A stretch of 64,000 nt of DNA from SAR324 cluster bacterium. Lineage in GTDB: Bacteria > SAR324 > NAC60-12. The stretch is from NCBI GenBank assembly GCA_015232315.1, contig JADFZZ010000018.1:1-64000 (forward strand), written 5' to 3'. The translations under genes were made by a program, and so were the position numbers. Below the pieces are notes generated by a model. That model made no database searches. It saw only the letters and a list, made by a program, of their open reading frames with translations, and had not been told where the DNA came from. Shown here piece by piece: positions 1 through 64,000 of this stretch; within the stretch, counting starts at the first letter, position 1; each line of letters opens with the position of its first letter.

Positions 1-43
1 CAGCTACTAACCAAGGTAATGCTTCAATACAAGGGATTTTCAT
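1..43 (-). CDS. Start of an unknown gene running off the left edge
   Basis: Only the first 14 codons are inside the window (MKIPCIEALPWLVA). On the minus strand an ATG at 41-43 is preceded by a perfect AGGAGG ribosome binding site eight bases upstream, which makes a real start very likely. It lies 35 bases downstream of the stop of the GAF histidine kinase and runs in the same direction, so it is probably the next gene of the same operon. Nothing can be said about function from this much sequence. Confidence 0.7.
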   Translation of the reverse strand, partial: MKIPCIEALPWLVA

Positions 44-78
44 ACGTCCTCCTGGGGTGAATGGCGCTCAGAAAATTT

Positions 79-1596
79 TTATGCCAAATCAACACAACTC
101 AACAGATGTTTTTTTCGAAAACCCAAGGACCTATTAATCAGAGGGAAAGTAATCTTGAAGGTACATCCTTTTCCAAGTTCGCTATTGACTTCAATCGCAC
201 CATGATAAAGCAAAACTATTTTTCGTACCACACCCAATCCCAAGCCTGTTCCAGGCTCTGGTTTTGTGGAAAAAAACGCGTCATATATTTTGGGAATGTT
301 TTCTTCAGGAATGCCGATCCCATTATCGGTGATGGAAACACAATAATGGTCGTCCTCCCGGACACTTGATATTTCGATGAGGGCATGGTCCTGCTTTGCC
401 TCAAGAATCGCATCTTTGGCATTCAAAACAAGATTATTAAATAGTGAGTAAAAATGCTCTTCTCTGCCGGGAATCATCACTTCATGGCATAAATTCAAAC
501 GAATGGAGATGGAGAGTTTATTGAATGCTTCCCGGTATTCTTCAGCAATATTTTCAATGACCCGATCGATCGAAACAGGATCCGTTCCTGTTTCATCCTT
601 GCCAATCTTGGAGAAATCAATGATTTGCCGGGTAATATTTAAAGCTCTATCGATTGATTTATGAATAATGATCAGTCCCTTGTCAATTTGTTGTTCATTA
701 GCAAAGATCTTTTTCATATGGGGCATCACTTGTGGAATCACGGTGCTTTCTGAAGAATCAAGCATTTCATAAATTGCTTTGAGTTCCACACAGTTTTGGC
801 TACTCAGGCTATCTTTAGTTTCTCGAACACTCACACCTAACTTCTTTTCTAACACAAGTTTAGAACCCGCCAGTGCGTTTTTAATTTCATGGGCAAAACC
901 TCCCGCCATGTGTGTCTCTGTGGCTTCTTTTTCCAAAATCAGCATCTTTTCATGTGCAGATTCCAATTCTTTGGTCTGCTGTTTCACCTTTTCTTCCAGG
1001 TTTGTATAGAGCCTCGAGTTTTCCAGAGATATGGCCGCTTGCGAGGCTAATACCTCCAAGGTTTCCATGCGGTCTGGAGTAAAGGCGTTAGTCATCAGAT
1101 TATTTTCAAGGTAGAGAATACTGATTATTTTTTTCTGGTACAGAATCGGCAGGCACAAAAGTGATTTGGGTTGAAATGCGACAACATAGGGATCATTCAT
1201 GAAGCGCTTTTCATGAGCGGCATGTTCCAGTACCAGGGATTCCCCGGTACTTTCAACGTAGCGAACAATGGATTTGGGCAAATGTTTTTCTGCTTCCTGA
1301 GAATCCAGGGCAATTGCTTGCAACACCGTAATATCGGCTTGTTCAGCGGGATGTTGCGCCTGAATTTCCCAGGGTCCCTGATCCTGTAACAATATAATCC
1401 CTTTTTGCGCACCCGCGTTTTCAATCAGCACCAGAAGCATTTTTTTCAAAAGTCGTTCTAGTTTGATTTCACCGGAAATGGCCTGTGACGCTTTTATCAC
1501 CCTTGCCAAATCAAGATTTGTGGGAAGAGACCCATTAAACTCATCCGTCCTGCCAGCCATAGCAACAGAGTTCTTTTTTATTTTGCGCTCGCGCAT
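79..1596 (-). CDS. GAF-domain sensor histidine kinase
   Basis: A soluble histidine kinase of 505 residues with no membrane segment. Residues about 38-195 form a GAF domain closely similar to the GAF of the 1999-residue kinase at 27451-33450 (shared KASQAISGEI and ASQAAIS-type stretches). A short coiled coil follows, then an H-box with His236 in GGFAHEIKNAL. An unusually long stretch with a CVELKAIYEML segment separates it from the second dimerisation helix (EQQIDKGL). The HATPase domain shows an N-box (LNAKD), DNGIGIP and GTGLGLG. The same expanded dimerisation region occurs in the CHASE2 kinase at 7588. The ATG at 1596 overlaps the end of the upstream lipoprotein gene by 19 bases; an ATG at 1560 (MAGRTDEF) is an alternative. 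Last complete gene of the leftward FecR operon. Confidence 0.9.
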   Translation of the reverse strand: MRERKIKKNSVAMAGRTDEFNGSLPTNLDLARVIKASQAISGEIKLERLLKKMLLVLIENAGAQKGIILLQDQGPWEIQAQHPAEQADITVLQAIALDSQEAEKHLPKSIVRYVESTGESLVLEHAAHEKRFMNDPYVVAFQPKSLLCLPILYQKKIISILYLENNLMTNAFTPDRMETLEVLASQAAISLENSRLYTNLEEKVKQQTKELESAHEKMLILEKEATETHMAGGFAHEIKNALAGSKLVLEKKLGVSVRETKDSLSSQNCVELKAIYEMLDSSESTVIPQVMPHMKKIFANEQQIDKGLIIIHKSIDRALNITRQIIDFSKIGKDETGTDPVSIDRVIENIAEEYREAFNKLSISIRLNLCHEVMIPGREEHFYSLFNNLVLNAKDAILEAKQDHALIEISSVREDDHYCVSITDNGIGIPEENIPKIYDAFFSTKPEPGTGLGLGVVRKIVLLYHGAIEVNSELGKGCTFKITFPLINRSLGFRKKHLLSCVDLA

Positions 1597-4500
1597 ACTC
1601 TAAAGCCTAACCAGAGGCTACGGCCAATACGATGATAAAAGCGATACTCTGATTTCAGTTGATCCGCATCTGAAATAGCAGCCCCACCGCGAAGCACCTG
1701 GAGAATTTCCGTTTTATCACTTTTATCATAAAGGTAGATCGCGGATGCTGGTCCTTGAGGATCGGTTTCGACGTTTCCCGAGTAAGGAGCATACCAATCA
1801 CTGACCCATTCCCAGACATTCCCATACATGTCATACAGTCCCCAGGGGTTGGGTTTTAACTGTTTGACAGGGTGTACATGGCCTCCTGAATTGACATTGT
1901 GCCAGGCATACTCATTGAGGCAGGAGCGATCATCACCACAAAACCATTTTGTCGTTGTGCCCGCGCGGGCGGCGTATTCCCATTCAGCTTCAGTGCATAA
2001 ACGATAGGGATCTGCGCCTGCCAAGGGATTGTTTTTATTCAGCCATTCAAGATATTTTGGAATGTGAACGTTTGCGGAAATATCACTTGCGGCACAATCG
2101 TCCTGGGAACAGGCTGTATTTTTATTAGGTTGAAATGTTGGATCAACTCTATGGTATTCTCCAAGCGTTACAGGATGATCTGACATGTAATAGTTTTTAG
2201 AAATAGTCACGGTATGTGCGGTATTATCGCTATAATCAGAGCCGCCCATTTGAAAGGTTCCTGCTTTGATCAGCACCATGCCTGGATCATTAGGGTCTAA
2301 TGGTTCTGTGCGTACTTTAGGGACAACCGGATTTTTAAGCGTATAGGTGGCTGTTGCCGGGGGGACTTGATTGGAGCCATCAGTCCATTTAATGATCAAG
2401 CGATACTTCAAAGGCACAACATCGGCATCAGGTTTAGGAATTTTAATGATATAGTTTCCGTTAGCAAGGGTGACAAAAGTATGTCCAATCTCATTTTCGA
2501 CACTCCCGGTGACGGTTTTTCCTGAAGCATCTAAAAGCAGGGGCGTGAGATACACCAGATCATCTTCTGAAGTAACACCGACCACATAGACTGTAACTTC
2601 GGAACTGGCATCAATCGCCGAAATAGAAAAATACTCATCTGTGCCATTATTGATGCCGACAAATCCCGCATGATTGTTGATATAATCATCCACAGCAACG
2701 GCAGTTTCTTTGGTAGAACCGCCGGCTCCAGGTGAGACGGCATCGGCCGTTGAGTATACATTGCTTGGCCGTGGAATCAATTTAGCCCGATCCAGAATAA
2801 TGCTTTGGTACTTTGCGGCCTCAGTAGCTCCCAGATTTTTTTGAATGTCCTCAGTTAAGGTTTGTTCCGTTTTGCCTAAACCATTCACTAATTTTTTAAT
2901 ATTTGCCAGGGTTTCTTCCGAAATATTTAAACTAGATTCCTTGGACAGTTTATCATAAACATACTGAGTGAATTTATAGCCAACCGCATAACGCAGCCGA
3001 ATGTTATAAGTTTTCGTCGCGGATAACCCATTGTCTGCCAAACTAATGGGGAGTTGATAGATACCTAATTTATGCGGTGTTTGAAGAGTCGCAGTTTGGT
3101 TGGTTAAGGACTTCACCAGTGTGCCCTTGTCATCATAGATTTCAACATCCATGTTAAACGTTTTCGCCGCGGTAGTCAGATTTTGCCCAAGGACGAAGAA
3201 AGCCCATGAAACCAGCAACTGAGACTGATCCGTTGATTTCTTGATTTCATTAATGTGCGGAATGGTGTTGCAGAAATCGCCTATTACCGCATCCGTAAAA
3301 AACGGATTTTTCCCATGTCCAAAGCCGCGATTTGCCAGATCCTGGCAAACGAATATATAGGATTTTGCCCCATTGTCCGGATCTTCAACAACGTTCAAAA
3401 AAGAAAAGTTGGGAATGTTATCAAAGACAAAATCCATGTTCATCGCCTTTAAATTTTCGTCTGGAAGGAAGTATGCCCTGAATTCATACGTGGGTTTGAT
3501 GACCGCAGGAATGTCAAAGCCATATATTTTCATAATGGCCATTGTGGCGGTATCACCGGACATAACAGCGTTGAGGGTACGTTGCGTGATGGGACTTTCA
3601 CTCAAATAGATTTTGGCTTTCAAGTCTCGCTGTATCTGATTGGAAGTATATTTGATACGAATGCCATTAGAATAATCTCGCGTATTGATGGGATGCACTG
3701 GGCCCCGGCTCACTCTGATGGGTGCCGCGCCGCATACTTCTATCGGACAATATTGTTCGACTGCATTGAATAGCTCGGCATCTTCTGAAGAGACATTGAA
3801 CTGATAGATATAGGGAGGGAAGGGCGGGTTTTCCAATAACAAATCAATATGTTTTGCATTAGGAATCGTGAACGTGTTCAATTCATTGCGCTGAAACCCA
3901 ATGCCGTACTGCAGGGAGAGCGAAAAAGTTTTTACATCATCGGGGATATCTAAGTCAGGAACCTCAAAACTGATTTTGTAGGTGTTCTCCCCAACTTTTT
4001 TAATGGCATGGTTGGTGGCAAGGCGCAGAACATAGCGAAAATGCGCCATCTGTAAACTGACTTGTTGTGGTTCACCTGGTAAAATTGTGATGACATCCGA
4101 TGCCTTAAAATAGCGCATATTTTTGAGATTGGAACTAGGGAAAAAGCCGCCACCTCGAAAAAAAAGATTATCATAGGCGTAAACTAAAATTTTTACTTTG
4201 CCTGGATCGAGTAAGAAGACGAAATCTTCCGGCTTAAAACCTTCTTGAGGATACATGATTTTGGTCGCACTTAAAGAACCCACGTTGCCTTCCCCTTCAA
4301 TACGACGAATATGGATTACTAAGGTTTCGACTGCCGTTGAAGCAAATTCGGTAATGGTTGCCCAATAATTAGTCATTTCCTCTGTGGTCAGCAACGGTGT
4401 CACTACAGCTAAAAATTCTGCTTCCGTATTATAAATCTTGTCTTGTAATGGTGTGAGTTTTTTGACTGTCGCAGAGGGCATTCGCCCTTCATCTTCCTTT

Positions 4501-4724
4501 TGTAAATTGAAGATCACTTGTGCTGTGATCTCAAAGCGGCTTGCGGTAGCTAAATTATTAATGGTCCTTTGCGTGTTATTGTCTGAATGGAGACCTAAGT
4601 CTATCCGTAACTGGGCTTTAGCGGAATTTTCTTCAGGGCTATAAGGATTGCAACTCCCTAAAAAACAGATCAGTGCCAAACTCAGTACAACCAGGATCAG
4701 GTTTTGTTGGTAATATGATTTCAT
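1578..4724 (-). CDS. Large lipoprotein with C-terminal FGE-sulfatase (SUMF1) domain
   Basis: The start is placed at the ATG at 4724 because it follows a GGGGA ribosome binding site and gives a lipoprotein signal peptide with lipobox LGSC; the reading frame is open further upstream but without signal features. The mature protein is about 1025 residues. The first 800 or so residues are unrecognised and beta-rich in appearance. A stretch near residues 680-800 resembles a bacterial pre-peptidase C-terminal type domain. The last 200 residues are a formylglycine-generating-enzyme-like fold: IKAGTFQMGG, a LCTEAEWEYAARAG motif, MYGNVWEWVSDWY and a terminal LGFRVC. Such domains often serve as binding or structural modules, and no sulfatase lies nearby. 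It sits between the FecR gene and the GAF kinase in the same operon and is probably anchored in the envelope. Confidence 0.88.
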   Translation of the reverse strand: MKSYYQQNLILVVLSLALICFLGSCNPYSPEENSAKAQLRIDLGLHSDNNTQRTINNLATASRFEITAQVIFNLQKEDEGRMPSATVKKLTPLQDKIYNTEAEFLAVVTPLLTTEEMTNYWATITEFASTAVETLVIHIRRIEGEGNVGSLSATKIMYPQEGFKPEDFVFLLDPGKVKILVYAYDNLFFRGGGFFPSSNLKNMRYFKASDVITILPGEPQQVSLQMAHFRYVLRLATNHAIKKVGENTYKISFEVPDLDIPDDVKTFSLSLQYGIGFQRNELNTFTIPNAKHIDLLLENPPFPPYIYQFNVSSEDAELFNAVEQYCPIEVCGAAPIRVSRGPVHPINTRDYSNGIRIKYTSNQIQRDLKAKIYLSESPITQRTLNAVMSGDTATMAIMKIYGFDIPAVIKPTYEFRAYFLPDENLKAMNMDFVFDNIPNFSFLNVVEDPDNGAKSYIFVCQDLANRGFGHGKNPFFTDAVIGDFCNTIPHINEIKKSTDQSQLLVSWAFFVLGQNLTTAAKTFNMDVEIYDDKGTLVKSLTNQTATLQTPHKLGIYQLPISLADNGLSATKTYNIRLRYAVGYKFTQYVYDKLSKESSLNISEETLANIKKLVNGLGKTEQTLTEDIQKNLGATEAAKYQSIILDRAKLIPRPSNVYSTADAVSPGAGGSTKETAVAVDDYINNHAGFVGINNGTDEYFSISAIDASSEVTVYVVGVTSEDDLVYLTPLLLDASGKTVTGSVENEIGHTFVTLANGNYIIKIPKPDADVVPLKYRLIIKWTDGSNQVPPATATYTLKNPVVPKVRTEPLDPNDPGMVLIKAGTFQMGGSDYSDNTAHTVTISKNYYMSDHPVTLGEYHRVDPTFQPNKNTACSQDDCAASDISANVHIPKYLEWLNKNNPLAGADPYRLCTEAEWEYAARAGTTTKWFCGDDRSCLNEYAWHNVNSGGHVHPVKQLKPNPWGLYDMYGNVWEWVSDWYAPYSGNVETDPQGPASAIYLYDKSDKTEILQVLRGGAAISDADQLKSEYRFYHRIGRSLWLGFRVCASAK

Positions 4725-4761
4725 GATGATTTCCCCAAATATGAAATTGCCGCGATAACAA

Positions 4762-5520
4762 CTAAAAATTGAGATCAACGCCGAGCAGGGCTTGCTCGCG
4801 CAATGCATCTTGAACTATGTGACGCTCAACTTCTCTAATCAATACGTCATCTAAAGGTTTAGATTCGACAGGTTTTAAAGCAGGTGCTTTTTTCGAAGGA
4901 AAGATCTGGTTCATTTGCATACGATCTTTTTTGGAAATCGCAATGGGAGCGAAGGGTTGGAGATTATGCAACAAAATTGAACGAAAACCAGCAGTAATGA
5001 GCAGTTCATTATCAGCAGCAGCATCCAGTTTTCGTAAACTGACAATACCGGTGATCGTGGTTACCTGGGTCACCTCTGCAGAAGGCACTTCCACAATGAA
5101 CTCGGTGCCTTTGACGCCAACCATGGCGTTTTCTGTTTTGATGCGGACACTTTCTTTATCTTCTCGTTCGACCATCGCCTGAATTTTCCCAATGATTAGT
5201 TTGATGAGTGAGGGTTCGTCCTGGCTTTTATCATCCACATAAGCTTCTACACTGATAATCGTATTACTGCTCAAATTGAAACGGTCTCCGTTGTTCATGA
5301 CGAGTTCAGCGGTACCACCTCCTGTCCGAATGATATCTTCCTTAGTGACGGCGGTGGCAACACTGATTTTCTGATTGCCCAGATAGACTTCCGCACTGTG
5401 ACCAAGTGGTGTGAGCGTGCCCACAGACCTTGACGCCGCCCAAAGGGGATGGATTTGTACCAAGACCATAAAAACTATGATCCCTAAATGGCGCATGAGT
5501 TTAATCATGGTTTTCTCCAT
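4762..5520 (-). CDS. Periplasmic FecR-domain protein
   Basis: 252 residues beginning with a charged N-terminus and a hydrophobic signal peptide that ends near WAAS, so the protein is exported. The central part is a FecR domain: an SVEVYLGN-like strand, LGNQKISVATAVTKEDIIRT, a GTAELVMNNGDRFNL strand, and VRIKTENAMVGVKGTEF. It lacks the cytoplasmic anti-sigma segment and transmembrane helix of classical FecR, so it is a stand-alone periplasmic FecR module. It follows the beta-barrel gene by 10 bases and precedes the lipoprotein gene by 37. FecR modules of this kind are frequently found next to CHASE2-domain signalling proteins; here a CHASE2 kinase is divergently encoded at 7588. Confidence 0.88.
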   Translation of the reverse strand: MEKTMIKLMRHLGIIVFMVLVQIHPLWAASRSVGTLTPLGHSAEVYLGNQKISVATAVTKEDIIRTGGGTAELVMNNGDRFNLSSNTIISVEAYVDDKSQDEPSLIKLIIGKIQAMVEREDKESVRIKTENAMVGVKGTEFIVEVPSAEVTQVTTITGIVSLRKLDAAADNELLITAGFRSILLHNLQPFAPIAISKKDRMQMNQIFPSKKAPALKPVESKPLDDVLIREVERHIVQDALREQALLGVDLNF

Positions 5521-5530
5521 ATTTCATCCA

Positions 5531-6808
5531 TCAAAAATTAGTTGAAATTCCGATGTCCGCCACCAGACGAACATAATCAAATAGATTGATGTTAGAATCG
5601 TTAGTATAACGAACGAGATTCAACTTCACATGAGTGTTTTCTGCGAGGAGATAACGAAAGCCTGAAGTGATTTGATTATATTGGTCATGACGGGGGTGTT
5701 CCGAGATGGGATACGTTGCTTGATAACGATTTTGCTCGTGGTGCTCCTCCAAAGTGACCTCAATCCGTTCTCCAATCAGGATACGATAATTCAGAACAAC
5801 CCCGATCCCTGAAAAATCCTCATAATCCAGACGAGTATCAGAATTCGTATAAACGAGTTGTCCCAGAATTTGCTGACGGTCCGGTGTAATGAAGTAGTTC
5901 AAGCCATACCCGCCGATCCATTTCACTCCATCCAGATCATTGCCCTGGTTATTTTCCTCTTTGATGGTTTCAAGATCATCATTGAAATTCTGGTTGATAT
6001 ACATGAAGAAGGGACGTGACTGTACTCTTGCTGAATGAAACCATACGTCTGCCACTTCACCAATGTTCATCACTGCCATAGATTTCCACCCGTCCGCGGC
6101 TGTCTCTGTCAGCAAGGTGACATTATGATAACTGGTATTGATTTGGTGCTCCCCCATGCGCCAATTTAATGTTCCCGAAAGCCAGTGGAATAAGTATCCT
6201 CCTGCGACAGACGTCGAATTTTTCTGTGACTGGAAGCGATAGCTAACTTCAGGAGTTACCAAAGTCGAACCCAGTGACCAGACAGTTGGCTGAAACCGGG
6301 CCATCACATCAGCAAATACAGCACTGGTGGCTTCATTGGTTCCATGGGTTCTACTCTCAGACTGTGGCACTAACAGAGGATTGTCATCGTAACGCAGGCG
6401 CAAATCTACAAGAAAAAACAACCGCTCACGTACTTCAGTTTCTTTCTCTTCTCTCCATTGTGCGACTTCAGCAGTGCTGCCAAAATGCAAGAGATAGATT
6501 TTTTGTGCCTTGACTCCAGACTCATCCATGGCGTCAATGATCAGTTGATTTTCTCCATGCCGCAAGATAAGCGGGACTTCAAAGAAAAAAGTTTTGGCAG
6601 GAGCAATCTCCTTTGCTTTCCCATTGACGTGAATTTCCGTGATGTTTTTAACATTCGTCACAATGATCTTTGCAGTGATATCAGGAGACTCAAAATAATT
6701 TTCCGCGGCCAAATTGACTGACAAAATTTCAGGTGCTTGAGCCAAAATCGTAGCGGGTAATAGTACGAGCAGCAGGACAGTGATGAGACAGTTGTTTTTC
6801 AGAACCAT
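5531..6808 (-). CDS. Outer-membrane beta-barrel protein with N-terminal Ig-like domain
   Basis: The ATG at 6808 is preferred over an in-frame ATG at 6862 because an AGG box lies eight bases upstream and it directly opens a signal peptide (hydrophobic core followed by ILAQAP). Residues about 25-115 look like an Ig-like, surface-associated domain. The rest, from VRERLFFLVDLRLRYDDNP onwards, alternates polar and aromatic residues as in a beta-barrel and ends with a terminal phenylalanine (GISTNF), the usual outer-membrane insertion signature. It is the first gene of the leftward operon with FecR, the SUMF1 lipoprotein and the GAF kinase. The function is not known; it could be the outer-membrane partner or the sensed structure of that operon. 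Confidence 0.8.
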   Translation of the reverse strand: MVLKNNCLITVLLLVLLPATILAQAPEILSVNLAAENYFESPDITAKIIVTNVKNITEIHVNGKAKEIAPAKTFFFEVPLILRHGENQLIIDAMDESGVKAQKIYLLHFGSTAEVAQWREEKETEVRERLFFLVDLRLRYDDNPLLVPQSESRTHGTNEATSAVFADVMARFQPTVWSLGSTLVTPEVSYRFQSQKNSTSVAGGYLFHWLSGTLNWRMGEHQINTSYHNVTLLTETAADGWKSMAVMNIGEVADVWFHSARVQSRPFFMYINQNFNDDLETIKEENNQGNDLDGVKWIGGYGLNYFITPDRQQILGQLVYTNSDTRLDYEDFSGIGVVLNYRILIGERIEVTLEEHHEQNRYQATYPISEHPRHDQYNQITSGFRYLLAENTHVKLNLVRYTNDSNINLFDYVRLVADIGISTNF

Positions 6809-6885
6809 AAAACGCCTAAAATCAGGATTCGCTTGAAAAGCGATAAAATCATGAAAACTCATAAGAAAACACTTATTGACTCATG

Positions 6886-7152
6886 TTACCGTGAAAATGG
6901 GGGTGTCCTTTCCAGACAGCGATCCAATCGTTGGGCCACCGAAGGTTGAAGATCGATCTGTTGACGACGCTTTAGAGCTTGATCCAGTTCCGTCTGAATC
7001 TTCCCGTGAGCTTTGATGGCGTATTCGCTTTCCAACCTTGATTCTGATATCTCAATCAGACTAATTTGATGCTTGAAGAGTGTAATAACGACCTCGTCGG
7101 TTCGGGGTTGATTGATTTGTTGATTTACACTCTTATTCGCTCCTATATCACT
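6886..7152 (-). pseudogene. Possible small gene without a start codon
   Basis: On the minus strand a reading frame of about 80 codons ends with TAA at 6886-6888 and is free of stops up to a TAG at about 7153. The predicted product is charged and helical with a KRRQQIDL stretch and ends in ERTPPFSR. There is no in-frame ATG or GTG, although an AGGAG box lies near 7140, so the start may have been lost by a small deletion. No family is recognised. It lies between the divergent beta-barrel operon and the CHASE2 kinase, next to a repeat element. It may equally be chance open sequence. Confidence 0.3.
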
Positions 7153-7240
7153 CTAAAATGAAAGACTTTTTAGTTTTCGGCTCAGGTCTAGCTATTGAGA
7201 TTTTAAGTCATTGTCAAATTTTTTAAGTCGCTCATACTGA

Positions 7241-7538
7241 CAGGGCTGTTCACTTCTCTGGCAGTACGGGACTACGTGCCAATGTCATCAACTTAAGCAT
7301 TATGACTGGTGCTGAGTATTAATTCCCCCTTGGTTCAAGGGGGTTAGGGGGATGTAATTCTGAGCGTTAAATCCCCCATGCCCCCTTTGAAAAGGGGGAT
7401 TCCCCAGCGAAGAACGCCTTAAGTTGACGACATGGGACTACGTGCCCGTCAAAAATACGATTTTTGGCGTTTGCGGGGCATGTAATCCCCGCCTATCATC
7501 CGGTTGACGTTCAAAATAAGGAGAAATGAACAGCCCTG
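7241..7538. mobile_element. MITE-like element A, copy 1, interrupted by element B
   Basis: The ends are inverted repeats (CAGGGCTGTTCACTTCTC at the left, GAGAAATGAACAGCCCTG at the right). The same sequence in inverted orientation, without interruption, is at 39055-39186. Removing the insert at 7281-7433 and one 13-base duplicate restores a continuous match to that copy. The element encodes nothing and would be mobilised in trans. It sits in the region between the FecR operon and the CHASE2 kinase, so it may also alter transcription there. Confidence 0.8.
7281..7433. mobile_element. MITE-like element B, nested in element A
   Basis: This 153-base insert has imperfect terminal inverted repeats (ATGTCATCAACTTAAG at 7282, and the complement of ATGTCGTCAACTTAAG ending at 7433). 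It is flanked by a perfect 13-base direct repeat GGGACTACGTGCC at 7268-7280 and 7434-7446, which is present once in the intact element A at 39 kb. The middle carries long runs of C and G that can pair with each other (about 7324-7352 with 7371-7405). It has no coding capacity. Confidence 0.82.
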
Positions 7539-7587
7539 TGGGGCGTTGTTCTTAGGATTAGTTAACATCGCGGCATGAAAGACATCC

Positions 7588-10296
7588 ATGATAAATCGTT
7601 TTTTTAAAATTTCACCGCTTAAATTGGCATTATTCATCACAGGCAGCGTCTTATTCATTTATAGCCAGCGCTATGAACCGCTCACATTTCTGGATAAAAA
7701 GTGGACTGATTTTCAACAAAAATATTATACACAGGTTCCACAAAGCGATCGTATTTTTATTGCGGCCATTGATGCCAAAAGCGTGGAGCACTATGGCCGT
7801 TGGCCTTGGCCACGTTCACGTTTTTCGGAACTCATTCGTACCTTAAATGAGTTCTATCAAGTGCGCACTATCGGACTTGATATTTTATTTTCGGAACCAG
7901 AAGTCAATACAGATCATGACGCCATCTTGGGGCAAACAATTGCAGAGGCCGGAAACGTCATTTTAGGATATTTTATTCATAGTAAATCAGGACTTTTCCA
8001 ACTCGATCATACGGCCATGGCTCAGTTAGAAGCCGGGAAGGTGCCTGCTGAAGTGATGGCAAAGCTACAACTGCTTACCAACCGTGCGCCACTAAAGTGG
8101 CCACAGTTTAAGGCACTGCTTCAGCAAAAATTAACCACATCGCAATATCAGCAATATTGGGAAATACTTTGGCTGGCGACGCATCTTCATCGCTGGCATA
8201 AATTGACGCCGCAGCAAATTAGTGTTGAACAACAAACAATTGGATCATCACAAATCGCCACTGTTGTGGGACAACGTTTTTTGAACGAGGCCCCGCTCAT
8301 TCAAGGGTATGCGGCAGAGCCGAGTATTTCCCTGATTACCAGACAGGCCGCCGGACAGGGATTTCTCAATGCGTTTCAAGATAGTGAAGACGGTGTTTTG
8401 CGGCGTAGCCACCTGGTGCAACGATTGGGTGATCAACTCTATACGTCTGTGGATGTTCAAATTCTCAAACATTACTTGAATGCCAATAATGTGAGCGTTC
8501 AATTAAATGAGACGGGTATCCAAAACATAGGATTGGGTGCCACAAGCATTCCTCTGTATAAAGATGGTTCCTTGCTGCTCAACTACAAAGGTCCACGCGA
8601 AACATTCCCAACGATTTCGATCTACGATATCATTGAACACCACATACCTAGAGAAACCTTGCATGACCGAATTGCCCTGGTTGGAGCAACTGAAATTGGG
8701 TTGCTTGATTCTTTTGTGACCCCCTTGGGGGGAGATTATCCCGGCATCGAATTTCATGCGACCGTTTTGGAGAATATTCTTTCTGAAACCTGGTTACAGA
8801 GAGTACCCCATGAACGCTGGCAAACATTTTTGCTGTTGATCTTCATCGGGGTGGGATTGAGTCTGGCCGCCGCCTCTTATTCATATCTTGTTTTTAGTTT
8901 GATCGCCTGGGGCGGGCTTGGTATTGCGCTGGGTAGCTATTCATATCTCCTGCATGTTAAACATACCTGGTATAGTGTCATTTATACGATTTTGTTATTT
9001 TCAGGAATCTGGATTGCCCAGACCGTCTATGCGTTTTTCAAAGCAGACGCAGAAAAACGGCAAGAGCAAAAACTTTCTCAGGATATCATTTACAATGCGC
9101 CCATCTCAATTTTTACTACGGATCTTCAGGGCGTAGTGATCGCTGAAAATACCGCGGCACGCCGCTTATTTAAACTGCCACAAAACCACTCCACACTTGG
9201 AGAAAACTGGGGAGCCCCTGATTCAATTTTTCACCAAAACATAGACAGCCCGAACCTGCTTCAGCAAATTTTAAATGGCACACAACCGGAAGCCCACTTG
9301 ACTCGCGTCCCATATACTTCCACGCTACATCAATTTTCTCCTTTAGTGGTCAATATCCATATAGCTCCACTCAAACGTGGTGCAGACCTGTTAGGCACTA
9401 TTATTCAGTTTGAAGATATTACCGATATGGAACGTGCCCTGCGTGAAAAAGAGGCGGCACAATTAGCGGCTTTCAAACAAAAAGAAACGACAGAACGGCA
9501 AATGGCGGGCGGGTTTGCGCATGAAATGAGAAATGCGCTGGTCGGAGCGAAACTCATTGTGGATAAATCCTTAGGCTATATGGGTGCTAAACCCTACGAA
9601 AGTCTTAGCTACCAAAGTTGTGTGCATCTCAAAAAAATCTATGAAGTCCTTGCCTCTGCAGAAAGCTCAGAACTCCCTCACATTCTGTCGCTGATGAAAA
9701 ATATCTATAGAAATGAAGAACAAATTGACAAGGGATTACAGTTAATCCACAAATCGACTTCGCATGCCTTGGCCATTACTGATCAAATTTTGAATTTTGC
9801 CAAACTCAGCAAAGAGGAAAAAGGGCTACAGCCTATCCAGATGGATCAAATCATTTTAGATGTGGTTGAAGAACTCCGTCAAACCTTGGAAGAACACCAC
9901 ATTACGGCGCAGTTAAATTTAGCAGGAAATGGGCATTTTCAGGCGCATCCGCACCAGTTGCATTTAATGCTCAGCCACCTGCTTAAAAATGCGATTGATG
10001 CTCTTTTGGAACGAGGCGGGGCGGACTTGGCAATTGCCCTCAAGAGTTGGCAAAGAGATTCAGTTTATACAGTTACCATCGCCGATAATGGTATAGGCAT
10101 TGACCCTGCCATTCAGTCAAGAATATTTGATGCGTTCTTTTCCACAAAACCAGAGTCTGGAACAGGGCTGGGTTTAAGCTTTGTGCAGAAGATTGTCCAC
10201 TTATATGAAGGATCTCTGGAGGTTCACAGCGGCGAACCGGATGAGACCACAGGGATGAAAACAACGTTCACCGTTCATTTCCCTGTTACTGCTTAA
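7588..10296 (+). CDS. CHASE2-PAS sensor histidine kinase
   Basis: 902 residues. An N-terminal membrane helix (about 11-27) is followed by an extracytoplasmic CHASE2 domain up to about residue 400 (AAIDAKSVEHYGRWPWPR, TIGLDILFSEPE, RIALVGATEIGLLDSFVTP, PGIEFHATVLENIL). Three membrane helices span about 410-482, then a PAS domain (about 495-610), then the kinase core with His645 in GGFAHEMRNAL. The dimerisation region has the same long insert as the kinase at 79-1596 (CVHLKKIYEVL, then EEQIDKGL). The HATPase shows KNAIDAL, DNGIGID and GTGLGLS. It is transcribed away from the FecR operon. FecR plus CHASE2 is a known neighbourhood, so the two divergent units probably serve one envelope-sensing pathway. 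Confidence 0.93.
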   Translation: MINRFFKISPLKLALFITGSVLFIYSQRYEPLTFLDKKWTDFQQKYYTQVPQSDRIFIAAIDAKSVEHYGRWPWPRSRFSELIRTLNEFYQVRTIGLDILFSEPEVNTDHDAILGQTIAEAGNVILGYFIHSKSGLFQLDHTAMAQLEAGKVPAEVMAKLQLLTNRAPLKWPQFKALLQQKLTTSQYQQYWEILWLATHLHRWHKLTPQQISVEQQTIGSSQIATVVGQRFLNEAPLIQGYAAEPSISLITRQAAGQGFLNAFQDSEDGVLRRSHLVQRLGDQLYTSVDVQILKHYLNANNVSVQLNETGIQNIGLGATSIPLYKDGSLLLNYKGPRETFPTISIYDIIEHHIPRETLHDRIALVGATEIGLLDSFVTPLGGDYPGIEFHATVLENILSETWLQRVPHERWQTFLLLIFIGVGLSLAAASYSYLVFSLIAWGGLGIALGSYSYLLHVKHTWYSVIYTILLFSGIWIAQTVYAFFKADAEKRQEQKLSQDIIYNAPISIFTTDLQGVVIAENTAARRLFKLPQNHSTLGENWGAPDSIFHQNIDSPNLLQQILNGTQPEAHLTRVPYTSTLHQFSPLVVNIHIAPLKRGADLLGTIIQFEDITDMERALREKEAAQLAAFKQKETTERQMAGGFAHEMRNALVGAKLIVDKSLGYMGAKPYESLSYQSCVHLKKIYEVLASAESSELPHILSLMKNIYRNEEQIDKGLQLIHKSTSHALAITDQILNFAKLSKEEKGLQPIQMDQIILDVVEELRQTLEEHHITAQLNLAGNGHFQAHPHQLHLMLSHLLKNAIDALLERGGADLAIALKSWQRDSVYTVTIADNGIGIDPAIQSRIFDAFFSTKPESGTGLGLSFVQKIVHLYEGSLEVHSGEPDETTGMKTTFTVHFPVTA

Positions 10297-10361
10297 GCAT
10301 TACGGCGGGTGCTCCGATGCTCTTCTCGGTGGAGGGGAAAAATTTATTTGGGAAGAATGCT

Positions 10362-11771
10362 TTAAAGAGGCACTTGGACAGGAAGTCGCAAGGTGAACGT
10401 GGTTCCTTGCCCCACCACGCTACTGCATTGAAGTGTCCCCTGGAGCTTTTGGGTCACCAGATTCCAGGTGATGTGCAATCCCAGGCCAGTGCCGTTCGTG
10501 CCGCGTTTCGTCGTAAAAAACGGTTCGTAGATCCTCCCCAGATGTTCCGGAGGAATCCCTTGACCATTATCGGAAAAGGTAAGGATCACCGTTTTCCCTT
10601 CCTGCCTGACCGCAATGTTCATCTTTCCCTGGAAACCCTCGGGAAAAGCATGATTCAGGGAATTCGTAATAAAATTGGTGATCACTTGAGATAACGCACC
10701 GGGGTAACTCTCCATCTGAATCACGGCATCGCACTGAATATCCACCGAATGCCTTGTTCGCTTGAATTGGGGACGGAGACTCATCACCACTTCCCCCAGA
10801 TATTCCTCCACCCCAAACTGTCTAATGGCTTCTTCGGACTGATCCGTCGCCACCTGTTTGAAACTACGGATTAATTCCGCAGTGCGGTTCAAATTACGCA
10901 AAATCATCAGGGAACTTTCCATACTGGTTTCCAGATAATCCGTAAAATTTTCCTGTTTCATTGCTCCGTTTTGATACAGTTTGGCCAGTTTATTGGTTTC
11001 TTCCAATAAAAAACTGGAGGCAGTGACCGCGACCCCAATCGGCGTATTGACTTCATGGGCAATCCCCGCGACCAAGCCCCCCAACGCCGCCATTTTCTCG
11101 GATTGAATGAGTTGTGTCTGTGTATCATTCAGTTGGTGTAGTGTCTTCTTCAATTCCCCATTCGACTCGGACAACTGATGATTGGTTGCGGCCAGTTGCT
11201 CCAGTGTTTCCTGAAGGGATTGTGTCCGTTCCACGACCTTATTTTCCAGCGTGGCATTCAACTCCCGGAATTCTTGAACCAGGATTTCATTTTTACGTAT
11301 CTGCGCATGATATTCGACCGCGCTGACGATGGTATCCGACAGTTCCTTGAGTCCTCCTTGTTTACTGATATACCCAAAGGGACGAAAGTTGTTGATGACT
11401 TCATAGGGATCCTTGACATCCTGATAGGCAGAATGGAAGATGATGGGGAGGTGAGAAAACAGCTTTTTGAGTTCGACAAAAGTTTCAAAGCCGTCTTTTC
11501 CTTTCATCTTGATATCCAACACAACTGCGTCGACTTCCTCATTCACCTTTTGGATACCTTCCTCGCCACTGGCGCAGATCAGCAATCGGTAATCCTGTTC
11601 CAAGACATAGCCCATGGATTCGCGAACGACAGGGTCATCATCAATAATCAGGATCAGAGGCATCTTGAAATCGGAACGCTCCAGGGCAGGGTCGCTTTTT
11701 TCAGACGCTCCGTCTGTAGGCAAGACAAGAGAAGGAATCTCCCTGAACATATCAAATTCATCAACGGTCAC
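10362..11771 (-). CDS. Receiver-domain histidine kinase (hybrid with N-terminal receiver)
   Basis: 469 residues. Residues about 38-150 are a CheY-like receiver (LIIDDDP acidic pocket, phosphoacceptor Asp86 in VVLDIKM, Ser114, Lys137). A coiled coil (about 155-225) leads to a HisKA domain with His239 in GLVAGIAHEVNTP and an HATPase domain with FITNSLNHA, DNGQGIP and GTGLGL. The start is GTG at 11769-11771 with GAGG seven bases upstream; an ATG seven codons in is an alternative. No membrane segment, so it is cytoplasmic. It converges on the CHASE2 kinase gene. Because it carries the only receiver domain in this part of the window, it is a candidate phosphate acceptor for the two neighbouring kinases, but that is inference. 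Confidence 0.92.
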   Translation of the reverse strand: MTVDEFDMFREIPSLVLPTDGASEKSDPALERSDFKMPLILIIDDDPVVRESMGYVLEQDYRLLICASGEEGIQKVNEEVDAVVLDIKMKGKDGFETFVELKKLFSHLPIIFHSAYQDVKDPYEVINNFRPFGYISKQGGLKELSDTIVSAVEYHAQIRKNEILVQEFRELNATLENKVVERTQSLQETLEQLAATNHQLSESNGELKKTLHQLNDTQTQLIQSEKMAALGGLVAGIAHEVNTPIGVAVTASSFLLEETNKLAKLYQNGAMKQENFTDYLETSMESSLMILRNLNRTAELIRSFKQVATDQSEEAIRQFGVEEYLGEVVMSLRPQFKRTRHSVDIQCDAVIQMESYPGALSQVITNFITNSLNHAFPEGFQGKMNIAVRQEGKTVILTFSDNGQGIPPEHLGRIYEPFFTTKRGTNGTGLGLHITWNLVTQKLQGTLQCSSVVGQGTTFTLRLPVQVPL

Positions 11772-11804
11772 AGTCCATCCTCAATTAGTGTTATAAGATA
11801 TAAG

Positions 11805-11940
11805 GGTTCTGTCGCATCGTTTGGACTAAATATTAGAAGAATAACAACTCTCTAATGAAATATAGCACTGGTTGCAGGAGGATAAAATGAGTGGAGATTT
11901 TACCACTTCTTTAAAAACCTGCAACAGATGCGACAGAACC
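11805..11940. mobile_element. Small element with IS6-like terminal repeats
   Basis: Bases 11805-11818 (GGTTCTGTCGCATC) are the exact inverted repeat of 11927-11940 (GATGCGACAGAACC). The 136 bases between have no credible gene. The termini resemble those of IS6-family elements, which begin GG(T/C)(T/A)CTGTTGCA, so this may be an internally deleted or MITE derivative. No clear 8-base target duplication is seen. It lies upstream of the receiver-kinase gene and may contain its promoter region. Confidence 0.55.
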
Positions 11941-12009
11941 GTCCAACATGTTGTAAAGGACAGCAACATTTAAATCTCGTGCAATCATTGTTTTTTACTA
12001 ACAAAAATC

Positions 12010-12126
12010 GTAAGCGTTCAGCTTTCAGTGTTTATGCGCCTCAGAAACATTATGACTGAATATCAGAAAATATCGTTTGGCTTCCAGGCCTTGAGAATTC
12101 CTGAAAACTGACGTCTGAACGCTTAC
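12010..12126. mobile_element. MITE-like element D, copy 1
   Basis: The ends are inverted repeats (GTAAGCGTTCAG at 12010, CTGAACGCTTAC ending at 12126) and the element is flanked by a perfect 8-base direct repeat CAAAAATC (12002-12009 and 12127-12134). A second copy lies at 33546-33682, sharing a central stretch around CTTCCAGGCCTTGAGAAT. No coding capacity. Confidence 0.8.
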
Positions 12127-12359
12127 CAAAAATCACCTGAGGTGTCAGTATTTTTCGGGTAATGACCTGTTTTGTGACATCTGTCCGAACAGATGAACTA
12201 CCGGTTTTTTCGTTTTTCAGTCGTTTGGGGCAAGGGTTTTCATTGAAAAATTATGTCTGTGAATATGACGGATTGTCACTGCTGGACGCATATTTTTAAC
12301 GCCTTGAAATCCCTTGATTGTTCCGATGAAGGCCGTTACGGTCGGGCATAATTATCCAT

Positions 12360-14304
<1,945 letters not shown>

Positions 14305-14586
14305 CGTGAGTTCGGGATAAGGATTATCCTGGATAGACATCCTCTTCCAAGGGGAAATTATGAAGCAATCCACTGAGATAATCCATCTTTTAGGGGACTT
14401 GTTGGGGTAGGGGGTCGAAACCGGTAAACATGGGATCATACAGTTTTTTGCCCAAACAAGCGATTTTCTACACCCTAGCTTTAACCTGGTGGTTATTGGG
14501 TCCTTACTATAATTTGCCCACTGTTTTCAGCCTTTTCAAGCATGGGAGTGTCTAAAATTCCTCCATGAATCGCCTAAAGGAACGCT

Positions 14587-17500
14587 CTATTTCTGATCCA
14601 GTTGCAAGGAACCATCCCACTCGGCAGAAGGTGGATTTTTCAGAAACTCCTGACAACGCTTGCAATACATTTGGGAAACCACATCTTCAGGGTAGATTCC
14701 CAGGCAGGTCTCAAAATAGCCTAGGGCTTCCTGAAACTGACGGATATGGAAGTTCATCAGTCCCTGATGATACGGTTGCAAAAGGCTTTGCTTCTGGCTC
14801 CGCACCGGTTCTTCATCGGCATTGAATATCTCAAAGATGCTTTCCGGTTGGCTTTTTCCTTTCACTTTCACAAAATCCAGTTCCCGCCACAACAGATCCT
14901 GATGCGGATGCAGAAGACGCCAGGTGTGGGAGGAAATGATAATGGGGGCGTGGTATTTTTTGGTCAGTCCTTCCAGTCGTGAAGCCAGATTGACGTTATC
15001 CCCCAGCACCGTGGAACTCAGTCGGTCTTCCGAACCCACCGTTCCGAAAATCACGGGGCCACTATGGATGCCAATTCCGATGGCAATCGGTCGATATCCT
15101 GAATTTCGACGATGTCCGTTATACACCTTGACGGCTTCCTGCATGGCAATGGCGGCCTGCACTGCATTCTGTGCATCTTCTGCGTCGGTGCTTTCCTGAC
15201 TGTCAAACAGCGCCATGATGGCATCGCCAATGAATTTGTCCACAAACCCGTGATGGGCATGAATGGGGGCATTCATGCGTTTGAGGTAGGCATTGAGGAA
15301 ATTCAACAGTTCCTGGGGGGACATGGATTCCGACAGATTCGTGAAACTCCGGATATCTGAAAACAGAACGGTGATCACATCGGTTTCCGCCTTCCCCAAC
15401 TGCATCTGATCGATGCCGTCTCGTGCCAGTCTTCTCAAAAATTGTTGAGGAACAAATTTCTCGAAAGTCCGGGTCATGGCAGCGACTTTCTCACTTTCTG
15501 CCAACTGCATCCGGGTGGTTTTCAGTTCTTCATGCAGACGGGCATTGTTGATGGAGGTAGCGATCTGGGTCACATAGCGCTGAATTTGATAAATCTGTTC
15601 TTCCGATAGAGCAAAGGAGCCTTCAAGATTGGAAAATCCAATCATTCCCATCACCTTGCCCTGAACCTCCAAAGGATACATCAGAATAGCCGAAACGGGA
15701 TTCATCTGATAGGCCTTATAATCGGATTCACAAAACTGTTTTACCAAATCCGGGGTAATCTGAGGGATATAATTGAGGGCATTATAAACCACCGTCTTGA
15801 CATAAAAGCTGTTGATATTCTCCAACGAAAACATGAGTTGCCGCAACCTGGAAACAATGTTTTGATCCACATTCCCGTATAATTTTTGAAGCCTTAAAGC
15901 CTGTTTCTCAGGATCAATCAGAAGAATTCCGATCTGATCAAACCAGAAGATCTCTCTCATGGCTTCCATCGCGGCTTGCATGACTTCATCCAGATTCAGG
16001 GTTTTGTTCACAGTCTGAACCACCTGGTTGATATGCGTGATCTCCCGTTCCTTGAGTTGGATTTTTTGATGGATTCTGGCGTTCTGGAAATGATGAGCCA
16101 AATTGAGAGCGAGGTTTTCCAGAAGCTGTCGATCACTCTCTGTAAACCCTTGTTCAGGGTCATAGTGCGACACAATCACCAGACCGAAAGATTCCTGTTC
16201 GATGGTCAGGGGCACCACCATTTGCTGGATGAGGTGTCGTTGAAAATGCAGTTTGAGCGCCAGTTCCGTCGTTTGATAGCGAGCTAGAGTTTCCCTTTCA
16301 AAAATAGCGGTTTTTTGGTGATGGAAGCAGTCATAGGTATACATGGTTTCCGGCGTTACAGGCAGGGCATAGGTCTGACTATAGCGTGAGTCTAATCCGT
16401 AATTGGCGTAAAGCCTCAGCGTATTGTTTTCCGTATGATACAGCATAATGGCACCGGAACCTTCCGGACGAATGGCCTGAACGATTTCCTGAATGAAAAC
16501 CCGGGTGATTTCCTGAATATCCAGATGGACACTGACCTTCTGACTGATTTCATGCACCTGAGACAGATGACGATGAGCCTGACGGCTTTCTTCCACCAGA
16601 CGGGCATTATTGATGGCAGTGGCAATCTGCGTCACATAGTGCTGGATTTTGAGGATCTCTTCTTCGGTGAGATGAAAGGGTTTCCGGCTATGGGCAATTA
16701 CCACGGTTCCAATGGCCTGGTTCTGGACAAGCAATGGGCAGAGCAGATAGGCTTTTACAGGAATGTTGTCGTAAAATCTTCGATCCAGCGGCATAAATTT
16801 ATCAACGACTTCCGGAGTGATGGGTGAAATGTAGGCAAATTCCTGAGTCATGCACACATTGCTCACATAACTGCAATAATCTTTCAGAGGAAAAATCATT
16901 TCCTGCGCATTTCTGAAATGCTGTTCGGTAACGCCTTCTACATAATAATGATGCATTCGTAATTCTTTTTTTTGAGCATCCAGCAAAAAAATTCCAATCT
17001 GGTCAAATTCAAAAATTTCCTGCAAAGCATCCATGATGGTTTGGACAATCTCATCCAGATCCAGCGTGGTGTTTACCGCCTGAACGACCTGATTGATATG
17101 TTGAATTTCTTCCATCGCTTCATGGAGGCTTGCGGTCCGTTCCTGAACCTTGGCTTCCAGTCCCTGCAACAGTTCCAGATTTTGAATGTGAGGTCCCAGT
17201 GCCAGTCCGAGTTGATGCAGAAATTCCTGTTCCGCTACACTATAAGCAGAAGAATCGGTTTTTTCGCTAACCAACAGGAGTCCTTTCAGGGCGTCTTCCT
17301 GAAATATGGGCAGAATCCATTCCGCATGACTCAGCAGATCCTCCGGTTCCAGGCGGAACTGTTGAATCAGAATCCATTCCGCCACTTCTTCCTGATTCAT
17401 CGCTCGTTTTAATTCTGACAAACGGCTCAACAGGGGATGCTTCGAGGAGAGGATTACAGGATGTTCACTGTTATTGAGGGGATCTGCCCCAGAAAAAAAA

Positions 17501-20163
17501 CTTGCCTGAAAGCTTTGATACGACCAACCGCTAAAAGAGGAGTCCAGGTTTGTCTGAATCAACAGACTGCACTGACGGGTGGAAAAATGCTTGAACAGGG
17601 TGTAGCTGACAAACTGGTAGAGTTCCCGGAAGCGTGTCGCTTGAGATAACATCGCCATCAGGACTTTTAGAACTTGCTGAAGGTTCTCTTTCTCTTGGGG
17701 AAAGAACATGTTCAGAAGCAAGGTCCAACTGAGGGAAAATAATTTCAGAGCCAGCATCACCCCCGTGAAGCCAACGAGGGTTCCCAGAGGGGAGTCCCGA
17801 AAAAACGGAAGCTCCCACATCAGCATTACAAGCACAATGATGAACCCCGCCAAACCGGTCCAATAGAACAGATTCCGGAGCATCCTCAGCAGTTCCTTGC
17901 CATTGTGAACGAGAACCCCATAAGCAAAGAGCAGGATGGGAATAAAGGTAAAATTTCCGGGAGGATACCATTCCATGCCATTCAGGGTCGGGATGTTTCC
18001 CAGATTCAGGGTTGCGGTCACCCCAAATCCGACCATGAGGTAGAAGGCACGATGTTTTTCAAAAGTATTTTGGCTGTGAGACCAACTTTGGTAAAAAACA
18101 GCACACATATAAAAAAACTCTGCCATCCACAACCCGCTCATCAAATCAAACAAGGGAGCTTTTTGGGCAAAAAATCCCCAGGAATAAGAATACATGTCTT
18201 GGAGGTACCACGAGGTCTGAGTCAGCGGTGCCATCAACAGACTGATCCCATAAGAAAGCTTGATCAACCAGCGATGCCGTTGTTCCCCGGTGACCAAAAA
18301 CAGAAAATGAAGATTGAGTCCAAAAATAAACACAAAAAAGAAATGATCCCAGCGACTGATCTGCAATCCGAGAGCAGGATCGGTAATGAGACCATTGAGC
18401 AGAATATCCAGATTCAGAAAGCCATAGAGCAGACAGATTCCGTTGAAAACCCAGGATTCTTTTTTGTGCTCTGCCAGATAGATCAATGCCATCGACAGAA
18501 AAAAGCAGGACAGGAAGGAGAGCAAGGGAGGGATTCCATAAGGAATCAGACGCTGAAGAATATGTTCCAGAGAATAAGGACGCAAAATCCAGAATCCCAG
18601 AACTATCGCCATTCCATAAGCCAGAGGGAAGAGCCCCTGGAGCAGGGTGTTGATGATCCGTCGTTGGGTATAGACATTGAGATGGAGGAGATCATGACGG
18701 AAAATACCATAAGCCATGAATCCCAGAGGCAAAAATCCAAAGTTCCCTACAGGATAGATCACCACTCCTATCACAGGAAACAAACTGTCCAGGAAACTGA
18801 GTACCACATTGAGCAAAAATCCACTGAGGACAAAGAGAATTTCCCTCTGGGTTTCAGGAGGATGTTGTTGTTTTAAACCTCTTGCCAACAGGATGATGGA
18901 ATAAAGGATACATCCCAGGGCGAGGAAGGTCAGAAATTGATAAAGGCCCCCCGTTTGGCTTTGCCAGCCATAGGGGGTATAGAACTTGTCGGTGATATGA
19001 TAACGGGTTTGGGTGAAAGGCACGACCAGCAGGGTCAGTCCATAAAGTCCGCGTTCCAACCATTGGCGATGCTTGATAGCCAACACCCGATGAACAAAAT
19101 GGATGGTTACAGGAATGATCAATACATAGATGAGCGCGCTCCACCGTGCCAGAATCAATGCTGTTTCCCGGGAAGACACCACCAGATTGGTTACGGCATT
19201 GAAGTACCCCACGGCATGAATCAGGCAATAAAACGTGAATAATTGTTTTTTCTTTTGATTTCCGCCCAACCGGATCATCAGGGAGCCCAAGGCAAGACTG
19301 AACAGCATGGTCAGCAACGGAGGCAGGGCATACCCTCCGATGTGTTCTTTGAATAGAGGATAAAAGGTGCCTTCAGGAGACAAAATCCAAAACAGCAGAA
19401 ACACCCCGAAAGGCGCCCAGACGATCAAAGAGAGCATGGTGGGAATCCTGCTTTGTGCCAGCCAACTTCCGGAAGTGTCCAGAAATTGATGACGGAGCAG
19501 ACCATACGCCATCAGTCCCAGAGGCAGAAAACCATAATTCTGAAGATAAAGACGCTCTATTCCCAAGGCGTGCAATAAAGCGCTCAACAGGCTCAATATC
19601 CCATTCAAAAGGAGCCCTGCAAAAATAAAGAGAATTTCCTGCCGTTTTTCAGGCTTCTGACAATGCCAAAGGCCTGAGATCAGCAAACCCATGGAGTAAA
19701 GGGTCACTCCCAACGCGATGAAGGTCAGAAGTTGATAATTCAAGCCCATGTGACTCACCCATACATTTCCCTCGCGGGTCTTGTCCATGATGTGATAGCG
19801 GGTGAGTCCAAAGGGAACCAACAGGGTAATGATCAGGTAGATCCCCCGCACGAGTCCCTGACGCTTCCGGATGTCCAGGAATTGATGCACAAAATGCATT
19901 CCGATGGGGATGATAAAAACGTAAACCAGAGCCTCCAGTCGGGAGCAGAGCAGCGCCGCTTCTTTGGAAACCAGCAGAATCTGCAGGATGCCATTCAGAT
20001 AGTCCGTAGCCTGTAGCAGGCAGTAGAGGGTGAATAACTGGTTTTTCCTTTGGGTGCTGCCAGACTGAATGGTCAGGGAAGCCAAAAACAGGCTGGTCAG
20101 CAGCGAGAGCAGCAGCGGAATTGTATGGGGAAAGATAAGTTTAGTGTGAATCAGGGACTGCAT
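14587..20163 (-). CDS. Class III nucleotide cyclase with three 7TM modules and four GAF-like domains
   Basis: 1858 residues. The first 755 residues are three tandem copies of a seven-helix sensor module (about 12-228, 245-490, 505-755). Each repeats an IHFVH-type motif, a VPFxxTRYHIxDK motif and a final NFGFLPLGxMAYGxxRH motif; the third is diverged. Two more membrane helices (about 765-820) precede GAF-like domains at about 835-1000, 1030-1195, 1205-1365 and 1380-1545, the second and fourth closely alike. The cyclase domain (about 1590-1780) has metal-binding Asp1603 (FSDIRSF) and Asp1647 (KFIGDAIMALFD), Lys1643 and GDNVNLASRLE, so it should be active, most likely on ATP. The last 75 residues match the tail of the cyclase at 53157. 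Translation starts at 20163 with no strong ribosome binding site. Single gene, no operon partner. Confidence 0.93.
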   Translation of the reverse strand: MQSLIHTKLIFPHTIPLLLSLLTSLFLASLTIQSGSTQRKNQLFTLYCLLQATDYLNGILQILLVSKEAALLCSRLEALVYVFIIPIGMHFVHQFLDIRKRQGLVRGIYLIITLLVPFGLTRYHIMDKTREGNVWVSHMGLNYQLLTFIALGVTLYSMGLLISGLWHCQKPEKRQEILFIFAGLLLNGILSLLSALLHALGIERLYLQNYGFLPLGLMAYGLLRHQFLDTSGSWLAQSRIPTMLSLIVWAPFGVFLLFWILSPEGTFYPLFKEHIGGYALPPLLTMLFSLALGSLMIRLGGNQKKKQLFTFYCLIHAVGYFNAVTNLVVSSRETALILARWSALIYVLIIPVTIHFVHRVLAIKHRQWLERGLYGLTLLVVPFTQTRYHITDKFYTPYGWQSQTGGLYQFLTFLALGCILYSIILLARGLKQQHPPETQREILFVLSGFLLNVVLSFLDSLFPVIGVVIYPVGNFGFLPLGFMAYGIFRHDLLHLNVYTQRRIINTLLQGLFPLAYGMAIVLGFWILRPYSLEHILQRLIPYGIPPLLSFLSCFFLSMALIYLAEHKKESWVFNGICLLYGFLNLDILLNGLITDPALGLQISRWDHFFFVFIFGLNLHFLFLVTGEQRHRWLIKLSYGISLLMAPLTQTSWYLQDMYSYSWGFFAQKAPLFDLMSGLWMAEFFYMCAVFYQSWSHSQNTFEKHRAFYLMVGFGVTATLNLGNIPTLNGMEWYPPGNFTFIPILLFAYGVLVHNGKELLRMLRNLFYWTGLAGFIIVLVMLMWELPFFRDSPLGTLVGFTGVMLALKLFSLSWTLLLNMFFPQEKENLQQVLKVLMAMLSQATRFRELYQFVSYTLFKHFSTRQCSLLIQTNLDSSFSGWSYQSFQASFFSGADPLNNSEHPVILSSKHPLLSRLSELKRAMNQEEVAEWILIQQFRLEPEDLLSHAEWILPIFQEDALKGLLLVSEKTDSSAYSVAEQEFLHQLGLALGPHIQNLELLQGLEAKVQERTASLHEAMEEIQHINQVVQAVNTTLDLDEIVQTIMDALQEIFEFDQIGIFLLDAQKKELRMHHYYVEGVTEQHFRNAQEMIFPLKDYCSYVSNVCMTQEFAYISPITPEVVDKFMPLDRRFYDNIPVKAYLLCPLLVQNQAIGTVVIAHSRKPFHLTEEEILKIQHYVTQIATAINNARLVEESRQAHRHLSQVHEISQKVSVHLDIQEITRVFIQEIVQAIRPEGSGAIMLYHTENNTLRLYANYGLDSRYSQTYALPVTPETMYTYDCFHHQKTAIFERETLARYQTTELALKLHFQRHLIQQMVVPLTIEQESFGLVIVSHYDPEQGFTESDRQLLENLALNLAHHFQNARIHQKIQLKEREITHINQVVQTVNKTLNLDEVMQAAMEAMREIFWFDQIGILLIDPEKQALRLQKLYGNVDQNIVSRLRQLMFSLENINSFYVKTVVYNALNYIPQITPDLVKQFCESDYKAYQMNPVSAILMYPLEVQGKVMGMIGFSNLEGSFALSEEQIYQIQRYVTQIATSINNARLHEELKTTRMQLAESEKVAAMTRTFEKFVPQQFLRRLARDGIDQMQLGKAETDVITVLFSDIRSFTNLSESMSPQELLNFLNAYLKRMNAPIHAHHGFVDKFIGDAIMALFDSQESTDAEDAQNAVQAAIAMQEAVKVYNGHRRNSGYRPIAIGIGIHSGPVIFGTVGSEDRLSSTVLGDNVNLASRLEGLTKKYHAPIIISSHTWRLLHPHQDLLWRELDFVKVKGKSQPESIFEIFNADEEPVRSQKQSLLQPYHQGLMNFHIRQFQEALGYFETCLGIYPEDVVSQMYCKRCQEFLKNPPSAEWDGSLQLDQK

Positions 20164-20537
20164 TTGATAATCATGTTTATGGGAAATTCATCAGGAGTGG
20201 AATGCAAGAACACTCCCTTCAGTTAGGTGATCTATGACACATTCAAGGATGGTGGGCAAGAGGGATGAAAAAGACACCCAATAATAAGGTATTGAAAAAA
20301 AACTTGAATTTAACAATGTATTCAAATATACGAATATAGTTTTATTCTGAATATTTTATTCCAGATCAATAAATTGGGGTTCTGTGTCCTTTCGAGCTCA
20401 AGACGCGAAATTGTTCTCTGCTTGAAAATCCCACATGTTCCTTCGGGATGAACACTTTCTCCAATACTCAAACAGTGCCAGAATACTTTTCTGAAACACT
20501 ATAGTAATACAGTCAGCATCCGATCTAAAGGAGGACT
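20164..20537. other. AT-rich divergent intergenic region
   Basis: 374 bases between the divergent 7TM cyclase and the sulfur operon. A very AT-rich stretch runs from about 20288 to 20370. TTGAAT at 20304 and TATACG at 20327 with a 17-base spacer could be a sigma70-type promoter pointing into the sulfur operon, but it is 200 bases from the start and the match is modest. A clear GGAGG lies just before the first gene of the operon. No ORF, hairpin or repeat of note was found. Confidence 0.35.
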
Positions 20538-22733
20538 ATGGGAAAGCACAGCATCCGCCGGAGAGATTTCATCAAAATTTCCTCGGCCTTTCTGGCGTCA
20601 TCAACCATGATGGCAAATGGCTTCAAGCTTCCATGGGAAGCCGGGGAAGTTGTTGCCGCAGGTGATCCTGCCATGGAACAAATCATTCCTTCTGTCTGTG
20701 AAATATGTTTCTGGCGTTGCGGCATCAATGGTCATGTCCGTGACGGCAAGCTTTATAAAATCACAGGCAACCCTGATCATCCCCTGAGTAATGGAAAACT
20801 TTGTCCCCGGGGAACGGGCGGACATGGCATGTTGTATGACCCCGACCGGCTGGCGCATCCATTGATTCGGGAAACCGTCAATGGCGAATCCAGATTTCGC
20901 AAGGCCTCGTGGGATGAAGCATTGACGCTGATCGCGCAACGCTACGAAGAAATTTCAAAAAAATATGGAACTGAAGCCATTGTGATGTTCAGTCATGGTT
21001 TTGGCGCGTCATTTTTTAAAACCCTGTTCAAGGCCTATGGCATTGAAACCTTTTCAGCGCCATCCTATGCACAATGTCGTGGTCCCCGCCTGGAAGCTTT
21101 CAAACTCACTTATGGCCATGGAGTTGGCAGTCCGGAAGCATTGGATGTAGCCAATAGCGAATACCTGGTGTTGATTGGCTCTCATCTGGGTGAGAACATG
21201 CACAACACCGCCGTCCAGGAGTTCGCTGAAATGGTTGGCAAGGGCGGAAAAATTGTTGTGGTTGATCCGAGATATTCGGTCGCCGCAGGCAAAGCCGAAA
21301 AATGGTTGCCCATCAAACCGGGAACGGACATGGCGTTATTGCGATCCTGGATTCATATTCTGATCAAGGAAAAACTGTATGATGCTGAGTTTGTGGAAAA
21401 AAACACCATTGGTCTGGAAGAACTCTGGGACGGTGTCAAAACGGCTACTCCTGAAAACACGTTTGCCCTTACCGGAATTCCGGTGGAACAAATTGTAAGT
21501 GTCGCCAGAGATATGGGGCGCTATGGTTCTAAGGCGTTGATTCACCCCGGAAGGCATGTTGTCTGGTATGGGGATGACACTCAACGAGAGCGCGCGATCG
21601 CCATCCTGAATGCGCTTCTGGGAAATTACCGGATGCCGGGCGGAATGTTGAAATACAAATCCTACCCTGTTCCCGGAATCCCATTTCCGAGCCAGCACAA
21701 TGCGCAGCATAAATTCAAATCAAAATATCCCTTTGCGTCGGATGTTCCGGCCAATGAAATTGTCGAGCAAACGCTGACGGCGGATCCCTATCCCATAAAA
21801 TCCTGGTTTGTTTATGGAACCAATCTGATTCATTCGCTGGGAGATCAGAAATCAACGATCGAAGCTCTTGAAAAACTGGAATTCATGGTCGCGGTTGATA
21901 TCCTTCCCATGGAAATCACCGGTTACGCGGATGTGGTTTTGCCGGAATGTACCTATCTGGAACGCTATGACGATCTGGACCCGCGTTCCTTCCGGATACC
22001 GCATGTAGCGATACGACAGCCTGTCGTTCCGCCATTGTATGATTCGAAACCCGGACATGAAATTGCTAAAATGATGGCTGAAAAAATGGGTCTGCCCAAT
22101 TTGTTTCCCGCAAGCATTGAATCCTATCTCGATGATCGCTTGAAACTCATGGGAAGTTCGCTGGCTGAATTCAAGAAAAAAGGTGTCTTGACCAAGAAAG
22201 ATCCCGCACTTTATCGACAACCCGGTGAAGTGCTTCAATTCAACACGCCTTCCGGCAAAATTGAATTGGCCTCACAGCAATTGAAGTCCATGGGTTTTGA
22301 CGCTGTGCCGCAGTACACACCGCCGCCGGAAAACCCGCCGGGATATTTCAGATTGCTTTCAGGAAGAGCGCCGATGCACACCTTTGGCCGAACAGCCAAT
22401 AACCGGTTTCTGGGTGAATTGATGCCTGAAAACGAGTTGTGGGTGAATCAGGTTTCAGGTCGTGACATGGGACTGGAACATGGAGAATATGTGTATCTGG
22501 TCAATCAGGATGGATTCAAAAGCCGAACAAAGATCAAAATCAGATTGACCCAGAGAATCCGGCCCGACACGGTATACATGGTTCATGGCTTTGGTCACAC
22601 AGACCCCCGACTGGAATTTGCACGGAACAAGGGTGCCAGTGACGCGGATCTGATCACGCATCTGTCGGTGGACCCCATCATGGGCGGTACCGGTATGAAT
22701 AATAATTTTGTCACCTTCACCAGGGAGGCATAA
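20538..22733 (+). CDS. psrA: Tat-exported molybdopterin oxidoreductase, PsrA/PhsA type
   Basis: 731 residues, close to the length of polysulfide/thiosulfate reductase catalytic subunits. The N-terminus has a Tat signal (RRRDFIK). Residues 54-89 hold a [4Fe-4S] site (Cys54, Cys57, Cys61, Cys89), and Cys180 in SYAQCRGPR is the likely molybdenum ligand. A molydopterin dinucleotide-binding C-terminal domain starts around residue 610 ([14 protein letters not shown]). Expected in the periplasm, receiving or giving electrons through the ferredoxin-like subunit encoded next. GGAGG lies six bases before the ATG. The stop overlaps the next start by one base. The substrate (polysulfide, thiosulfate, or another sulfur compound) cannot be told from sequence, but the YeeE/YedE and rhodanese neighbours favour sulfur chemistry over arsenate or tetrathionate. 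Confidence 0.92.
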
Positions 22734-23278
22734 TGGCCAGAGAACGCAAATATGCCATGATCATTGATACACGACGTTGCGTAGGTTGTTCAGCCTGTGT
22801 TTATGCATGCAAATCAGAAAACGATGTTCCGGAAGGCTATTGCCGGGACTGGATTGTTCAAAAAGTAGAAGGAGTGTTTCCTGAATTGAGTATGGTCAAC
22901 CGCTCTGAGCGTTGCCAGCACTGCGAAGAAGCACCCTGCGTGACCAATTGTCCGACTGGCGCTTCGTATTATCCCGGTGATGGGACTGTGCAGATTCACC
23001 GTGATTTGTGCACGGGGTGCAAAGCCTGTGTCGCGGCCTGTCCCTATGACGCACGCTATATCCATCCCACGGGTTACGCCGATAAATGTTCTTTCTGTCA
23101 GCATCGACTTCAGGCGGGATTACAGCCAGCCTGTGTCACCGTTTGTCCTACCAGTTGTCTGACTCTGGTGGATCTGAACAGCAATGATGGAAAAGCGGAA
23201 TCGCTGCTTGCCGGAAGAGTTGTGACACAGGATAAACTTCATGCCGGTACCAAACCCAAATTATTCTGGTTGATGTAG
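22733..23278 (+). CDS. psrB: Four-cluster ferredoxin-like electron transfer subunit, PsrB type
   Basis: 181 residues with four cysteine clusters typical of the NrfC/PsrB family: [35 protein letters not shown] and [11 protein letters not shown] followed by CVTVC. It should bind four [4Fe-4S] clusters and pass electrons between the catalytic subunit and the NrfD-type membrane subunit. It has no signal peptide and is presumably co-exported with the catalytic subunit by the Tat pathway. Its ATG shares one base with the stop of psrA and it is followed after nine bases by psrC. Confidence 0.94.
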
Positions 23279-23287
23279 GGAGGAATT

Positions 23288-24244
23288 ATGGAAATCGTAA
23301 CCAATAAACTCAATCCCCAGGTTCTTCCGCATCTCCATATCTGGGGCTGGGAAGTACCCATATATCTGTTTCTGGGTGGCCTATCAGCCGGATTGCTGAT
23401 CATCACGGCCGCCATGATTCTGATGCGAAAAGGTGGAATTTTCAGTAAGGATGAACCTTCGGAAGAATACAGCATGGCCGTAAAAATCGGTTCCGTTCTG
23501 TCACCGGTTTTGCTCGGCATCGGCATGTTTTTTCTGTTTCTGGATCTGGAATACAAGATCCATGTCTGGAGGTTTTATACCAATTTTGTTTACACCTCGC
23601 CCATGTCCTGGGGGAGTTGGATGCTGATCATCTTTTTTCCCGTTTCAGCCATGCAGGCCTTGGTCGTGAATCGTGAGTATCTGCTCCAAATCAGGCAGGC
23701 GGAACCCTTGATTCCCTTGACAAAATGGCTGGAAACTCATTTGAACAAAATCGCAGCGATCAATTTTCACATGGGCGTGGGTGTGGGGGTTTATACCGGA
23801 GTTCTGCTTTCCTCGTTTTACGCGAGGCCACTTTGGTCCAGTTCAATATTAGGGTTTGTATTCCTGCTTTCAGGGTTGTCTTCCGCCGCGGCTTTGCTCG
23901 TCCTTTTGGCTCCGCGAACTGAAAAAGGACTCTATTCCAAAATTGACATGTACATGATCGCGCTGGAAGGCTTTGCGGTGACTTTGTTCATTGTCGGCGG
24001 CATTACCGCTTCAGAAAATGTGAAAGACGCCATGATTTTTCTGATTGGTGGCAGTCGTTATACGCCCTGGTTCTGGATCGTGGTGGTGCTGGGTGGAATG
24101 CTGATTCCGCTACTGCTTGAAACACTGGAAGTGATGGAGCGGATCCGGTTTTCCGTGCTGGTTCCACTTCTGGTTCTGTTGGGTGGAATTTCTCTGCGAT
24201 TTATCATTGTCTATGCGGGGCAAGCCATTCCCACATTTTCATAA
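23288..24244 (+). CDS. psrC: NrfD/PsrC-family quinone-reactive membrane subunit
   Basis: 318 residues with eight or nine predicted membrane helices. The N-terminal HIWGWEVPIYLFLGGLSAG motif is characteristic of NrfD/PsrC proteins, which oxidise or reduce the quinone pool for the attached molybdoenzyme. The start follows GGAGG. It completes a PsrABC-like three-subunit complex and is followed by two sulfur transporters. Confidence 0.93.
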   Translation: MEIVTNKLNPQVLPHLHIWGWEVPIYLFLGGLSAGLLIITAAMILMRKGGIFSKDEPSEEYSMAVKIGSVLSPVLLGIGMFFLFLDLEYKIHVWRFYTNFVYTSPMSWGSWMLIIFFPVSAMQALVVNREYLLQIRQAEPLIPLTKWLETHLNKIAAINFHMGVGVGVYTGVLLSSFYARPLWSSSILGFVFLLSGLSSAAALLVLLAPRTEKGLYSKIDMYMIALEGFAVTLFIVGGITASENVKDAMIFLIGGSRYTPWFWIVVVLGGMLIPLLLETLEVMERIRFSVLVPLLVLLGGISLRFIIVYAGQAIPTFS

Positions 24245-24295
24245 TCACGGACGAACAGGCATTCGTCTCAATTTTTTTGAGGAACAGGAGGGATT

Positions 24296-24826
24296 ATGGA
24301 TCATGAAAAACCAATACAACCCCAACCTTACTGGCATAATATCACCGCTGGAATTGGTCTGGGACTGGTGCTGTTGCTGGCCTATTATGTTTCAGGACGC
24401 GGCTTGGGCGGATCCGGATTTATCATGCGGGTCACCACTGCGGTTCTCAATCAATTCAGTTCAGAGCATGTCGCCAAACTGAGCTACCTGAACGGTTATT
24501 TTGAAAATGGGTCAATCATCTGGAATGATTGGTTGATCATGCAATTTATCGGCATGTTTTTTGGTGGTTTGTTTGGGGCGATAACGGCTGGAAGGTTTGG
24601 AAAAGCCATTGAAAAAGGCCCACGAATCACCACTGGCCAACGTTTTTTCTTTGCCGTGCTGGGTGGTGGCATCATTGGCTGGGCGGCACGCCTGGCTCGT
24701 GGCTGTACCAGCGGACAGGCACTGAGCGGAGGAGCTACTCTTGCTCTTGGCAGTTGGGTGTTCATGCTGGCTTTATTTGCCGGCGGCTTTATTGGCGGAT
24801 ATTTCGTAAGGAGATTGTGGCTATGA
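24296..24826 (+). CDS. YeeE/YedE (DUF395) half-size sulfur transporter, first copy
   Basis: 176 residues with four or five membrane helices. The family signature GCTSGQALSGGATLALGSW is present with the conserved cysteine that in YeeE carries thiosulfate through the membrane. A GGAGG site precedes the ATG. The stop overlaps the next start by four bases (ATGA), so the two half-size proteins are translationally coupled and probably act as a pair. The context with a PsrABC-like enzyme points to import of a sulfur compound. Confidence 0.9.
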   Translation: MDHEKPIQPQPYWHNITAGIGLGLVLLLAYYVSGRGLGGSGFIMRVTTAVLNQFSSEHVAKLSYLNGYFENGSIIWNDWLIMQFIGMFFGGLFGAITAGRFGKAIEKGPRITTGQRFFFAVLGGGIIGWAARLARGCTSGQALSGGATLALGSWVFMLALFAGGFIGGYFVRRLWL

Positions 24827-25410
24827 CGATCGCACCATTAGTAAAAACCGGTTTTATTTCTTTCGAGATAGATTTGATTGCCGCAGGATTGATCGGCTTC
24901 GGCTTCGGCTTCATGCTGGAACGAGCAGGCTTTGGCTCTGCAAAAAAATTGACAGATCAGTGGTATGGTCGGGACTGGAGTGTCTTTCGTGTCATGTTCA
25001 CTGCCATTGTGACAACCATGTTTGGCATTCTGATTCTTGACGCCTTAAATATCATGCCTTTGGGATCTTTTTATCTCAATGGAACCTATCTTCACTCCCA
25101 GTTGATTGGCGGAATCCTCGTTGGTGTGGGATTCGCAATTGGTGGGTACTGTCCCGGAACCTCTGTGGTCGCCATTGCCAGTGGTAAAATCGATGCAATT
25201 TTTTATTTATCGGGCATGATGCTGGGCATGTTGATCTTTGCGGAAGGCTGGGACCTGGTGGAAAATTTCATGCAACAGGGCAACATGGGAGATATCACCA
25301 TTCCCCAATGGCTGGATCTCAATCCATGGTTGGTCGCAACCGTGGTTCTGCTCATTGCCGTTGGCGGTTTTGCTGGCGCCAACTATGTTGAAAAAAAACT
25401 TAACACATGA
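24823..25410 (+). CDS. YeeE/YedE (DUF395) half-size sulfur transporter, second copy
   Basis: 195 residues, start fixed at the ATG at 24823 by the four-base overlap with the preceding transporter and by the AAGGAG box at about 24807. Family motifs are FGFGFMLERAGFGSAKKLT near the N-terminus and GGYCPGTSVVAIASG with the conserved cysteine. About five membrane helices. Works presumably as a complex with the first half-size protein. Eight bases separate it from the rhodanese-like gene. Confidence 0.9.
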   Translation: MTIAPLVKTGFISFEIDLIAAGLIGFGFGFMLERAGFGSAKKLTDQWYGRDWSVFRVMFTAIVTTMFGILILDALNIMPLGSFYLNGTYLHSQLIGGILVGVGFAIGGYCPGTSVVAIASGKIDAIFYLSGMMLGMLIFAEGWDLVENFMQQGNMGDITIPQWLDLNPWLVATVVLLIAVGGFAGANYVEKKLNT

Positions 25411-25417
25411 GGTTTTT

Positions 25418-26032
25418 ATGACAGCAATTGCTAAAGATCAGAAATGGGTATTGATTGGGTTTGGGATTGCGGTGCTGGCTCTGCTGGTTCTGACCAATCT
25501 TCCACAGACCGCCCGCTGGTATGATAATGTGGAAGATTACCAGATCAGCGAAATCTCGATTGAAGAAATGGCTGGCTGGGTGATTGAGGGACGGAATGAT
25601 TTTCTGCCGGTTCTGCTGCAAAGCTACAGCGGTCAGAAAGTGGATAACATCCCTGGTGTTCTGCTGATTCCAACTGAGAATCTGACTGAAGAAATCAAGC
25701 AAATACCCTATTATAAAAAGTGGGTCATTATCACAGTCGATGGAACGCTGGAAAACAAGTATGCGTCTGTGCTGACCAATGACTGGCGCAGAAGAATCAT
25801 TCTGCTCAAAGGTGGCCTGCAGGCCTGGGATCAAAAAATCACTAGCAAAACTCCGGATTGGCAATCCATGGACATGAAAGAAATTGATGCGTTGAACAAT
25901 GTTCGACCTTTTTTCCAGAAAACCTATTTAAATGCTGATGCCGAACGAGAACAGCAAAACCGCTATGTGGCACCGCCTGTTGCCATGCCTCCGCTGTTGC
26001 AGAAAAAACCTGAAAAATATGAAGGCTGTTGA
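25418..26032 (+). CDS. Membrane-anchored rhodanese-like protein lacking the catalytic cysteine
   Basis: The ATG at 25418 follows a GAGG box and opens a 204-residue protein with one membrane helix (about residues 9-29). Residues about 45-145 look like a rhodanese fold: ISIEEMAGWVIEGRNDFLPV at the start and RRIILLKGGLQAWDQ at the end. The active-site loop, where a rhodanese has CxxGxRS, reads VDGTLENKYAS, with no cysteine. The protein is therefore probably a non-catalytic sulfur-handling or structural partner. Last gene of the operon. Confidence 0.75.
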   Translation: MTAIAKDQKWVLIGFGIAVLALLVLTNLPQTARWYDNVEDYQISEISIEEMAGWVIEGRNDFLPVLLQSYSGQKVDNIPGVLLIPTENLTEEIKQIPYYKKWVIITVDGTLENKYASVLTNDWRRRIILLKGGLQAWDQKITSKTPDWQSMDMKEIDALNNVRPFFQKTYLNADAEREQQNRYVAPPVAMPPLLQKKPEKYEGC

Positions 26033-26050
26033 TTTTCCATCCTCCAAAAT

Positions 26051-26086
26051 CCCCCTGTAAAATCTGAATCTAAAGATCACAGGGGG
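26051..26086 (+). terminator. Hairpin after the sulfur operon
   Basis: CCCCCTGT at 26051-26058 pairs with ACAGGGGG at 26079-26086, leaving a 20-base loop. It lies 19 bases after the last stop codon of the operon. There is no T run, so it may be a rho-dependent end or an RNA-stabilising hairpin. Confidence 0.5.
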
Positions 26087-26208
26087 AAATCCTCAAACAA
26101 TCCTTGCCAACACCCTCGCCTTTCGTTAAAGGGAATTCAGAACCAATTGCCAGCCACTTGTGTGGCAAAACGGCAGTATTTGATTTTCTTTTCATTCTGG
26201 AGTTGAGC

Positions 26209-26745
26209 ATGGATAAATTTGGTATCAAGAGTGTGTTTCCTTTTTCTGTTCTGGCAACCTTCGACGCAACCTGCAAAAACATAGAACCCCTCGTAGATTA
26301 CATTCCCAATGTGACCCTCATTCAGATCAAGGAAGACCATCCACTGGAAGACGGGCGACAGCGGCGCTATGTCAGATTTCATGGTGATGCCGCCATTCCC
26401 GCCATTGCACGGGCGATTCTCAAACCTGAAATGCTCCGCTGGCATGAAGAATTTTTATGCGATTACAATAACTGGGAAGTCAACTGGAACATCATTACCG
26501 ACGTTTTCACTGAGCATGTGCATTGCAGTGGCAAAACATATTATCGGGAACATCCCGACGGGATTGAAGTAGAATTGCAAGGGGAGTTTTCAATCTCATT
26601 GGATCATATTCCCGGAATTCCTTCAGTGATTGTCAGAAAAGCAGTCCAAATTCTGGAACCGATGATTGTCAAACTGATCACACCGAATCTGAAAGAGTTC
26701 TTTGAGGCGGCTAAAGAAAAACTGAAGGCTGACGCGATGCGTTAA
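26209..26745 (+). CDS. SRPBCC/START-like (DUF2505-type) protein
   Basis: 178 residues. The ATG at 26209 is chosen because GGAG lies eight bases upstream and the stretch before it in the same frame looks non-coding. The pattern FDATCKNIEPLVDYIPNV, then AILKPEMLRWHEEFLCD, a string of beta-strands and a long C-terminal helix (LIT PNLKEFFEAAKEKLK) resembles the helix-grip fold of SRPBCC proteins. These bind hydrophobic ligands in a cavity. No signal peptide, cytoplasmic. The function is unknown; it stands between the sulfur operon and a small lipoprotein. Confidence 0.65.
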   Translation: MDKFGIKSVFPFSVLATFDATCKNIEPLVDYIPNVTLIQIKEDHPLEDGRQRRYVRFHGDAAIPAIARAILKPEMLRWHEEFLCDYNNWEVNWNIITDVFTEHVHCSGKTYYREHPDGIEVELQGEFSISLDHIPGIPSVIVRKAVQILEPMIVKLITPNLKEFFEAAKEKLKADAMR

Positions 26746-26879
26746 TTTCTGTGTGATAAAAATCCTTCAAAAATCATTTGTCATCCGTCGTTTTTTTTTG
26801 TTAAGAACCTAACATCCCGCAGGAACGGTCTTGCAGGGTAATTCCAGCACTTCCAAAACTTTTTATAAAATGAGGACTC

Positions 26880-27347
26880 ATGAAGCCTAACATTCTTATT
26901 TTATTTTCTATGACACTGATTCTTCTGGGGTGTTCAATTCCGGGAACTCCCGTGAATAAAGCCTATGATGGAACGTACAACATGCGGTATCACAGATCGA
27001 AGATCAATGGAGAAGCTGTTTCTGTTAAAAATTATGAAGCCACTTTTTCGATTACAAAAGGGTTTATTTATCTGCGTTTTCTAAACATGGATAAACAACT
27101 GGTAACGGTCAAAGGCGCTGTTTCTCCGGAAGGAAGTATTGTGCTGGACAAGGCAACCATTGGTCAGATTTCCATGACAGCCAGAGTGCAGATGCAGGAA
27201 AACGGGGAGTTTCAGGGAACCTATTCTTTTGAAACCATGGGGAACACGATTGAAGGCGAAGTGGATGGTGAACGCATTTCCGCTGATATCTCACAAGACT
27301 CACAACCAGCGAACATGAGACAAATGTCCGATATGTTCAATATGTAA
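26880..27347 (+). CDS. Small lipoprotein of unknown function
   Basis: 155 residues. The N-terminus is a lipoprotein signal peptide with lipobox LLGC (Cys18). The mature part is predicted to be all beta (TFSITKGFIYLRF, ISMTARVQM, FQGTYSFETMG, TIEGEVDGERISADI), possibly a small barrel or lipocalin-like sheet, and ends with a methionine-rich tail (MRQMSDMFNM). A GAGG box precedes the start. No family recognised. Confidence 0.75.
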   Translation: MKPNILILFSMTLILLGCSIPGTPVNKAYDGTYNMRYHRSKINGEAVSVKNYEATFSITKGFIYLRFLNMDKQLVTVKGAVSPEGSIVLDKATIGQISMTARVQMQENGEFQGTYSFETMGNTIEGEVDGERISADISQDSQPANMRQMSDMFNM

Positions 27348-27408
27348 CGCGTGCACAGCCTTCAGAATCACGTTAAGAACATCCCGTACAAAGATTGGAA
27401 TTTCAGCA

Positions 27409-27438
27409 CAGTAGAGACGTGCTATAGCGTCTCTACTG
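27409..27438. terminator. Bidirectional terminator between convergent genes
   Basis: CAGTAGAGACG at 27409-27419 is a perfect inverted repeat of CGTCTCTACTG at 27428-27438 with an eight-base loop, followed by TTT. It sits between the lipoprotein gene and the convergent 1999-residue kinase, where a shared terminator is expected. Confidence 0.75.
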
Positions 27439-27450
27439 TTTCATGCAGAA

Positions 27451-30400
27451 TTATTCAGCGTCTACCTGCACAGCGACCTCAGCCGGCAATGTGATTTGCA
27501 GTTCAAACGCTCTGCCGGTATCATCCCCTTCGGGTTTGATCACAATTTCAACATCGCCTCCCTTATCCCGCAAAAAGCGTCGAACCGCATCCATTCCCAC
27601 ACCTCGTCCGGAAATGTCACTGACTTTTTCAGCGGTGGACACACCCGATTGAAAAATCATATTCGCTGCATCCATTTCACTGTTGACTTCAAGCCCCACT
27701 TCAAGCGCTTTTTCTTTGAGGCGTTTCAGATTCAAACCCTTGCCATCATCCCCCACGCGCATGATAACCTGGTTTTCCTTCAAGGAAATATCAAGGAAGA
27801 GATTGCCTTCCGCCGGTTTGCCTTTTTCCAACCGTACTTCCGGTGTTTCAAGACCATGATCCATTGAGTTTCTGATCATGTGCATGAACACATCCTTGAT
27901 CACCGGCACAATATTGTTCACGAATCGAATCCCTTTGTCCTTGACCAGAAATTTGGGTGTAGCCTTTTGAAGGTTTCTGGCCATGTCTGGCAAGCCATCA
28001 CGAATTCCACCAAGAATATCATGAATGGACAGGGTATGAATGGCTTTCAGAACAGTCTCCAGTTCCTTGTCACGATTCCTGACAGCAAGTTGTTTCAACC
28101 GATCCAGTAATTGATTTTCCACCACCGTGGTGTCGTTGCGTGTTTGCGCGAAGGATCTCAGTTTTTGATTGAACAACTTCGTATAAACCTCAATGCCTTG
28201 ACGAACCTGTTCCAACTCTTGTAACAGCAGTGCACTATCCCACGGTGCGTCAGCATTTTTCCGCAAATGGTCATAAGTCTGTTCCGCGGCATGAACAATA
28301 TCCGTGATATACGAAAAGCCATAGGTTCTGGCATTTCCCTTGATGGTGTGCATGTTCCTGAACAAAGTTGCGATCACATCCATGTCTTTGTGTATGCTGG
28401 CCTCAATCAACTTTTGATTTTCCTCAATAAAATTATTGGCTGATTCCAGAAAGCCTGTGAATTTGTCCACAGATATTGCCAGAATCTGTCCCAGCATCTC
28501 CAGTTCCTGTTTCTGGGATTCTGCTTCTGCCTGCAATTTTCTGAGTTCTGACACATCCCGGACCGTGATCATGACTTTTTCAATTTCATCCTCTTCACTT
28601 GGCAGGGGATCCCAATCCAGTTCCAGAATTTTTACCCGTCCGTCGGGCATGTTTTTCTGAAATTCATGCACCAGCAAATGTTTGTTGATGTCCCACATCA
28701 TCATGTCCGCGCCAAAAACTGAACCCGTAGCGACTTCAATCTGATTGAGTATATTTCCCCCCAGACTTGAATCATCAAACAGGGTTTGCATAAAGGATGT
28801 TCCGGCAATTTCAGTTGTTTCCAGAATATGTTCCAGATACCTGGAATATTCGGGATGGATCACCAGATCCTCATCAGGGATCGTAAAGATTCCCTGGTGC
28901 ATATTTTGAAGCATATTGTTGATGTCATTGGTTTTCTGTTGCAATTGTGCGGTTCGTTCCTGAACTTTTTGTTCCAGATTGCGATACAACAAAGCGTTGT
29001 CAATGGAAATCGCGGCCTGCGAAGACAGCATTTGGAGCACTTCCAGACGTCCGGCCGTGAACGCTCCGGTGGTCAGGTTGTTTTCCAGATAAAGAACTCC
29101 GGTGATACGTCCCTGATTGATGATGGGAGAGCACAGGATTGATTTCGGATGATTCTCAACCACAAAGGGATCCTTGGTAAAATTTCCTTCATCTTCTGCG
29201 TTATTCAGTACGACAGCCTCTTTAGTCCGCATTACATACTGCACCAGTGTCACAGGAATTCTGGAGAATTGGGCCAAGGGTATTTGCTGCATGACATCCA
29301 CTTTTTCATGTTCCATCAGACATTCCGCCTGAATCATGACAGAACCACTCTGATCATCCCGCAACAGCAAAATACCCTTTTCAGCACCTGCGTTTTCAAC
29401 AACAGTCCGCATCATTTTTTCCAGCAGAACATCTAGTCGAATTTCACCGGATATGGCCTGGGAAGCTTTCATGACCGATCCAAGATCCAGAGCTACCGTG
29501 GAACTCGTGCCCATTGAGGTGGCGGTGACAGTGGCCTTGTCTTCTCTGGAACCACTTGTTCCACGCTGTCTGAGCAGATTGGAATGCTTCTCTTCCAGAT
29601 TTTGTACCATCACTTTGGAGCCCCACTGACCACACAGATACCAGGCTTTGGTCAGATAAGTCTGGGCGAGTCGAGGTTTCCCGATTTCAATATAAAATTC
29701 ACCGGCAAGCTGGTTTGCGAGAGCTTCTTCATGGATAAAGCCATTCACATTCGCCAGGTGGATTGCTTCATCATACAGATCCATCGCCAGTCGTTCTTTC
29801 TTTTTCAAGCGAGCTTTTTCAGCTTCGACCAAGATGTACTGATGCCGATAATTCATTGGTGCGTATTTTGCCCATTTTTTCAGTTTCATCTGATTGATAT
29901 AAAACCTTAGCGGCAGGCGTTTGCGTCGCATTTTTCTTGCGTAGCCGATGAATGCCATCGAATGATAAAACGTGATGATCGCATTGACGATCATGCCCGG
30001 CACATTTTCAATGTATTTGCGGGCCTCCTGAAAACTGGCAAGGGCTGTCTCATATTCCTTGAGCCAGCAACTCAGCATGCCTTTGCACATGAAGGCGTAA
30101 AACACACCGGTCTGGTTACCGGCTTTCAGTCCTTCCGGGATCATGGTGTGTTCATCAAAATATTTGCCTTTGAGCACCAGCGGATTTTCAGCGTCACCTC
30201 TGAAATTGGCGGCGGTCTGCGCAAACACCTGCATGTGGTAGATGGTTGGGCCCTGCTTGTATTTCTCAGCCTGAGGGAAGTACTTGTCAAAATCAGCGAT
30301 CACATAATCCAGAGACTCCCCGATGAACAACTGAGTGTAGCAATAAACGGAAAAAGAATAGGTGGCAAATTCAAGATTTCCGGCTTCAAGATTACTTTGA

Positions 30401-33400
30401 AGCGCTTTCATCAGCAACGGCATGGTTTCCCTGACCGGTTTATGCCAGATACGAATGGCCATGGCGATGGCAAATTCCAGTGTTCCTCTAAATTCATCCA
30501 GTTTCAGATCATACACCATTGATAGCGCGTCTTCTCCTAAGCGAGTCCCGTTTTTGATGTCATCCATATTAGAGAGAATTACCATGCCTACCCCCCCAAC
30601 GCCGTAAGGGGACACGCCTGTGATTCCATGTTTAAGCGATAATGAATCCACTTTCAGCAGCATGATCGCAAACAGGTTGGCACTCACAATATAGGCTGAG
30701 GAAACCGATTGGGCAATAATCCTGGTTGCGGCCAATGCCACAGGATTTTTCATCATCGGCATTGATTCAAATTTGGCTAATGAAATGGGAAGAACCCTTA
30801 TGAGCATGGGCAGAAGACGCAGGGCCACCTGAAGCTGATTGGGGCGGGAAGGCAGTTTTATGCCCAGCATTTTCAGTGCTTCCAGAGCCACACGAACGCC
30901 ATCATGGATTTTATTCTGAGAAACCAGTGACTGTAACCGGGCTTCATACACACGGACTTTGTCTAATGAGGTTTTGGCATTTTTCAGCACAATGTCCGCA
31001 TAGGTATTCATCTTGTCAAATTTGCGGGTGAGATTGGAGGTATCCACAGCCTCACCATACAACCCCAGAGTCAGCGGATAGTTTTCTTTCCAGCAATTTG
31101 CCGGGAGCAGTTCAATTCCAATCCGGGCATGGCCTGCGGCAGGTCCGTATGCCGTGGAAAGACGGGCTTTTTGCGCGGAAAGCAGATTCAATTCTGCCAG
31201 TTTGTTTTTTTCCTCCTGACTTTCAATCAGGTCTTTTCCCATATTGAGCTGGGACGTGACATAAAACAATTTTTCCTCCAGTTCCTCCTGACTCAAGGAT
31301 TTCAGCAAGACACGCCCGATGTTCAGATGAATCGGTTTTCTGTCCTCTTCGGAAATCATTTCATAAGCGGCTTTCTGCACACGTCCATGGACAAACTTAT
31401 CCCACACGGAAGCCTTGAAATCACTGATTCCTGATTCCTCAGAATTTTTAAGCAGTTTGTGACCTTCTCCCACTGGAAGAATCATTCCTTCCTGAACAGC
31501 GGACCATAGATCCTCCGCAGTTTGCTTCAGGGTTCGTCCACAAACCGCCGCCAGCGTTTTCAAATTAAAATCAGCACCAATACACGCGGCCATTTTCAAT
31601 GCGGATTGTGTCACTTCAGGAAGTTTCTGGATTTTTTCAATCATCAATTCGACGACATTCCCGGTGGTTTCATGGGCTTTGATTTTGTCCAGATCCCATT
31701 TCCAGCACATGGCTTCAAAATCAAACCACAGCAGTTTTTCGTGATGCAGAAGTTTCAGAAATTCATGAATAAAAAAAGTGTTTCCACCTGTTTTGTTCTG
31801 AATCACTTCCGCCAACTGTTTAACATTTTCCGGTTCCGTTTTCACCGTTTCGCCAAGCATCTGGACGATGGCGTTCAGGTTCAAGGGATTCAACTGGATT
31901 TCCCTGTAGGGGATGGTTCCCTGTTTTGTTTCCTGAAGCAATTGCAGAAACGGGTGGTCTTCCTGAATTTCGTTATCCCGATAAGCCAGAATGAGCATGA
32001 AATGCCGCAATTCAGAATCCTGTGACATGATATTGAGCAAACCCAGACTGGCTGTGTCAGAAAATTGCAGGTCATCCAGAAACAGGACCAGCGGATGGTG
32101 TGCCTGGGTGAACACCCGGATAAACTTGAGAAATGTCAGTTGAAATCTGTTCTGGGTTTCACTGGGGCCTAACTCCGGAACAGGTTGTTGCGGTCCAAGG
32201 ATGAGTTCCAGGTCCGGTGCGAGATCGGTGATGATTTTTCCATTGGGACCAAGTGCTTCCGCCAGTTTGAATTTCCATTGATTGAGATGGTCCTCATCTT
32301 CGCGTAACAGATTTTGAACGAGATTGTTGATGGCCTGTCCAATGCCGTAGTAGGGATCATTGCGTTTGAATTCGTCATATTTTCCTGACAGAAGCATGCC
32401 GCTGTGGTTCACCAGAATTTTTTCCAGTTCATGGACCAGCGCTGATTTTCCGCTGCCTGATTGTCCGCCGAGAAACACCAATTGCTTGTGACCGCCCTTG
32501 ACCAACTCAAACAGTTTCATGAGTTCATTGAGTTCAGGCTCTCTTCCATACAAAACCTGTGGAATATGCAATCTGTCGGAAATGTCATGAGTGCCCAACG
32601 TGAAGGGCTCAATTTTCCCTGTTTCCCTGAACTGCCGGATGCAATTTTCAAGATCATGCTTTAAACCAAACGCGCTCTGATAACGATCTTCCACACTTTT
32701 AGACAGTAACTTGTGGATCATATGAGCGATCATGCCGGGAATTTCCGGCTTTTTTTCCAGCAACGGTGCTGGATTTCGGGCAATATGGCAATGCACCCAT
32801 CCCATCGCATCATCCGCATGGAATGGCAAATCACCGGCCAATACTTCATAAAAGGTCATTCCCAGTGAGTAGAGATCAGATCTGAAATCAACCTTGCGGT
32901 TCATCCGTCCGGTTTGTTCAGGAGAAATATAGGCCAGGGTTCCTTCCAGCACAGCATCACTGGCAACGACTTCTTCTGTTTCTTCGAGGGTGGTTGCGAT
33001 GCCGAAATCAATCAGAGTGACTTCTTTGTTCCCCGGGTTGATAATAACGTTGTGCGGTTTCAAATCACGGTGGATATACCCTTTTTTATGCACATTTCCC
33101 AGGATCACGGTCAATTTGAGCATGGTGTCAAGAATATCTTCCAGTTTGAGTGTCTGTTCTCCCAGCACATGCTTGAGCGATTTTGACAGCATGTCATCAC
33201 TGGTGACCAGCATCACAGAACTTCCTGTCTTTTCCAGTCCGATCACCCGTGAAATCCCGGGCATCTGTAAATGGGTCAGGATGCTGTGTTCATGCTGAAA
33301 TCTGGCCAGTTCTTCCTGTGTCGGATATTCGCTGTTCAGATATTTAATGATGACCGCAAGATGGTCTGATTCACGAACAGCTCTGCAAACGGTGGTATTG

Positions 33401-33450
33401 ACCCCGCTATAAAGTTCCTCCATGACTTTGTAACCTTTGACCTGTAGCAT
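27451..33450 (-). CDS. Giant Ser/Thr kinase-AAA ATPase-GAF-HPt-CheA-like HATPase sensor
   Basis: 1999 residues. Residues 1-275 are a Ser/Thr protein kinase with Lys36, an HRDLKPHN catalytic loop (Asp129), DFG (Asp148) and a SPE motif. Residues about 300-700 are an AAA-type ATPase with P-loop GGQSGSGKSAL and a LFLDDLQFSD Walker B. A long helical repeat region (700-1300) is followed by a GAF domain (about 1325-1490), a coiled coil, a PAS-like region (1510-1640), an HPt domain with His1701 in RNMHTIKGNAR, and an HATPase (1850-1999) with RNSMDHG, DDGKGL and SDISGRGVGMDAVR as in CheA. No membrane segment. The N-terminal part is a known multidomain kinase type, but the usual HisKA is replaced by an HPt/CheA-like core, shared with 46031-48823. 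No operon partner. Confidence 0.93.
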   Translation of the reverse strand: MLQVKGYKVMEELYSGVNTTVCRAVRESDHLAVIIKYLNSEYPTQEELARFQHEHSILTHLQMPGISRVIGLEKTGSSVMLVTSDDMLSKSLKHVLGEQTLKLEDILDTMLKLTVILGNVHKKGYIHRDLKPHNVIINPGNKEVTLIDFGIATTLEETEEVVASDAVLEGTLAYISPEQTGRMNRKVDFRSDLYSLGMTFYEVLAGDLPFHADDAMGWVHCHIARNPAPLLEKKPEIPGMIAHMIHKLLSKSVEDRYQSAFGLKHDLENCIRQFRETGKIEPFTLGTHDISDRLHIPQVLYGREPELNELMKLFELVKGGHKQLVFLGGQSGSGKSALVHELEKILVNHSGMLLSGKYDEFKRNDPYYGIGQAINNLVQNLLREDEDHLNQWKFKLAEALGPNGKIITDLAPDLELILGPQQPVPELGPSETQNRFQLTFLKFIRVFTQAHHPLVLFLDDLQFSDTASLGLLNIMSQDSELRHFMLILAYRDNEIQEDHPFLQLLQETKQGTIPYREIQLNPLNLNAIVQMLGETVKTEPENVKQLAEVIQNKTGGNTFFIHEFLKLLHHEKLLWFDFEAMCWKWDLDKIKAHETTGNVVELMIEKIQKLPEVTQSALKMAACIGADFNLKTLAAVCGRTLKQTAEDLWSAVQEGMILPVGEGHKLLKNSEESGISDFKASVWDKFVHGRVQKAAYEMISEEDRKPIHLNIGRVLLKSLSQEELEEKLFYVTSQLNMGKDLIESQEEKNKLAELNLLSAQKARLSTAYGPAAGHARIGIELLPANCWKENYPLTLGLYGEAVDTSNLTRKFDKMNTYADIVLKNAKTSLDKVRVYEARLQSLVSQNKIHDGVRVALEALKMLGIKLPSRPNQLQVALRLLPMLIRVLPISLAKFESMPMMKNPVALAATRIIAQSVSSAYIVSANLFAIMLLKVDSLSLKHGITGVSPYGVGGVGMVILSNMDDIKNGTRLGEDALSMVYDLKLDEFRGTLEFAIAMAIRIWHKPVRETMPLLMKALQSNLEAGNLEFATYSFSVYCYTQLFIGESLDYVIADFDKYFPQAEKYKQGPTIYHMQVFAQTAANFRGDAENPLVLKGKYFDEHTMIPEGLKAGNQTGVFYAFMCKGMLSCWLKEYETALASFQEARKYIENVPGMIVNAIITFYHSMAFIGYARKMRRKRLPLRFYINQMKLKKWAKYAPMNYRHQYILVEAEKARLKKKERLAMDLYDEAIHLANVNGFIHEEALANQLAGEFYIEIGKPRLAQTYLTKAWYLCGQWGSKVMVQNLEEKHSNLLRQRGTSGSREDKATVTATSMGTSSTVALDLGSVMKASQAISGEIRLDVLLEKMMRTVVENAGAEKGILLLRDDQSGSVMIQAECLMEHEKVDVMQQIPLAQFSRIPVTLVQYVMRTKEAVVLNNAEDEGNFTKDPFVVENHPKSILCSPIINQGRITGVLYLENNLTTGAFTAGRLEVLQMLSSQAAISIDNALLYRNLEQKVQERTAQLQQKTNDINNMLQNMHQGIFTIPDEDLVIHPEYSRYLEHILETTEIAGTSFMQTLFDDSSLGGNILNQIEVATGSVFGADMMMWDINKHLLVHEFQKNMPDGRVKILELDWDPLPSEEDEIEKVMITVRDVSELRKLQAEAESQKQELEMLGQILAISVDKFTGFLESANNFIEENQKLIEASIHKDMDVIATLFRNMHTIKGNARTYGFSYITDIVHAAEQTYDHLRKNADAPWDSALLLQELEQVRQGIEVYTKLFNQKLRSFAQTRNDTTVVENQLLDRLKQLAVRNRDKELETVLKAIHTLSIHDILGGIRDGLPDMARNLQKATPKFLVKDKGIRFVNNIVPVIKDVFMHMIRNSMDHGLETPEVRLEKGKPAEGNLFLDISLKENQVIMRVGDDGKGLNLKRLKEKALEVGLEVNSEMDAANMIFQSGVSTAEKVSDISGRGVGMDAVRRFLRDKGGDVEIVIKPEGDDTGRAFELQITLPAEVAVQVDAE

Positions 33451-33545
33451 AACGTTCTCTCCGGAAATTTTTTATAATTGTCTCTGTTATCCCCATAATA
33501 AAATTAACAGGATTCGACAAGAATATTTTTCAGAAACAATTTTAG

Positions 33546-33682
33546 TAAGCGTTCAGTTATCAGTATTCAGCAGTCAGTATTTATGCGTTTTGGTTGCATT
33601 ATGACTCAATACCAGAATTATCGCTTGGCTTCCAGGCCTTGAGAATGCTTGAAAAACTGATAGCTGACGGCTGAACGCTTAC
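33546..33682. mobile_element. MITE-like element D, copy 2
   Basis: Ends are GTAAGCGTTCAG (33546) and CTGAACGCTTAC (ending 33682). The interior matches copy 1 at 12010-12126 around CTTCCAGGCCTTGAGAAT, with an extra 20 bases near the left end. The flanks (CAATTTTTA left, CAATTTCA right) look like a decayed target duplication. It occupies part of the region between the divergent giant kinase and the calcium ATPase; the rest of that 375-base region shows no other structure. Confidence 0.75.
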
Positions 33683-33825
33683 CAATTTCATTTCTTGATT
33701 GATGATGTCCCTCTGAAATATACCTTTTGAACTTGCTTTATTGGTCTCCCCCTTGCAAAACCGAAAGTAATCAGTCATAACATATTAAAACCATAATCAT
33801 TCATTAACTTGCTGATAAGGTCTTT

Positions 33826-36750
33826 ATGTCACAAACAACCCCTCACACTGAACACACTCTCACCGGTCTCACTTCTGCGGAAGTTGAACAAAGCAGAATA
33901 CAAAACGGCGCCAATGTGCTGACACCTCCGGAACGTGAACCATGGTGGCATCTGTTGCTGGAAAAATTTGATGATCCTGTCATCCGGATCCTGCTGATTG
34001 CCGCGTTTGTCGCCATTGGTGTCGGCATGGTGGATGGGCATTATATTGAAGGTGTCGGCATCATCATCGCGGTGTTGCTCGCAACCACTTTGGCCTTTTT
34101 CAATGAGTTCAAGGCCGGGAAGGAATTTGATATTCTGAATCAGGTGACCGACGAAGTGGCGGTCAAGGTGATCCGCGAAAGCCATTACACCACTGTTCCC
34201 CGTAAAGATATTGTGGTTGGAGATATTGTTCTGCTTGAAGCAGGCGAAGAAGTTCCGGCTGATGCGGATGTTCTGGACTCCGTATCGCTCCAGATTGATG
34301 AATCCCGACTGACCGGAGAATCGGCCCCTGTCACCAAACGTCCCCGGTCTGAAAATAAAGCTGAAGGGCAGAACCTGGCCTATGCCCGCCACATGGTGCT
34401 GAAAGGCACGATTGCCAAAGATGGTCATGGAACCCTGAAAGTCACAGCGGTTGGCGATCGTTCAGAAATTGGAACAGCGGCCAAGGCGGCTTCAGAAGAA
34501 ACGGACAATCAGACCCCACTGAGCATCCAGCTTGAAAAACTGGGAAAAATGGTTGGCGTGGTTGGCTTCAGCGTTGCGGGTATCATTTTTGCGGCACTCA
34601 TGGCCCGCGGTGTTATGGTGAATGAGTTGGTTCTGAATCAGCAACAATGGTTTTTTACCATGACCATGATCCTGAGTACTTTGATCGCCATGACCAGAGT
34701 CTGGTTGCCGATTTCCTATGACGCCCTGGAAATGTTCAAAATTAATCACCAGCGTCCTGCCTGGCTGGAAAATAATAGCATGGTCGCATGGTTAAAAACC
34801 GCGGGTTTGGGCGCTCTTGTGTTTATTCTTGGTATTGGCGGAGGGTATGTGATCGGCCTTGTACCGGCAACCCCTCGTGACTGGATTCCACCGCTGGCCG
34901 CTGAAGAACTGCTCAAATATTTCATGATTTCCATCACCATTATTGTGGTCGCTGTTCCTGAAGGTCTGGCGATGAGTGTTACTCTGAGTCTGGCCTATAG
35001 CATGCGCAAAATGACGGCCGCCAATAACCTCGTGCGACAAATGCATGCCTGTGAAACCATTGGTGCGGCGACAGTGATCTGTTCTGATAAAACCGGAACG
35101 CTGACCCAAAACGAAATGCAGGTTTTTGAAACACGTTTTCCCTCCCTACAGGATAACAAGCTCACGGCATCGCTTTCCTCTGTCAATGAACAACTGCTTG
35201 CCGAAGCCATCGCGGCCAACACCACAGCACAACTCAGTGAGGAAAACAATGTCATCAAACCACTGGGCAATCCAACAGAAGGCGCTCTTTTACTCTGGCT
35301 CAATCAGCAATCCATTGATTACCAGCAACACCGCGGTACATTTACCATTTCCCATCAATGGACCTTCACCACCGAGCGCAAATACATGGCCACAATGGGG
35401 CAGTCTGTGCCCTTGGGGTCACAAACACTGTATGTGAAGGGGGCACCTGAAATTATCATGTCCCAATGCGTCAATATGCTGACTGCTGATGGCGAAACCC
35501 CGCTGGAACCATTCAAGCAGGAAATTGAGCAAGCTCTCAAAGATTATCAGCGGCGAGGGATGAGAACACTGGCGATTGCTTACCGCAACGCCACAAACGA
35601 CGACCCTGAAGCAACGATTGAATCACTGACGCACGATATGATCTGGTTGGGCTTTGCCGCTATTGAAGATCCGGTTCGCCCGGAAGTTCCCAATGCTGTT
35701 GCTGATTGCTACAAAGCAGGAATCCAGGTCAAGATTGTCACAGGGGACATTGTTGAAACCGCCAAAGAAATCTCCCGCCAAATTGGTTTGAGCAAGCCGG
35801 ATGATGGTCCGGAATGCTTTCTCACCGGTGCGGAATTTGGCAAAATGAACGATGAACAGGCTAAAGTCGCGGTGCAGAAACTCAAAGTGCTCGCAAGGGC
35901 CAGACCACTGGATAAATTACGACTCGTTAAACTGCTGCAAAGCCAGAACCATGTTGTTGCTGTTACGGGTGACGGAACCAACGACGCCCCTGCGCTGAAT
36001 CATGCGGATGTCGGGTTGGCGATGGGAAAAACCGGTACCGCTGTGGCCAAGGAAGCCAGTGATATCATTCTGCTGGATGATTCCTTCAAAAGCATTGTCA
36101 ACGCCGTGATGTGGGGACGATCCCTTTATGAAAACATTCAGCGATTTATTTTATTCCAACTCACCATCAACGTGGTTGCGCTCGGAATTGCTATGCTGGG
36201 GCCGTTCATCGGCATCAAACTGCCATTGACCGTGATTCAGATGCTTTGGGTCAATCTGATCATGGATACGTTCGCTTCGTTGGCTTTGGCGACTGAACCT
36301 CCGCATGAAAGTGTCATGAACAGGCATCCGAGAAATCCTCTGGACTTCATTGTGACTCCACACATGATGCGGGAGATCGGTGGCATTGGTCTGGTATTTC
36401 TGGCTGGTCTGATCGGACTGCTGTTTTATTTCCAGGGGGATGGTATGGTCACAAATCATGAGTTATCCCTGTTTTTCACCATCTTTGTGATGCTACAATT
36501 CTGGAATCTGTTCAATGCCCGTAGCATGGGGCAGACTGATTCCGCGTTGAAAGGAATTTTTGAGAACAAGGGTTTCACCATGATCGCGCTGGGAATTTTT
36601 ATTGGCCAGGTGTTGATTGTACAGTTTGGAGGAGAAGTTTTTCGAACTGTTCCACTGTCTCTTGAAACCTGGGCACTTGTGGTGGCAGGAACATCATTAG
36701 TACTGTGGCTTGGTGAGATCAAACGTTTTGTTCTGCGTCGACAGGCATGA
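33826..36750 (+). CDS. Calcium-translocating P-type ATPase, PMCA type
   Basis: 974 residues in the inner membrane, expected to pump Ca2+ out of the cytoplasm with ATP. The N-terminal cation ATPase domain (LTSAEVEQSRIQNGANVL) is followed by membrane helices, the actuator TGES loop (RLTGESAPV), the PEGL motif of helix 4 (VAVPEGLAMSVTL), the phosphorylated Asp421 in SDKTGTLT, the nucleotide-binding domain and GDGTNDAPALNHADVG. The C-terminal helices include NLIMDTFASLALATEPP, typical of calcium pumps. About 70 extra residues between helices 3 and 4 hold a further hydrophobic segment. The stop overlaps no other real start; leucyl aminopeptidase follows after 29 bases. Confidence 0.94.
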   Translation: MSQTTPHTEHTLTGLTSAEVEQSRIQNGANVLTPPEREPWWHLLLEKFDDPVIRILLIAAFVAIGVGMVDGHYIEGVGIIIAVLLATTLAFFNEFKAGKEFDILNQVTDEVAVKVIRESHYTTVPRKDIVVGDIVLLEAGEEVPADADVLDSVSLQIDESRLTGESAPVTKRPRSENKAEGQNLAYARHMVLKGTIAKDGHGTLKVTAVGDRSEIGTAAKAASEETDNQTPLSIQLEKLGKMVGVVGFSVAGIIFAALMARGVMVNELVLNQQQWFFTMTMILSTLIAMTRVWLPISYDALEMFKINHQRPAWLENNSMVAWLKTAGLGALVFILGIGGGYVIGLVPATPRDWIPPLAAEELLKYFMISITIIVVAVPEGLAMSVTLSLAYSMRKMTAANNLVRQMHACETIGAATVICSDKTGTLTQNEMQVFETRFPSLQDNKLTASLSSVNEQLLAEAIAANTTAQLSEENNVIKPLGNPTEGALLLWLNQQSIDYQQHRGTFTISHQWTFTTERKYMATMGQSVPLGSQTLYVKGAPEIIMSQCVNMLTADGETPLEPFKQEIEQALKDYQRRGMRTLAIAYRNATNDDPEATIESLTHDMIWLGFAAIEDPVRPEVPNAVADCYKAGIQVKIVTGDIVETAKEISRQIGLSKPDDGPECFLTGAEFGKMNDEQAKVAVQKLKVLARARPLDKLRLVKLLQSQNHVVAVTGDGTNDAPALNHADVGLAMGKTGTAVAKEASDIILLDDSFKSIVNAVMWGRSLYENIQRFILFQLTINVVALGIAMLGPFIGIKLPLTVIQMLWVNLIMDTFASLALATEPPHESVMNRHPRNPLDFIVTPHMMREIGGIGLVFLAGLIGLLFYFQGDGMVTNHELSLFFTIFVMLQFWNLFNARSMGQTDSALKGIFENKGFTMIALGIFIGQVLIVQFGGEVFRTVPLSLETWALVVAGTSLVLWLGEIKRFVLRRQA

Positions 36751-36779
36751 CTTTATTGAACACTGAAAGGAATCTCTTC

Positions 36780-38294
36780 ATGGAAATTAAACTGGACTAT
36801 AAAACAAAGGGACTTGAATCGCTTAAAACCGATGCGCTGATTTTAATGATTCCTGAAATCAAAAAAAATAAAGAAATCGGAAAACAACTGGATTTTTTAC
36901 CTGACTCATTGATCCACCTTGTCAAACAGGCGATCAAGCTCAAGGTCTTCTCGGAAAAAGCTGAAAGCACACATTTAATGGTGACCGGCATCGATGATAT
37001 GCCCCGCCTGTTATTGGTCGGCACAGGAAAACAGGATAAGCTGAATCAGGAAACGTTGAGAAGAATTGCCGGAAAAATCGGCAAAAAGATTAAAAGCCTC
37101 AAAAGTGAAGCCATCAGTCTGGTGCTTCCACCCTGGCTCAGCGAATTGAGCCTTGATGTGGGTACAATCATTGCGGAAGGACTGCTTCTTGGCGCTTATG
37201 ATTTCAATAAATACAGTTCAGCGCCAACTCCGGATGAGGAGGATGATCAGCCCGTGGATAAAGTGAAAATCACTTTGCTGGATGCCGACAAAATGACTTC
37301 TGCCAAAGCCATCAAACAGGGCGAAACCAGAGCTATCGCCACCAATTATGCCCGGGATCTCGGCAATACTCCCGGAAATGATCTCTATCCTGAAATTCTG
37401 GCTAAAGAAGCCGAATCCATTGCCCTGGAATACAACATGAAAATCAGGATTCTGGATCAACCGGAAATGGAAGAACTTGGTATGGGAATGTTGTTGGGGG
37501 TGGCCCGGGGTTCAGTGCGTCCGCCCAAATTGATTCTGATGGAATACCAACATCCCAAGGCGAAAAAGCAATTGGCGATTGTGGGGAAAGGCGTCACCTT
37601 TGATTCCGGTGGCATTTCACTGAAACCAGGTAGCGGCATGGATGAAATGAAGTATGACATGTGCGGCGCCGCGGCAATTCTGGGTGCCATGAAAGCCATT
37701 GGTGAACTCAAACCCAAGCTCAACATTATCGGTGTGATTCCTGCCGTTGAAAACATGCCCGATGGCAATGCCCAACGCCCAGGGGATATTGTCACCGCAT
37801 TCAATGGAAAACGTGTGGAAGTTCTCAATACCGATGCTGAAGGCCGGTTGATTCTGGGTGATGCCCTGAGCTACACGATCAAGGAATATTCTCCTGATGG
37901 GATCATTGATTTTGCGACTCTGACCGGTGCCTGTATCATCGCGCTAGGGCACTATGCCAGTGGTGTGATTTCCAACAATGAAGAACTCACCCGTCAGGTT
38001 GTCGAAGCGGGTAAGTCCAGCGGAGATACGGTGTGGCCGTTGCCTTCATTTCCAGAATATGAAGAATCGATCAAAGGAAAATTTGGAGATTTGCTGAATA
38101 CCGGCGGACGCGAAGCCGGAACCATCACAGCAGGTTTGTTTTTGAAAAATTTTGTGGAAGAAATCCCCTGGGTGCATGTTGACATTGCCGGAACGGCCTG
38201 GGGTGTCAAACATATCAGTTATCAACCGGCCAAGGGAACCACAGGAGTCGGGGTTCGACTGCTGATTGACCTGATTGGCTCATGGCAAGCATGA
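36780..38294 (+). CDS. pepA: Leucyl aminopeptidase (M17 family)
   Basis: 504 residues with the start at 36780, where AAAGGAA lies nine bases upstream; an in-frame ATG at 36747 overlaps the ATPase gene and is less likely. The C-terminal catalytic domain has the two-metal site motifs GKGVTFDSGGISLKPG, KYDMCGAAAILG and NTDAEGRL, with VTIAG-type strands before the C-terminus. It removes N-terminal amino acids, preferentially leucine, in the cytoplasm. The N-terminal domain is diverged, as is usual. It is probably co-transcribed with the calcium ATPase. Confidence 0.95.
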   Translation: MEIKLDYKTKGLESLKTDALILMIPEIKKNKEIGKQLDFLPDSLIHLVKQAIKLKVFSEKAESTHLMVTGIDDMPRLLLVGTGKQDKLNQETLRRIAGKIGKKIKSLKSEAISLVLPPWLSELSLDVGTIIAEGLLLGAYDFNKYSSAPTPDEEDDQPVDKVKITLLDADKMTSAKAIKQGETRAIATNYARDLGNTPGNDLYPEILAKEAESIALEYNMKIRILDQPEMEELGMGMLLGVARGSVRPPKLILMEYQHPKAKKQLAIVGKGVTFDSGGISLKPGSGMDEMKYDMCGAAAILGAMKAIGELKPKLNIIGVIPAVENMPDGNAQRPGDIVTAFNGKRVEVLNTDAEGRLILGDALSYTIKEYSPDGIIDFATLTGACIIALGHYASGVISNNEELTRQVVEAGKSSGDTVWPLPSFPEYEESIKGKFGDLLNTGGREAGTITAGLFLKNFVEEIPWVHVDIAGTAWGVKHISYQPAKGTTGVGVRLLIDLIGSWQA

Positions 38295-38347
38295 CTTCAA
38301 AAAAAGCCACCGGCATTGTTAGGACATCACACGAATAAAAGAGCATT

Positions 38348-38596
38348 ATGCCAGAGATCACCCGTTTTTATGGAATAGTGATTAAACTATTTTTTGGAGA
38401 TCATCCGCCTCCCCATTTTCATGCTGTTTATGGAGAATATAATGCAATTTTCAATATAGAATCCTTAGAAATGATTGAAGGCGACTTGCCGGAACGCGCA
38501 AAGAAATTGGTGCTGGAATGGGCATCGTCTTATCACGAAGAACTCAAGAAGATGTGGGACTCACAAGAGTTTAAAAAACTCCCTCCATTGAGGTAA
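38348..38596 (+). CDS. DUF4160 protein
   Basis: 82 residues. The family signature is clear: MPEITRFYGIVIKLFFGDHPPPHFHAVYGE and a later LPERAKKLVLEWASSYHEEL. DUF4160 proteins are nearly always followed by a DUF2442 protein, and the pair behaves like a small mobile two-gene module, often suspected to be toxin and antitoxin, but without an established activity. One base separates it from the DUF2442 gene. Some distance (53 bases) from pepA. Confidence 0.88.
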   Translation: MPEITRFYGIVIKLFFGDHPPPHFHAVYGEYNAIFNIESLEMIEGDLPERAKKLVLEWASSYHEELKKMWDSQEFKKLPPLR

Positions 38597-38597
38597 A

Positions 38598-38849
38598 ATG
38601 AAGAAAATACCGAAAATCAAGGCTGTTCAGGCGTTAGACAACCATCTCTTGATCATCGAGTTTTCAAATCATGAGAATCGGCAATATGACGTGAGGCCGT
38701 TGCTCAAACTCCAGACGTTTGCTCCACTACAAAATGATGCGTTCTTCAAAAATGTCCAAATCGAAACAGGAGGACATGCGCTGGTTTGGAATGAGGATAT
38801 TGACATCAGTGAGTACGAACTATGGAGCAAAGGACAATTCCTGTCCTAA
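38598..38849 (+). CDS. DUF2442 protein
   Basis: 83 residues with DUF2442 features: the early VQALDNHLLIIEFSNHE strand pair, YDVRPLL, FKNVQIETGGHALVWNEDIDIS and a terminal ELWSKG. The GAGG ribosome binding site is inside the last codons of the DUF4160 gene. The family is usually found with DUF4160 and is a candidate antitoxin or nucleic-acid-binding partner. Confidence 0.88.
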   Translation: MKKIPKIKAVQALDNHLLIIEFSNHENRQYDVRPLLKLQTFAPLQNDAFFKNVQIETGGHALVWNEDIDISEYELWSKGQFLS

Positions 38850-38925
38850 CAAGTCGCTTGCGACGGATTGCCTACACTGCGTTTCGGCAACCGCTCAGCT
38901 CTATCGTTGGTTGGAAAGAAAAATC

Positions 38926-39046
38926 GGCACCTTTCAGACGATGTGAAAAGTAATTGACAGTTGGAAGGTGTCATCCCGACAGAGTGAGGTACAAGATCTC
39001 TCCTTCGTCGAGATGACAAACTGTAAAAGGGAAAATGATAGGTGCC
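38926..39046. mobile_element. MITE-like element C, copy 1
   Basis: Bounded by GGCACC and GGTGCC (extended to CACCTTTCA on the left) and flanked by a perfect 8-base repeat GAAAAATC (38918-38925, 39047-39054). A related copy with its own duplication is at 55203-55355; both share AAAAGTA(A/G)TTGACA near the left end and CAAACTGTAAA near the right end. The interior carries a REP-like GTCATCCCGAC...GTCGAGATGAC hairpin. Confidence 0.82.
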
Positions 39047-39054
39047 GAAAAATC

Positions 39055-39186
39055 CTGGGCTGTTCATTTCTCCTTATTTTGAGCGTCAACCGGATGGTAG
39101 GCGGGGATTACATGCCCCGCAAACGCCAAAAATCGTATTTTTGACGGGCACGTAGTCCCGTCCTACCAGAGAAGTGAACAGCCCTG
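39055..39186. mobile_element. MITE-like element A, copy 2 (intact)
   Basis: The uninterrupted form of the element at 7241-7538, in inverted orientation. Ends are CTGGGCTGTTCATTTCTCC on the left and AGAAGTGAACAGCCCTG on the right. It is directly preceded by the octamer GAAAAATC and followed, two bases later, by a third GAAAAATC at 39189-39196. The right octamer overlaps the stop codon of the acyl-CoA dehydrogenase gene. Palindromic internal stretches (AATACGATTTTT, CGGGGATTACATGCCCCG) could act as a terminator for that gene. Confidence 0.85.
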
Positions 39187-39194
39187 CCGAAAAA

Positions 39195-41117
39195 TCAGGC
39201 GATTTTTTCTTCCGCAACGGACTCCCCGCTTAATTTTGCGAGAATACGGTCACCAGTGGTGGTGATTTCATTCAACAGAAACCGGTCACGTGGCTCAGCA
39301 CGGTCCAGAAATGTTTCAAGAACTTCTCGTCTTTCCGGAAATTTTTTCACCTGCGCATAAAGCAACTCTGCCACAGCCGAATCACACAACAACTTGATCA
39401 AACGTTCCGCATGGAGCATTCCAGGCGCGAAGTCACGCTTTGGATCCCAATTTTTGAGGAATTCCTTAGGCCAGCTCGCCATGGGTTTATCACTCAGTGT
39501 CTTGAATTTGCGGGTGGCAATTTTTTGAATCAAATGCTGTTGTGCCGCAAGATTCAATGATTGCAATTTGGCAACACGTCGCTCCAGAGGATCACGGGCA
39601 GAAACACTCAGCCAGCGGGTCTGGGCAATGGTTTTCAGAAATCCCTGAGGATTTTTGATGATGGCGCCCAACGTGTCTTTCATGGCCATCAACGCCTGAA
39701 TTTGTGAGGTTCCTTCATAAATCGGCAGAATCACGGAGTCTCTCAACAGTTTTTCCGCACCATATTCCTGGGTGAATCCTGAACCGCCATGAATCTGCAC
39801 ACAGCGTCGACTCATTTCAACTGATTTTTCACTGCCCAGATATTTCATCAACGGAGTCAACTTTCGTGCTTCGCCAGCATAAAACTTCACATCTTTTTCC
39901 ACCCGTTTGTATTCCATGGAGGAGGGCTCAAGGGTTTTGAGCAGAATTTTACTTTTCTGCGACAGTTCATCATAGTAGGCCCCCTGAATTGTCATGGCCC
40001 GAATTGCCTGAATGTCATTGCGCATTTCGTCCAGCATATCTGCAATCATTTCATGCTGATCAATGGTTTTTCCCATGCTTTTTCGTTGAGCGGCATAATC
40101 CCTGGCGGTGCGGTAAGCCGACTCGCAAAGCCCCATACTGATGGAAGCGACACCCACACGAGCGCCGTTCATCAACAACAACATGTGTTTGAAACCATCG
40201 CCGCGTTTACCAATGAGTTGAGCAGGTGTTTTATCAAAGGAAATCGTGCAGGTGGGACTGGCATGAATGCCCATTTTTTCTTCAATCCGGTCTACTGTGG
40301 CATGACGGATTTTTTCGCCATTTTCACCGTATGAGAACGTTTCACACAAAAAGAATGACAGACCATTCAATCCGCTGAAGGGATCATTGGGATCTTTGGC
40401 ATCCTCAGTCCGGGCAATGACAAAATGGTATCGTCCATGACCTGAGGTGATGAAAATTTTTTGTCCGGTAATGAACCAGTTTCCATCGGCATCCTGTACC
40501 GCTTTTGTTCTCAAGGCCGCCATGTCACTGCCAGCGTCAGGTTCTGTGATATCCATACAGCCCCATTCGTTGCCTGACGCGATATCCGCCAGTTCCCGTT
40601 CAAACCGTACCTTGGTAATGGTTTTGGATTCCTTATCAAACTCAGCACTTCCTTCATCAATGCAAAAGGCCAGCATCGCCAGTCCCATCGCGCCATGAAA
40701 TCCATAATGCATGACGGTGGATACATCGGCTCGTGCCATGAGTTCAATATTGGTCATATACAGCAGAATCGGCAGGTTCATGCCTCCCAGTTCCCGGGGA
40801 ATACACATGCCATGCAGTTCCATGTTTTTTAGTTGAGCGAAAATTTCATTCATTTCCTTGGGAAAAACAACATCGCCATCTTTGTATTCCAGACCTTTAC
40901 GGTCCATCTCGGCGCCTTTGGGCGCGATTTCTTCAGCGGCAAACGTTCCGACCAGTTCCAGCATGTCCTTGTAGACATCCAGTGCTTCCTTTTCAGAAGC
41001 GAATTCACAGTCCTTGCCGAACCCCTGGCGTTCATTGAGTGCCAGCAAAGGGCTCCAGTCGATCCATTTTTCGATATAAAACTGAAGGTCTTCGTTGTCT
41101 TTGTAAAAATTGGCCAT
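39195..41117 (-). CDS. Acyl-CoA dehydrogenase
   Basis: 640 residues with the start at 41117, preceded by a perfect AGGAGG. The order is an acyl-CoA dehydrogenase N-terminal helical domain (PRELGGMNLP), the middle beta domain with CMDITEPDAGSDMAALRT and FITSGHG, and the C-terminal FAD domain (RRCVQIHGGSGFTQEYGAEKLLRD, ILPIYEGTSQIQAL, where the Glu is the usual catalytic-base position). A 130-residue C-terminal extension resembles that of the DmdC/long acyl-CoA dehydrogenases. It oxidises an acyl-CoA thioester using FAD and passes electrons to an electron-transfer flavoprotein. The substrate cannot be told. Single gene with no beta-oxidation partner nearby. Confidence 0.94.
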   Translation of the reverse strand: MANFYKDNEDLQFYIEKWIDWSPLLALNERQGFGKDCEFASEKEALDVYKDMLELVGTFAAEEIAPKGAEMDRKGLEYKDGDVVFPKEMNEIFAQLKNMELHGMCIPRELGGMNLPILLYMTNIELMARADVSTVMHYGFHGAMGLAMLAFCIDEGSAEFDKESKTITKVRFERELADIASGNEWGCMDITEPDAGSDMAALRTKAVQDADGNWFITGQKIFITSGHGRYHFVIARTEDAKDPNDPFSGLNGLSFFLCETFSYGENGEKIRHATVDRIEEKMGIHASPTCTISFDKTPAQLIGKRGDGFKHMLLLMNGARVGVASISMGLCESAYRTARDYAAQRKSMGKTIDQHEMIADMLDEMRNDIQAIRAMTIQGAYYDELSQKSKILLKTLEPSSMEYKRVEKDVKFYAGEARKLTPLMKYLGSEKSVEMSRRCVQIHGGSGFTQEYGAEKLLRDSVILPIYEGTSQIQALMAMKDTLGAIIKNPQGFLKTIAQTRWLSVSARDPLERRVAKLQSLNLAAQQHLIQKIATRKFKTLSDKPMASWPKEFLKNWDPKRDFAPGMLHAERLIKLLCDSAVAELLYAQVKKFPERREVLETFLDRAEPRDRFLLNEITTTGDRILAKLSGESVAEEKIA

Positions 41118-41360
41118 GTTCCTCCTGGGATCAATGCGGGAATAAAGGCAACCTGATCGCAACCCATTGGCGACAGATTAATGAAATGAACCTGCTGGAA
41201 GATAAGGCAAACAAGGCTGTTATCCAATGACTTTTTGAGACAATCTGTTGTCCAGTCCGGCCATTTGCGTCAATTGCATCATTCAAATTGATCCAGGTTC
41301 AGTCCCTCATTGCCATGGCACTCCCCGAAAAGAAGCCGGATTCATGTCAAGATTCTGATT

Positions 41361-41657
41361 TCAAGCTTCAGCGGCAACCAGTTTTGATAAATATTTGCGA
41401 AGTCCGGTTTTGGCGGTTGATGTTTGGGCTTTAGACGCAAACACTGGCGGTTTTTTCAATTTTTCGCATTCCTCCAGAAAGGTCAGCAAATGTTCCCGAT
41501 ATTGGTAATACTGGCCATTTTCGAGCAATTCAGCACGCACCCTGGGACGAGGCAACGTGATTTCCAGCACATCGCCTACACGGGCACGAGGGCCATTGGT
41601 CATCATCACCACCCGATCAGAAAGCACAATCGCCTCATCCACTAAATCAGGAAGCAA
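41361..41657 (-). pseudogene. C-terminal fragment of a nitrate-type ABC transporter ATPase
   Basis: Only about 95 residues remain. They match the part of NrtD/SsuB-type ATPases after Walker B: the H-loop region has decayed to PDLVDEAIVLSDRVVMM, followed by NGPRARVGDVLEITLPRPR and the C-terminal LLTFLEECE helix. The P-loop, signature motif and Walker B are missing, so the fragment cannot bind or hydrolyse ATP. The homology begins abruptly at about 41640, suggesting a deletion or recombination break just upstream. No permease or binding protein is nearby. Confidence 0.75.
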
Positions 41658-42047
41658 GATGTCAGTGAGTGTATTTGCTTTAGATGGATTTGCAATTGAT
41701 CAAGATCCAAATCCCATAAGGGAATACGTTGAAGTTCCAGTTTGCCAAAGCGGTTCGAAGCCATTGGCAGATTGAAAATTGCCTCCATTGGGTATTGGAC
41801 ATCGCCTTTCGTGAAGATGAAAACAGAATTCGAAAAGATCATGCGCCACAAAATAGTGATAGGAAAAAGATACTTATTGTTTCCAACTTAACAAATATTC
41901 GATAATTTAACCCTTTCAGAAGATTTTAGTGCGATTGCCCTGGCATGGAAAATAAGGAGTGGTTTACCTCAAAGGGGCTCAAAACTATCTCGGATCAGGC
42001 TTTCCCACATTGGTTACCTCTGAATGTATGGAAGGCAACATCATGAG
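41658..42047. other. Decayed region between the ABC fragment and the intron tail
   Basis: About 390 bases with no convincing gene. A 69-codon frame on the minus strand (41642-41851) encodes [18 protein letters not shown] and similar, but no family is recognised and it overlaps the break of the ABC fragment. A GTGCG at 41929, which resembles a group II intron 5' end, may be chance. It reads like remains of several insertions. Confidence 0.4.
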
Positions 42048-42117
42048 GAGCCGTGTACGGACCCGTACGCACGGTTCTGTGAGCGGACGTAGTCTTCGGA
42101 CTCCTCCGACTCGATAC
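42048..42117 (+). ncRNA. 3' end of a group II intron (domains V and VI)
   Basis: Bases 42048-42077 fold as a domain V hairpin: GAGCCGTG pairs with CGCACGGTTC around a TACGGACCCGTA centre, the diagnostic group II pattern. A second hairpin follows (CGTAGTCTTCGGACTCCTCCGACT, about 42087-42112) in the place of domain VI. No reverse transcriptase ORF and no complete 5' part are present, so this is a dead remnant. The sequence after it (AGAGAATTGAACAGCC at 42120) is the end of a type A repeat element. Confidence 0.65.
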
Positions 42118-42135
42118 CAGAGAATTGAACAGCCA
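42118..42135. repeat. End fragment of MITE-like element A
   Basis: CAGAGAATTGAACAGCC matches the terminal repeat of element A (CCAGAGAAGTGAACAGCC at 39169-39184) with one mismatch. Only this end remains; it abuts the group II intron tail. Confidence 0.55.
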
Positions 42136-42139
42136 TGAT

Positions 42140-42991
42140 TCAACACCGACTCACCCAGACGCCCACATCCATGGAAGATCCGGGGGGACCAATGAACGTT
42201 CCTGCTATGGGCGGTACGGCTTCAGGCAATCGTGCTACGGCCACAGCAATGTGATCGGTTCCAACAATGTCTCCAATCGTCGGATCAAATCCGGTCCAGC
42301 CTGTGCTGGGCAGATAGACTTCGGCCCAGGCATGGGTTGAACCGTTGTTGAGTCCTGAGGGTGGCGCGTGGAGATAGCCGCTCACAAAGCGTGAGGCCAG
42401 ACCAAGACAGCGTGCGGCTTCCATGAACAACATCGCAAAATCACGACAGGAACCGGTTCCGTAAGACAATGTTTGTTCTACGGATTGTACACCGGGTTCT
42501 TCTCTCAGCCGATAGGACATTGTTTTATAGATATGGGTGCCAATTCGTTGCAATAGTTTGTACGTCTGAATCCGTTCATTCTGTTTCCATATGTTCGCAA
42601 TCCAGTGTGAAAGTTGTTTTCGTGAACTCTGTTCCAGCAAGACCATATAAGGCGACAGCAAAACTTGATCATCAGGGTGATAGGTACACGGGTAATCGGT
42701 GGCATGAGTGACTGTTAGAAAACCAAGAGGATCCTCATTGTATTGCTGGATGATGACTTCACTTTCAATCACAAGCTGACTGGTGGGTAAATCGAAAATG
42801 GCGTTGGCAACCGAATTGCCTTCCACATCCCGATACCAGTGCAGGTTTGCCTGAGGTGTGATTTTCAAGGTTGAGGATTCAATACGCATTTCATGGTCTT
42901 CTCTCGGACGTAGTCGTAATTGATGGGGACCCAGTGTGACTAAACCGGAAAAATTGTAATAGGTACGATGGAGAATTTTATAGCGTTGCAT
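42140..42991 (-). CDS. Bacterial transglutaminase-like protein
   Basis: 283 residues. An N-terminal transglutaminase-associated beta domain (YKILHRTYYNFSGLVTLGPHQ, LRLRPRE) is followed by a transglutaminase/protease core: Cys in GTGSCRDFAMLF, His in STHAWAEVYLP and Asp in GFDPT complete the triad. Such proteins are thought to act as peptidases or amidases rather than cross-linkers. Cytoplasmic, no signal peptide. It follows the DUF4080 gene after four bases, as the last gene of a four-gene operon. Confidence 0.92.
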   Translation of the reverse strand: MQRYKILHRTYYNFSGLVTLGPHQLRLRPREDHEMRIESSTLKITPQANLHWYRDVEGNSVANAIFDLPTSQLVIESEVIIQQYNEDPLGFLTVTHATDYPCTYHPDDQVLLSPYMVLLEQSSRKQLSHWIANIWKQNERIQTYKLLQRIGTHIYKTMSYRLREEPGVQSVEQTLSYGTGSCRDFAMLFMEAARCLGLASRFVSGYLHAPPSGLNNGSTHAWAEVYLPSTGWTGFDPTIGDIVGTDHIAVAVARLPEAVPPIAGTFIGPPGSSMDVGVWVSRC

Positions 42992-42995
42992 AGAC

Positions 42996-44513
42996 TCATA
43001 GGGGAGAATGATTGCTTTGACGCGTCAGGAATTTATTTGATTTTCTGCTGATGACGTGCGGAATGCCCAGCGAATCATCTTTCAGAAAACCCGGAACTTT
43101 TCGTCCCGGTTTGATCAGGATATCTTTCAAAATGGTTTCCCTTACCTGAACACGGTCCAGATGTTGTTCTGAGACCAGATAATCGTATAAAATTTCAGCG
43201 TAATGCTCCAGCGAGATGCCATAGGTTTGTTGGAGACACGCATAAGCATATTCTGAAAATTGAACGAACTCATCGAAAGGATTCGACGACTGAAACAGCA
43301 GGGCCATCGACTGGATAAAGTTTCCTGAATTGTAGTAATGATCCCAGTATTTGGCAAAGCGCTTTAACCGCAACATCAATTCAACCGGTAAATCCACATT
43401 ACTCTCAATTTCATAAGGTGGATTTGAATCGTAAATCATCTGGTGCGTGTCAGTGTGCAGAGTGATCGGTGTGCCTTTCAGGTGTTTTAAAATGCCAATT
43501 TGAATTTCCTGAAGTCCAAGCGCAACCAACTGATTCAGATCATCTTTGAAAATGTCTAAGGTCGCGCCGGGTAAGCCGATGATCAAATCCACATGCAGAT
43601 GAATGTGGGTGTTCTGTCTGAGAAACATTAAATTGTCCAGAGCCTTTATTTTATTTTGCTGACGACCAATCAAGGCGGAAACCTGTTGATCCAGGGTCTG
43701 AATGCCGACCTCAAATTGCAAAACCCCTTCCCTGAATTTCAGAATATATTCTTTCAACTCAGGCGGCAGGCGATCAGGAATGACTTCAAAATGGAGAAAA
43801 AAATCCTGTGCCGGAAATTCTTCCAGAAAAAATGACAGGATCGCAATGGATTGTTTGATGTGGAGATTGAAGGTTCGATCAACAAATTTGAATTGTCGTG
43901 CGCCTCGCTGGTAAAGTTTACGCATCTCCAGCAAAAATTGAGAAGTGTCAAAGGAACGGATCCCTTTATCCAGGGACGACAGGCAAAAATGGCACTTAAA
44001 GGCACAGCCTCTGGAGGCTTCCACATAGATCTTCCGGTTGACAATATCGGTATCCGTATAGAATTCATAGGGTAGAATCAGTTCCTTGACATCAATCTGA
44101 TCTTTGGGCAACACTTTTGTTTTTGGCGCGTTATGCTGGAGAATATCCTGACACAAACGTTGAAACGCATGATCCCCTTCTGCGGGAATGATGTGGTTGA
44201 CCAGTTCATATAATTCATCCGGAACACCATAGCTCACCTCCGGACCGCCAACCACGACATAAATTTCAGGGTGAGTTTTTTTGAGGAGGGAAATCGCCTG
44301 AGTCAGGACTTCAATGTTCCAGATGTAAATCCCGATTCCGATGATTTGAGGCTGATATGACAGCCATTGCTCGACCATGTGTCGGGGCGTGTCCTGAAGG
44401 GTGTATTCAATCAGTACGGTACGGTTTTGCAATTCCCGCATGTTGGCATAAAGATACCGCAGGCCCAATGACGTATGAGAATAGCGGGCATTGGCTGTTG
44501 TCAGCAAAATCAT
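42996..44513 (-). CDS. B12-binding-domain radical SAM protein (DUF4080)
   Basis: 505 residues. Residues 1-140 form a cobalamin-binding-like Rossmann domain (LLTTANARYSHTSLGLRYL, IIGIGIYIWN, VVVGGPEVSYG). The radical SAM cluster CxxxCxxC is in EASRGCAFKCHFC, followed by a TIM-barrel with IGLPGAT and a C-terminal DUF4080 region of about 150 residues. The reaction is unknown. The start overlaps the rnhA stop by four bases (ATGA). Confidence 0.93.
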   Translation of the reverse strand: MILLTTANARYSHTSLGLRYLYANMRELQNRTVLIEYTLQDTPRHMVEQWLSYQPQIIGIGIYIWNIEVLTQAISLLKKTHPEIYVVVGGPEVSYGVPDELYELVNHIIPAEGDHAFQRLCQDILQHNAPKTKVLPKDQIDVKELILPYEFYTDTDIVNRKIYVEASRGCAFKCHFCLSSLDKGIRSFDTSQFLLEMRKLYQRGARQFKFVDRTFNLHIKQSIAILSFFLEEFPAQDFFLHFEVIPDRLPPELKEYILKFREGVLQFEVGIQTLDQQVSALIGRQQNKIKALDNLMFLRQNTHIHLHVDLIIGLPGATLDIFKDDLNQLVALGLQEIQIGILKHLKGTPITLHTDTHQMIYDSNPPYEIESNVDLPVELMLRLKRFAKYWDHYYNSGNFIQSMALLFQSSNPFDEFVQFSEYAYACLQQTYGISLEHYAEILYDYLVSEQHLDRVQVRETILKDILIKPGRKVPGFLKDDSLGIPHVISRKSNKFLTRQSNHSPL

Positions 44514-44965
44514 GCTTGTTTTCCCAGGGCGATCCGGGCTTGTACGGCCAGTTCATCGCAGCGGTTGTTTTCAGGATTGTCACTGTGCCCTTTGACCCAA
44601 TGCCAGGAAATCTCATGGATACGAGCCTGTTGCAACAGGGCTTCCCAAAGATCCTTGTTGGCCACCGGTTTACCATCGGCGGTTTTCCAGCCTTTCCGTT
44701 GCCAGCTATCCAGCCATTTTTGCGTGAAGGCGTTTTTAAGATAGGCGGAATCCGTGTAGACATTAACCCGGCAGGGACGTTTGAGCATTTCCAGTCCCTT
44801 GAGGGCGGCTATGAGTTCCATGCGGTTGTTGGTGGTGTTGGCTTCAGCGCCTGAGATTTCCTTGCGGAAATTATTATGCTCCGGGGAAATCAGGATGGCT
44901 CCCCAGCCACCGGTTCCGGGATTGGGAGAGCAGGCTCCATCGGTGTAGATATGAACTTCTGTCAT
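44510..44965 (-). CDS. rnhA: Ribonuclease HI
   Basis: 151 residues, the normal length. It degrades the RNA strand of RNA-DNA hybrids in the cytoplasm. The catalytic carboxylates are visible: Asp in IYTDGACSPNPG, Glu in NNRMELIAAL, Asp in VYTDSAYL and Asp in NNRCDELA. Overlaps the genes on both sides by four bases, so it is translationally coupled within the operon. Confidence 0.97.
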   Translation of the reverse strand: MTEVHIYTDGACSPNPGTGGWGAILISPEHNNFRKEISGAEANTTNNRMELIAALKGLEMLKRPCRVNVYTDSAYLKNAFTQKWLDSWQRKGWKTADGKPVANKDLWEALLQQARIHEISWHWVKGHSDNPENNRCDELAVQARIALGKQA

Positions 44966-45903
44966 GGCATGATCCTGTCTGTAGTCAGCAACATTCTGGC
45001 CACTTCAAGCACTCGTGGTCCCTCCTCAATGTGAAGCATCCGGTCGGCATAGGCGGAATCAATCACCAAGCCGAGAATCTGTCGGCGGATTGGTTCGAGA
45101 ATGGATTCGGAGAGGTCTTTGAGTTCTTCTCGTTTAATTTCGTGATACAGCGATCTTTTGTAACGTTCGGCATCCAGCGAATCTGTTCCCAGTTTTTCAA
45201 TAATCCGATCGATAAAATTCATTTCTCCAATGGTAATGACCTGATCACTTTGAACAATATAGCGAATATAGTTGAGGATTTTCAGTTTTTCCTCATGGGG
45301 TAAATCATTGAGCCGATGAAAGGTCCGGTGAGGATTGTATTCTCTGATTTTGGTTGCGACATACAGGATATATTCGTGTTTGATCAATTCAAACGCAGGC
45401 AAATACATGGACTGCGCGATTTTTTCCGCCTCGCCCAGGGTCAATTCCTTGTCGCCGAGATCGATCTGGTTGAGTTCATCCAGTTCCATTCGGGTTTCCT
45501 GAATGAAATCGTCAATGAAGTACTGGACATTGTCCAGTTCACGGTGAAAGGCGAATTCAAACAATTCATCCAGGAAGGGTTGATAACGGATGGGAATATA
45601 TTTGAAAAACTTGGGATCCTCAGGATTGGCTCCAGCCTCGAGAAATTCGTAGCCGCAACTGTTCATTTCCCGGGCGACATCTTCCAGTTCGGTAAGCGCC
45701 ATGTCGCGAATATTTTTCAGTTTGCCGGTTTCATCCAGATAATCCATTCCCAGCGCTTTCAATGCTTCATTGAATTGAGGTTTATAAAGTTCATAGGCAT
45801 TGAGAAAGAGAGTGATCAGATCATACTGCGTCGGATAGTTCATCATGCGTAATTGCAGTTCTTCTTTATAATTCGCATATCGGATAGGGCGTGATTTTTT
45901 CAT
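44962..45903 (-). CDS. Unknown helical protein with TerB-like C-terminal part
   Basis: 313 residues, almost entirely helical and acidic, no signal or membrane segment. The C-terminal half (LKILNYIRYIVQSDQVITIG, EMNFIDRIIEKLG) has the spacing of TerB-like alpha-helical domains but the match is by eye and weak. A GGAG box lies seven bases before the ATG. First gene of a tight operon with rnhA, DUF4080 and transglutaminase-like genes. The function is not known. Confidence 0.6.
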   Translation of the reverse strand: MKKSRPIRYANYKEELQLRMMNYPTQYDLITLFLNAYELYKPQFNEALKALGMDYLDETGKLKNIRDMALTELEDVAREMNSCGYEFLEAGANPEDPKFFKYIPIRYQPFLDELFEFAFHRELDNVQYFIDDFIQETRMELDELNQIDLGDKELTLGEAEKIAQSMYLPAFELIKHEYILYVATKIREYNPHRTFHRLNDLPHEEKLKILNYIRYIVQSDQVITIGEMNFIDRIIEKLGTDSLDAERYKRSLYHEIKREELKDLSESILEPIRRQILGLVIDSAYADRMLHIEEGPRVLEVARMLLTTDRIMP

Positions 45904-46030
45904 AGTCGCTCCAAAAATTGGCTGTCATCCATCATGGATGATTTGTAACTTGATGAACCGGTTTTGTAAAGTAGGAAGTTTTTTGCGACTGACTACGGTT
46001 GACTGAAGCATCGCAATCGGACAATCTCAA

Positions 46031-48823
46031 CTATGTCACCTTGACAGTCAGGTCCGCAGGCAAAGTGATTCTGAGGTGGAACGGACGTCCGGTATTGTCG
46101 CCTTCTGTGGCCAGAATCAGCCTGACATCCCCCCCTTGTTTCTGCACAAATTTGCGTACCGCGTCCATTCCCACACCGCGTCCGGAAATTTCTGAAACTT
46201 TGTCTGTGGTGGAAACACCCGATATAAAAATCAGTTCTGCCGCTTCCGTGTCAGAAATACTGGCGGGATCGGTGGCTATGCCCTGTTCAATAGCCTTGGC
46301 TCGCAGTCGATCCAGATGCAGGCCTTGCCCGTCATCTGAAATGAGCAACTCCACCGTGTTCTGGTCCGCATAAGCGATATGACACCGGATAGTGCCACGT
46401 TCCTGTTTGCCTTTGCTGGTGCGGATTTGCGGCTGTTCAATGCCATGATCCATGGCGTTGCGGAAGAGATGGACAAAAATATCCTTGATCCAGGGCGCCG
46501 CTTTTTTTGACCAGCGGATGCCCTGGTCCTCCAACTCAATCAGGGGAGGCCTTTTTCCCAGTTCATGAGCGAGTTTTGTCAGGCCTTTGAGTAGTTCACT
46601 CAGGATATCCTTGAGACTATGAGTGTGAATGGCCTTGAGCACATTTTGCAGGGCTTGTGCGACTGGAGAGGCTGTTTCTGTCAGCGTTTGCTGAATTTGG
46701 TGAATGATCGACAGCAGGGATTGATCCAATAAAATGCCATCTTTTTTTTCTCCGACGAAACCTTCCAGTTTCTCCTGATAGATCTGCCGGTATGCGTTGA
46801 GTTGTTGTTCAACACTGGTCAATTCTTCTAACAGCCGGGGGATGTTCCAGGCTTGATCAGGACGTTTGCGTAGCTGGTCATAGGACTGTTCAGCCTGATG
46901 GGTAACATCGGTGAGGTGAGTGAGTCCGTAAGTTCGGGCATTGCCTTTGAGCGTGTGCATGTTGCGGAACAGCGTGTCAAGGGTTTCACTGTTTTGATTG
47001 TGCTGACCGGCAAGACTGGTTTTATTTTCCCGGATAAACTGATCGCCAGACTCCAGAAACGCCTGAAACTGACTGGATGACAAGGCCAGAATCTCACCGA
47101 TCATTTCCAGTTCAGTACGTTGTTCAAGGGCTTGTGCCTGAAGGTACTTCAATTCTGTCACATCACGCACACACAGCAGAATCTTCTCGATTTCTTCATT
47201 CTCATTACAGATGGGCGACCAGGTGAAATCCAGATGCCTGGTTTTGCCGTGGATTTCTTTTTGAGCCTGTTGAATGAACAAATGCCGGTTGCATATAAAA
47301 TTGGCCACATCTTCCTGAATGCAGGAGCCAATAGCCGTATCCAGTTGATTGAGCTGGTCAGGTCCCAGGTTGGTATCCGTGAAAACCAGCTCCAGCACAT
47401 CCCGGTTGGCGATATTTTCCGTATCAAAAATACGTTCCACAAACGCGGAATATTCCGGATGAATTTTATTCGCTTCCCCGATGGCCATGATACCTTCCTG
47501 CAGATTGGCCAGCATACTCTGGATATCAACGGTTTTCTGGCGCAACTGTGCGGTGCGCTCCGCCACCATGTCTTCCAGACTCTCATTGATTTTTTGCAAC
47601 AGTCCCACCAGGCGCTTGTTTTCCACAAAGGTATCAGCGAATTGATTGCTGGCAACCCACATGATGCTGCAATTCAACAACAGAATTCCAGCGAATGAAA
47701 GCGATATGGAGCGAATGAGTCCCAAGCCCAGTAAAATATCGTTGATAACCACAATAATCGCGATCAGTGTTCCGCCCAGCAATACCATCACAGGCTTTTT
47801 GTCCATAACACATCGGATCACGGTGAACAACATGACCACACAGAGCACCGCCAGACTGAGCAGGTAGACGGTTCGCAATGTCTGAAACAGATCCAGTGAC
47901 TGATGGAAGACCGCCATTCCCAGAAACGTCAGGCCCATGAGACCAAACCAGATGCCCCAGAACCAGTTCCATTTTGTGTAAAACCGATGAAAAAACTGCA
48001 CAAACAGATAATTGGGATAGATGGTGATGATGCCAACGTAGGAAAACATCAACAGGGATTCAGGCGTGAAAAAATGTAGCAAAACATCCGCGGGGGCAAT
48101 CGCAAACGGAATCACCATCACCCCAGTCATTCCGGCTACCAGATAAATGAGAGCCCGGGTTTTGGAATAAACCAGCAGAAAAAATAATCCGAAGAACAGC
48201 ATGACAACGCCGGAATACTGGCGCAGATCTCCGCTCCAGAAATGACGCAGGGCAATGCTCCAATCCGCGTCATCGTATTCTCTCAGATCAAAGGGAACCT
48301 GATACACGCCTGTCATCATCATGGTGTCAACCCGAAAAGTCAGGACATGGGACGGTTGGGTGATTTTGAACAAAACCGGAATCGGCTGGATGGCATAAAA
48401 TTGTTCAGCCATTTTTTTACCAGTTCGTTCAAAAATTATATTTCCGTCCAGAAACACCTGAACCCGACTCATGTAACATTCCAACTGAAACAGAACAATC
48501 GTGCCAATGAGCGATGGCTCAAATTCAAGATTGGCCCGGTACCAGCCCACCCTGAAATTCTGATGGTCGCCATAGATCTTTTTCCAGGGGCCCGGTGTTT
48601 TTGCGATTTTCCATGAAGAAACATCAATTTCAGGTTCTTTATTCTGAGGCAAATCGTCACGTGTGAACAGCCAGTTTCCTGTGAGAGGAAAAGGTTCTTT
48701 GAGATTGCTGATCTTAAATTGACAGGAGTCACATTCCAGCATCTTGTCAGGGTCAGAGGCCCAGGCTGTCAGGCCTGCCAACACCAGGCAACACAAACAC
48801 AGCCATGTCTTGATATAGTTCAT
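46031..48823 (-). CDS. 7TMR-DISM sensor with HPt and CheA-like HATPase
   Basis: 930 residues. A signal peptide and a periplasmic galactose-binding-like 7TMR-DISM extracellular domain (about 40-195: FPLTGNWLF, VGWYRANLEF, VFLDGNIIFERTGK) precede seven membrane helices (about 210-400). A coiled coil (MVAERTAQLRQK), a PAS-like region, an HPt domain with RNMHTLKGNARTYG and an HATPase with RNAMDHGIEQP, DDGQGL and SEISGRGVGMDAVR follow. From the coiled coil on it is homologous to the C-terminus of the 1999-residue kinase at 27451. There is no HisKA and no CheW-like P5, so it is CheA-like only in its phosphotransfer and ATPase parts. Start supported by AAGGGG. Single gene. Confidence 0.92.
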   Translation of the reverse strand: MNYIKTWLCLCCLVLAGLTAWASDPDKMLECDSCQFKISNLKEPFPLTGNWLFTRDDLPQNKEPEIDVSSWKIAKTPGPWKKIYGDHQNFRVGWYRANLEFEPSLIGTIVLFQLECYMSRVQVFLDGNIIFERTGKKMAEQFYAIQPIPVLFKITQPSHVLTFRVDTMMMTGVYQVPFDLREYDDADWSIALRHFWSGDLRQYSGVVMLFFGLFFLLVYSKTRALIYLVAGMTGVMVIPFAIAPADVLLHFFTPESLLMFSYVGIITIYPNYLFVQFFHRFYTKWNWFWGIWFGLMGLTFLGMAVFHQSLDLFQTLRTVYLLSLAVLCVVMLFTVIRCVMDKKPVMVLLGGTLIAIIVVINDILLGLGLIRSISLSFAGILLLNCSIMWVASNQFADTFVENKRLVGLLQKINESLEDMVAERTAQLRQKTVDIQSMLANLQEGIMAIGEANKIHPEYSAFVERIFDTENIANRDVLELVFTDTNLGPDQLNQLDTAIGSCIQEDVANFICNRHLFIQQAQKEIHGKTRHLDFTWSPICNENEEIEKILLCVRDVTELKYLQAQALEQRTELEMIGEILALSSSQFQAFLESGDQFIRENKTSLAGQHNQNSETLDTLFRNMHTLKGNARTYGLTHLTDVTHQAEQSYDQLRKRPDQAWNIPRLLEELTSVEQQLNAYRQIYQEKLEGFVGEKKDGILLDQSLLSIIHQIQQTLTETASPVAQALQNVLKAIHTHSLKDILSELLKGLTKLAHELGKRPPLIELEDQGIRWSKKAAPWIKDIFVHLFRNAMDHGIEQPQIRTSKGKQERGTIRCHIAYADQNTVELLISDDGQGLHLDRLRAKAIEQGIATDPASISDTEAAELIFISGVSTTDKVSEISGRGVGMDAVRKFVQKQGGDVRLILATEGDNTGRPFHLRITLPADLTVKVT

Positions 48824-48918
48824 TCATGCCCCTTCATACAGGTGATGATTCCGTTCGTTGTTTGAGGTAATGGCCTGGATTTTTCCTGACAATTTCATGC
48901 GGATAAGTCAATCCCGGT

Positions 48919-50088
48919 TTATTGAGGCGGCAACCGGATCAAGTTTTGAAATTGCTTCATTTTGGCTTTTACCCGTTCGTTCACATATTCCTCATCCTGA
49001 TATTCTGTCTGAGGGTGTGAACCTATCCGATATTCTCCTGTTAAATTGGCATATTGAGTCAACTCCTCCGGTTTGTCTGGAAGACGAATCCCGGTGAAAT
49101 GTTTCAACACATAAGGGCCATAGTCATTACTTGCCTTGAGCACACTGATATGTGCTTTCAATTCCAGAACAGCGTCTTGTGTTTTCAACGCCAGGCTTTC
49201 AGAAAGGTGAGTCACGGGCCTTCCAGTGTTTTCAGCAATCAGATTGGCGGTCACCTGATATTCCCCGGGTTGCGCCACCTTCAATCGCAGAGGAATCACC
49301 AGATGGGAACCCTCAACGCGCTCAGGTCCAACACTTTTCAATTCAGCGACGGACAAATCATAGCGAAACAGCGTTACCGCAGAAAATTGTTTGTAACCTG
49401 CGAAAGAATACAACACTTTTAACTGTAGTTCATTGGACCAGGAGTCACTGTCGGCCAAGGATGGCTTGAACTCTCCCCTAAAGGAAATTTCTTTCCCGGG
49501 GGGCTGATTCAACGGCAAATTGATTTGGGCGATTTGTTTATTGTCACTCCAGAGTTCTGCCTGAAGGTCCAGCATTTGCGGCAGTGGCTCACTGGTCATG
49601 GAAAAGACCTTGAACGTGAACGAAATGGGCTCGGGTTTGAACAGATGAAATGCCGGGAGTATCAGGCTGTAAGCAAAATCCTTGGCTTGTGGAATCTGTC
49701 GCCGGACTTCAACAAATTCGTTAGGATTTAACAACGCGTGATCCGTTTCTTTCAAAGGTGTGGAGTAGTCTGGATATTTTATGTTTTCAGCAAATTGCTC
49801 AAATATTTCTTTGAGTCGTTTGTTGCCGGCGTTTCGTCCCTGTAACTCAATTTCAGGCTCAGGTGGAGGGGGGAGTTTATCGGCTAAAGTCTTCTTTTTT
49901 TCTGTTTCCGGCCAGTCAACAGGCTCATTCCTCCTTTCAGCAGATACGGTTTCCTGCTCAATTCGAGGTTCAGGTTTGCTGACGTTGGTCTGTTGAGGCT
50001 CTGGTACTGGTTCCTCTTCAACATTCAAAAAGAAATACCCTGCGATACCAACCAGCAGAAGTAACATCACAATGATTATTTTTTTCAT
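48919..50088 (-). CDS. Membrane-anchored proline-rich protein of unknown function
   Basis: 389 residues with one N-terminal membrane helix (MKKIIIVMLLLLVGIAGYFF), then a proline- and glutamate-rich linker (about 25-85) and a beta-rich soluble region with repeated hydrophobic strands (ISFTFKVFSM, LDLQAELWSD, VIPLRLKVAQPGEYQVTANL). The latter resembles an Ig-like or carrier fold and the protein is probably periplasmic. No family recognised. The gene is followed by the DISM sensor (96 bases away, same strand), which could be coincidence or a shared unit. Confidence 0.6.
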   Translation of the reverse strand: MKKIIIVMLLLLVGIAGYFFLNVEEEPVPEPQQTNVSKPEPRIEQETVSAERRNEPVDWPETEKKKTLADKLPPPPEPEIELQGRNAGNKRLKEIFEQFAENIKYPDYSTPLKETDHALLNPNEFVEVRRQIPQAKDFAYSLILPAFHLFKPEPISFTFKVFSMTSEPLPQMLDLQAELWSDNKQIAQINLPLNQPPGKEISFRGEFKPSLADSDSWSNELQLKVLYSFAGYKQFSAVTLFRYDLSVAELKSVGPERVEGSHLVIPLRLKVAQPGEYQVTANLIAENTGRPVTHLSESLALKTQDAVLELKAHISVLKASNDYGPYVLKHFTGIRLPDKPEELTQYANLTGEYRIGSHPQTEYQDEEYVNERVKAKMKQFQNLIRLPPQ

Positions 50089-50379
50089 GGGCAGGTCTTG
50101 TCCTAAAGGTTGTAATAACGATACCTCCAGTACCGTAATTTATTATTCAGTATCAGCAGTTAAAAAATCTACTGACCATTCACATCAGGTTTTAAGTTTA
50201 TATAAGAATTCTGTGCCATTGGTCAAATCCCACTTTTAGCTGTGTGACGCTCAGACTGTTAGCAATCGACTGAATCCTGTCCACGCCATGGATATTAATA
50301 TCAGTTTCAGAAACGCTAATGTCACTTCAGCTAACCCGCACCAACACCCGAAATCCACACTTCTGTATCAGGGGGAACC

Positions 50380-51672
50380 ATGAAAAATATGATTAAATAC
50401 CTTGGAATCTGCTTTATTTGCGCAGGCTTGATGGCCTGCGGTCAGTCGGGCAATCAAAATTCAGCTTCAGACAGTCAGGATCAAGCCATCAGTGCCAGTG
50501 ATGTTAAAGTGATTGATGCTGAGTTGATGGACCAGCAGGATGTTGCCCGCATTGGACAACACAATACCAACGTGATTTTTATTCACGGTTGGGGAAACTT
50601 TTTTGACAATGGCACCTGGCTTTCGAATACCACGTCCGATCTGTACTGGGGATTCTGGGAATCCCAGTTAAACGATAAAGGCATTGCCACCAGGCATGTA
50701 AAATGGGACACAAAACGACGTGTTAGCCCTGACATCAAGGGGAGTCAATTCAAGGAAATCGTTCAGAAATATCTGGATATCCTCAACAGCGGACATTGTG
50801 CCAACGGCTGTGTGACCATCACTCACTCCACCGGGGGTCTGGTTCTGGATATGCTGCTCACCCGTGCCAATGAGTCGGGAATTTCGGGTGCTCAGGCCAA
50901 AATCATCAACAATACCATTTTAGGTGTTGAAATCGCGTCAGCGGCCGGCGGTGTGAAAGCGACAGACATTGCGGTTGATGTGCTTGAAAGCGCAAATTGC
51001 AGTTGGGGAATCGGCGAATTTGTGATTGAAACCACACTCAAGGTTCTTGGCGTCGATTATGACTGCGACCATCCTGAATCTCTGGGGGCAACCTATGATT
51101 TGAATGTCGCTGTAGCCCGGGCCAATAATCACTCTGACAGTGTCACCATTCCGATTCTGAACGTTGCCGGCTATGGTCATTTTACCAATGACATCATGAA
51201 ACCGTTCCTGGAAGGTACCAATGACGGTGTTGTCGCAATGCACAGTTCCTGTGGAGGCAACCGGTTTGGCTCCTATGAAAGCTGTTCCAGAACATTGGGG
51301 AAAGATGGGGAATACAACGACACCTTCAATGCGCCCAACACCTACAAAAACCATTTTCCCTACATCATGACAGAAGAAGGTCATGGTTCAGAATTGTATC
51401 CTTGTCTGGTGGATTTCCATATTTCAGTGTTGTCTGATGACCCGTTAGACGGCTTGGTCTGTGTGATACCCTTCATAAAATACAGAACAGAAACGGTAGT
51501 GAGCAATTACGGGTATTCAAATCTTGATAACAGCAAGAAAACAACAGAGGGAATTTGGTGGTGGAAATCCTATTTCAAACGTCTGGATGACAACAGGGAA
51601 ATCTATAATTCTCCTGCCGGTAAAATAAGTGGGCACCTGAGTACGCATGTCATCAATCATTTCTACTGGTAA
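50380..51672 (+). CDS. Lipase-like lipoprotein (alpha/beta hydrolase)
   Basis: 430 residues. The signal peptide ends with lipobox LMAC (Cys20), so the protein is lipid-anchored. The alpha/beta hydrolase signature is VIFIHGWGNF for the oxyanion region, the nucleophile Ser in THSTGGLVLDM (first Gly of GxSxG replaced by Thr), an Asp in NDGVVAMH and a His in GHGSEL. Six or more cysteines may form disulfides, fitting an exported enzyme. Likely an esterase or lipase; the substrate is unknown. A strong terminator follows. Confidence 0.8.
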   Translation: MKNMIKYLGICFICAGLMACGQSGNQNSASDSQDQAISASDVKVIDAELMDQQDVARIGQHNTNVIFIHGWGNFFDNGTWLSNTTSDLYWGFWESQLNDKGIATRHVKWDTKRRVSPDIKGSQFKEIVQKYLDILNSGHCANGCVTITHSTGGLVLDMLLTRANESGISGAQAKIINNTILGVEIASAAGGVKATDIAVDVLESANCSWGIGEFVIETTLKVLGVDYDCDHPESLGATYDLNVAVARANNHSDSVTIPILNVAGYGHFTNDIMKPFLEGTNDGVVAMHSSCGGNRFGSYESCSRTLGKDGEYNDTFNAPNTYKNHFPYIMTEEGHGSELYPCLVDFHISVLSDDPLDGLVCVIPFIKYRTETVVSNYGYSNLDNSKKTTEGIWWWKSYFKRLDDNREIYNSPAGKISGHLSTHVINHFYW

Positions 51673-51705
51673 ACTCCTGAGAAACCTATTCCTTCCGCAT
51701 TGAGT

Positions 51706-51750
51706 CCCCCGTTCTTCCTGTGTTCAGGAAAACGGGGGATTTTCTTTTTA
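51706..51750 (+). terminator. Rho-independent terminator of the lipase-like gene
   Basis: CCCCCGTTCTTCCTG pairs with CAGGAAAACGGGGG (one mismatch), followed by ATTTTCTTTTT. It lies 33 bases after the stop codon. Confidence 0.92.
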
Positions 51751-51840
51751 AACCGCTCCATTTGTATGGACGTGTCTCCAACTGAATCAGAGGCCATCGT
51801 TGTTGTTTCGCCAGTTACAGACGGTCGCCTGTAAAGGACC

Positions 51841-51936
51841 ATCGTCATCGTTTCACTGATTTTCAGGCTCGGAAAAACACCTTTCCCGGTATGGTTTTAT
51901 ACGGTTTCCCCCGATAATAGGCGAAACGATGACGAT
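51841..51936. repeat. Pair of 14-base inverted repeats
   Basis: ATCGTCATCGTTTC at 51841-51854 is the perfect inverted repeat of GAAACGATGACGAT at 51923-51936, 68 bases apart. There is no target duplication that I can see. It may be the edges of a small element or a long-range hairpin. It lies in the 369-base region before the binding protein gene, which otherwise holds only the terminator. Confidence 0.5.
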
Positions 51937-52041
51937 AGCCCAGAATCTGCTTGACAAAGATCGGTTCACACCGCAAGAACTTTTCAAGAAATCCAATCGG
52001 GAACACTCCCGTTTCATGACACGAGCCTGCGGAAACCATCC

Positions 52042-53160
52042 ATGAAAAATTTTCTGATTCTGGGACTGATGGTATTATGGATCGGCTGCCCCTCCAACCT
52101 CTTCGGGGTGGAAACCGTGAAAATCGCAGCGATTTTCGGAAAAACCGGACCCGCAGCCAAAAGCAATTTATTTCATCTGCAAGGGGTTCGGTTTGCCGTA
52201 CAGACCTTGAATCAACGCAGAGGATTGCTGGGCAAGCCGGTGGAATTGGTGGAATTTGACAACCAGAGTAGCGCGCTGGGATCCCGATTTGTCACCAAAA
52301 AAGCCATTCAATCCGGAGTGATCGCGGTCATCGGCGCTTCCTGGAGTGAGCATTCCCTTGCCATGGCGCCCGTGTTGCAAGAAGCCCGAATTCCCATGAT
52401 CTCCCCCATTTCCACTGATCCGGAACTGACGCGTATCGGGAATTATATCTTTCGGGTATGCTTCACCGATGAGCTGCAAGGAAAGATTCTATCCCGTTTT
52501 GCCAGACAGGATCTGCACGCCAAAACGGCGGTGATTCTGACCAAAGTCACTCGACAGCAAAGCCGCAACATATCACAGTTGTTTCAGGAACAATTTGAAA
52601 AGACCGGCGGTACAATCCTGTGGGAAGGCGATTTTGAAGACTCCATGACGGATTTTGCTCCATTGCTGAACAAAGTCCGAAGCCTGAATCCAGACCTGGT
52701 ATTTTTTCCTTCCGGCAAGGCAGGATTCGCCATCACCCAGGCCCGAAAAATGGGAATCATCACTTTATTTTTGGGGAGCGATGGTTGGAGCGACCGTGCT
52801 TATGATTATGGCGGATCGGTGATCAAGGGAAACTATTTTACCACGCATTGGCATCGGGATGCGCCAACGCCCGTGAGTCAGGCCTTTGTCAAGGCGTATG
52901 AGGCTCAACACCACAAAATCGAAGTGAGCGGAATTCCTCTGGCTTATGATGCCGTCATGGTTTTGGCGGATGCCGTCCATCGCGCTGGAACGTTGATTCC
53001 AGCACAGATCCGTGATGCGCTGGCACAAACTCGTGACTATCAGGGAGTAACCGGACTGATCACACTGGACGAGGCAGGGGATCCGATCAAACCGGTGGTG
53101 ATTCTTCAATATGGCCCCCAAACCTCCCAATTTATTAAAATGATCGATCCCGCTTTATGA
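52042..53160 (+). CDS. Periplasmic ligand-binding protein (Leu/Ile/Val-binding type)
   Basis: 372 residues with a signal peptide and a type I periplasmic binding fold (IAAIFGKTGPAAKSN, VIAVIGASWSEHSLAMAP, IPMISPISTDPELT, TPVSQAFVKAYEAQHH). It is similar to branched-chain amino acid and urea receptors of ABC transporters, but no permease or ATPase follows. The stop overlaps the start of the HAMP cyclase by four bases (ATGA), so it is a dedicated ligand receptor for that membrane cyclase rather than a transport component. The natural ligand is unknown. Confidence 0.88.
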   Translation: MKNFLILGLMVLWIGCPSNLFGVETVKIAAIFGKTGPAAKSNLFHLQGVRFAVQTLNQRRGLLGKPVELVEFDNQSSALGSRFVTKKAIQSGVIAVIGASWSEHSLAMAPVLQEARIPMISPISTDPELTRIGNYIFRVCFTDELQGKILSRFARQDLHAKTAVILTKVTRQQSRNISQLFQEQFEKTGGTILWEGDFEDSMTDFAPLLNKVRSLNPDLVFFPSGKAGFAITQARKMGIITLFLGSDGWSDRAYDYGGSVIKGNYFTTHWHRDAPTPVSQAFVKAYEAQHHKIEVSGIPLAYDAVMVLADAVHRAGTLIPAQIRDALAQTRDYQGVTGLITLDEAGDPIKPVVILQYGPQTSQFIKMIDPAL

Positions 53161-54854
53161 ACATGACCTGGAAACTCCGACATAAGATCCTGGGCGCCCT
53201 GCTCATCAACTTTGCCATCATTTCCCTGATTTTTACCACGGTCCAGATTCCCTTTCAGGAACGTCGAACCCAAACCGTGGTGAACAAGGTCAAGTTCCTG
53301 CTGCACCGCACCATCAAACGCGATGAGGCGGCATATGCCAATCTGATTTTTGAACGCAATCTCCGTAGCCTGAATTTAAAAATCGACAGCCTCCTGAAAA
53401 TTGACGGATTGCTCACTGTTGGATTTTTTGATGAGACCGGCAAATTGCTGGCATCCGGCGGGAATCCCGTATTGAAACAGAATTTGCCACAACATCTGGT
53501 GGAAACCTTGCGCAACAGGGCTCGCATCTGGATTGCGGAGTGGCAGGGCCAAAAAACCATTCATTATGTCCAGGAAATCCGGGGATTCGGAGAACGTATC
53601 GGTTTCATCCGGTTTTATTACACGTTGCTGGATATTGAGCAGGAACAGCGATTGTCCTTTGTGATCTTCGGCAGTTTGCTGGGAAGCATCTTTCTGATCA
53701 TGGTATTGTTGCTCAGTTGGTTTTTGTCCCGTAGCATCATTTTGCCGATCGTTCATTTGCGCCGAGGCATGCGCCAGGTTCAGTCCGGAGAGCTCGGACA
53801 TCAGGTTCGGATTCCGGGAAACGATGAAATCAGCGATCTGGCCCAAGCCTTCAATCACATGTCCGAATCCCTGGCTTCGTCCTATCATCAGATCGAGCAG
53901 CAAAACACCGAACTGAAAGTCGCACGGGAACAATTGGAGGAATATGCACTGGAGCTGGAACAAAAAAATGCTATCATCGCCAGTACCGCCCATGCTTACA
54001 GTCGGTTCTTTCCGCATGAATTTCTGGAACATCTCAGCAAGCCCAGCATCGTGGAAGTGGAACTGGGCAACAGCGTGCAGCGGGAAATGTGTATTCTGTT
54101 TTCCGATCTGCGGTCGTTCACGTCTCTATCCGAAACCATGACACCCGAAGAAAATTTTCGGTTTTTGAATGCGTATCTCAGCCATATGGGACCGGTGATT
54201 CGAGGCAATCATGGATTCATTGACAAATATATCGGGGATGCGATCATGGCCTTGTTTGATCATGACGCGGATGATGCCGTCAAGGCCGGAATCGAAATGC
54301 TTCAGCAACTCAACCGTTATAACGAAACACGCACCAGCCCTTCCCGTTTGCCGATCCGCATGGGCATCGGCATCCACAGGGGATTCTTGATGCTGGGCAC
54401 CATCGGAGAGCATAAACGGATGGAAACGACCGTCATCAGCGATACGGTCAACCTGGCGTCCCGCCTGGAAGGCATGACCAAAATGTATGGGGTATCCCTG
54501 CTCATCAGTGACGCGGTGCTGCATGGCCTGCGGAAGCCTGGAGACGTGGAGGTCCGTGTCATTGACCGTGTTCAAGCCAAGGGCAAAAAAGAACCGGTGA
54601 CTATTTTTGAAATTTTCAACGGCGATCCGCCTGAAATGTTTGACATGAAAAGCATCACACGAAAACCTTTTGAAGAAGGCATTTCCCTATATCATCTCAA
54701 GGAATTCGAGGAATCCTTCCGATGCTTCCAGAAATGTCGTTCCCTGTTTCCCGACGACAAGGCCACTCAGATTTACATCAAGCGCTGTGAACACTTCCTG
54801 AAAGTCGGTTGGGATGAAGAGTGGGATGGAGTCACCCAACTGGAGATCAAATAA
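53157..54854 (+). CDS. Membrane class III nucleotide cyclase with HAMP domain
   Basis: 565 residues. Membrane helix about 10-30, a periplasmic domain to about 165, a second helix (166-190), HAMP (about 190-245), a coiled coil, and the cyclase domain (about 300-490) with metal-binding Asp317 (FSDLRSFT) and Asp361 (GFIDKYIGDAIMALFD), Lys357 and SDTVNLASRLE. The last 75 residues resemble the tail of the giant cyclase at 14587. It probably makes cAMP or cGMP when the binding protein encoded just upstream engages the periplasmic domain. No effector gene is adjacent. Confidence 0.93.
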   Translation: MNMTWKLRHKILGALLINFAIISLIFTTVQIPFQERRTQTVVNKVKFLLHRTIKRDEAAYANLIFERNLRSLNLKIDSLLKIDGLLTVGFFDETGKLLASGGNPVLKQNLPQHLVETLRNRARIWIAEWQGQKTIHYVQEIRGFGERIGFIRFYYTLLDIEQEQRLSFVIFGSLLGSIFLIMVLLLSWFLSRSIILPIVHLRRGMRQVQSGELGHQVRIPGNDEISDLAQAFNHMSESLASSYHQIEQQNTELKVAREQLEEYALELEQKNAIIASTAHAYSRFFPHEFLEHLSKPSIVEVELGNSVQREMCILFSDLRSFTSLSETMTPEENFRFLNAYLSHMGPVIRGNHGFIDKYIGDAIMALFDHDADDAVKAGIEMLQQLNRYNETRTSPSRLPIRMGIGIHRGFLMLGTIGEHKRMETTVISDTVNLASRLEGMTKMYGVSLLISDAVLHGLRKPGDVEVRVIDRVQAKGKKEPVTIFEIFNGDPPEMFDMKSITRKPFEEGISLYHLKEFEESFRCFQKCRSLFPDDKATQIYIKRCEHFLKVGWDEEWDGVTQLEIK

Positions 54855-54869
54855 GTAGAGATCAGCATG

Positions 54870-55194
54870 CCAAGAATCATCTCTGTTCCTTAATGGCACT
54901 TCCTTTCGCTTCCGGAGTTGTTTCGCCAGAACTAAAGTCGGTGCTATTTTGAATTCAAGCAACTGGTGGTAATACTTCCAGAAATCCTCAAGCACAGATT
55001 TCAGAAACTCTTGATGTAGCGGGACAACAGGGGATAGTTTTTTATAAGGGCGTCCTTCATGAATCCAGCACAGAGCTAAATCCAGGGCCAGTAGTTTGAA
55101 TTGAGGCGCGTCATCACAAACCAGTAATCAATACATCGGAATGTGATATTTCCGCCGAGCCATCAGGGCTCCAGCTTGTGCTTGAAGGTTGCTG
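54870..55194 (-). pseudogene. Transposase fragment with an in-frame stop
   Basis: On the minus strand a frame from 55194 reads ISNLQAQAGALMARRKYH, meets a TGA, and continues LLVCDDAPQFKLLALDLALCW, then EGRPYKKLSPVVPLHQEFL and FWKYYHQLLEF. The DDAPQF, ALCWIHEGR and FWxYY pattern is found in transposases of IS elements; the family is uncertain. The N-terminal half is missing and a type C element is inserted directly upstream (55203-55355), so it is inactive. It ends close to the stop of the convergent cyclase gene. Confidence 0.6.
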
Positions 55195-55202
55195 ATAATT
55201 TG

Positions 55203-55355
55203 GGCACCTTTCAAAAGTAGTTGACACTTTGCTGTCGTTCCCGCGCAGGCGGGAATCCAGTCCATCTCCAGGGCAACGGACTGGATACCTGCCTTCGCAG
55301 GTATGACATTGAAGGGCAAACTGTAAACTAAAATTCAGTCTTTTTGAAAGGTGCC
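55203..55355. mobile_element. MITE-like element C, copy 2
   Basis: Bounded by GGCACCTTTCAAAA and TTTTTGAAAGGTGCC and flanked by a perfect 8-base repeat ATAATTTG (55195-55202, 55356-55363). It interrupts the transposase pseudogene region. The interior contains two REP-like hairpins (TTCCCGCGCAGGCGGGAA near 55238, CCTGCCTTCGCAGG near 55288). The copy at 38926-39046 shares the ends but has a different interior hairpin. Confidence 0.85.
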
Positions 55356-55363
55356 ATAATTTG

Positions 55364-55659
55364 CATAGGTTTTCATATAGAAACCAATCCTGCCTGTGTT
55401 TCAAGCAACCCAAACCTGATCTGGAGTCCGTTATAATCAGAACATGTTGGGTACATCAAAGAGGGCAAACTCGATTGATTCCGTTCATTACTCAGGCATT
55501 AACAGCTCATTTTGGATCAAAATACTATCCTTCATTGATTCCTCAAAACGATGATATTGCCATAAAAATGGCCTCATAGTTTTCACCCCCTTGAACGGTT
55601 ACAAAATACTGGCCAAACGATGACTGTGACCAATCACAGGATACTTAAAGGGAGAAATT
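55364..55659. other. Region without a recognised gene
   Basis: A plus-strand frame of 72 codons (55361-55579) starts inside the element C duplication, has no ribosome binding site and matches nothing known to me. On the minus strand short pieces could be further remains of the transposase. No hairpin or promoter stands out. Confidence 0.4.
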
Positions 55660-56877
55660 CTAAAATCCCAGTTCCGCAAGGAGTGAGTCCACATCATTTT
55701 GTGAACTTTTCTGGGTTTCGCTTTCATCGGGTCCATGAAGTTTGATTTTTTCATTTTCAGAACCAATATCAATTCTGGTAAGTATGCCATCTTTATCATT
55801 ACTGTCCTGTTCGCCCATTCTCGAAGTGTAGGTCTGGATCAGTTTGAGTAAACGCAACTCCAGTTTTTCCATGAAATCAATGATTTTTTTCAGAGTTTGG
55901 CCAGTCAGATCCTGGAATCCCTGGTTGGACATGATGGCAATGTATGAATTTTCATCTTCATGCAATACCCCCAGGAGTGCTTCAATTTTACAGTGGAGTT
56001 TTTCTTTGATCATCAGTTTGAGTTCACCCATTTCCTTGCTGGTCTGTGGATGTTTGGTGTGAACCGCATCAAGTTTTTTATACAGCAATTCGCAGGACTC
56101 TGACATTTCCCTGGCAAGCTCAATATTTTCCTCGCATTGCTGCAATAGCTTTTCCAGAAAATCCAGATTGTCATTGGTGGCATCTTCAAGACGTTTGATG
56201 ACAGAATACAGTTTTTGCACAGCATCCGGCATTTCATCGGTTGCATGCTGGATTTCAGACGGATCAATATTGTGAGACAGTTCCTGAAGTGAATTATAGA
56301 TCTCACGGGTTACCTTACCGATCTCTTCAAGAAGCAGATAACTTTCCTGGGATGATGTCAGAACATTGAGTTGATTGAGTTCGATACGAATGTCATCCTG
56401 GTCCTGACGAATGATGGCTTTGAACAAGGAACCAATGACCTGGAGGATATGAACCAGTTTTTGCTGGTCTTCGCTTGCAGGAAGATGCCGGGTCAGATAA
56501 GAAACCTGTTCCACCAGTCTCAGCAGGGATGATTCAATATTTTTAATCTGGCTGGAAAGGTCGGTAATGAACTGATACGCCTCTGCTGATTCTGTTTTGC
56601 GTTCAGGAATTTCAAAGGTCAGTTCGTCTTTTTTCAGTCTTCCCAATGTCAGTTGAATCAACGCACTGATCATATCCACAATTTCCATGCGGACTTTGGT
56701 TTTGATCAGAGCATGATGCTGGTCTTTCAAAAAATCGACAATCTGTTTGTCATCGGTGAATGAACTGAGGGGCAGGTCTTCCAGAAATTTCCAGTAGTCC
56801 AACAGCCACTGTTTGAACAGGTTGTAATCAGACAATAACTGTTGTTTGGAAATGGTAATTTTATATTTTCGGATCAT
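55660..56877 (-). CDS. cheZ: CheZ-like protein phosphatase with long N-terminal extension
   Basis: 405 residues, nearly twice the length of E. coli CheZ. From about residue 180 it follows CheZ: IGKVTREIYNSLQELS, MPDAVQKLYSVIKRLEDAT, then the catalytic helix NQGFQDLTGQTLKKII (Asp323, Gln327) and a C-terminal CheY-docking peptide DVDSLLAELGF. CheZ removes phosphate from CheY~P. The first 180 residues are an unrecognised helical region. No chemotaxis gene is in the window, so its target receiver is elsewhere. Stands alone, 168 bases after gyrA in the same direction. Confidence 0.85.
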   Translation of the reverse strand: MIRKYKITISKQQLLSDYNLFKQWLLDYWKFLEDLPLSSFTDDKQIVDFLKDQHHALIKTKVRMEIVDMISALIQLTLGRLKKDELTFEIPERKTESAEAYQFITDLSSQIKNIESSLLRLVEQVSYLTRHLPASEDQQKLVHILQVIGSLFKAIIRQDQDDIRIELNQLNVLTSSQESYLLLEEIGKVTREIYNSLQELSHNIDPSEIQHATDEMPDAVQKLYSVIKRLEDATNDNLDFLEKLLQQCEENIELAREMSESCELLYKKLDAVHTKHPQTSKEMGELKLMIKEKLHCKIEALLGVLHEDENSYIAIMSNQGFQDLTGQTLKKIIDFMEKLELRLLKLIQTYTSRMGEQDSNDKDGILTRIDIGSENEKIKLHGPDESETQKSSQNDVDSLLAELGF

Positions 56878-57045
56878 GAACTGCTCCGGAAGAACAAAAT
56901 GTTGAACGATTATTCAGAATCACCGGGATGTGATTATCTGTTCCCTATAAGACGGCCCTGAATTTTTCAAGTGAATCTTGACTGAAGCGATGACAGCGCC
57001 AATGAACAGCATTCATGGTTTCTCTCCAGTCAAAAGATTGGCCTT

Positions 57046-59616
57046 CTATTCGTCCAGTTCGTCACTGTCTGGACCGGATTCGTCGATAAATTCCTCATCC
57101 ATCTCATCCGTTTCCTGTTCCAGATCATCTTCAGAGTCAACCTCAATCTCCTGATCAAGGAGCACTTCCGCCGTTTCAACATCCGCGTCAACTTCTTCCG
57201 GATCCATCACTGGCGCGATAGCAATCACAAATTCATCTTTTGCCATTCTGATGAGTCTGGATCCCCGAGTGACTCTGCCAACGGTAGACGGAATATTGGC
57301 AACTGGAATCAGAATGAGTTTTCCCCCCTGAGTGATGATGAATAATTGATAATGATCCATCACTTCCATTGTTCCAACCACCTGTCCGGTACTTTCATCC
57401 GATTTAATATTTTTTACGCCGCGATTTCCTCTGTGTTTGGAAAGGGTGTAAGAGTCAATGGGGGTTTTTTTGCCAAAACCATTTGCTGTCACAGTGAGCA
57501 ACTGGCCTTCTCCGGTCAAGGCGATGGCTGAAACCACCTGGTCATCACCCCGCATTCTGATACCAATCACACCACGGGCTGCTCTTCCCATCGGTCTGAT
57601 TTCATCTTCATGAACCCTGAGTCCCATGCCATTCCGTGTGGCAAAAAATAGCTCTGAATTGCCATCGGTCAGTTGTGCCGAGATCAAGGCATCCCCCTCA
57701 TCCAGGGTAATTCCCCTGATGCCACTCACACGGATCCGGTCACAATCCAGTAAATGAATTTTTTTGCAAATTCCTTTTGCTGTACACATCAGAATGTATT
57801 TGCCTTCAGAATTTTGAGGAATCCGAAGATAGGTGCATATTTTTTCATCTGGACGTAACGGTAAAATATTGATGATCGCTTTTCCCCGTGTATTGGGTCC
57901 ACCGGATGGCAGTTGAAACACCTTTTTGGAGAAAACCTGACCCATATTGGTGAAGATCAGCAGGTAATCGTGGGTGGATGCCACAATCATTTTTTCTACA
58001 AAATCCTCATCCTTGGTATTCATGCCCTGCCGCCCCTTGCCGCCTCTTCGCTGCAACCGGTATTCACTGACAGGACTGCACTTGATATACCCGCTGTGAG
58101 AAATTGTGACCACCATGTCTTCTTCATTGATCAGTTCCTCAATCGCGATTGAACTGTCTCCTTCAATGATTTCAGTTCGTCGGGGATCGTTGTATTTTTC
58201 AAGAATTTCCTGACATTCCTTGCGGATGATGTCCAAAACAAGATGGTCATCAGACAAAATGTTTTTGTAATTGGCGATAGCGGCCATGGTTTCATCATAA
58301 TCCCCCCTAATCTTGTCTCGTTCAAGACCTGTCAGTCGTTGCAGACGCATTTCCAGAATCGCATGGCTCTGTTCCTTGCTCAGTTGATATTTTTCCATCA
58401 ACAGAGTTTGCGCGATGGGGCCGCTTTGGGCACCACGAATAATTTCAATCACATCATCAAGATGATCCAGAGCGATTGTGAGTCCCTGAAGAATGTGGGC
58501 CTTGGCTTCCGCCTGTCTCAATTCAAAACGCGTTCGACGGGTGACAACCACCATCCGGTGTTCGACAAAATACTGAAGCACTTTTTTGAGGGGCAGGATT
58601 TTTGGCTGACGTTCCACAATCGCCAGCATGATGACACCAAAGGAAGATTGAAGTGCAGTGTGTTTGTAAAGATTACTCAGCACAACATTGGCATTTTCAT
58701 TCCGTTTGATCTGAATATAGATCCGCATTCCCTTGCGGTCTGATTCATCCCGCATGTCTGAAATGCCTTCAATTTTCTTGTCACGTACCAGTTCAGCGAT
58801 TTTTTCAACCAGATTTGCCTTGTTCACCATGAAGGGCAGTTCGGTGATAATAATGGCTTCCCGATCATTTTTTTCGGTTTCAATGTGCGATTTTGCCCGA
58901 ACTTTGAGGATACCCCGTCCGGTGGTATAGGCATCAAAGATTCCTTTTCGTCCAATGATGGTGCCTCCGGTTGGAAAATCCGGTCCCGGTATAAACTGCA
59001 TCAGATCAGCGACTGTCGCATCCCGATGATCAATGTAATACAACAGGGCATTCATGATTTCGCCCAGATTGTGAGGCGGAATGTTACTGGCCATTCCCAC
59101 GGCAATCCCTGTGGAACCGTTGATCAGCAGATTGGGAATGCGGGTGGGCAACACCGAAGGTTCAGACAGGGAGTCATCATAGTTCGGTGTGAAATCAACC
59201 GTATCTTTCTCAAGATCAACGAGCAGTTCATGTGCCAGTTTTTTCATACGGATTTCGGTATAACGCATGGCGGCCGGTGAATCGCCATCAATCGAACCAA
59301 AGTTTCCCTGGCCATCGACAAGTTGATATCTCAAGGAAAAATCCTGAGACATGCGAACGATGGTGTCATACACGGCCGCATCACCATGAGGATGGTATTT
59401 ACCAATCACATCCCCCACCACTCTGGCTGATTTCCGATAGGGTTTGTTGTAGTCATTTCCCTGATCATGCATGGCAAAGAGGACTCTGCGGTGGACAGGT
59501 TTCAAACCATCACGAACGTCCGGCAAGGCACGTCCCACAATCACACTCATCGCATATTCCAGATAGGAAGTGCGCATTTCATCCACGATATTTTGATTAT
59601 AAATCTGCTCTGCCAT
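57046..59616 (-). CDS. gyrA: DNA gyrase subunit A
   Basis: 856 residues. Catalytic Tyr119 lies in AAMRYTE and the C-terminal beta-pinwheel has the GyrA box [10 protein letters not shown], which separates it from topoisomerase IV ParC. With GyrB it introduces negative supercoils using ATP. In the quinolone region the residue equal to E. coli Ser83 is Ala80 ([10 protein letters not shown]), while Asp84 (E. coli Asp87) is kept. The C-terminal 60 residues are extremely acidic. AGGAAC precedes the start. gyrB is not in the window. Confidence 0.97.
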
Positions 59617-59713
59617 TGATGTTCCTGATTGGGAAAAAGTTATTGTTATGAATCAGTCCATTGAAAAAATGGGGATTTGGAGGTGAGCCAATCCACTGTC
59701 CGGAATGGTTCCG

Positions 59714-59736
59714 GTGCGGCTTAATCCATGCCGCAC
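59714..59736. terminator. Hairpin downstream of the cyclophilin gene
   Basis: GTGCGGC at 59714-59720 pairs with GCCGCAC at 59730-59736. The T run (TTTT) follows on the plus strand, so on the minus strand it is only a bare hairpin after the cyclophilin stop at 59748. Confidence 0.4.
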
Positions 59737-59747
59737 TTTTCCATGAG

Positions 59748-60524
59748 TTAAAGTTTGATCACTTCATAGTCATGGTTTCGTTTATGGAGAATTGTAATTT
59801 TATTGATGACATCGCCCTTTTGGATAGCATTCACTACATCCAATCCCTCCTTAACTTTGCCAAACACCGTATGTTTTCCATCAAGATGAGGTGTTGAAAC
59901 ATGCGTGATGAAGAATTGACTGCCATTGGTTCCGGGACCTGCGTTTGCCATGGAAAGGATTCCGGGACTGTCATGTTTTTTAGAGGAAATTTCATCGGCA
60001 AAGCGATACCCCGGACCACCAGTGCCCGTTCCAGTAGGGCATCCTCCCTGGATCATGAAGCCGGGAATGACTCGATGGAAATTCAGTCCGTCATAATAGC
60101 CCTGTTCGATCAGCGAAATAAAATTCGCGACCGTATTGGGGGCGTCATCTTCATACAATTCGAGATGAATCACACCCCGGGTTGTATCTAATTCAACCTC
60201 GGGTAAGGCCAGATCTTCTTCAGGTTCATAATCAAGATCCTCATCGTCAGCACTATCTTGAGGCAACATGGAGGGAAGATCGCCCAGCCCCAGTGATGCC
60301 AGATCAAAATTGGAAAAAGGTGAAGATGTTTCCGCGTCAACCCAGCGCCCGTTTTCAAACATGAACAATTTTCCCACGCCACGGAAGGGATTATAAATTT
60401 TGACAAAAGATTCATCATCTTCGCCTTCCAGAGTAATTTCCTTATCGGTTTCTTCAATAATTTTTCCGGCGTATTTGACCTGAAGTTCCTTTGAAAAAAT
60501 GATGCGTTTGTCTTCCACTTTCAT
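59748..60524 (-). CDS. Peptidyl-prolyl cis-trans isomerase, cyclophilin type, with N-terminal extension
   Basis: 258 residues; the cyclophilin domain starts at about residue 108 ([15 protein letters not shown]) and has the active-site arginine in [13 protein letters not shown], the FADE strand, GSQFFI and a [12 protein letters not shown] motif. It catalyses proline isomerisation in protein folding. The first 107 residues form a separate small beta-rich region and an acidic linker ([15 protein letters not shown]) and are not recognised. No signal peptide, so cytoplasmic. Confidence 0.94.
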
Positions 60525-60551
60525 AGATGATCTCTTTGTTTAATTAAGGTT

Positions 60552-60590
60552 AAAGAAAAACAGTCCATTTTCCTGAAGAGAATGGACTGT
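60552..60590 (-). terminator. Rho-independent terminator after the hydrolase gene
   Basis: Read on the minus strand, ACAGTCCATT pairs with AATGGACTGT around a TCTCTTCAGGA-type loop and is followed by TTTTTCTTTA. It lies 33 bases after the stop of the 848-residue hydrolase. Confidence 0.92.
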
Positions 60591-60622
60591 CAGAGGGCAA
60601 TGAGGAAGTCATAACAGACTGG

Positions 60623-63169
60623 CTAATTGGAATCTGATAGATTGGATTTTTGGTGGGATGTCATTCGTTTGGCTATTTCCATATAAGGTTTCATGGCTTC
60701 ATGAAGTTTGGTTTCAGACGTTAAGCGCAACTCAAGGATGCGTTGACGTGCTTCTTCCCAATAGATTCTGTAGGCATCACGCCGGAGAGACTGCGGCCAT
60801 TGTTGGCAATAGGTCCCACCTTTTTCAATGAAAAGTTCATCACCTGTATGAAAAAAAGCTCGCACAGCATGCAACGCCACCGAACGTTGGTGATGACCAG
60901 CGCAATGATCCAGAAATTTTTCAAAATGTTCAATGAATTTTTTATGTTTTTCAGGCAAACCATTCCGGCTTAAATCATACAGGCCCGAGCTAAGGTCTAT
61001 CAAGGACCGGAGACATTCAGGCGGAGGCATCGTTTCCATCTGGTCAAGTACCTCAAGAATGTCCTTCATGGTGTCTTCAGGGCCTGGCTTGAAAGATAAA
61101 ATCGTCATGACACAATTATACAGCACATTGTATTTAGCGTCCTCGTCCACCTCAATTTTCCGGGTATCCCGGACCATGAAATTTCGAAATTTATCATCAA
61201 TCCGTGATTTGGGTTCAAAATTACAGATGATCTTGAGGAGAATACGTGTGATCGCTCTGCTTTCCGACCAGAACAGGTGGGTATCAATATACCGGATTTT
61301 TTTTGCGAAATCACGCTCTGCGATGAAGCGAATTTCTTCATCCTGTTCTCGTTGGATGAACAGCATTTGCGCGTCGATTGCTGTTTCTATGACGGATAAC
61401 GGTGTTGCCGGATAATTTTCAACGGCACGGATAAAAGTAGCGATCAACTGTTTTTCAGTTGTCAAACTCCCCATATGCCGTCCGGAATGCTGAGTGACAC
61501 CGATCGCGCTGGATAAACCGTGTTCCTGAATAAATTTTTCAACGGCTGTCGATGTTTCTTCCGCATTGCCCGGTTCATGGGGAATCCTGTCGATTCTTAA
61601 TTTGTAACGATGAGGCCAGCGGTTCCAGTGTTGAAAAAACGATCTGGGGGGCGACAGAACATCATCAGTGGTCTGAATAACCATCACAGGAATCGCTGGA
61701 GAAACTCTGTATAAATTGGCTGTATAATTGATACCGATACGATCCTTGATGATTGTTTGCTGGTCATCCATGTCACTGACTTCAATCAATGGCGCAGCAA
61801 ATTCGTCGTAATTATAGGATGTCACCCCATCCACATTGCTTTTCACCAGTTTGGCAAAATGGTGTGTGACCATTCGGGGTGGATTGGTCACACCTTTAGC
61901 CACAAGGGCCTTCAGATGTTTATGATTCAGGGTGATGGGATTGATCTGGGCATCAATCAATCGCTGAAGGATTTTGCTGAATTCCAGGGGGGGGAGTTTC
62001 TGGAGTTTTTTCAGGAAGTCCTGTCCATTGAAACTGAGCAACTTGTCAAACATTGGAATTTTGAAAACGACATGCAGAAATTCGGTGACAGGCATTGCCC
62101 CATCGTAACCAATTAAATCAAACAAATATTCACCAAATTTCGCGACACTGTCAGGAATAAAAAAATCCTTGCTGAAGTGAACCGGTGAACTGAGGATCAG
62201 TAAGGCCTTGACGGAAGTGATGAGCCGCGGTCGTCTGACCGCATCAAGAATGGTTTTAAAAATAGAAATCATGCCACCCATGCTGTGTCCTCCCAGGATA
62301 ATCTGGGGTTTGCCCGTGCGTTCACGGACAAAATCAATCATGGTAGTGCACAAGTATTCTGTATACACATCAATGTTTGCATGGTTGTCTTTGCGTTCAT
62401 GATCCAGAATAAAAACCCGACTGCCTTCACGGACCAGGTAGTAGTCCAGACTGTGATTGCCTTCAAAATGAAAGGAATAATAATTGGAGCAGAAACCCGG
62501 AATCAAACATATCGGTGTGGGCTTCGTCTGTTTTCTGGGAACAATTTCCCATATTTTGACATAATTCCCATGGAATCTGAAAATTTTATGGATGTAGATA
62601 TTTTTGATATAAAAGGGAATTGGATGGCCATCCGGATGCGTTTTGTGAATTTCTGTGGTTTCAATGACATTGAATTTGTACGATGTTGGAACATGACGGT
62701 CATTGTATAAAATTCTTGAACGGGGTAAATCCTCCGTTAAAAACTCCACCGTTTTATGATCAATCTGTTTTTTGAGCTGTGCTTCAACTTCGTTGTAATT
62801 GGTAGACAACCCCAAAATATGTAAAACATCCAGAAAATCAGTCATGTTTTTTAAATAGAACATGTCTTTTTCCTGCACCAGGAACGCTCTTTTCCGGAGA
62901 TTATTGGCGCGTTCGTGGAGGGACATGAAATACTGGTTGTGCAGGTGTTTATAAATCCTGTCAAAAATATACTGAGGGTGTTTGAGTTCCACTTCAGAAA
63001 TCACTTCAGCCAGATTTTTACCGCCTTTCGCAGGACATCGCCTGAGTAATTGATAAATTCTGTTGCACAGTGCCCTGATCATCATTTCTCTGGATTTCAG
63101 TGAACCTGATAGTTCAGTAGTAGATACAGAGATCAGGCTTTCTTTATCAATTGTTGTGATCGCATTCAT
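60623..63169 (-). CDS. Large alpha/beta hydrolase
   Basis: 848 residues. An N-terminal helical part (1-200) is followed by an alpha/beta hydrolase core: ICLIPGFCSNYYSFHFEG, the nucleophile Ser296 in ILGGHSMGGMISI, and an acid and histidine further on (MVIQTTDDVLSPP, DRIPHEPGNAEE). About 300 helical residues follow the core. The layout recalls PHA-synthase-like and lipase-like hydrolases, but no substrate can be named. No signal peptide. It follows the bolA gene by 53 bases on the same strand and may share a transcript with the iron-sulfur genes. Confidence 0.8.
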   Translation of the reverse strand: MNAITTIDKESLISVSTTELSGSLKSREMMIRALCNRIYQLLRRCPAKGGKNLAEVISEVELKHPQYIFDRIYKHLHNQYFMSLHERANNLRKRAFLVQEKDMFYLKNMTDFLDVLHILGLSTNYNEVEAQLKKQIDHKTVEFLTEDLPRSRILYNDRHVPTSYKFNVIETTEIHKTHPDGHPIPFYIKNIYIHKIFRFHGNYVKIWEIVPRKQTKPTPICLIPGFCSNYYSFHFEGNHSLDYYLVREGSRVFILDHERKDNHANIDVYTEYLCTTMIDFVRERTGKPQIILGGHSMGGMISIFKTILDAVRRPRLITSVKALLILSSPVHFSKDFFIPDSVAKFGEYLFDLIGYDGAMPVTEFLHVVFKIPMFDKLLSFNGQDFLKKLQKLPPLEFSKILQRLIDAQINPITLNHKHLKALVAKGVTNPPRMVTHHFAKLVKSNVDGVTSYNYDEFAAPLIEVSDMDDQQTIIKDRIGINYTANLYRVSPAIPVMVIQTTDDVLSPPRSFFQHWNRWPHRYKLRIDRIPHEPGNAEETSTAVEKFIQEHGLSSAIGVTQHSGRHMGSLTTEKQLIATFIRAVENYPATPLSVIETAIDAQMLFIQREQDEEIRFIAERDFAKKIRYIDTHLFWSESRAITRILLKIICNFEPKSRIDDKFRNFMVRDTRKIEVDEDAKYNVLYNCVMTILSFKPGPEDTMKDILEVLDQMETMPPPECLRSLIDLSSGLYDLSRNGLPEKHKKFIEHFEKFLDHCAGHHQRSVALHAVRAFFHTGDELFIEKGGTYCQQWPQSLRRDAYRIYWEEARQRILELRLTSETKLHEAMKPYMEIAKRMTSHQKSNLSDSN

Positions 63170-63222
63170 AATTATCCTTGATACAGAATGAACGTTTCCG
63201 GATGGAGACTGAAATCAGGTTG

Positions 63223-63483
63223 TTATGCGGATGGAACAGAAGTCTTTATGTGATCAACAGCATGTAATGGCGCATGGTCCCCTTTAAGCAGGTGATCTAT
63301 GGCCGAATAAACCAACCGTTGCCGGTTCAACAGATTTTTTCCGTTAAACGCAGGCGATTCAATATCAATGCTGACATGGTTTCCATTGGAGGTGACATGA
63401 ACTGTTGACTCAGGAATGGATTGTTCCAGCGTTTCCTTCACAATGATATCCAATGATTTACTACTCCAATGTAGATGTTCCAT
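63223..63483 (-). CDS. BolA-family protein
   Basis: The ATG at 63483 with AAGGAA upstream gives 86 residues; an in-frame start at 63525 would overlap the upstream gene and lacks a site. The family pattern is SIDIESPAFNGKNLLNRQRLVY, followed by AVDHIKT. BolA proteins work with monothiol glutaredoxins in iron-sulfur cluster transfer. It lies 32 bases after the A-type carrier in the same direction, in agreement with that role. Confidence 0.85.
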   Translation of the reverse strand: MEHLHWSSKSLDIIVKETLEQSIPESTVHVTSNGNHVSIDIESPAFNGKNLLNRQRLVYSAIDHLLKGDHAPLHAVDHIKTSVPSA

Positions 63484-63515
63484 AGCGATTCCTTCAATGA
63501 GAAACAAGTGTAAAT

Positions 63516-63887
63516 TTACAACCACTGTGGTTTGAAACCATCATCAGTCTGTTCAGGTTGATCAAGCATGAAAGAGGTTTTGCAACCACAGGAACCTTTG
63601 GCTTTGGGATTATTGAATTTCAGACCACGGTCCGTCAGACCATAACCCCAATCAATTTCAGTGCCATCCACATAAAGGTGGCTTTTTTTGTCTACAAGGA
63701 TTCCAATTCCCTGTGATTCAAACTCGAGATCAAATTTACTTTTCTTGGAATCAAAATCCAGTGTGTAGGTGAACCCCGCACAGCCTCCGCCTTTCACACC
63801 AACCCGAAGTTTGACCTCATGCTCCACATTTTGCTCCTGCATGATTTTCTGGAGTTCTTTTGCTGCGTTTTCTGTGAGTTTAACCAT
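63516..63887 (-). CDS. A-type iron-sulfur carrier (IscA/ErpA, HesB family)
   Basis: 123 residues with the three conserved cysteines in VGVKGGGCAGFTY and KGSCGCKTSF. It carries Fe-S clusters from the scaffold to apoproteins. The N-terminal LTENAAKELQKIM helix is typical. IscA and ErpA cannot be told apart by sequence here. It is between the ferredoxin (8 bases upstream) and the BolA gene, the tail of an isc-like operon. Confidence 0.95.
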   Translation of the reverse strand: MVKLTENAAKELQKIMQEQNVEHEVKLRVGVKGGGCAGFTYTLDFDSKKSKFDLEFESQGIGILVDKKSHLYVDGTEIDWGYGLTDRGLKFNNPKAKGSCGCKTSFMLDQPEQTDDGFKPQWL

Positions 63888-63895
63888 AAATTCCT

Positions 63896-64000
63896 TTAAT
63901 GAGGCGTTTCACTGACAAGATTACGGTTCCAACCCGGTATTTCAATTACAATATCCTGAGAACCATCAGGAATGCACTGACAGGCCAGACGCGAGTCTCT
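63896..64000 (-). CDS. fdx: [2Fe-2S] ferredoxin, C-terminal end (partial)
   Basis: The window has only the last 34 codons. They read DSRLACQCIPDGSQDIVIEI and end GWNRNLVSETPH. The RLACQ motif with its last cluster cysteine and the hydrophobic IVIEIP strand are typical of adrenodoxin-like Isc ferredoxins, which feed electrons into cluster assembly. The A-type carrier starts eight bases after its stop. The N-terminal part with the other three cysteines is outside. Confidence 0.85.
   Translation of the reverse strand, partial: RDSRLACQCIPDGSQDIVIEIPGWNRNLVSETPH

Follow-up and report, generated by a model that had tools for sequence, protein, structure and literature searches.

Three ordered, non-equivalent 7TM units precede a class III cyclase in an SAR324 cluster bacterium

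Bacterial 7TM sensors are usually viewed as carrying one unit per receptor. In the genomes sampled here, the HisKA_7TM family (PF16927, the N-terminal 7TM region of histidine kinases) usually occurs singly, in kinases. The gene described below lies in a 64,000-nucleotide stretch of SAR324 cluster bacterium DNA, referred to as the window, and differs in placing three ordered, non-equivalent units and their linker helices ahead of a cyclase; its first unit passes the curated cut-off of the family. The output end resembles the CyaB- and CyaC-type class III cyclases (3r5g and 1wc0), with which it shares the catalytic domain, the metal aspartates and the Lys/Thr purine pair, but it is unlike them in being joined to an input array of 25 helices. 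As regards function, the comparison is with BtsS and LytS-type receptors, where a multi-helix membrane domain binds a small molecule. BtsS, a different bacterial 7TM receptor, binds pyruvate within its membrane domain (PMC10653868) and, by analogy, may provide a precedent for sensing by a 7TM unit of this kind, although receptors of that type have a single unit, unlike the array in the window. The window protein has no Pfam match to the 7TMR-DISM or LytS 5TM-5TMR domains at E values up to 10. We know of no 25-helix input array in CyaB- or CyaC-type cyclases. HisKA_7TM arrays are not reported in the literature searched, in which coverage of subscription papers is thin. The unit family is already known, and what is apparently undescribed are ordered two- and three-unit arrays, their 8n+1 topology and a natural head swap.

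The initial annotation had described one chain carrying the same 7TM module three times, followed by four GAF-like domains and an intact class III cyclase, and this layout is upheld in its main points (Table 1). The three units, R1, R2 and R3, are each ∼226 aa long, with R2 covering residues 276-502 in the repeat HMM. In BLASTP comparisons R1 and R2 are 49% identical across 216 aa (E 7e-69), R1 and R3 are 23% identical (E 5e-17) and R2 and R3 are 25% identical (E 6e-29). Smith-Waterman scores for the same pairs are 516, 165 and 252, whereas 300 shuffles preserving the hydrophobic pattern reached at most 111, 60 and 65; the similarity is therefore not generic to membrane proteins, and chance hydrophobic likeness among the repeats is excluded. 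The repeat motifs quoted earlier can be located as MHFVH and VPFGLTRYHIMDK in R1 and as IHFVH and VPFTQTRYHITDK in R2. Two copies are indeed close, but the third, taken earlier as the diverged one, is the most typical unit, because the family profile gives R3 the highest of the three scores. The proposed link to HisKA_7TM holds directly for R1 alone (41.2 bits, with a cut-off of 28.6), whereas R2 and R3 taken alone give no match to the Pfam model. Their membership would follow from homology to R1 and from two relatives (L046 and L112), in each of which the model matches three stretches of the chain.

Table 1. Features of the triple-7TM cyclase gene; coordinates are positions in the window
Feature	Coordinates	Strand	Basis
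Triple-7TM / GAF / class III adenylate cyclase gene, 1858 aa	14587..20163	-	Whole intact ORF
Unit R1, residues 11-237, 7TM	19453..20133	-	Repeat HMM; PF16927 2.2e-10, passes cut-off
Linker with TM8, residues 238-275	19339..19452	-	Hydrophobic 242-260, alignment-averaged profile
R1-type portion of middle unit R2, residues 276-485	18709..19338	-	Sliding comparison; AU tests
R2-type tail of middle unit and linker with TM16, residues 486-539	18547..18708	-	Sliding comparison; hydropathy
Unit R3, residues 540-765, membrane-proximal, position-conserved type	17869..18546	-	Repeat HMM 293.8 bits; tree
TM24-25, final two helices, within residues 766-830	17674..17868	-	Hydropathy
Weak GAF-like region, residues 835-1005	17149..17661	-	GAF_2 E 0.024, fails cut-off
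GAF domain, residues ∼1034/1035-1184	16612..17061	-	GAF 1e-13
GAF domain, residues 1214-1356	16096..16524	-	GAF_2 1.2e-8
GAF domain, residues 1389-1538	15550..15999	-	GAF_2 2.4e-8
Class III adenylate cyclase catalytic domain, residues 1592-1774	14842..15390	-	PF00211 1.2e-25; CyaB 3r5g alignment
Weak TPR-like C-terminal tail, residues 1785-1858	14590..14811	-	TPR_1 E 0.011, fails cut-off

Three of the four GAF regions pass the curated Pfam cut-off and the first is weak. The cyclase retains all six catalytic and substrate residues: two metal-binding aspartates (D1603 and D1647), the transition-state Asn/Arg pair (N1725 and R1729) and the purine-specifying K1643 and T1718. We take the pairing of K1643 with T1718 to be the class IIIb pattern. 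The reference for the CyaB alignment was the Pseudomonas enzyme (PDB 3r5g). The output predicted from the cyclase domain is cAMP. Promoter and terminator scans returned nothing above chance level.

A hydropathy profile averaged over the 12 paralogues of the window genome places 25 hydrophobic segments within the first 815 residues, arranged as 8 + 8 + 7 + 2: seven helices per unit, one linker helix behind R1 and another behind R2, and a pair of helices after R3. Neither the linker helices nor the final pair had been noted in the initial annotation. A period of eight helices implies that all units face the same way, and the predicted orientation is with the N-terminus outside; under that assignment Lys and Arg make up 26 of 130 residues in predicted inside loops compared to 15 of 205 in the other loops. 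Unit spacing is 259-267 aa in 12 of 12 genes of the window genome. Simple hydropathy counts for other bacteria (24-26 segments in triples, 16-17 in doubles) agree with 8n+1 helices for n units. Seven helices per unit are also supported by the AlphaFold models. A single unit is modeled confidently (pLDDT 86, pTM 0.80), with a β-hairpin joining TM4 and TM5, and its secondary structure recurs three times in the model of the whole array, where the packing of one unit against the next is uncertain (pTM 0.62). Searching solved structures in the PDB with the unit profile gave no sequence match up to E 1, and Foldseek found nothing at E 1e-3 or better, with TM-scores of ∼0.3-0.6 to many 7TM proteins, a likeness that is generic to 7TM folds. 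Neither sequence nor fold placed the unit among GPCRs or microbial rhodopsins.

The array is not confined to the window gene. Eleven further intact genes in the same genome have exactly three units each, and no intact paralogue has a unit missing. By Pfam, the output is a class III cyclase in the window gene and five paralogues (L011, L012, L013, L015 and L020), GGDEF in L017, a histidine kinase in L014 and a SpoIIE phosphatase in L021. The Pfam output scans did not include L016, L018 and L019; cyclase matches were found in L016 by other searches, while L018 and L019 have C-terminal ends similar to that of the GGDEF protein L017. A decayed thirteenth array gene (L022:802-2020, at ∼79304-80466 of contig C23) retains most of R1, which runs directly into GAF sequence carrying a stop and a frameshift or deletion; both R2 and R3 have been lost. 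Across the whole genome, 45 class III cyclase and 46 cNMP-binding domains score above cut-off, and on these counts cAMP signaling appears extensive, with a network unusually large for a genome of 5.25 Mb. Elsewhere in the window (52042-54854), a periplasmic amino-acid-binding receptor-like gene overlaps a HAMP-cyclase-like gene (53157-54854) by 4 bases, possibly forming a two-gene ligand-cyclase unit; both were read from translations, and a domain search confirmed the cyclase part alone.

Beyond this genome the distribution is patchy, and all counts from the genome sweeps are lower bounds since scoring was limited to the best candidates of each genome. Among 52 genomes of the window phylum, units at E 1e-8 occur only in the window genome and in one other (G005), which holds one double array. 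That gene (L043:5558-12616) encodes a 2352-aa chain with a Ser/Thr kinase, a WD40 propeller, two 7TM units, a GAF domain and a class III cyclase. Two short peptide patterns, run against ∼85,000 species genomes and so again giving a lower bound, recovered triples in at least four deltaproteobacterial MAGs and doubles in at least four further loci. Contigs were scanned with a four-sequence alignment as the query, the whole-family alignment being too diverse. In 395 sampled genomes of the phylum of those MAGs the unit is present in at least 53, mostly as singles in frames of ∼660-745 aa. When full genes were read, triples were found in at least ten Desulfobacterota genomes, although in one of these (G356) the first unit is hardly recognizable (6 bits). 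Arrays in L083-L087 that had been taken as doubles proved to be triples with a degraded first unit once the full genes were read with a richer profile, and an apparent array without an output (L046) consists of two adjoining ORFs split at unresolved bases (XX). In the triples L104-L107 the last unit is well conserved, whereas the two before it have diverged strongly; the first unit of L107 is very weak (6 bits), and L104, the one of the four scanned by Pfam, has a GGDEF output. At least 44 of 296 Spirochaetota genomes have units, including several doubles, and no triple was found there among the best candidates scored per genome. Two of the Spirochaetota doubles (L051:5989-11736 and L113:936-6284) combine PAS, histidine kinase, receiver and SpoIIE phosphatase domains in one chain. 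The threefold array is rare overall, as had been supposed, but the window protein is not a singular case, given the 11 paralogues and the Desulfobacterota triples.

In unit trees, first, middle and last units cluster by position across genes and phyla and not by gene. Support is high for the R1-type (100/99) and R3-type (98/98) groups and less firm for the R2-type (88/91). This grouping indicates that the three types, each tied to its position, are ancient and that the triple array is older than the spread of the gene family. In doubles, R3 is paired with a unit of R1 type, R2 type or another kind, and in a quick tree that included single units most singles fall outside the R3 group. The sole exception to the position rule is the middle unit of the window gene, which sits among R1 units. 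AU tests, with groups defined after a first tree had been viewed, rejected both its placement with R2 (p 0.0006) and an R1 clade lacking it (p 0.006). In a sliding comparison this unit is a mosaic that switches from R1-type to R2-type sequence at TM7, within the conserved motif AYGxxRH; no such switch is seen in five control units. The comparison indicates that R1-type sequence later replaced most of the window R2 but left its tail in place, so that the window array would probably consist of two related sensing heads and a standard last unit.

On balance, we lean toward a model in which the window gene encodes a multi-input receptor cyclase with serial 7TM units whose proximal unit, R3, drives the GAF-cyclase module. 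Three HisKA_7TM-type units would sit in tandem in the inner membrane, held in one orientation, N-terminus outside, by the linker helices after the first two. The periplasm-facing side of each unit could bind a small molecule or sense the state of the membrane, possibly giving three ligand sites, one per unit. Distal units would pass or modulate their signal through the position-specific TM7-linker-TM8 segment to R3, the putative obligatory transducer, which would act through the two final helices and a GAF relay on cyclase dimerization and hence on the level of cAMP. This model draws on repeats that score far above chance, on the match to HisKA_7TM, the 25 helices with their inside Lys/Arg bias, the constant unit period, the threefold recurrence of secondary structure, the positional clades and the mosaic R2. 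The placement of the array before cyclase, GGDEF, HisKA and SpoIIE outputs, the intact catalytic residues and the 46 genomic cNMP-binding domains available to read cAMP are also consistent with it. It is weakened by the poorly determined packing between units and by evidence that bears on the distal units.

That evidence points to the main rival, in which R3 alone senses or transduces and R1 and R2 are decaying or serve as a scaffold for oligomerization, membrane placement or a partner protein. The R3 type is terminal in every multi-unit array included in the trees, and an excess of conserved positions on the outer side is seen for R3 (p 0.0025) and for neither R1 nor R2, so sensing by the distal units is unsupported by that measure; the lack of an excess there is expected if distal sensing is varied and fits equally well with no distal sensing. 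The degraded upstream units of L104-L107 indicate that distal units can lose constraint while R3 is conserved, at least in some GGDEF-type arrays. However, in the window genome the three types show similar conservation (mean identities of 31%, 32% and 34% for R1, R2 and R3), all intact paralogues keep three units, and the middle unit of the window gene has received a different sensor head instead of decaying. We regard transduction by R3 alone as unlikely, although it is the alternative that fares best.

A second alternative concerns only the closeness of R1 and R2, which the initial annotation had attributed to repeated internal duplication. This proposal is mostly wrong given the ancient, position-specific types and the mosaic R2, and it is quite improbable that R1 was simply, and recently, duplicated in tandem within the window gene. 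Such an event would account for the window R2 being nearest to the window R1 (46-49% identity), but it should have produced four units or an R1-type tail, whereas there are still three units and the tail is R2-type. An identity of 49% is also not recent, and because the sister grouping of the two is weakly supported (92/29), the R1 of a paralogue could be the donor. An assembly artefact is excluded since the copies are not near-identical and lie in a single open frame on one contig. Overwriting of R2 by R1-type sequence, through gene conversion or recombination with the gene's own R1 or that of a paralogue as donor, would explain the closeness of the two copies. Least probable of all is that the array forms a single composite channel, transporter or membrane enzyme, as its transporter-like size of 25 helices and generic distant 7TM fold matches might suggest, because the units belong to HisKA_7TM, a signaling output is always attached where scanned, and unit number varies from 1 to 3 with no change in the kinds of output.

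The multi-input model may extend to a general serial architecture, which we put forward tentatively, as somewhat less likely than its application to the window gene: distal, middle and obligatory proximal units, with heads swapped at a fixed TM7 junction and up to three periplasmic signals integrated into cAMP, c-di-GMP, phosphorylation or phosphatase outputs. If the head-swap reading is correct, the window gene is a natural example, an R1 head on an R2 tail. Receptors of 25 helices with three ordered, non-equivalent units and four output types would show how inputs can be gained by stringing modules together. The natural chimera would mark a point of module exchange, which could help in receptor engineering and in studying how signals pass between 7TM units, and the presence of 12 intact genes in one genome makes both comparison and swap experiments feasible.
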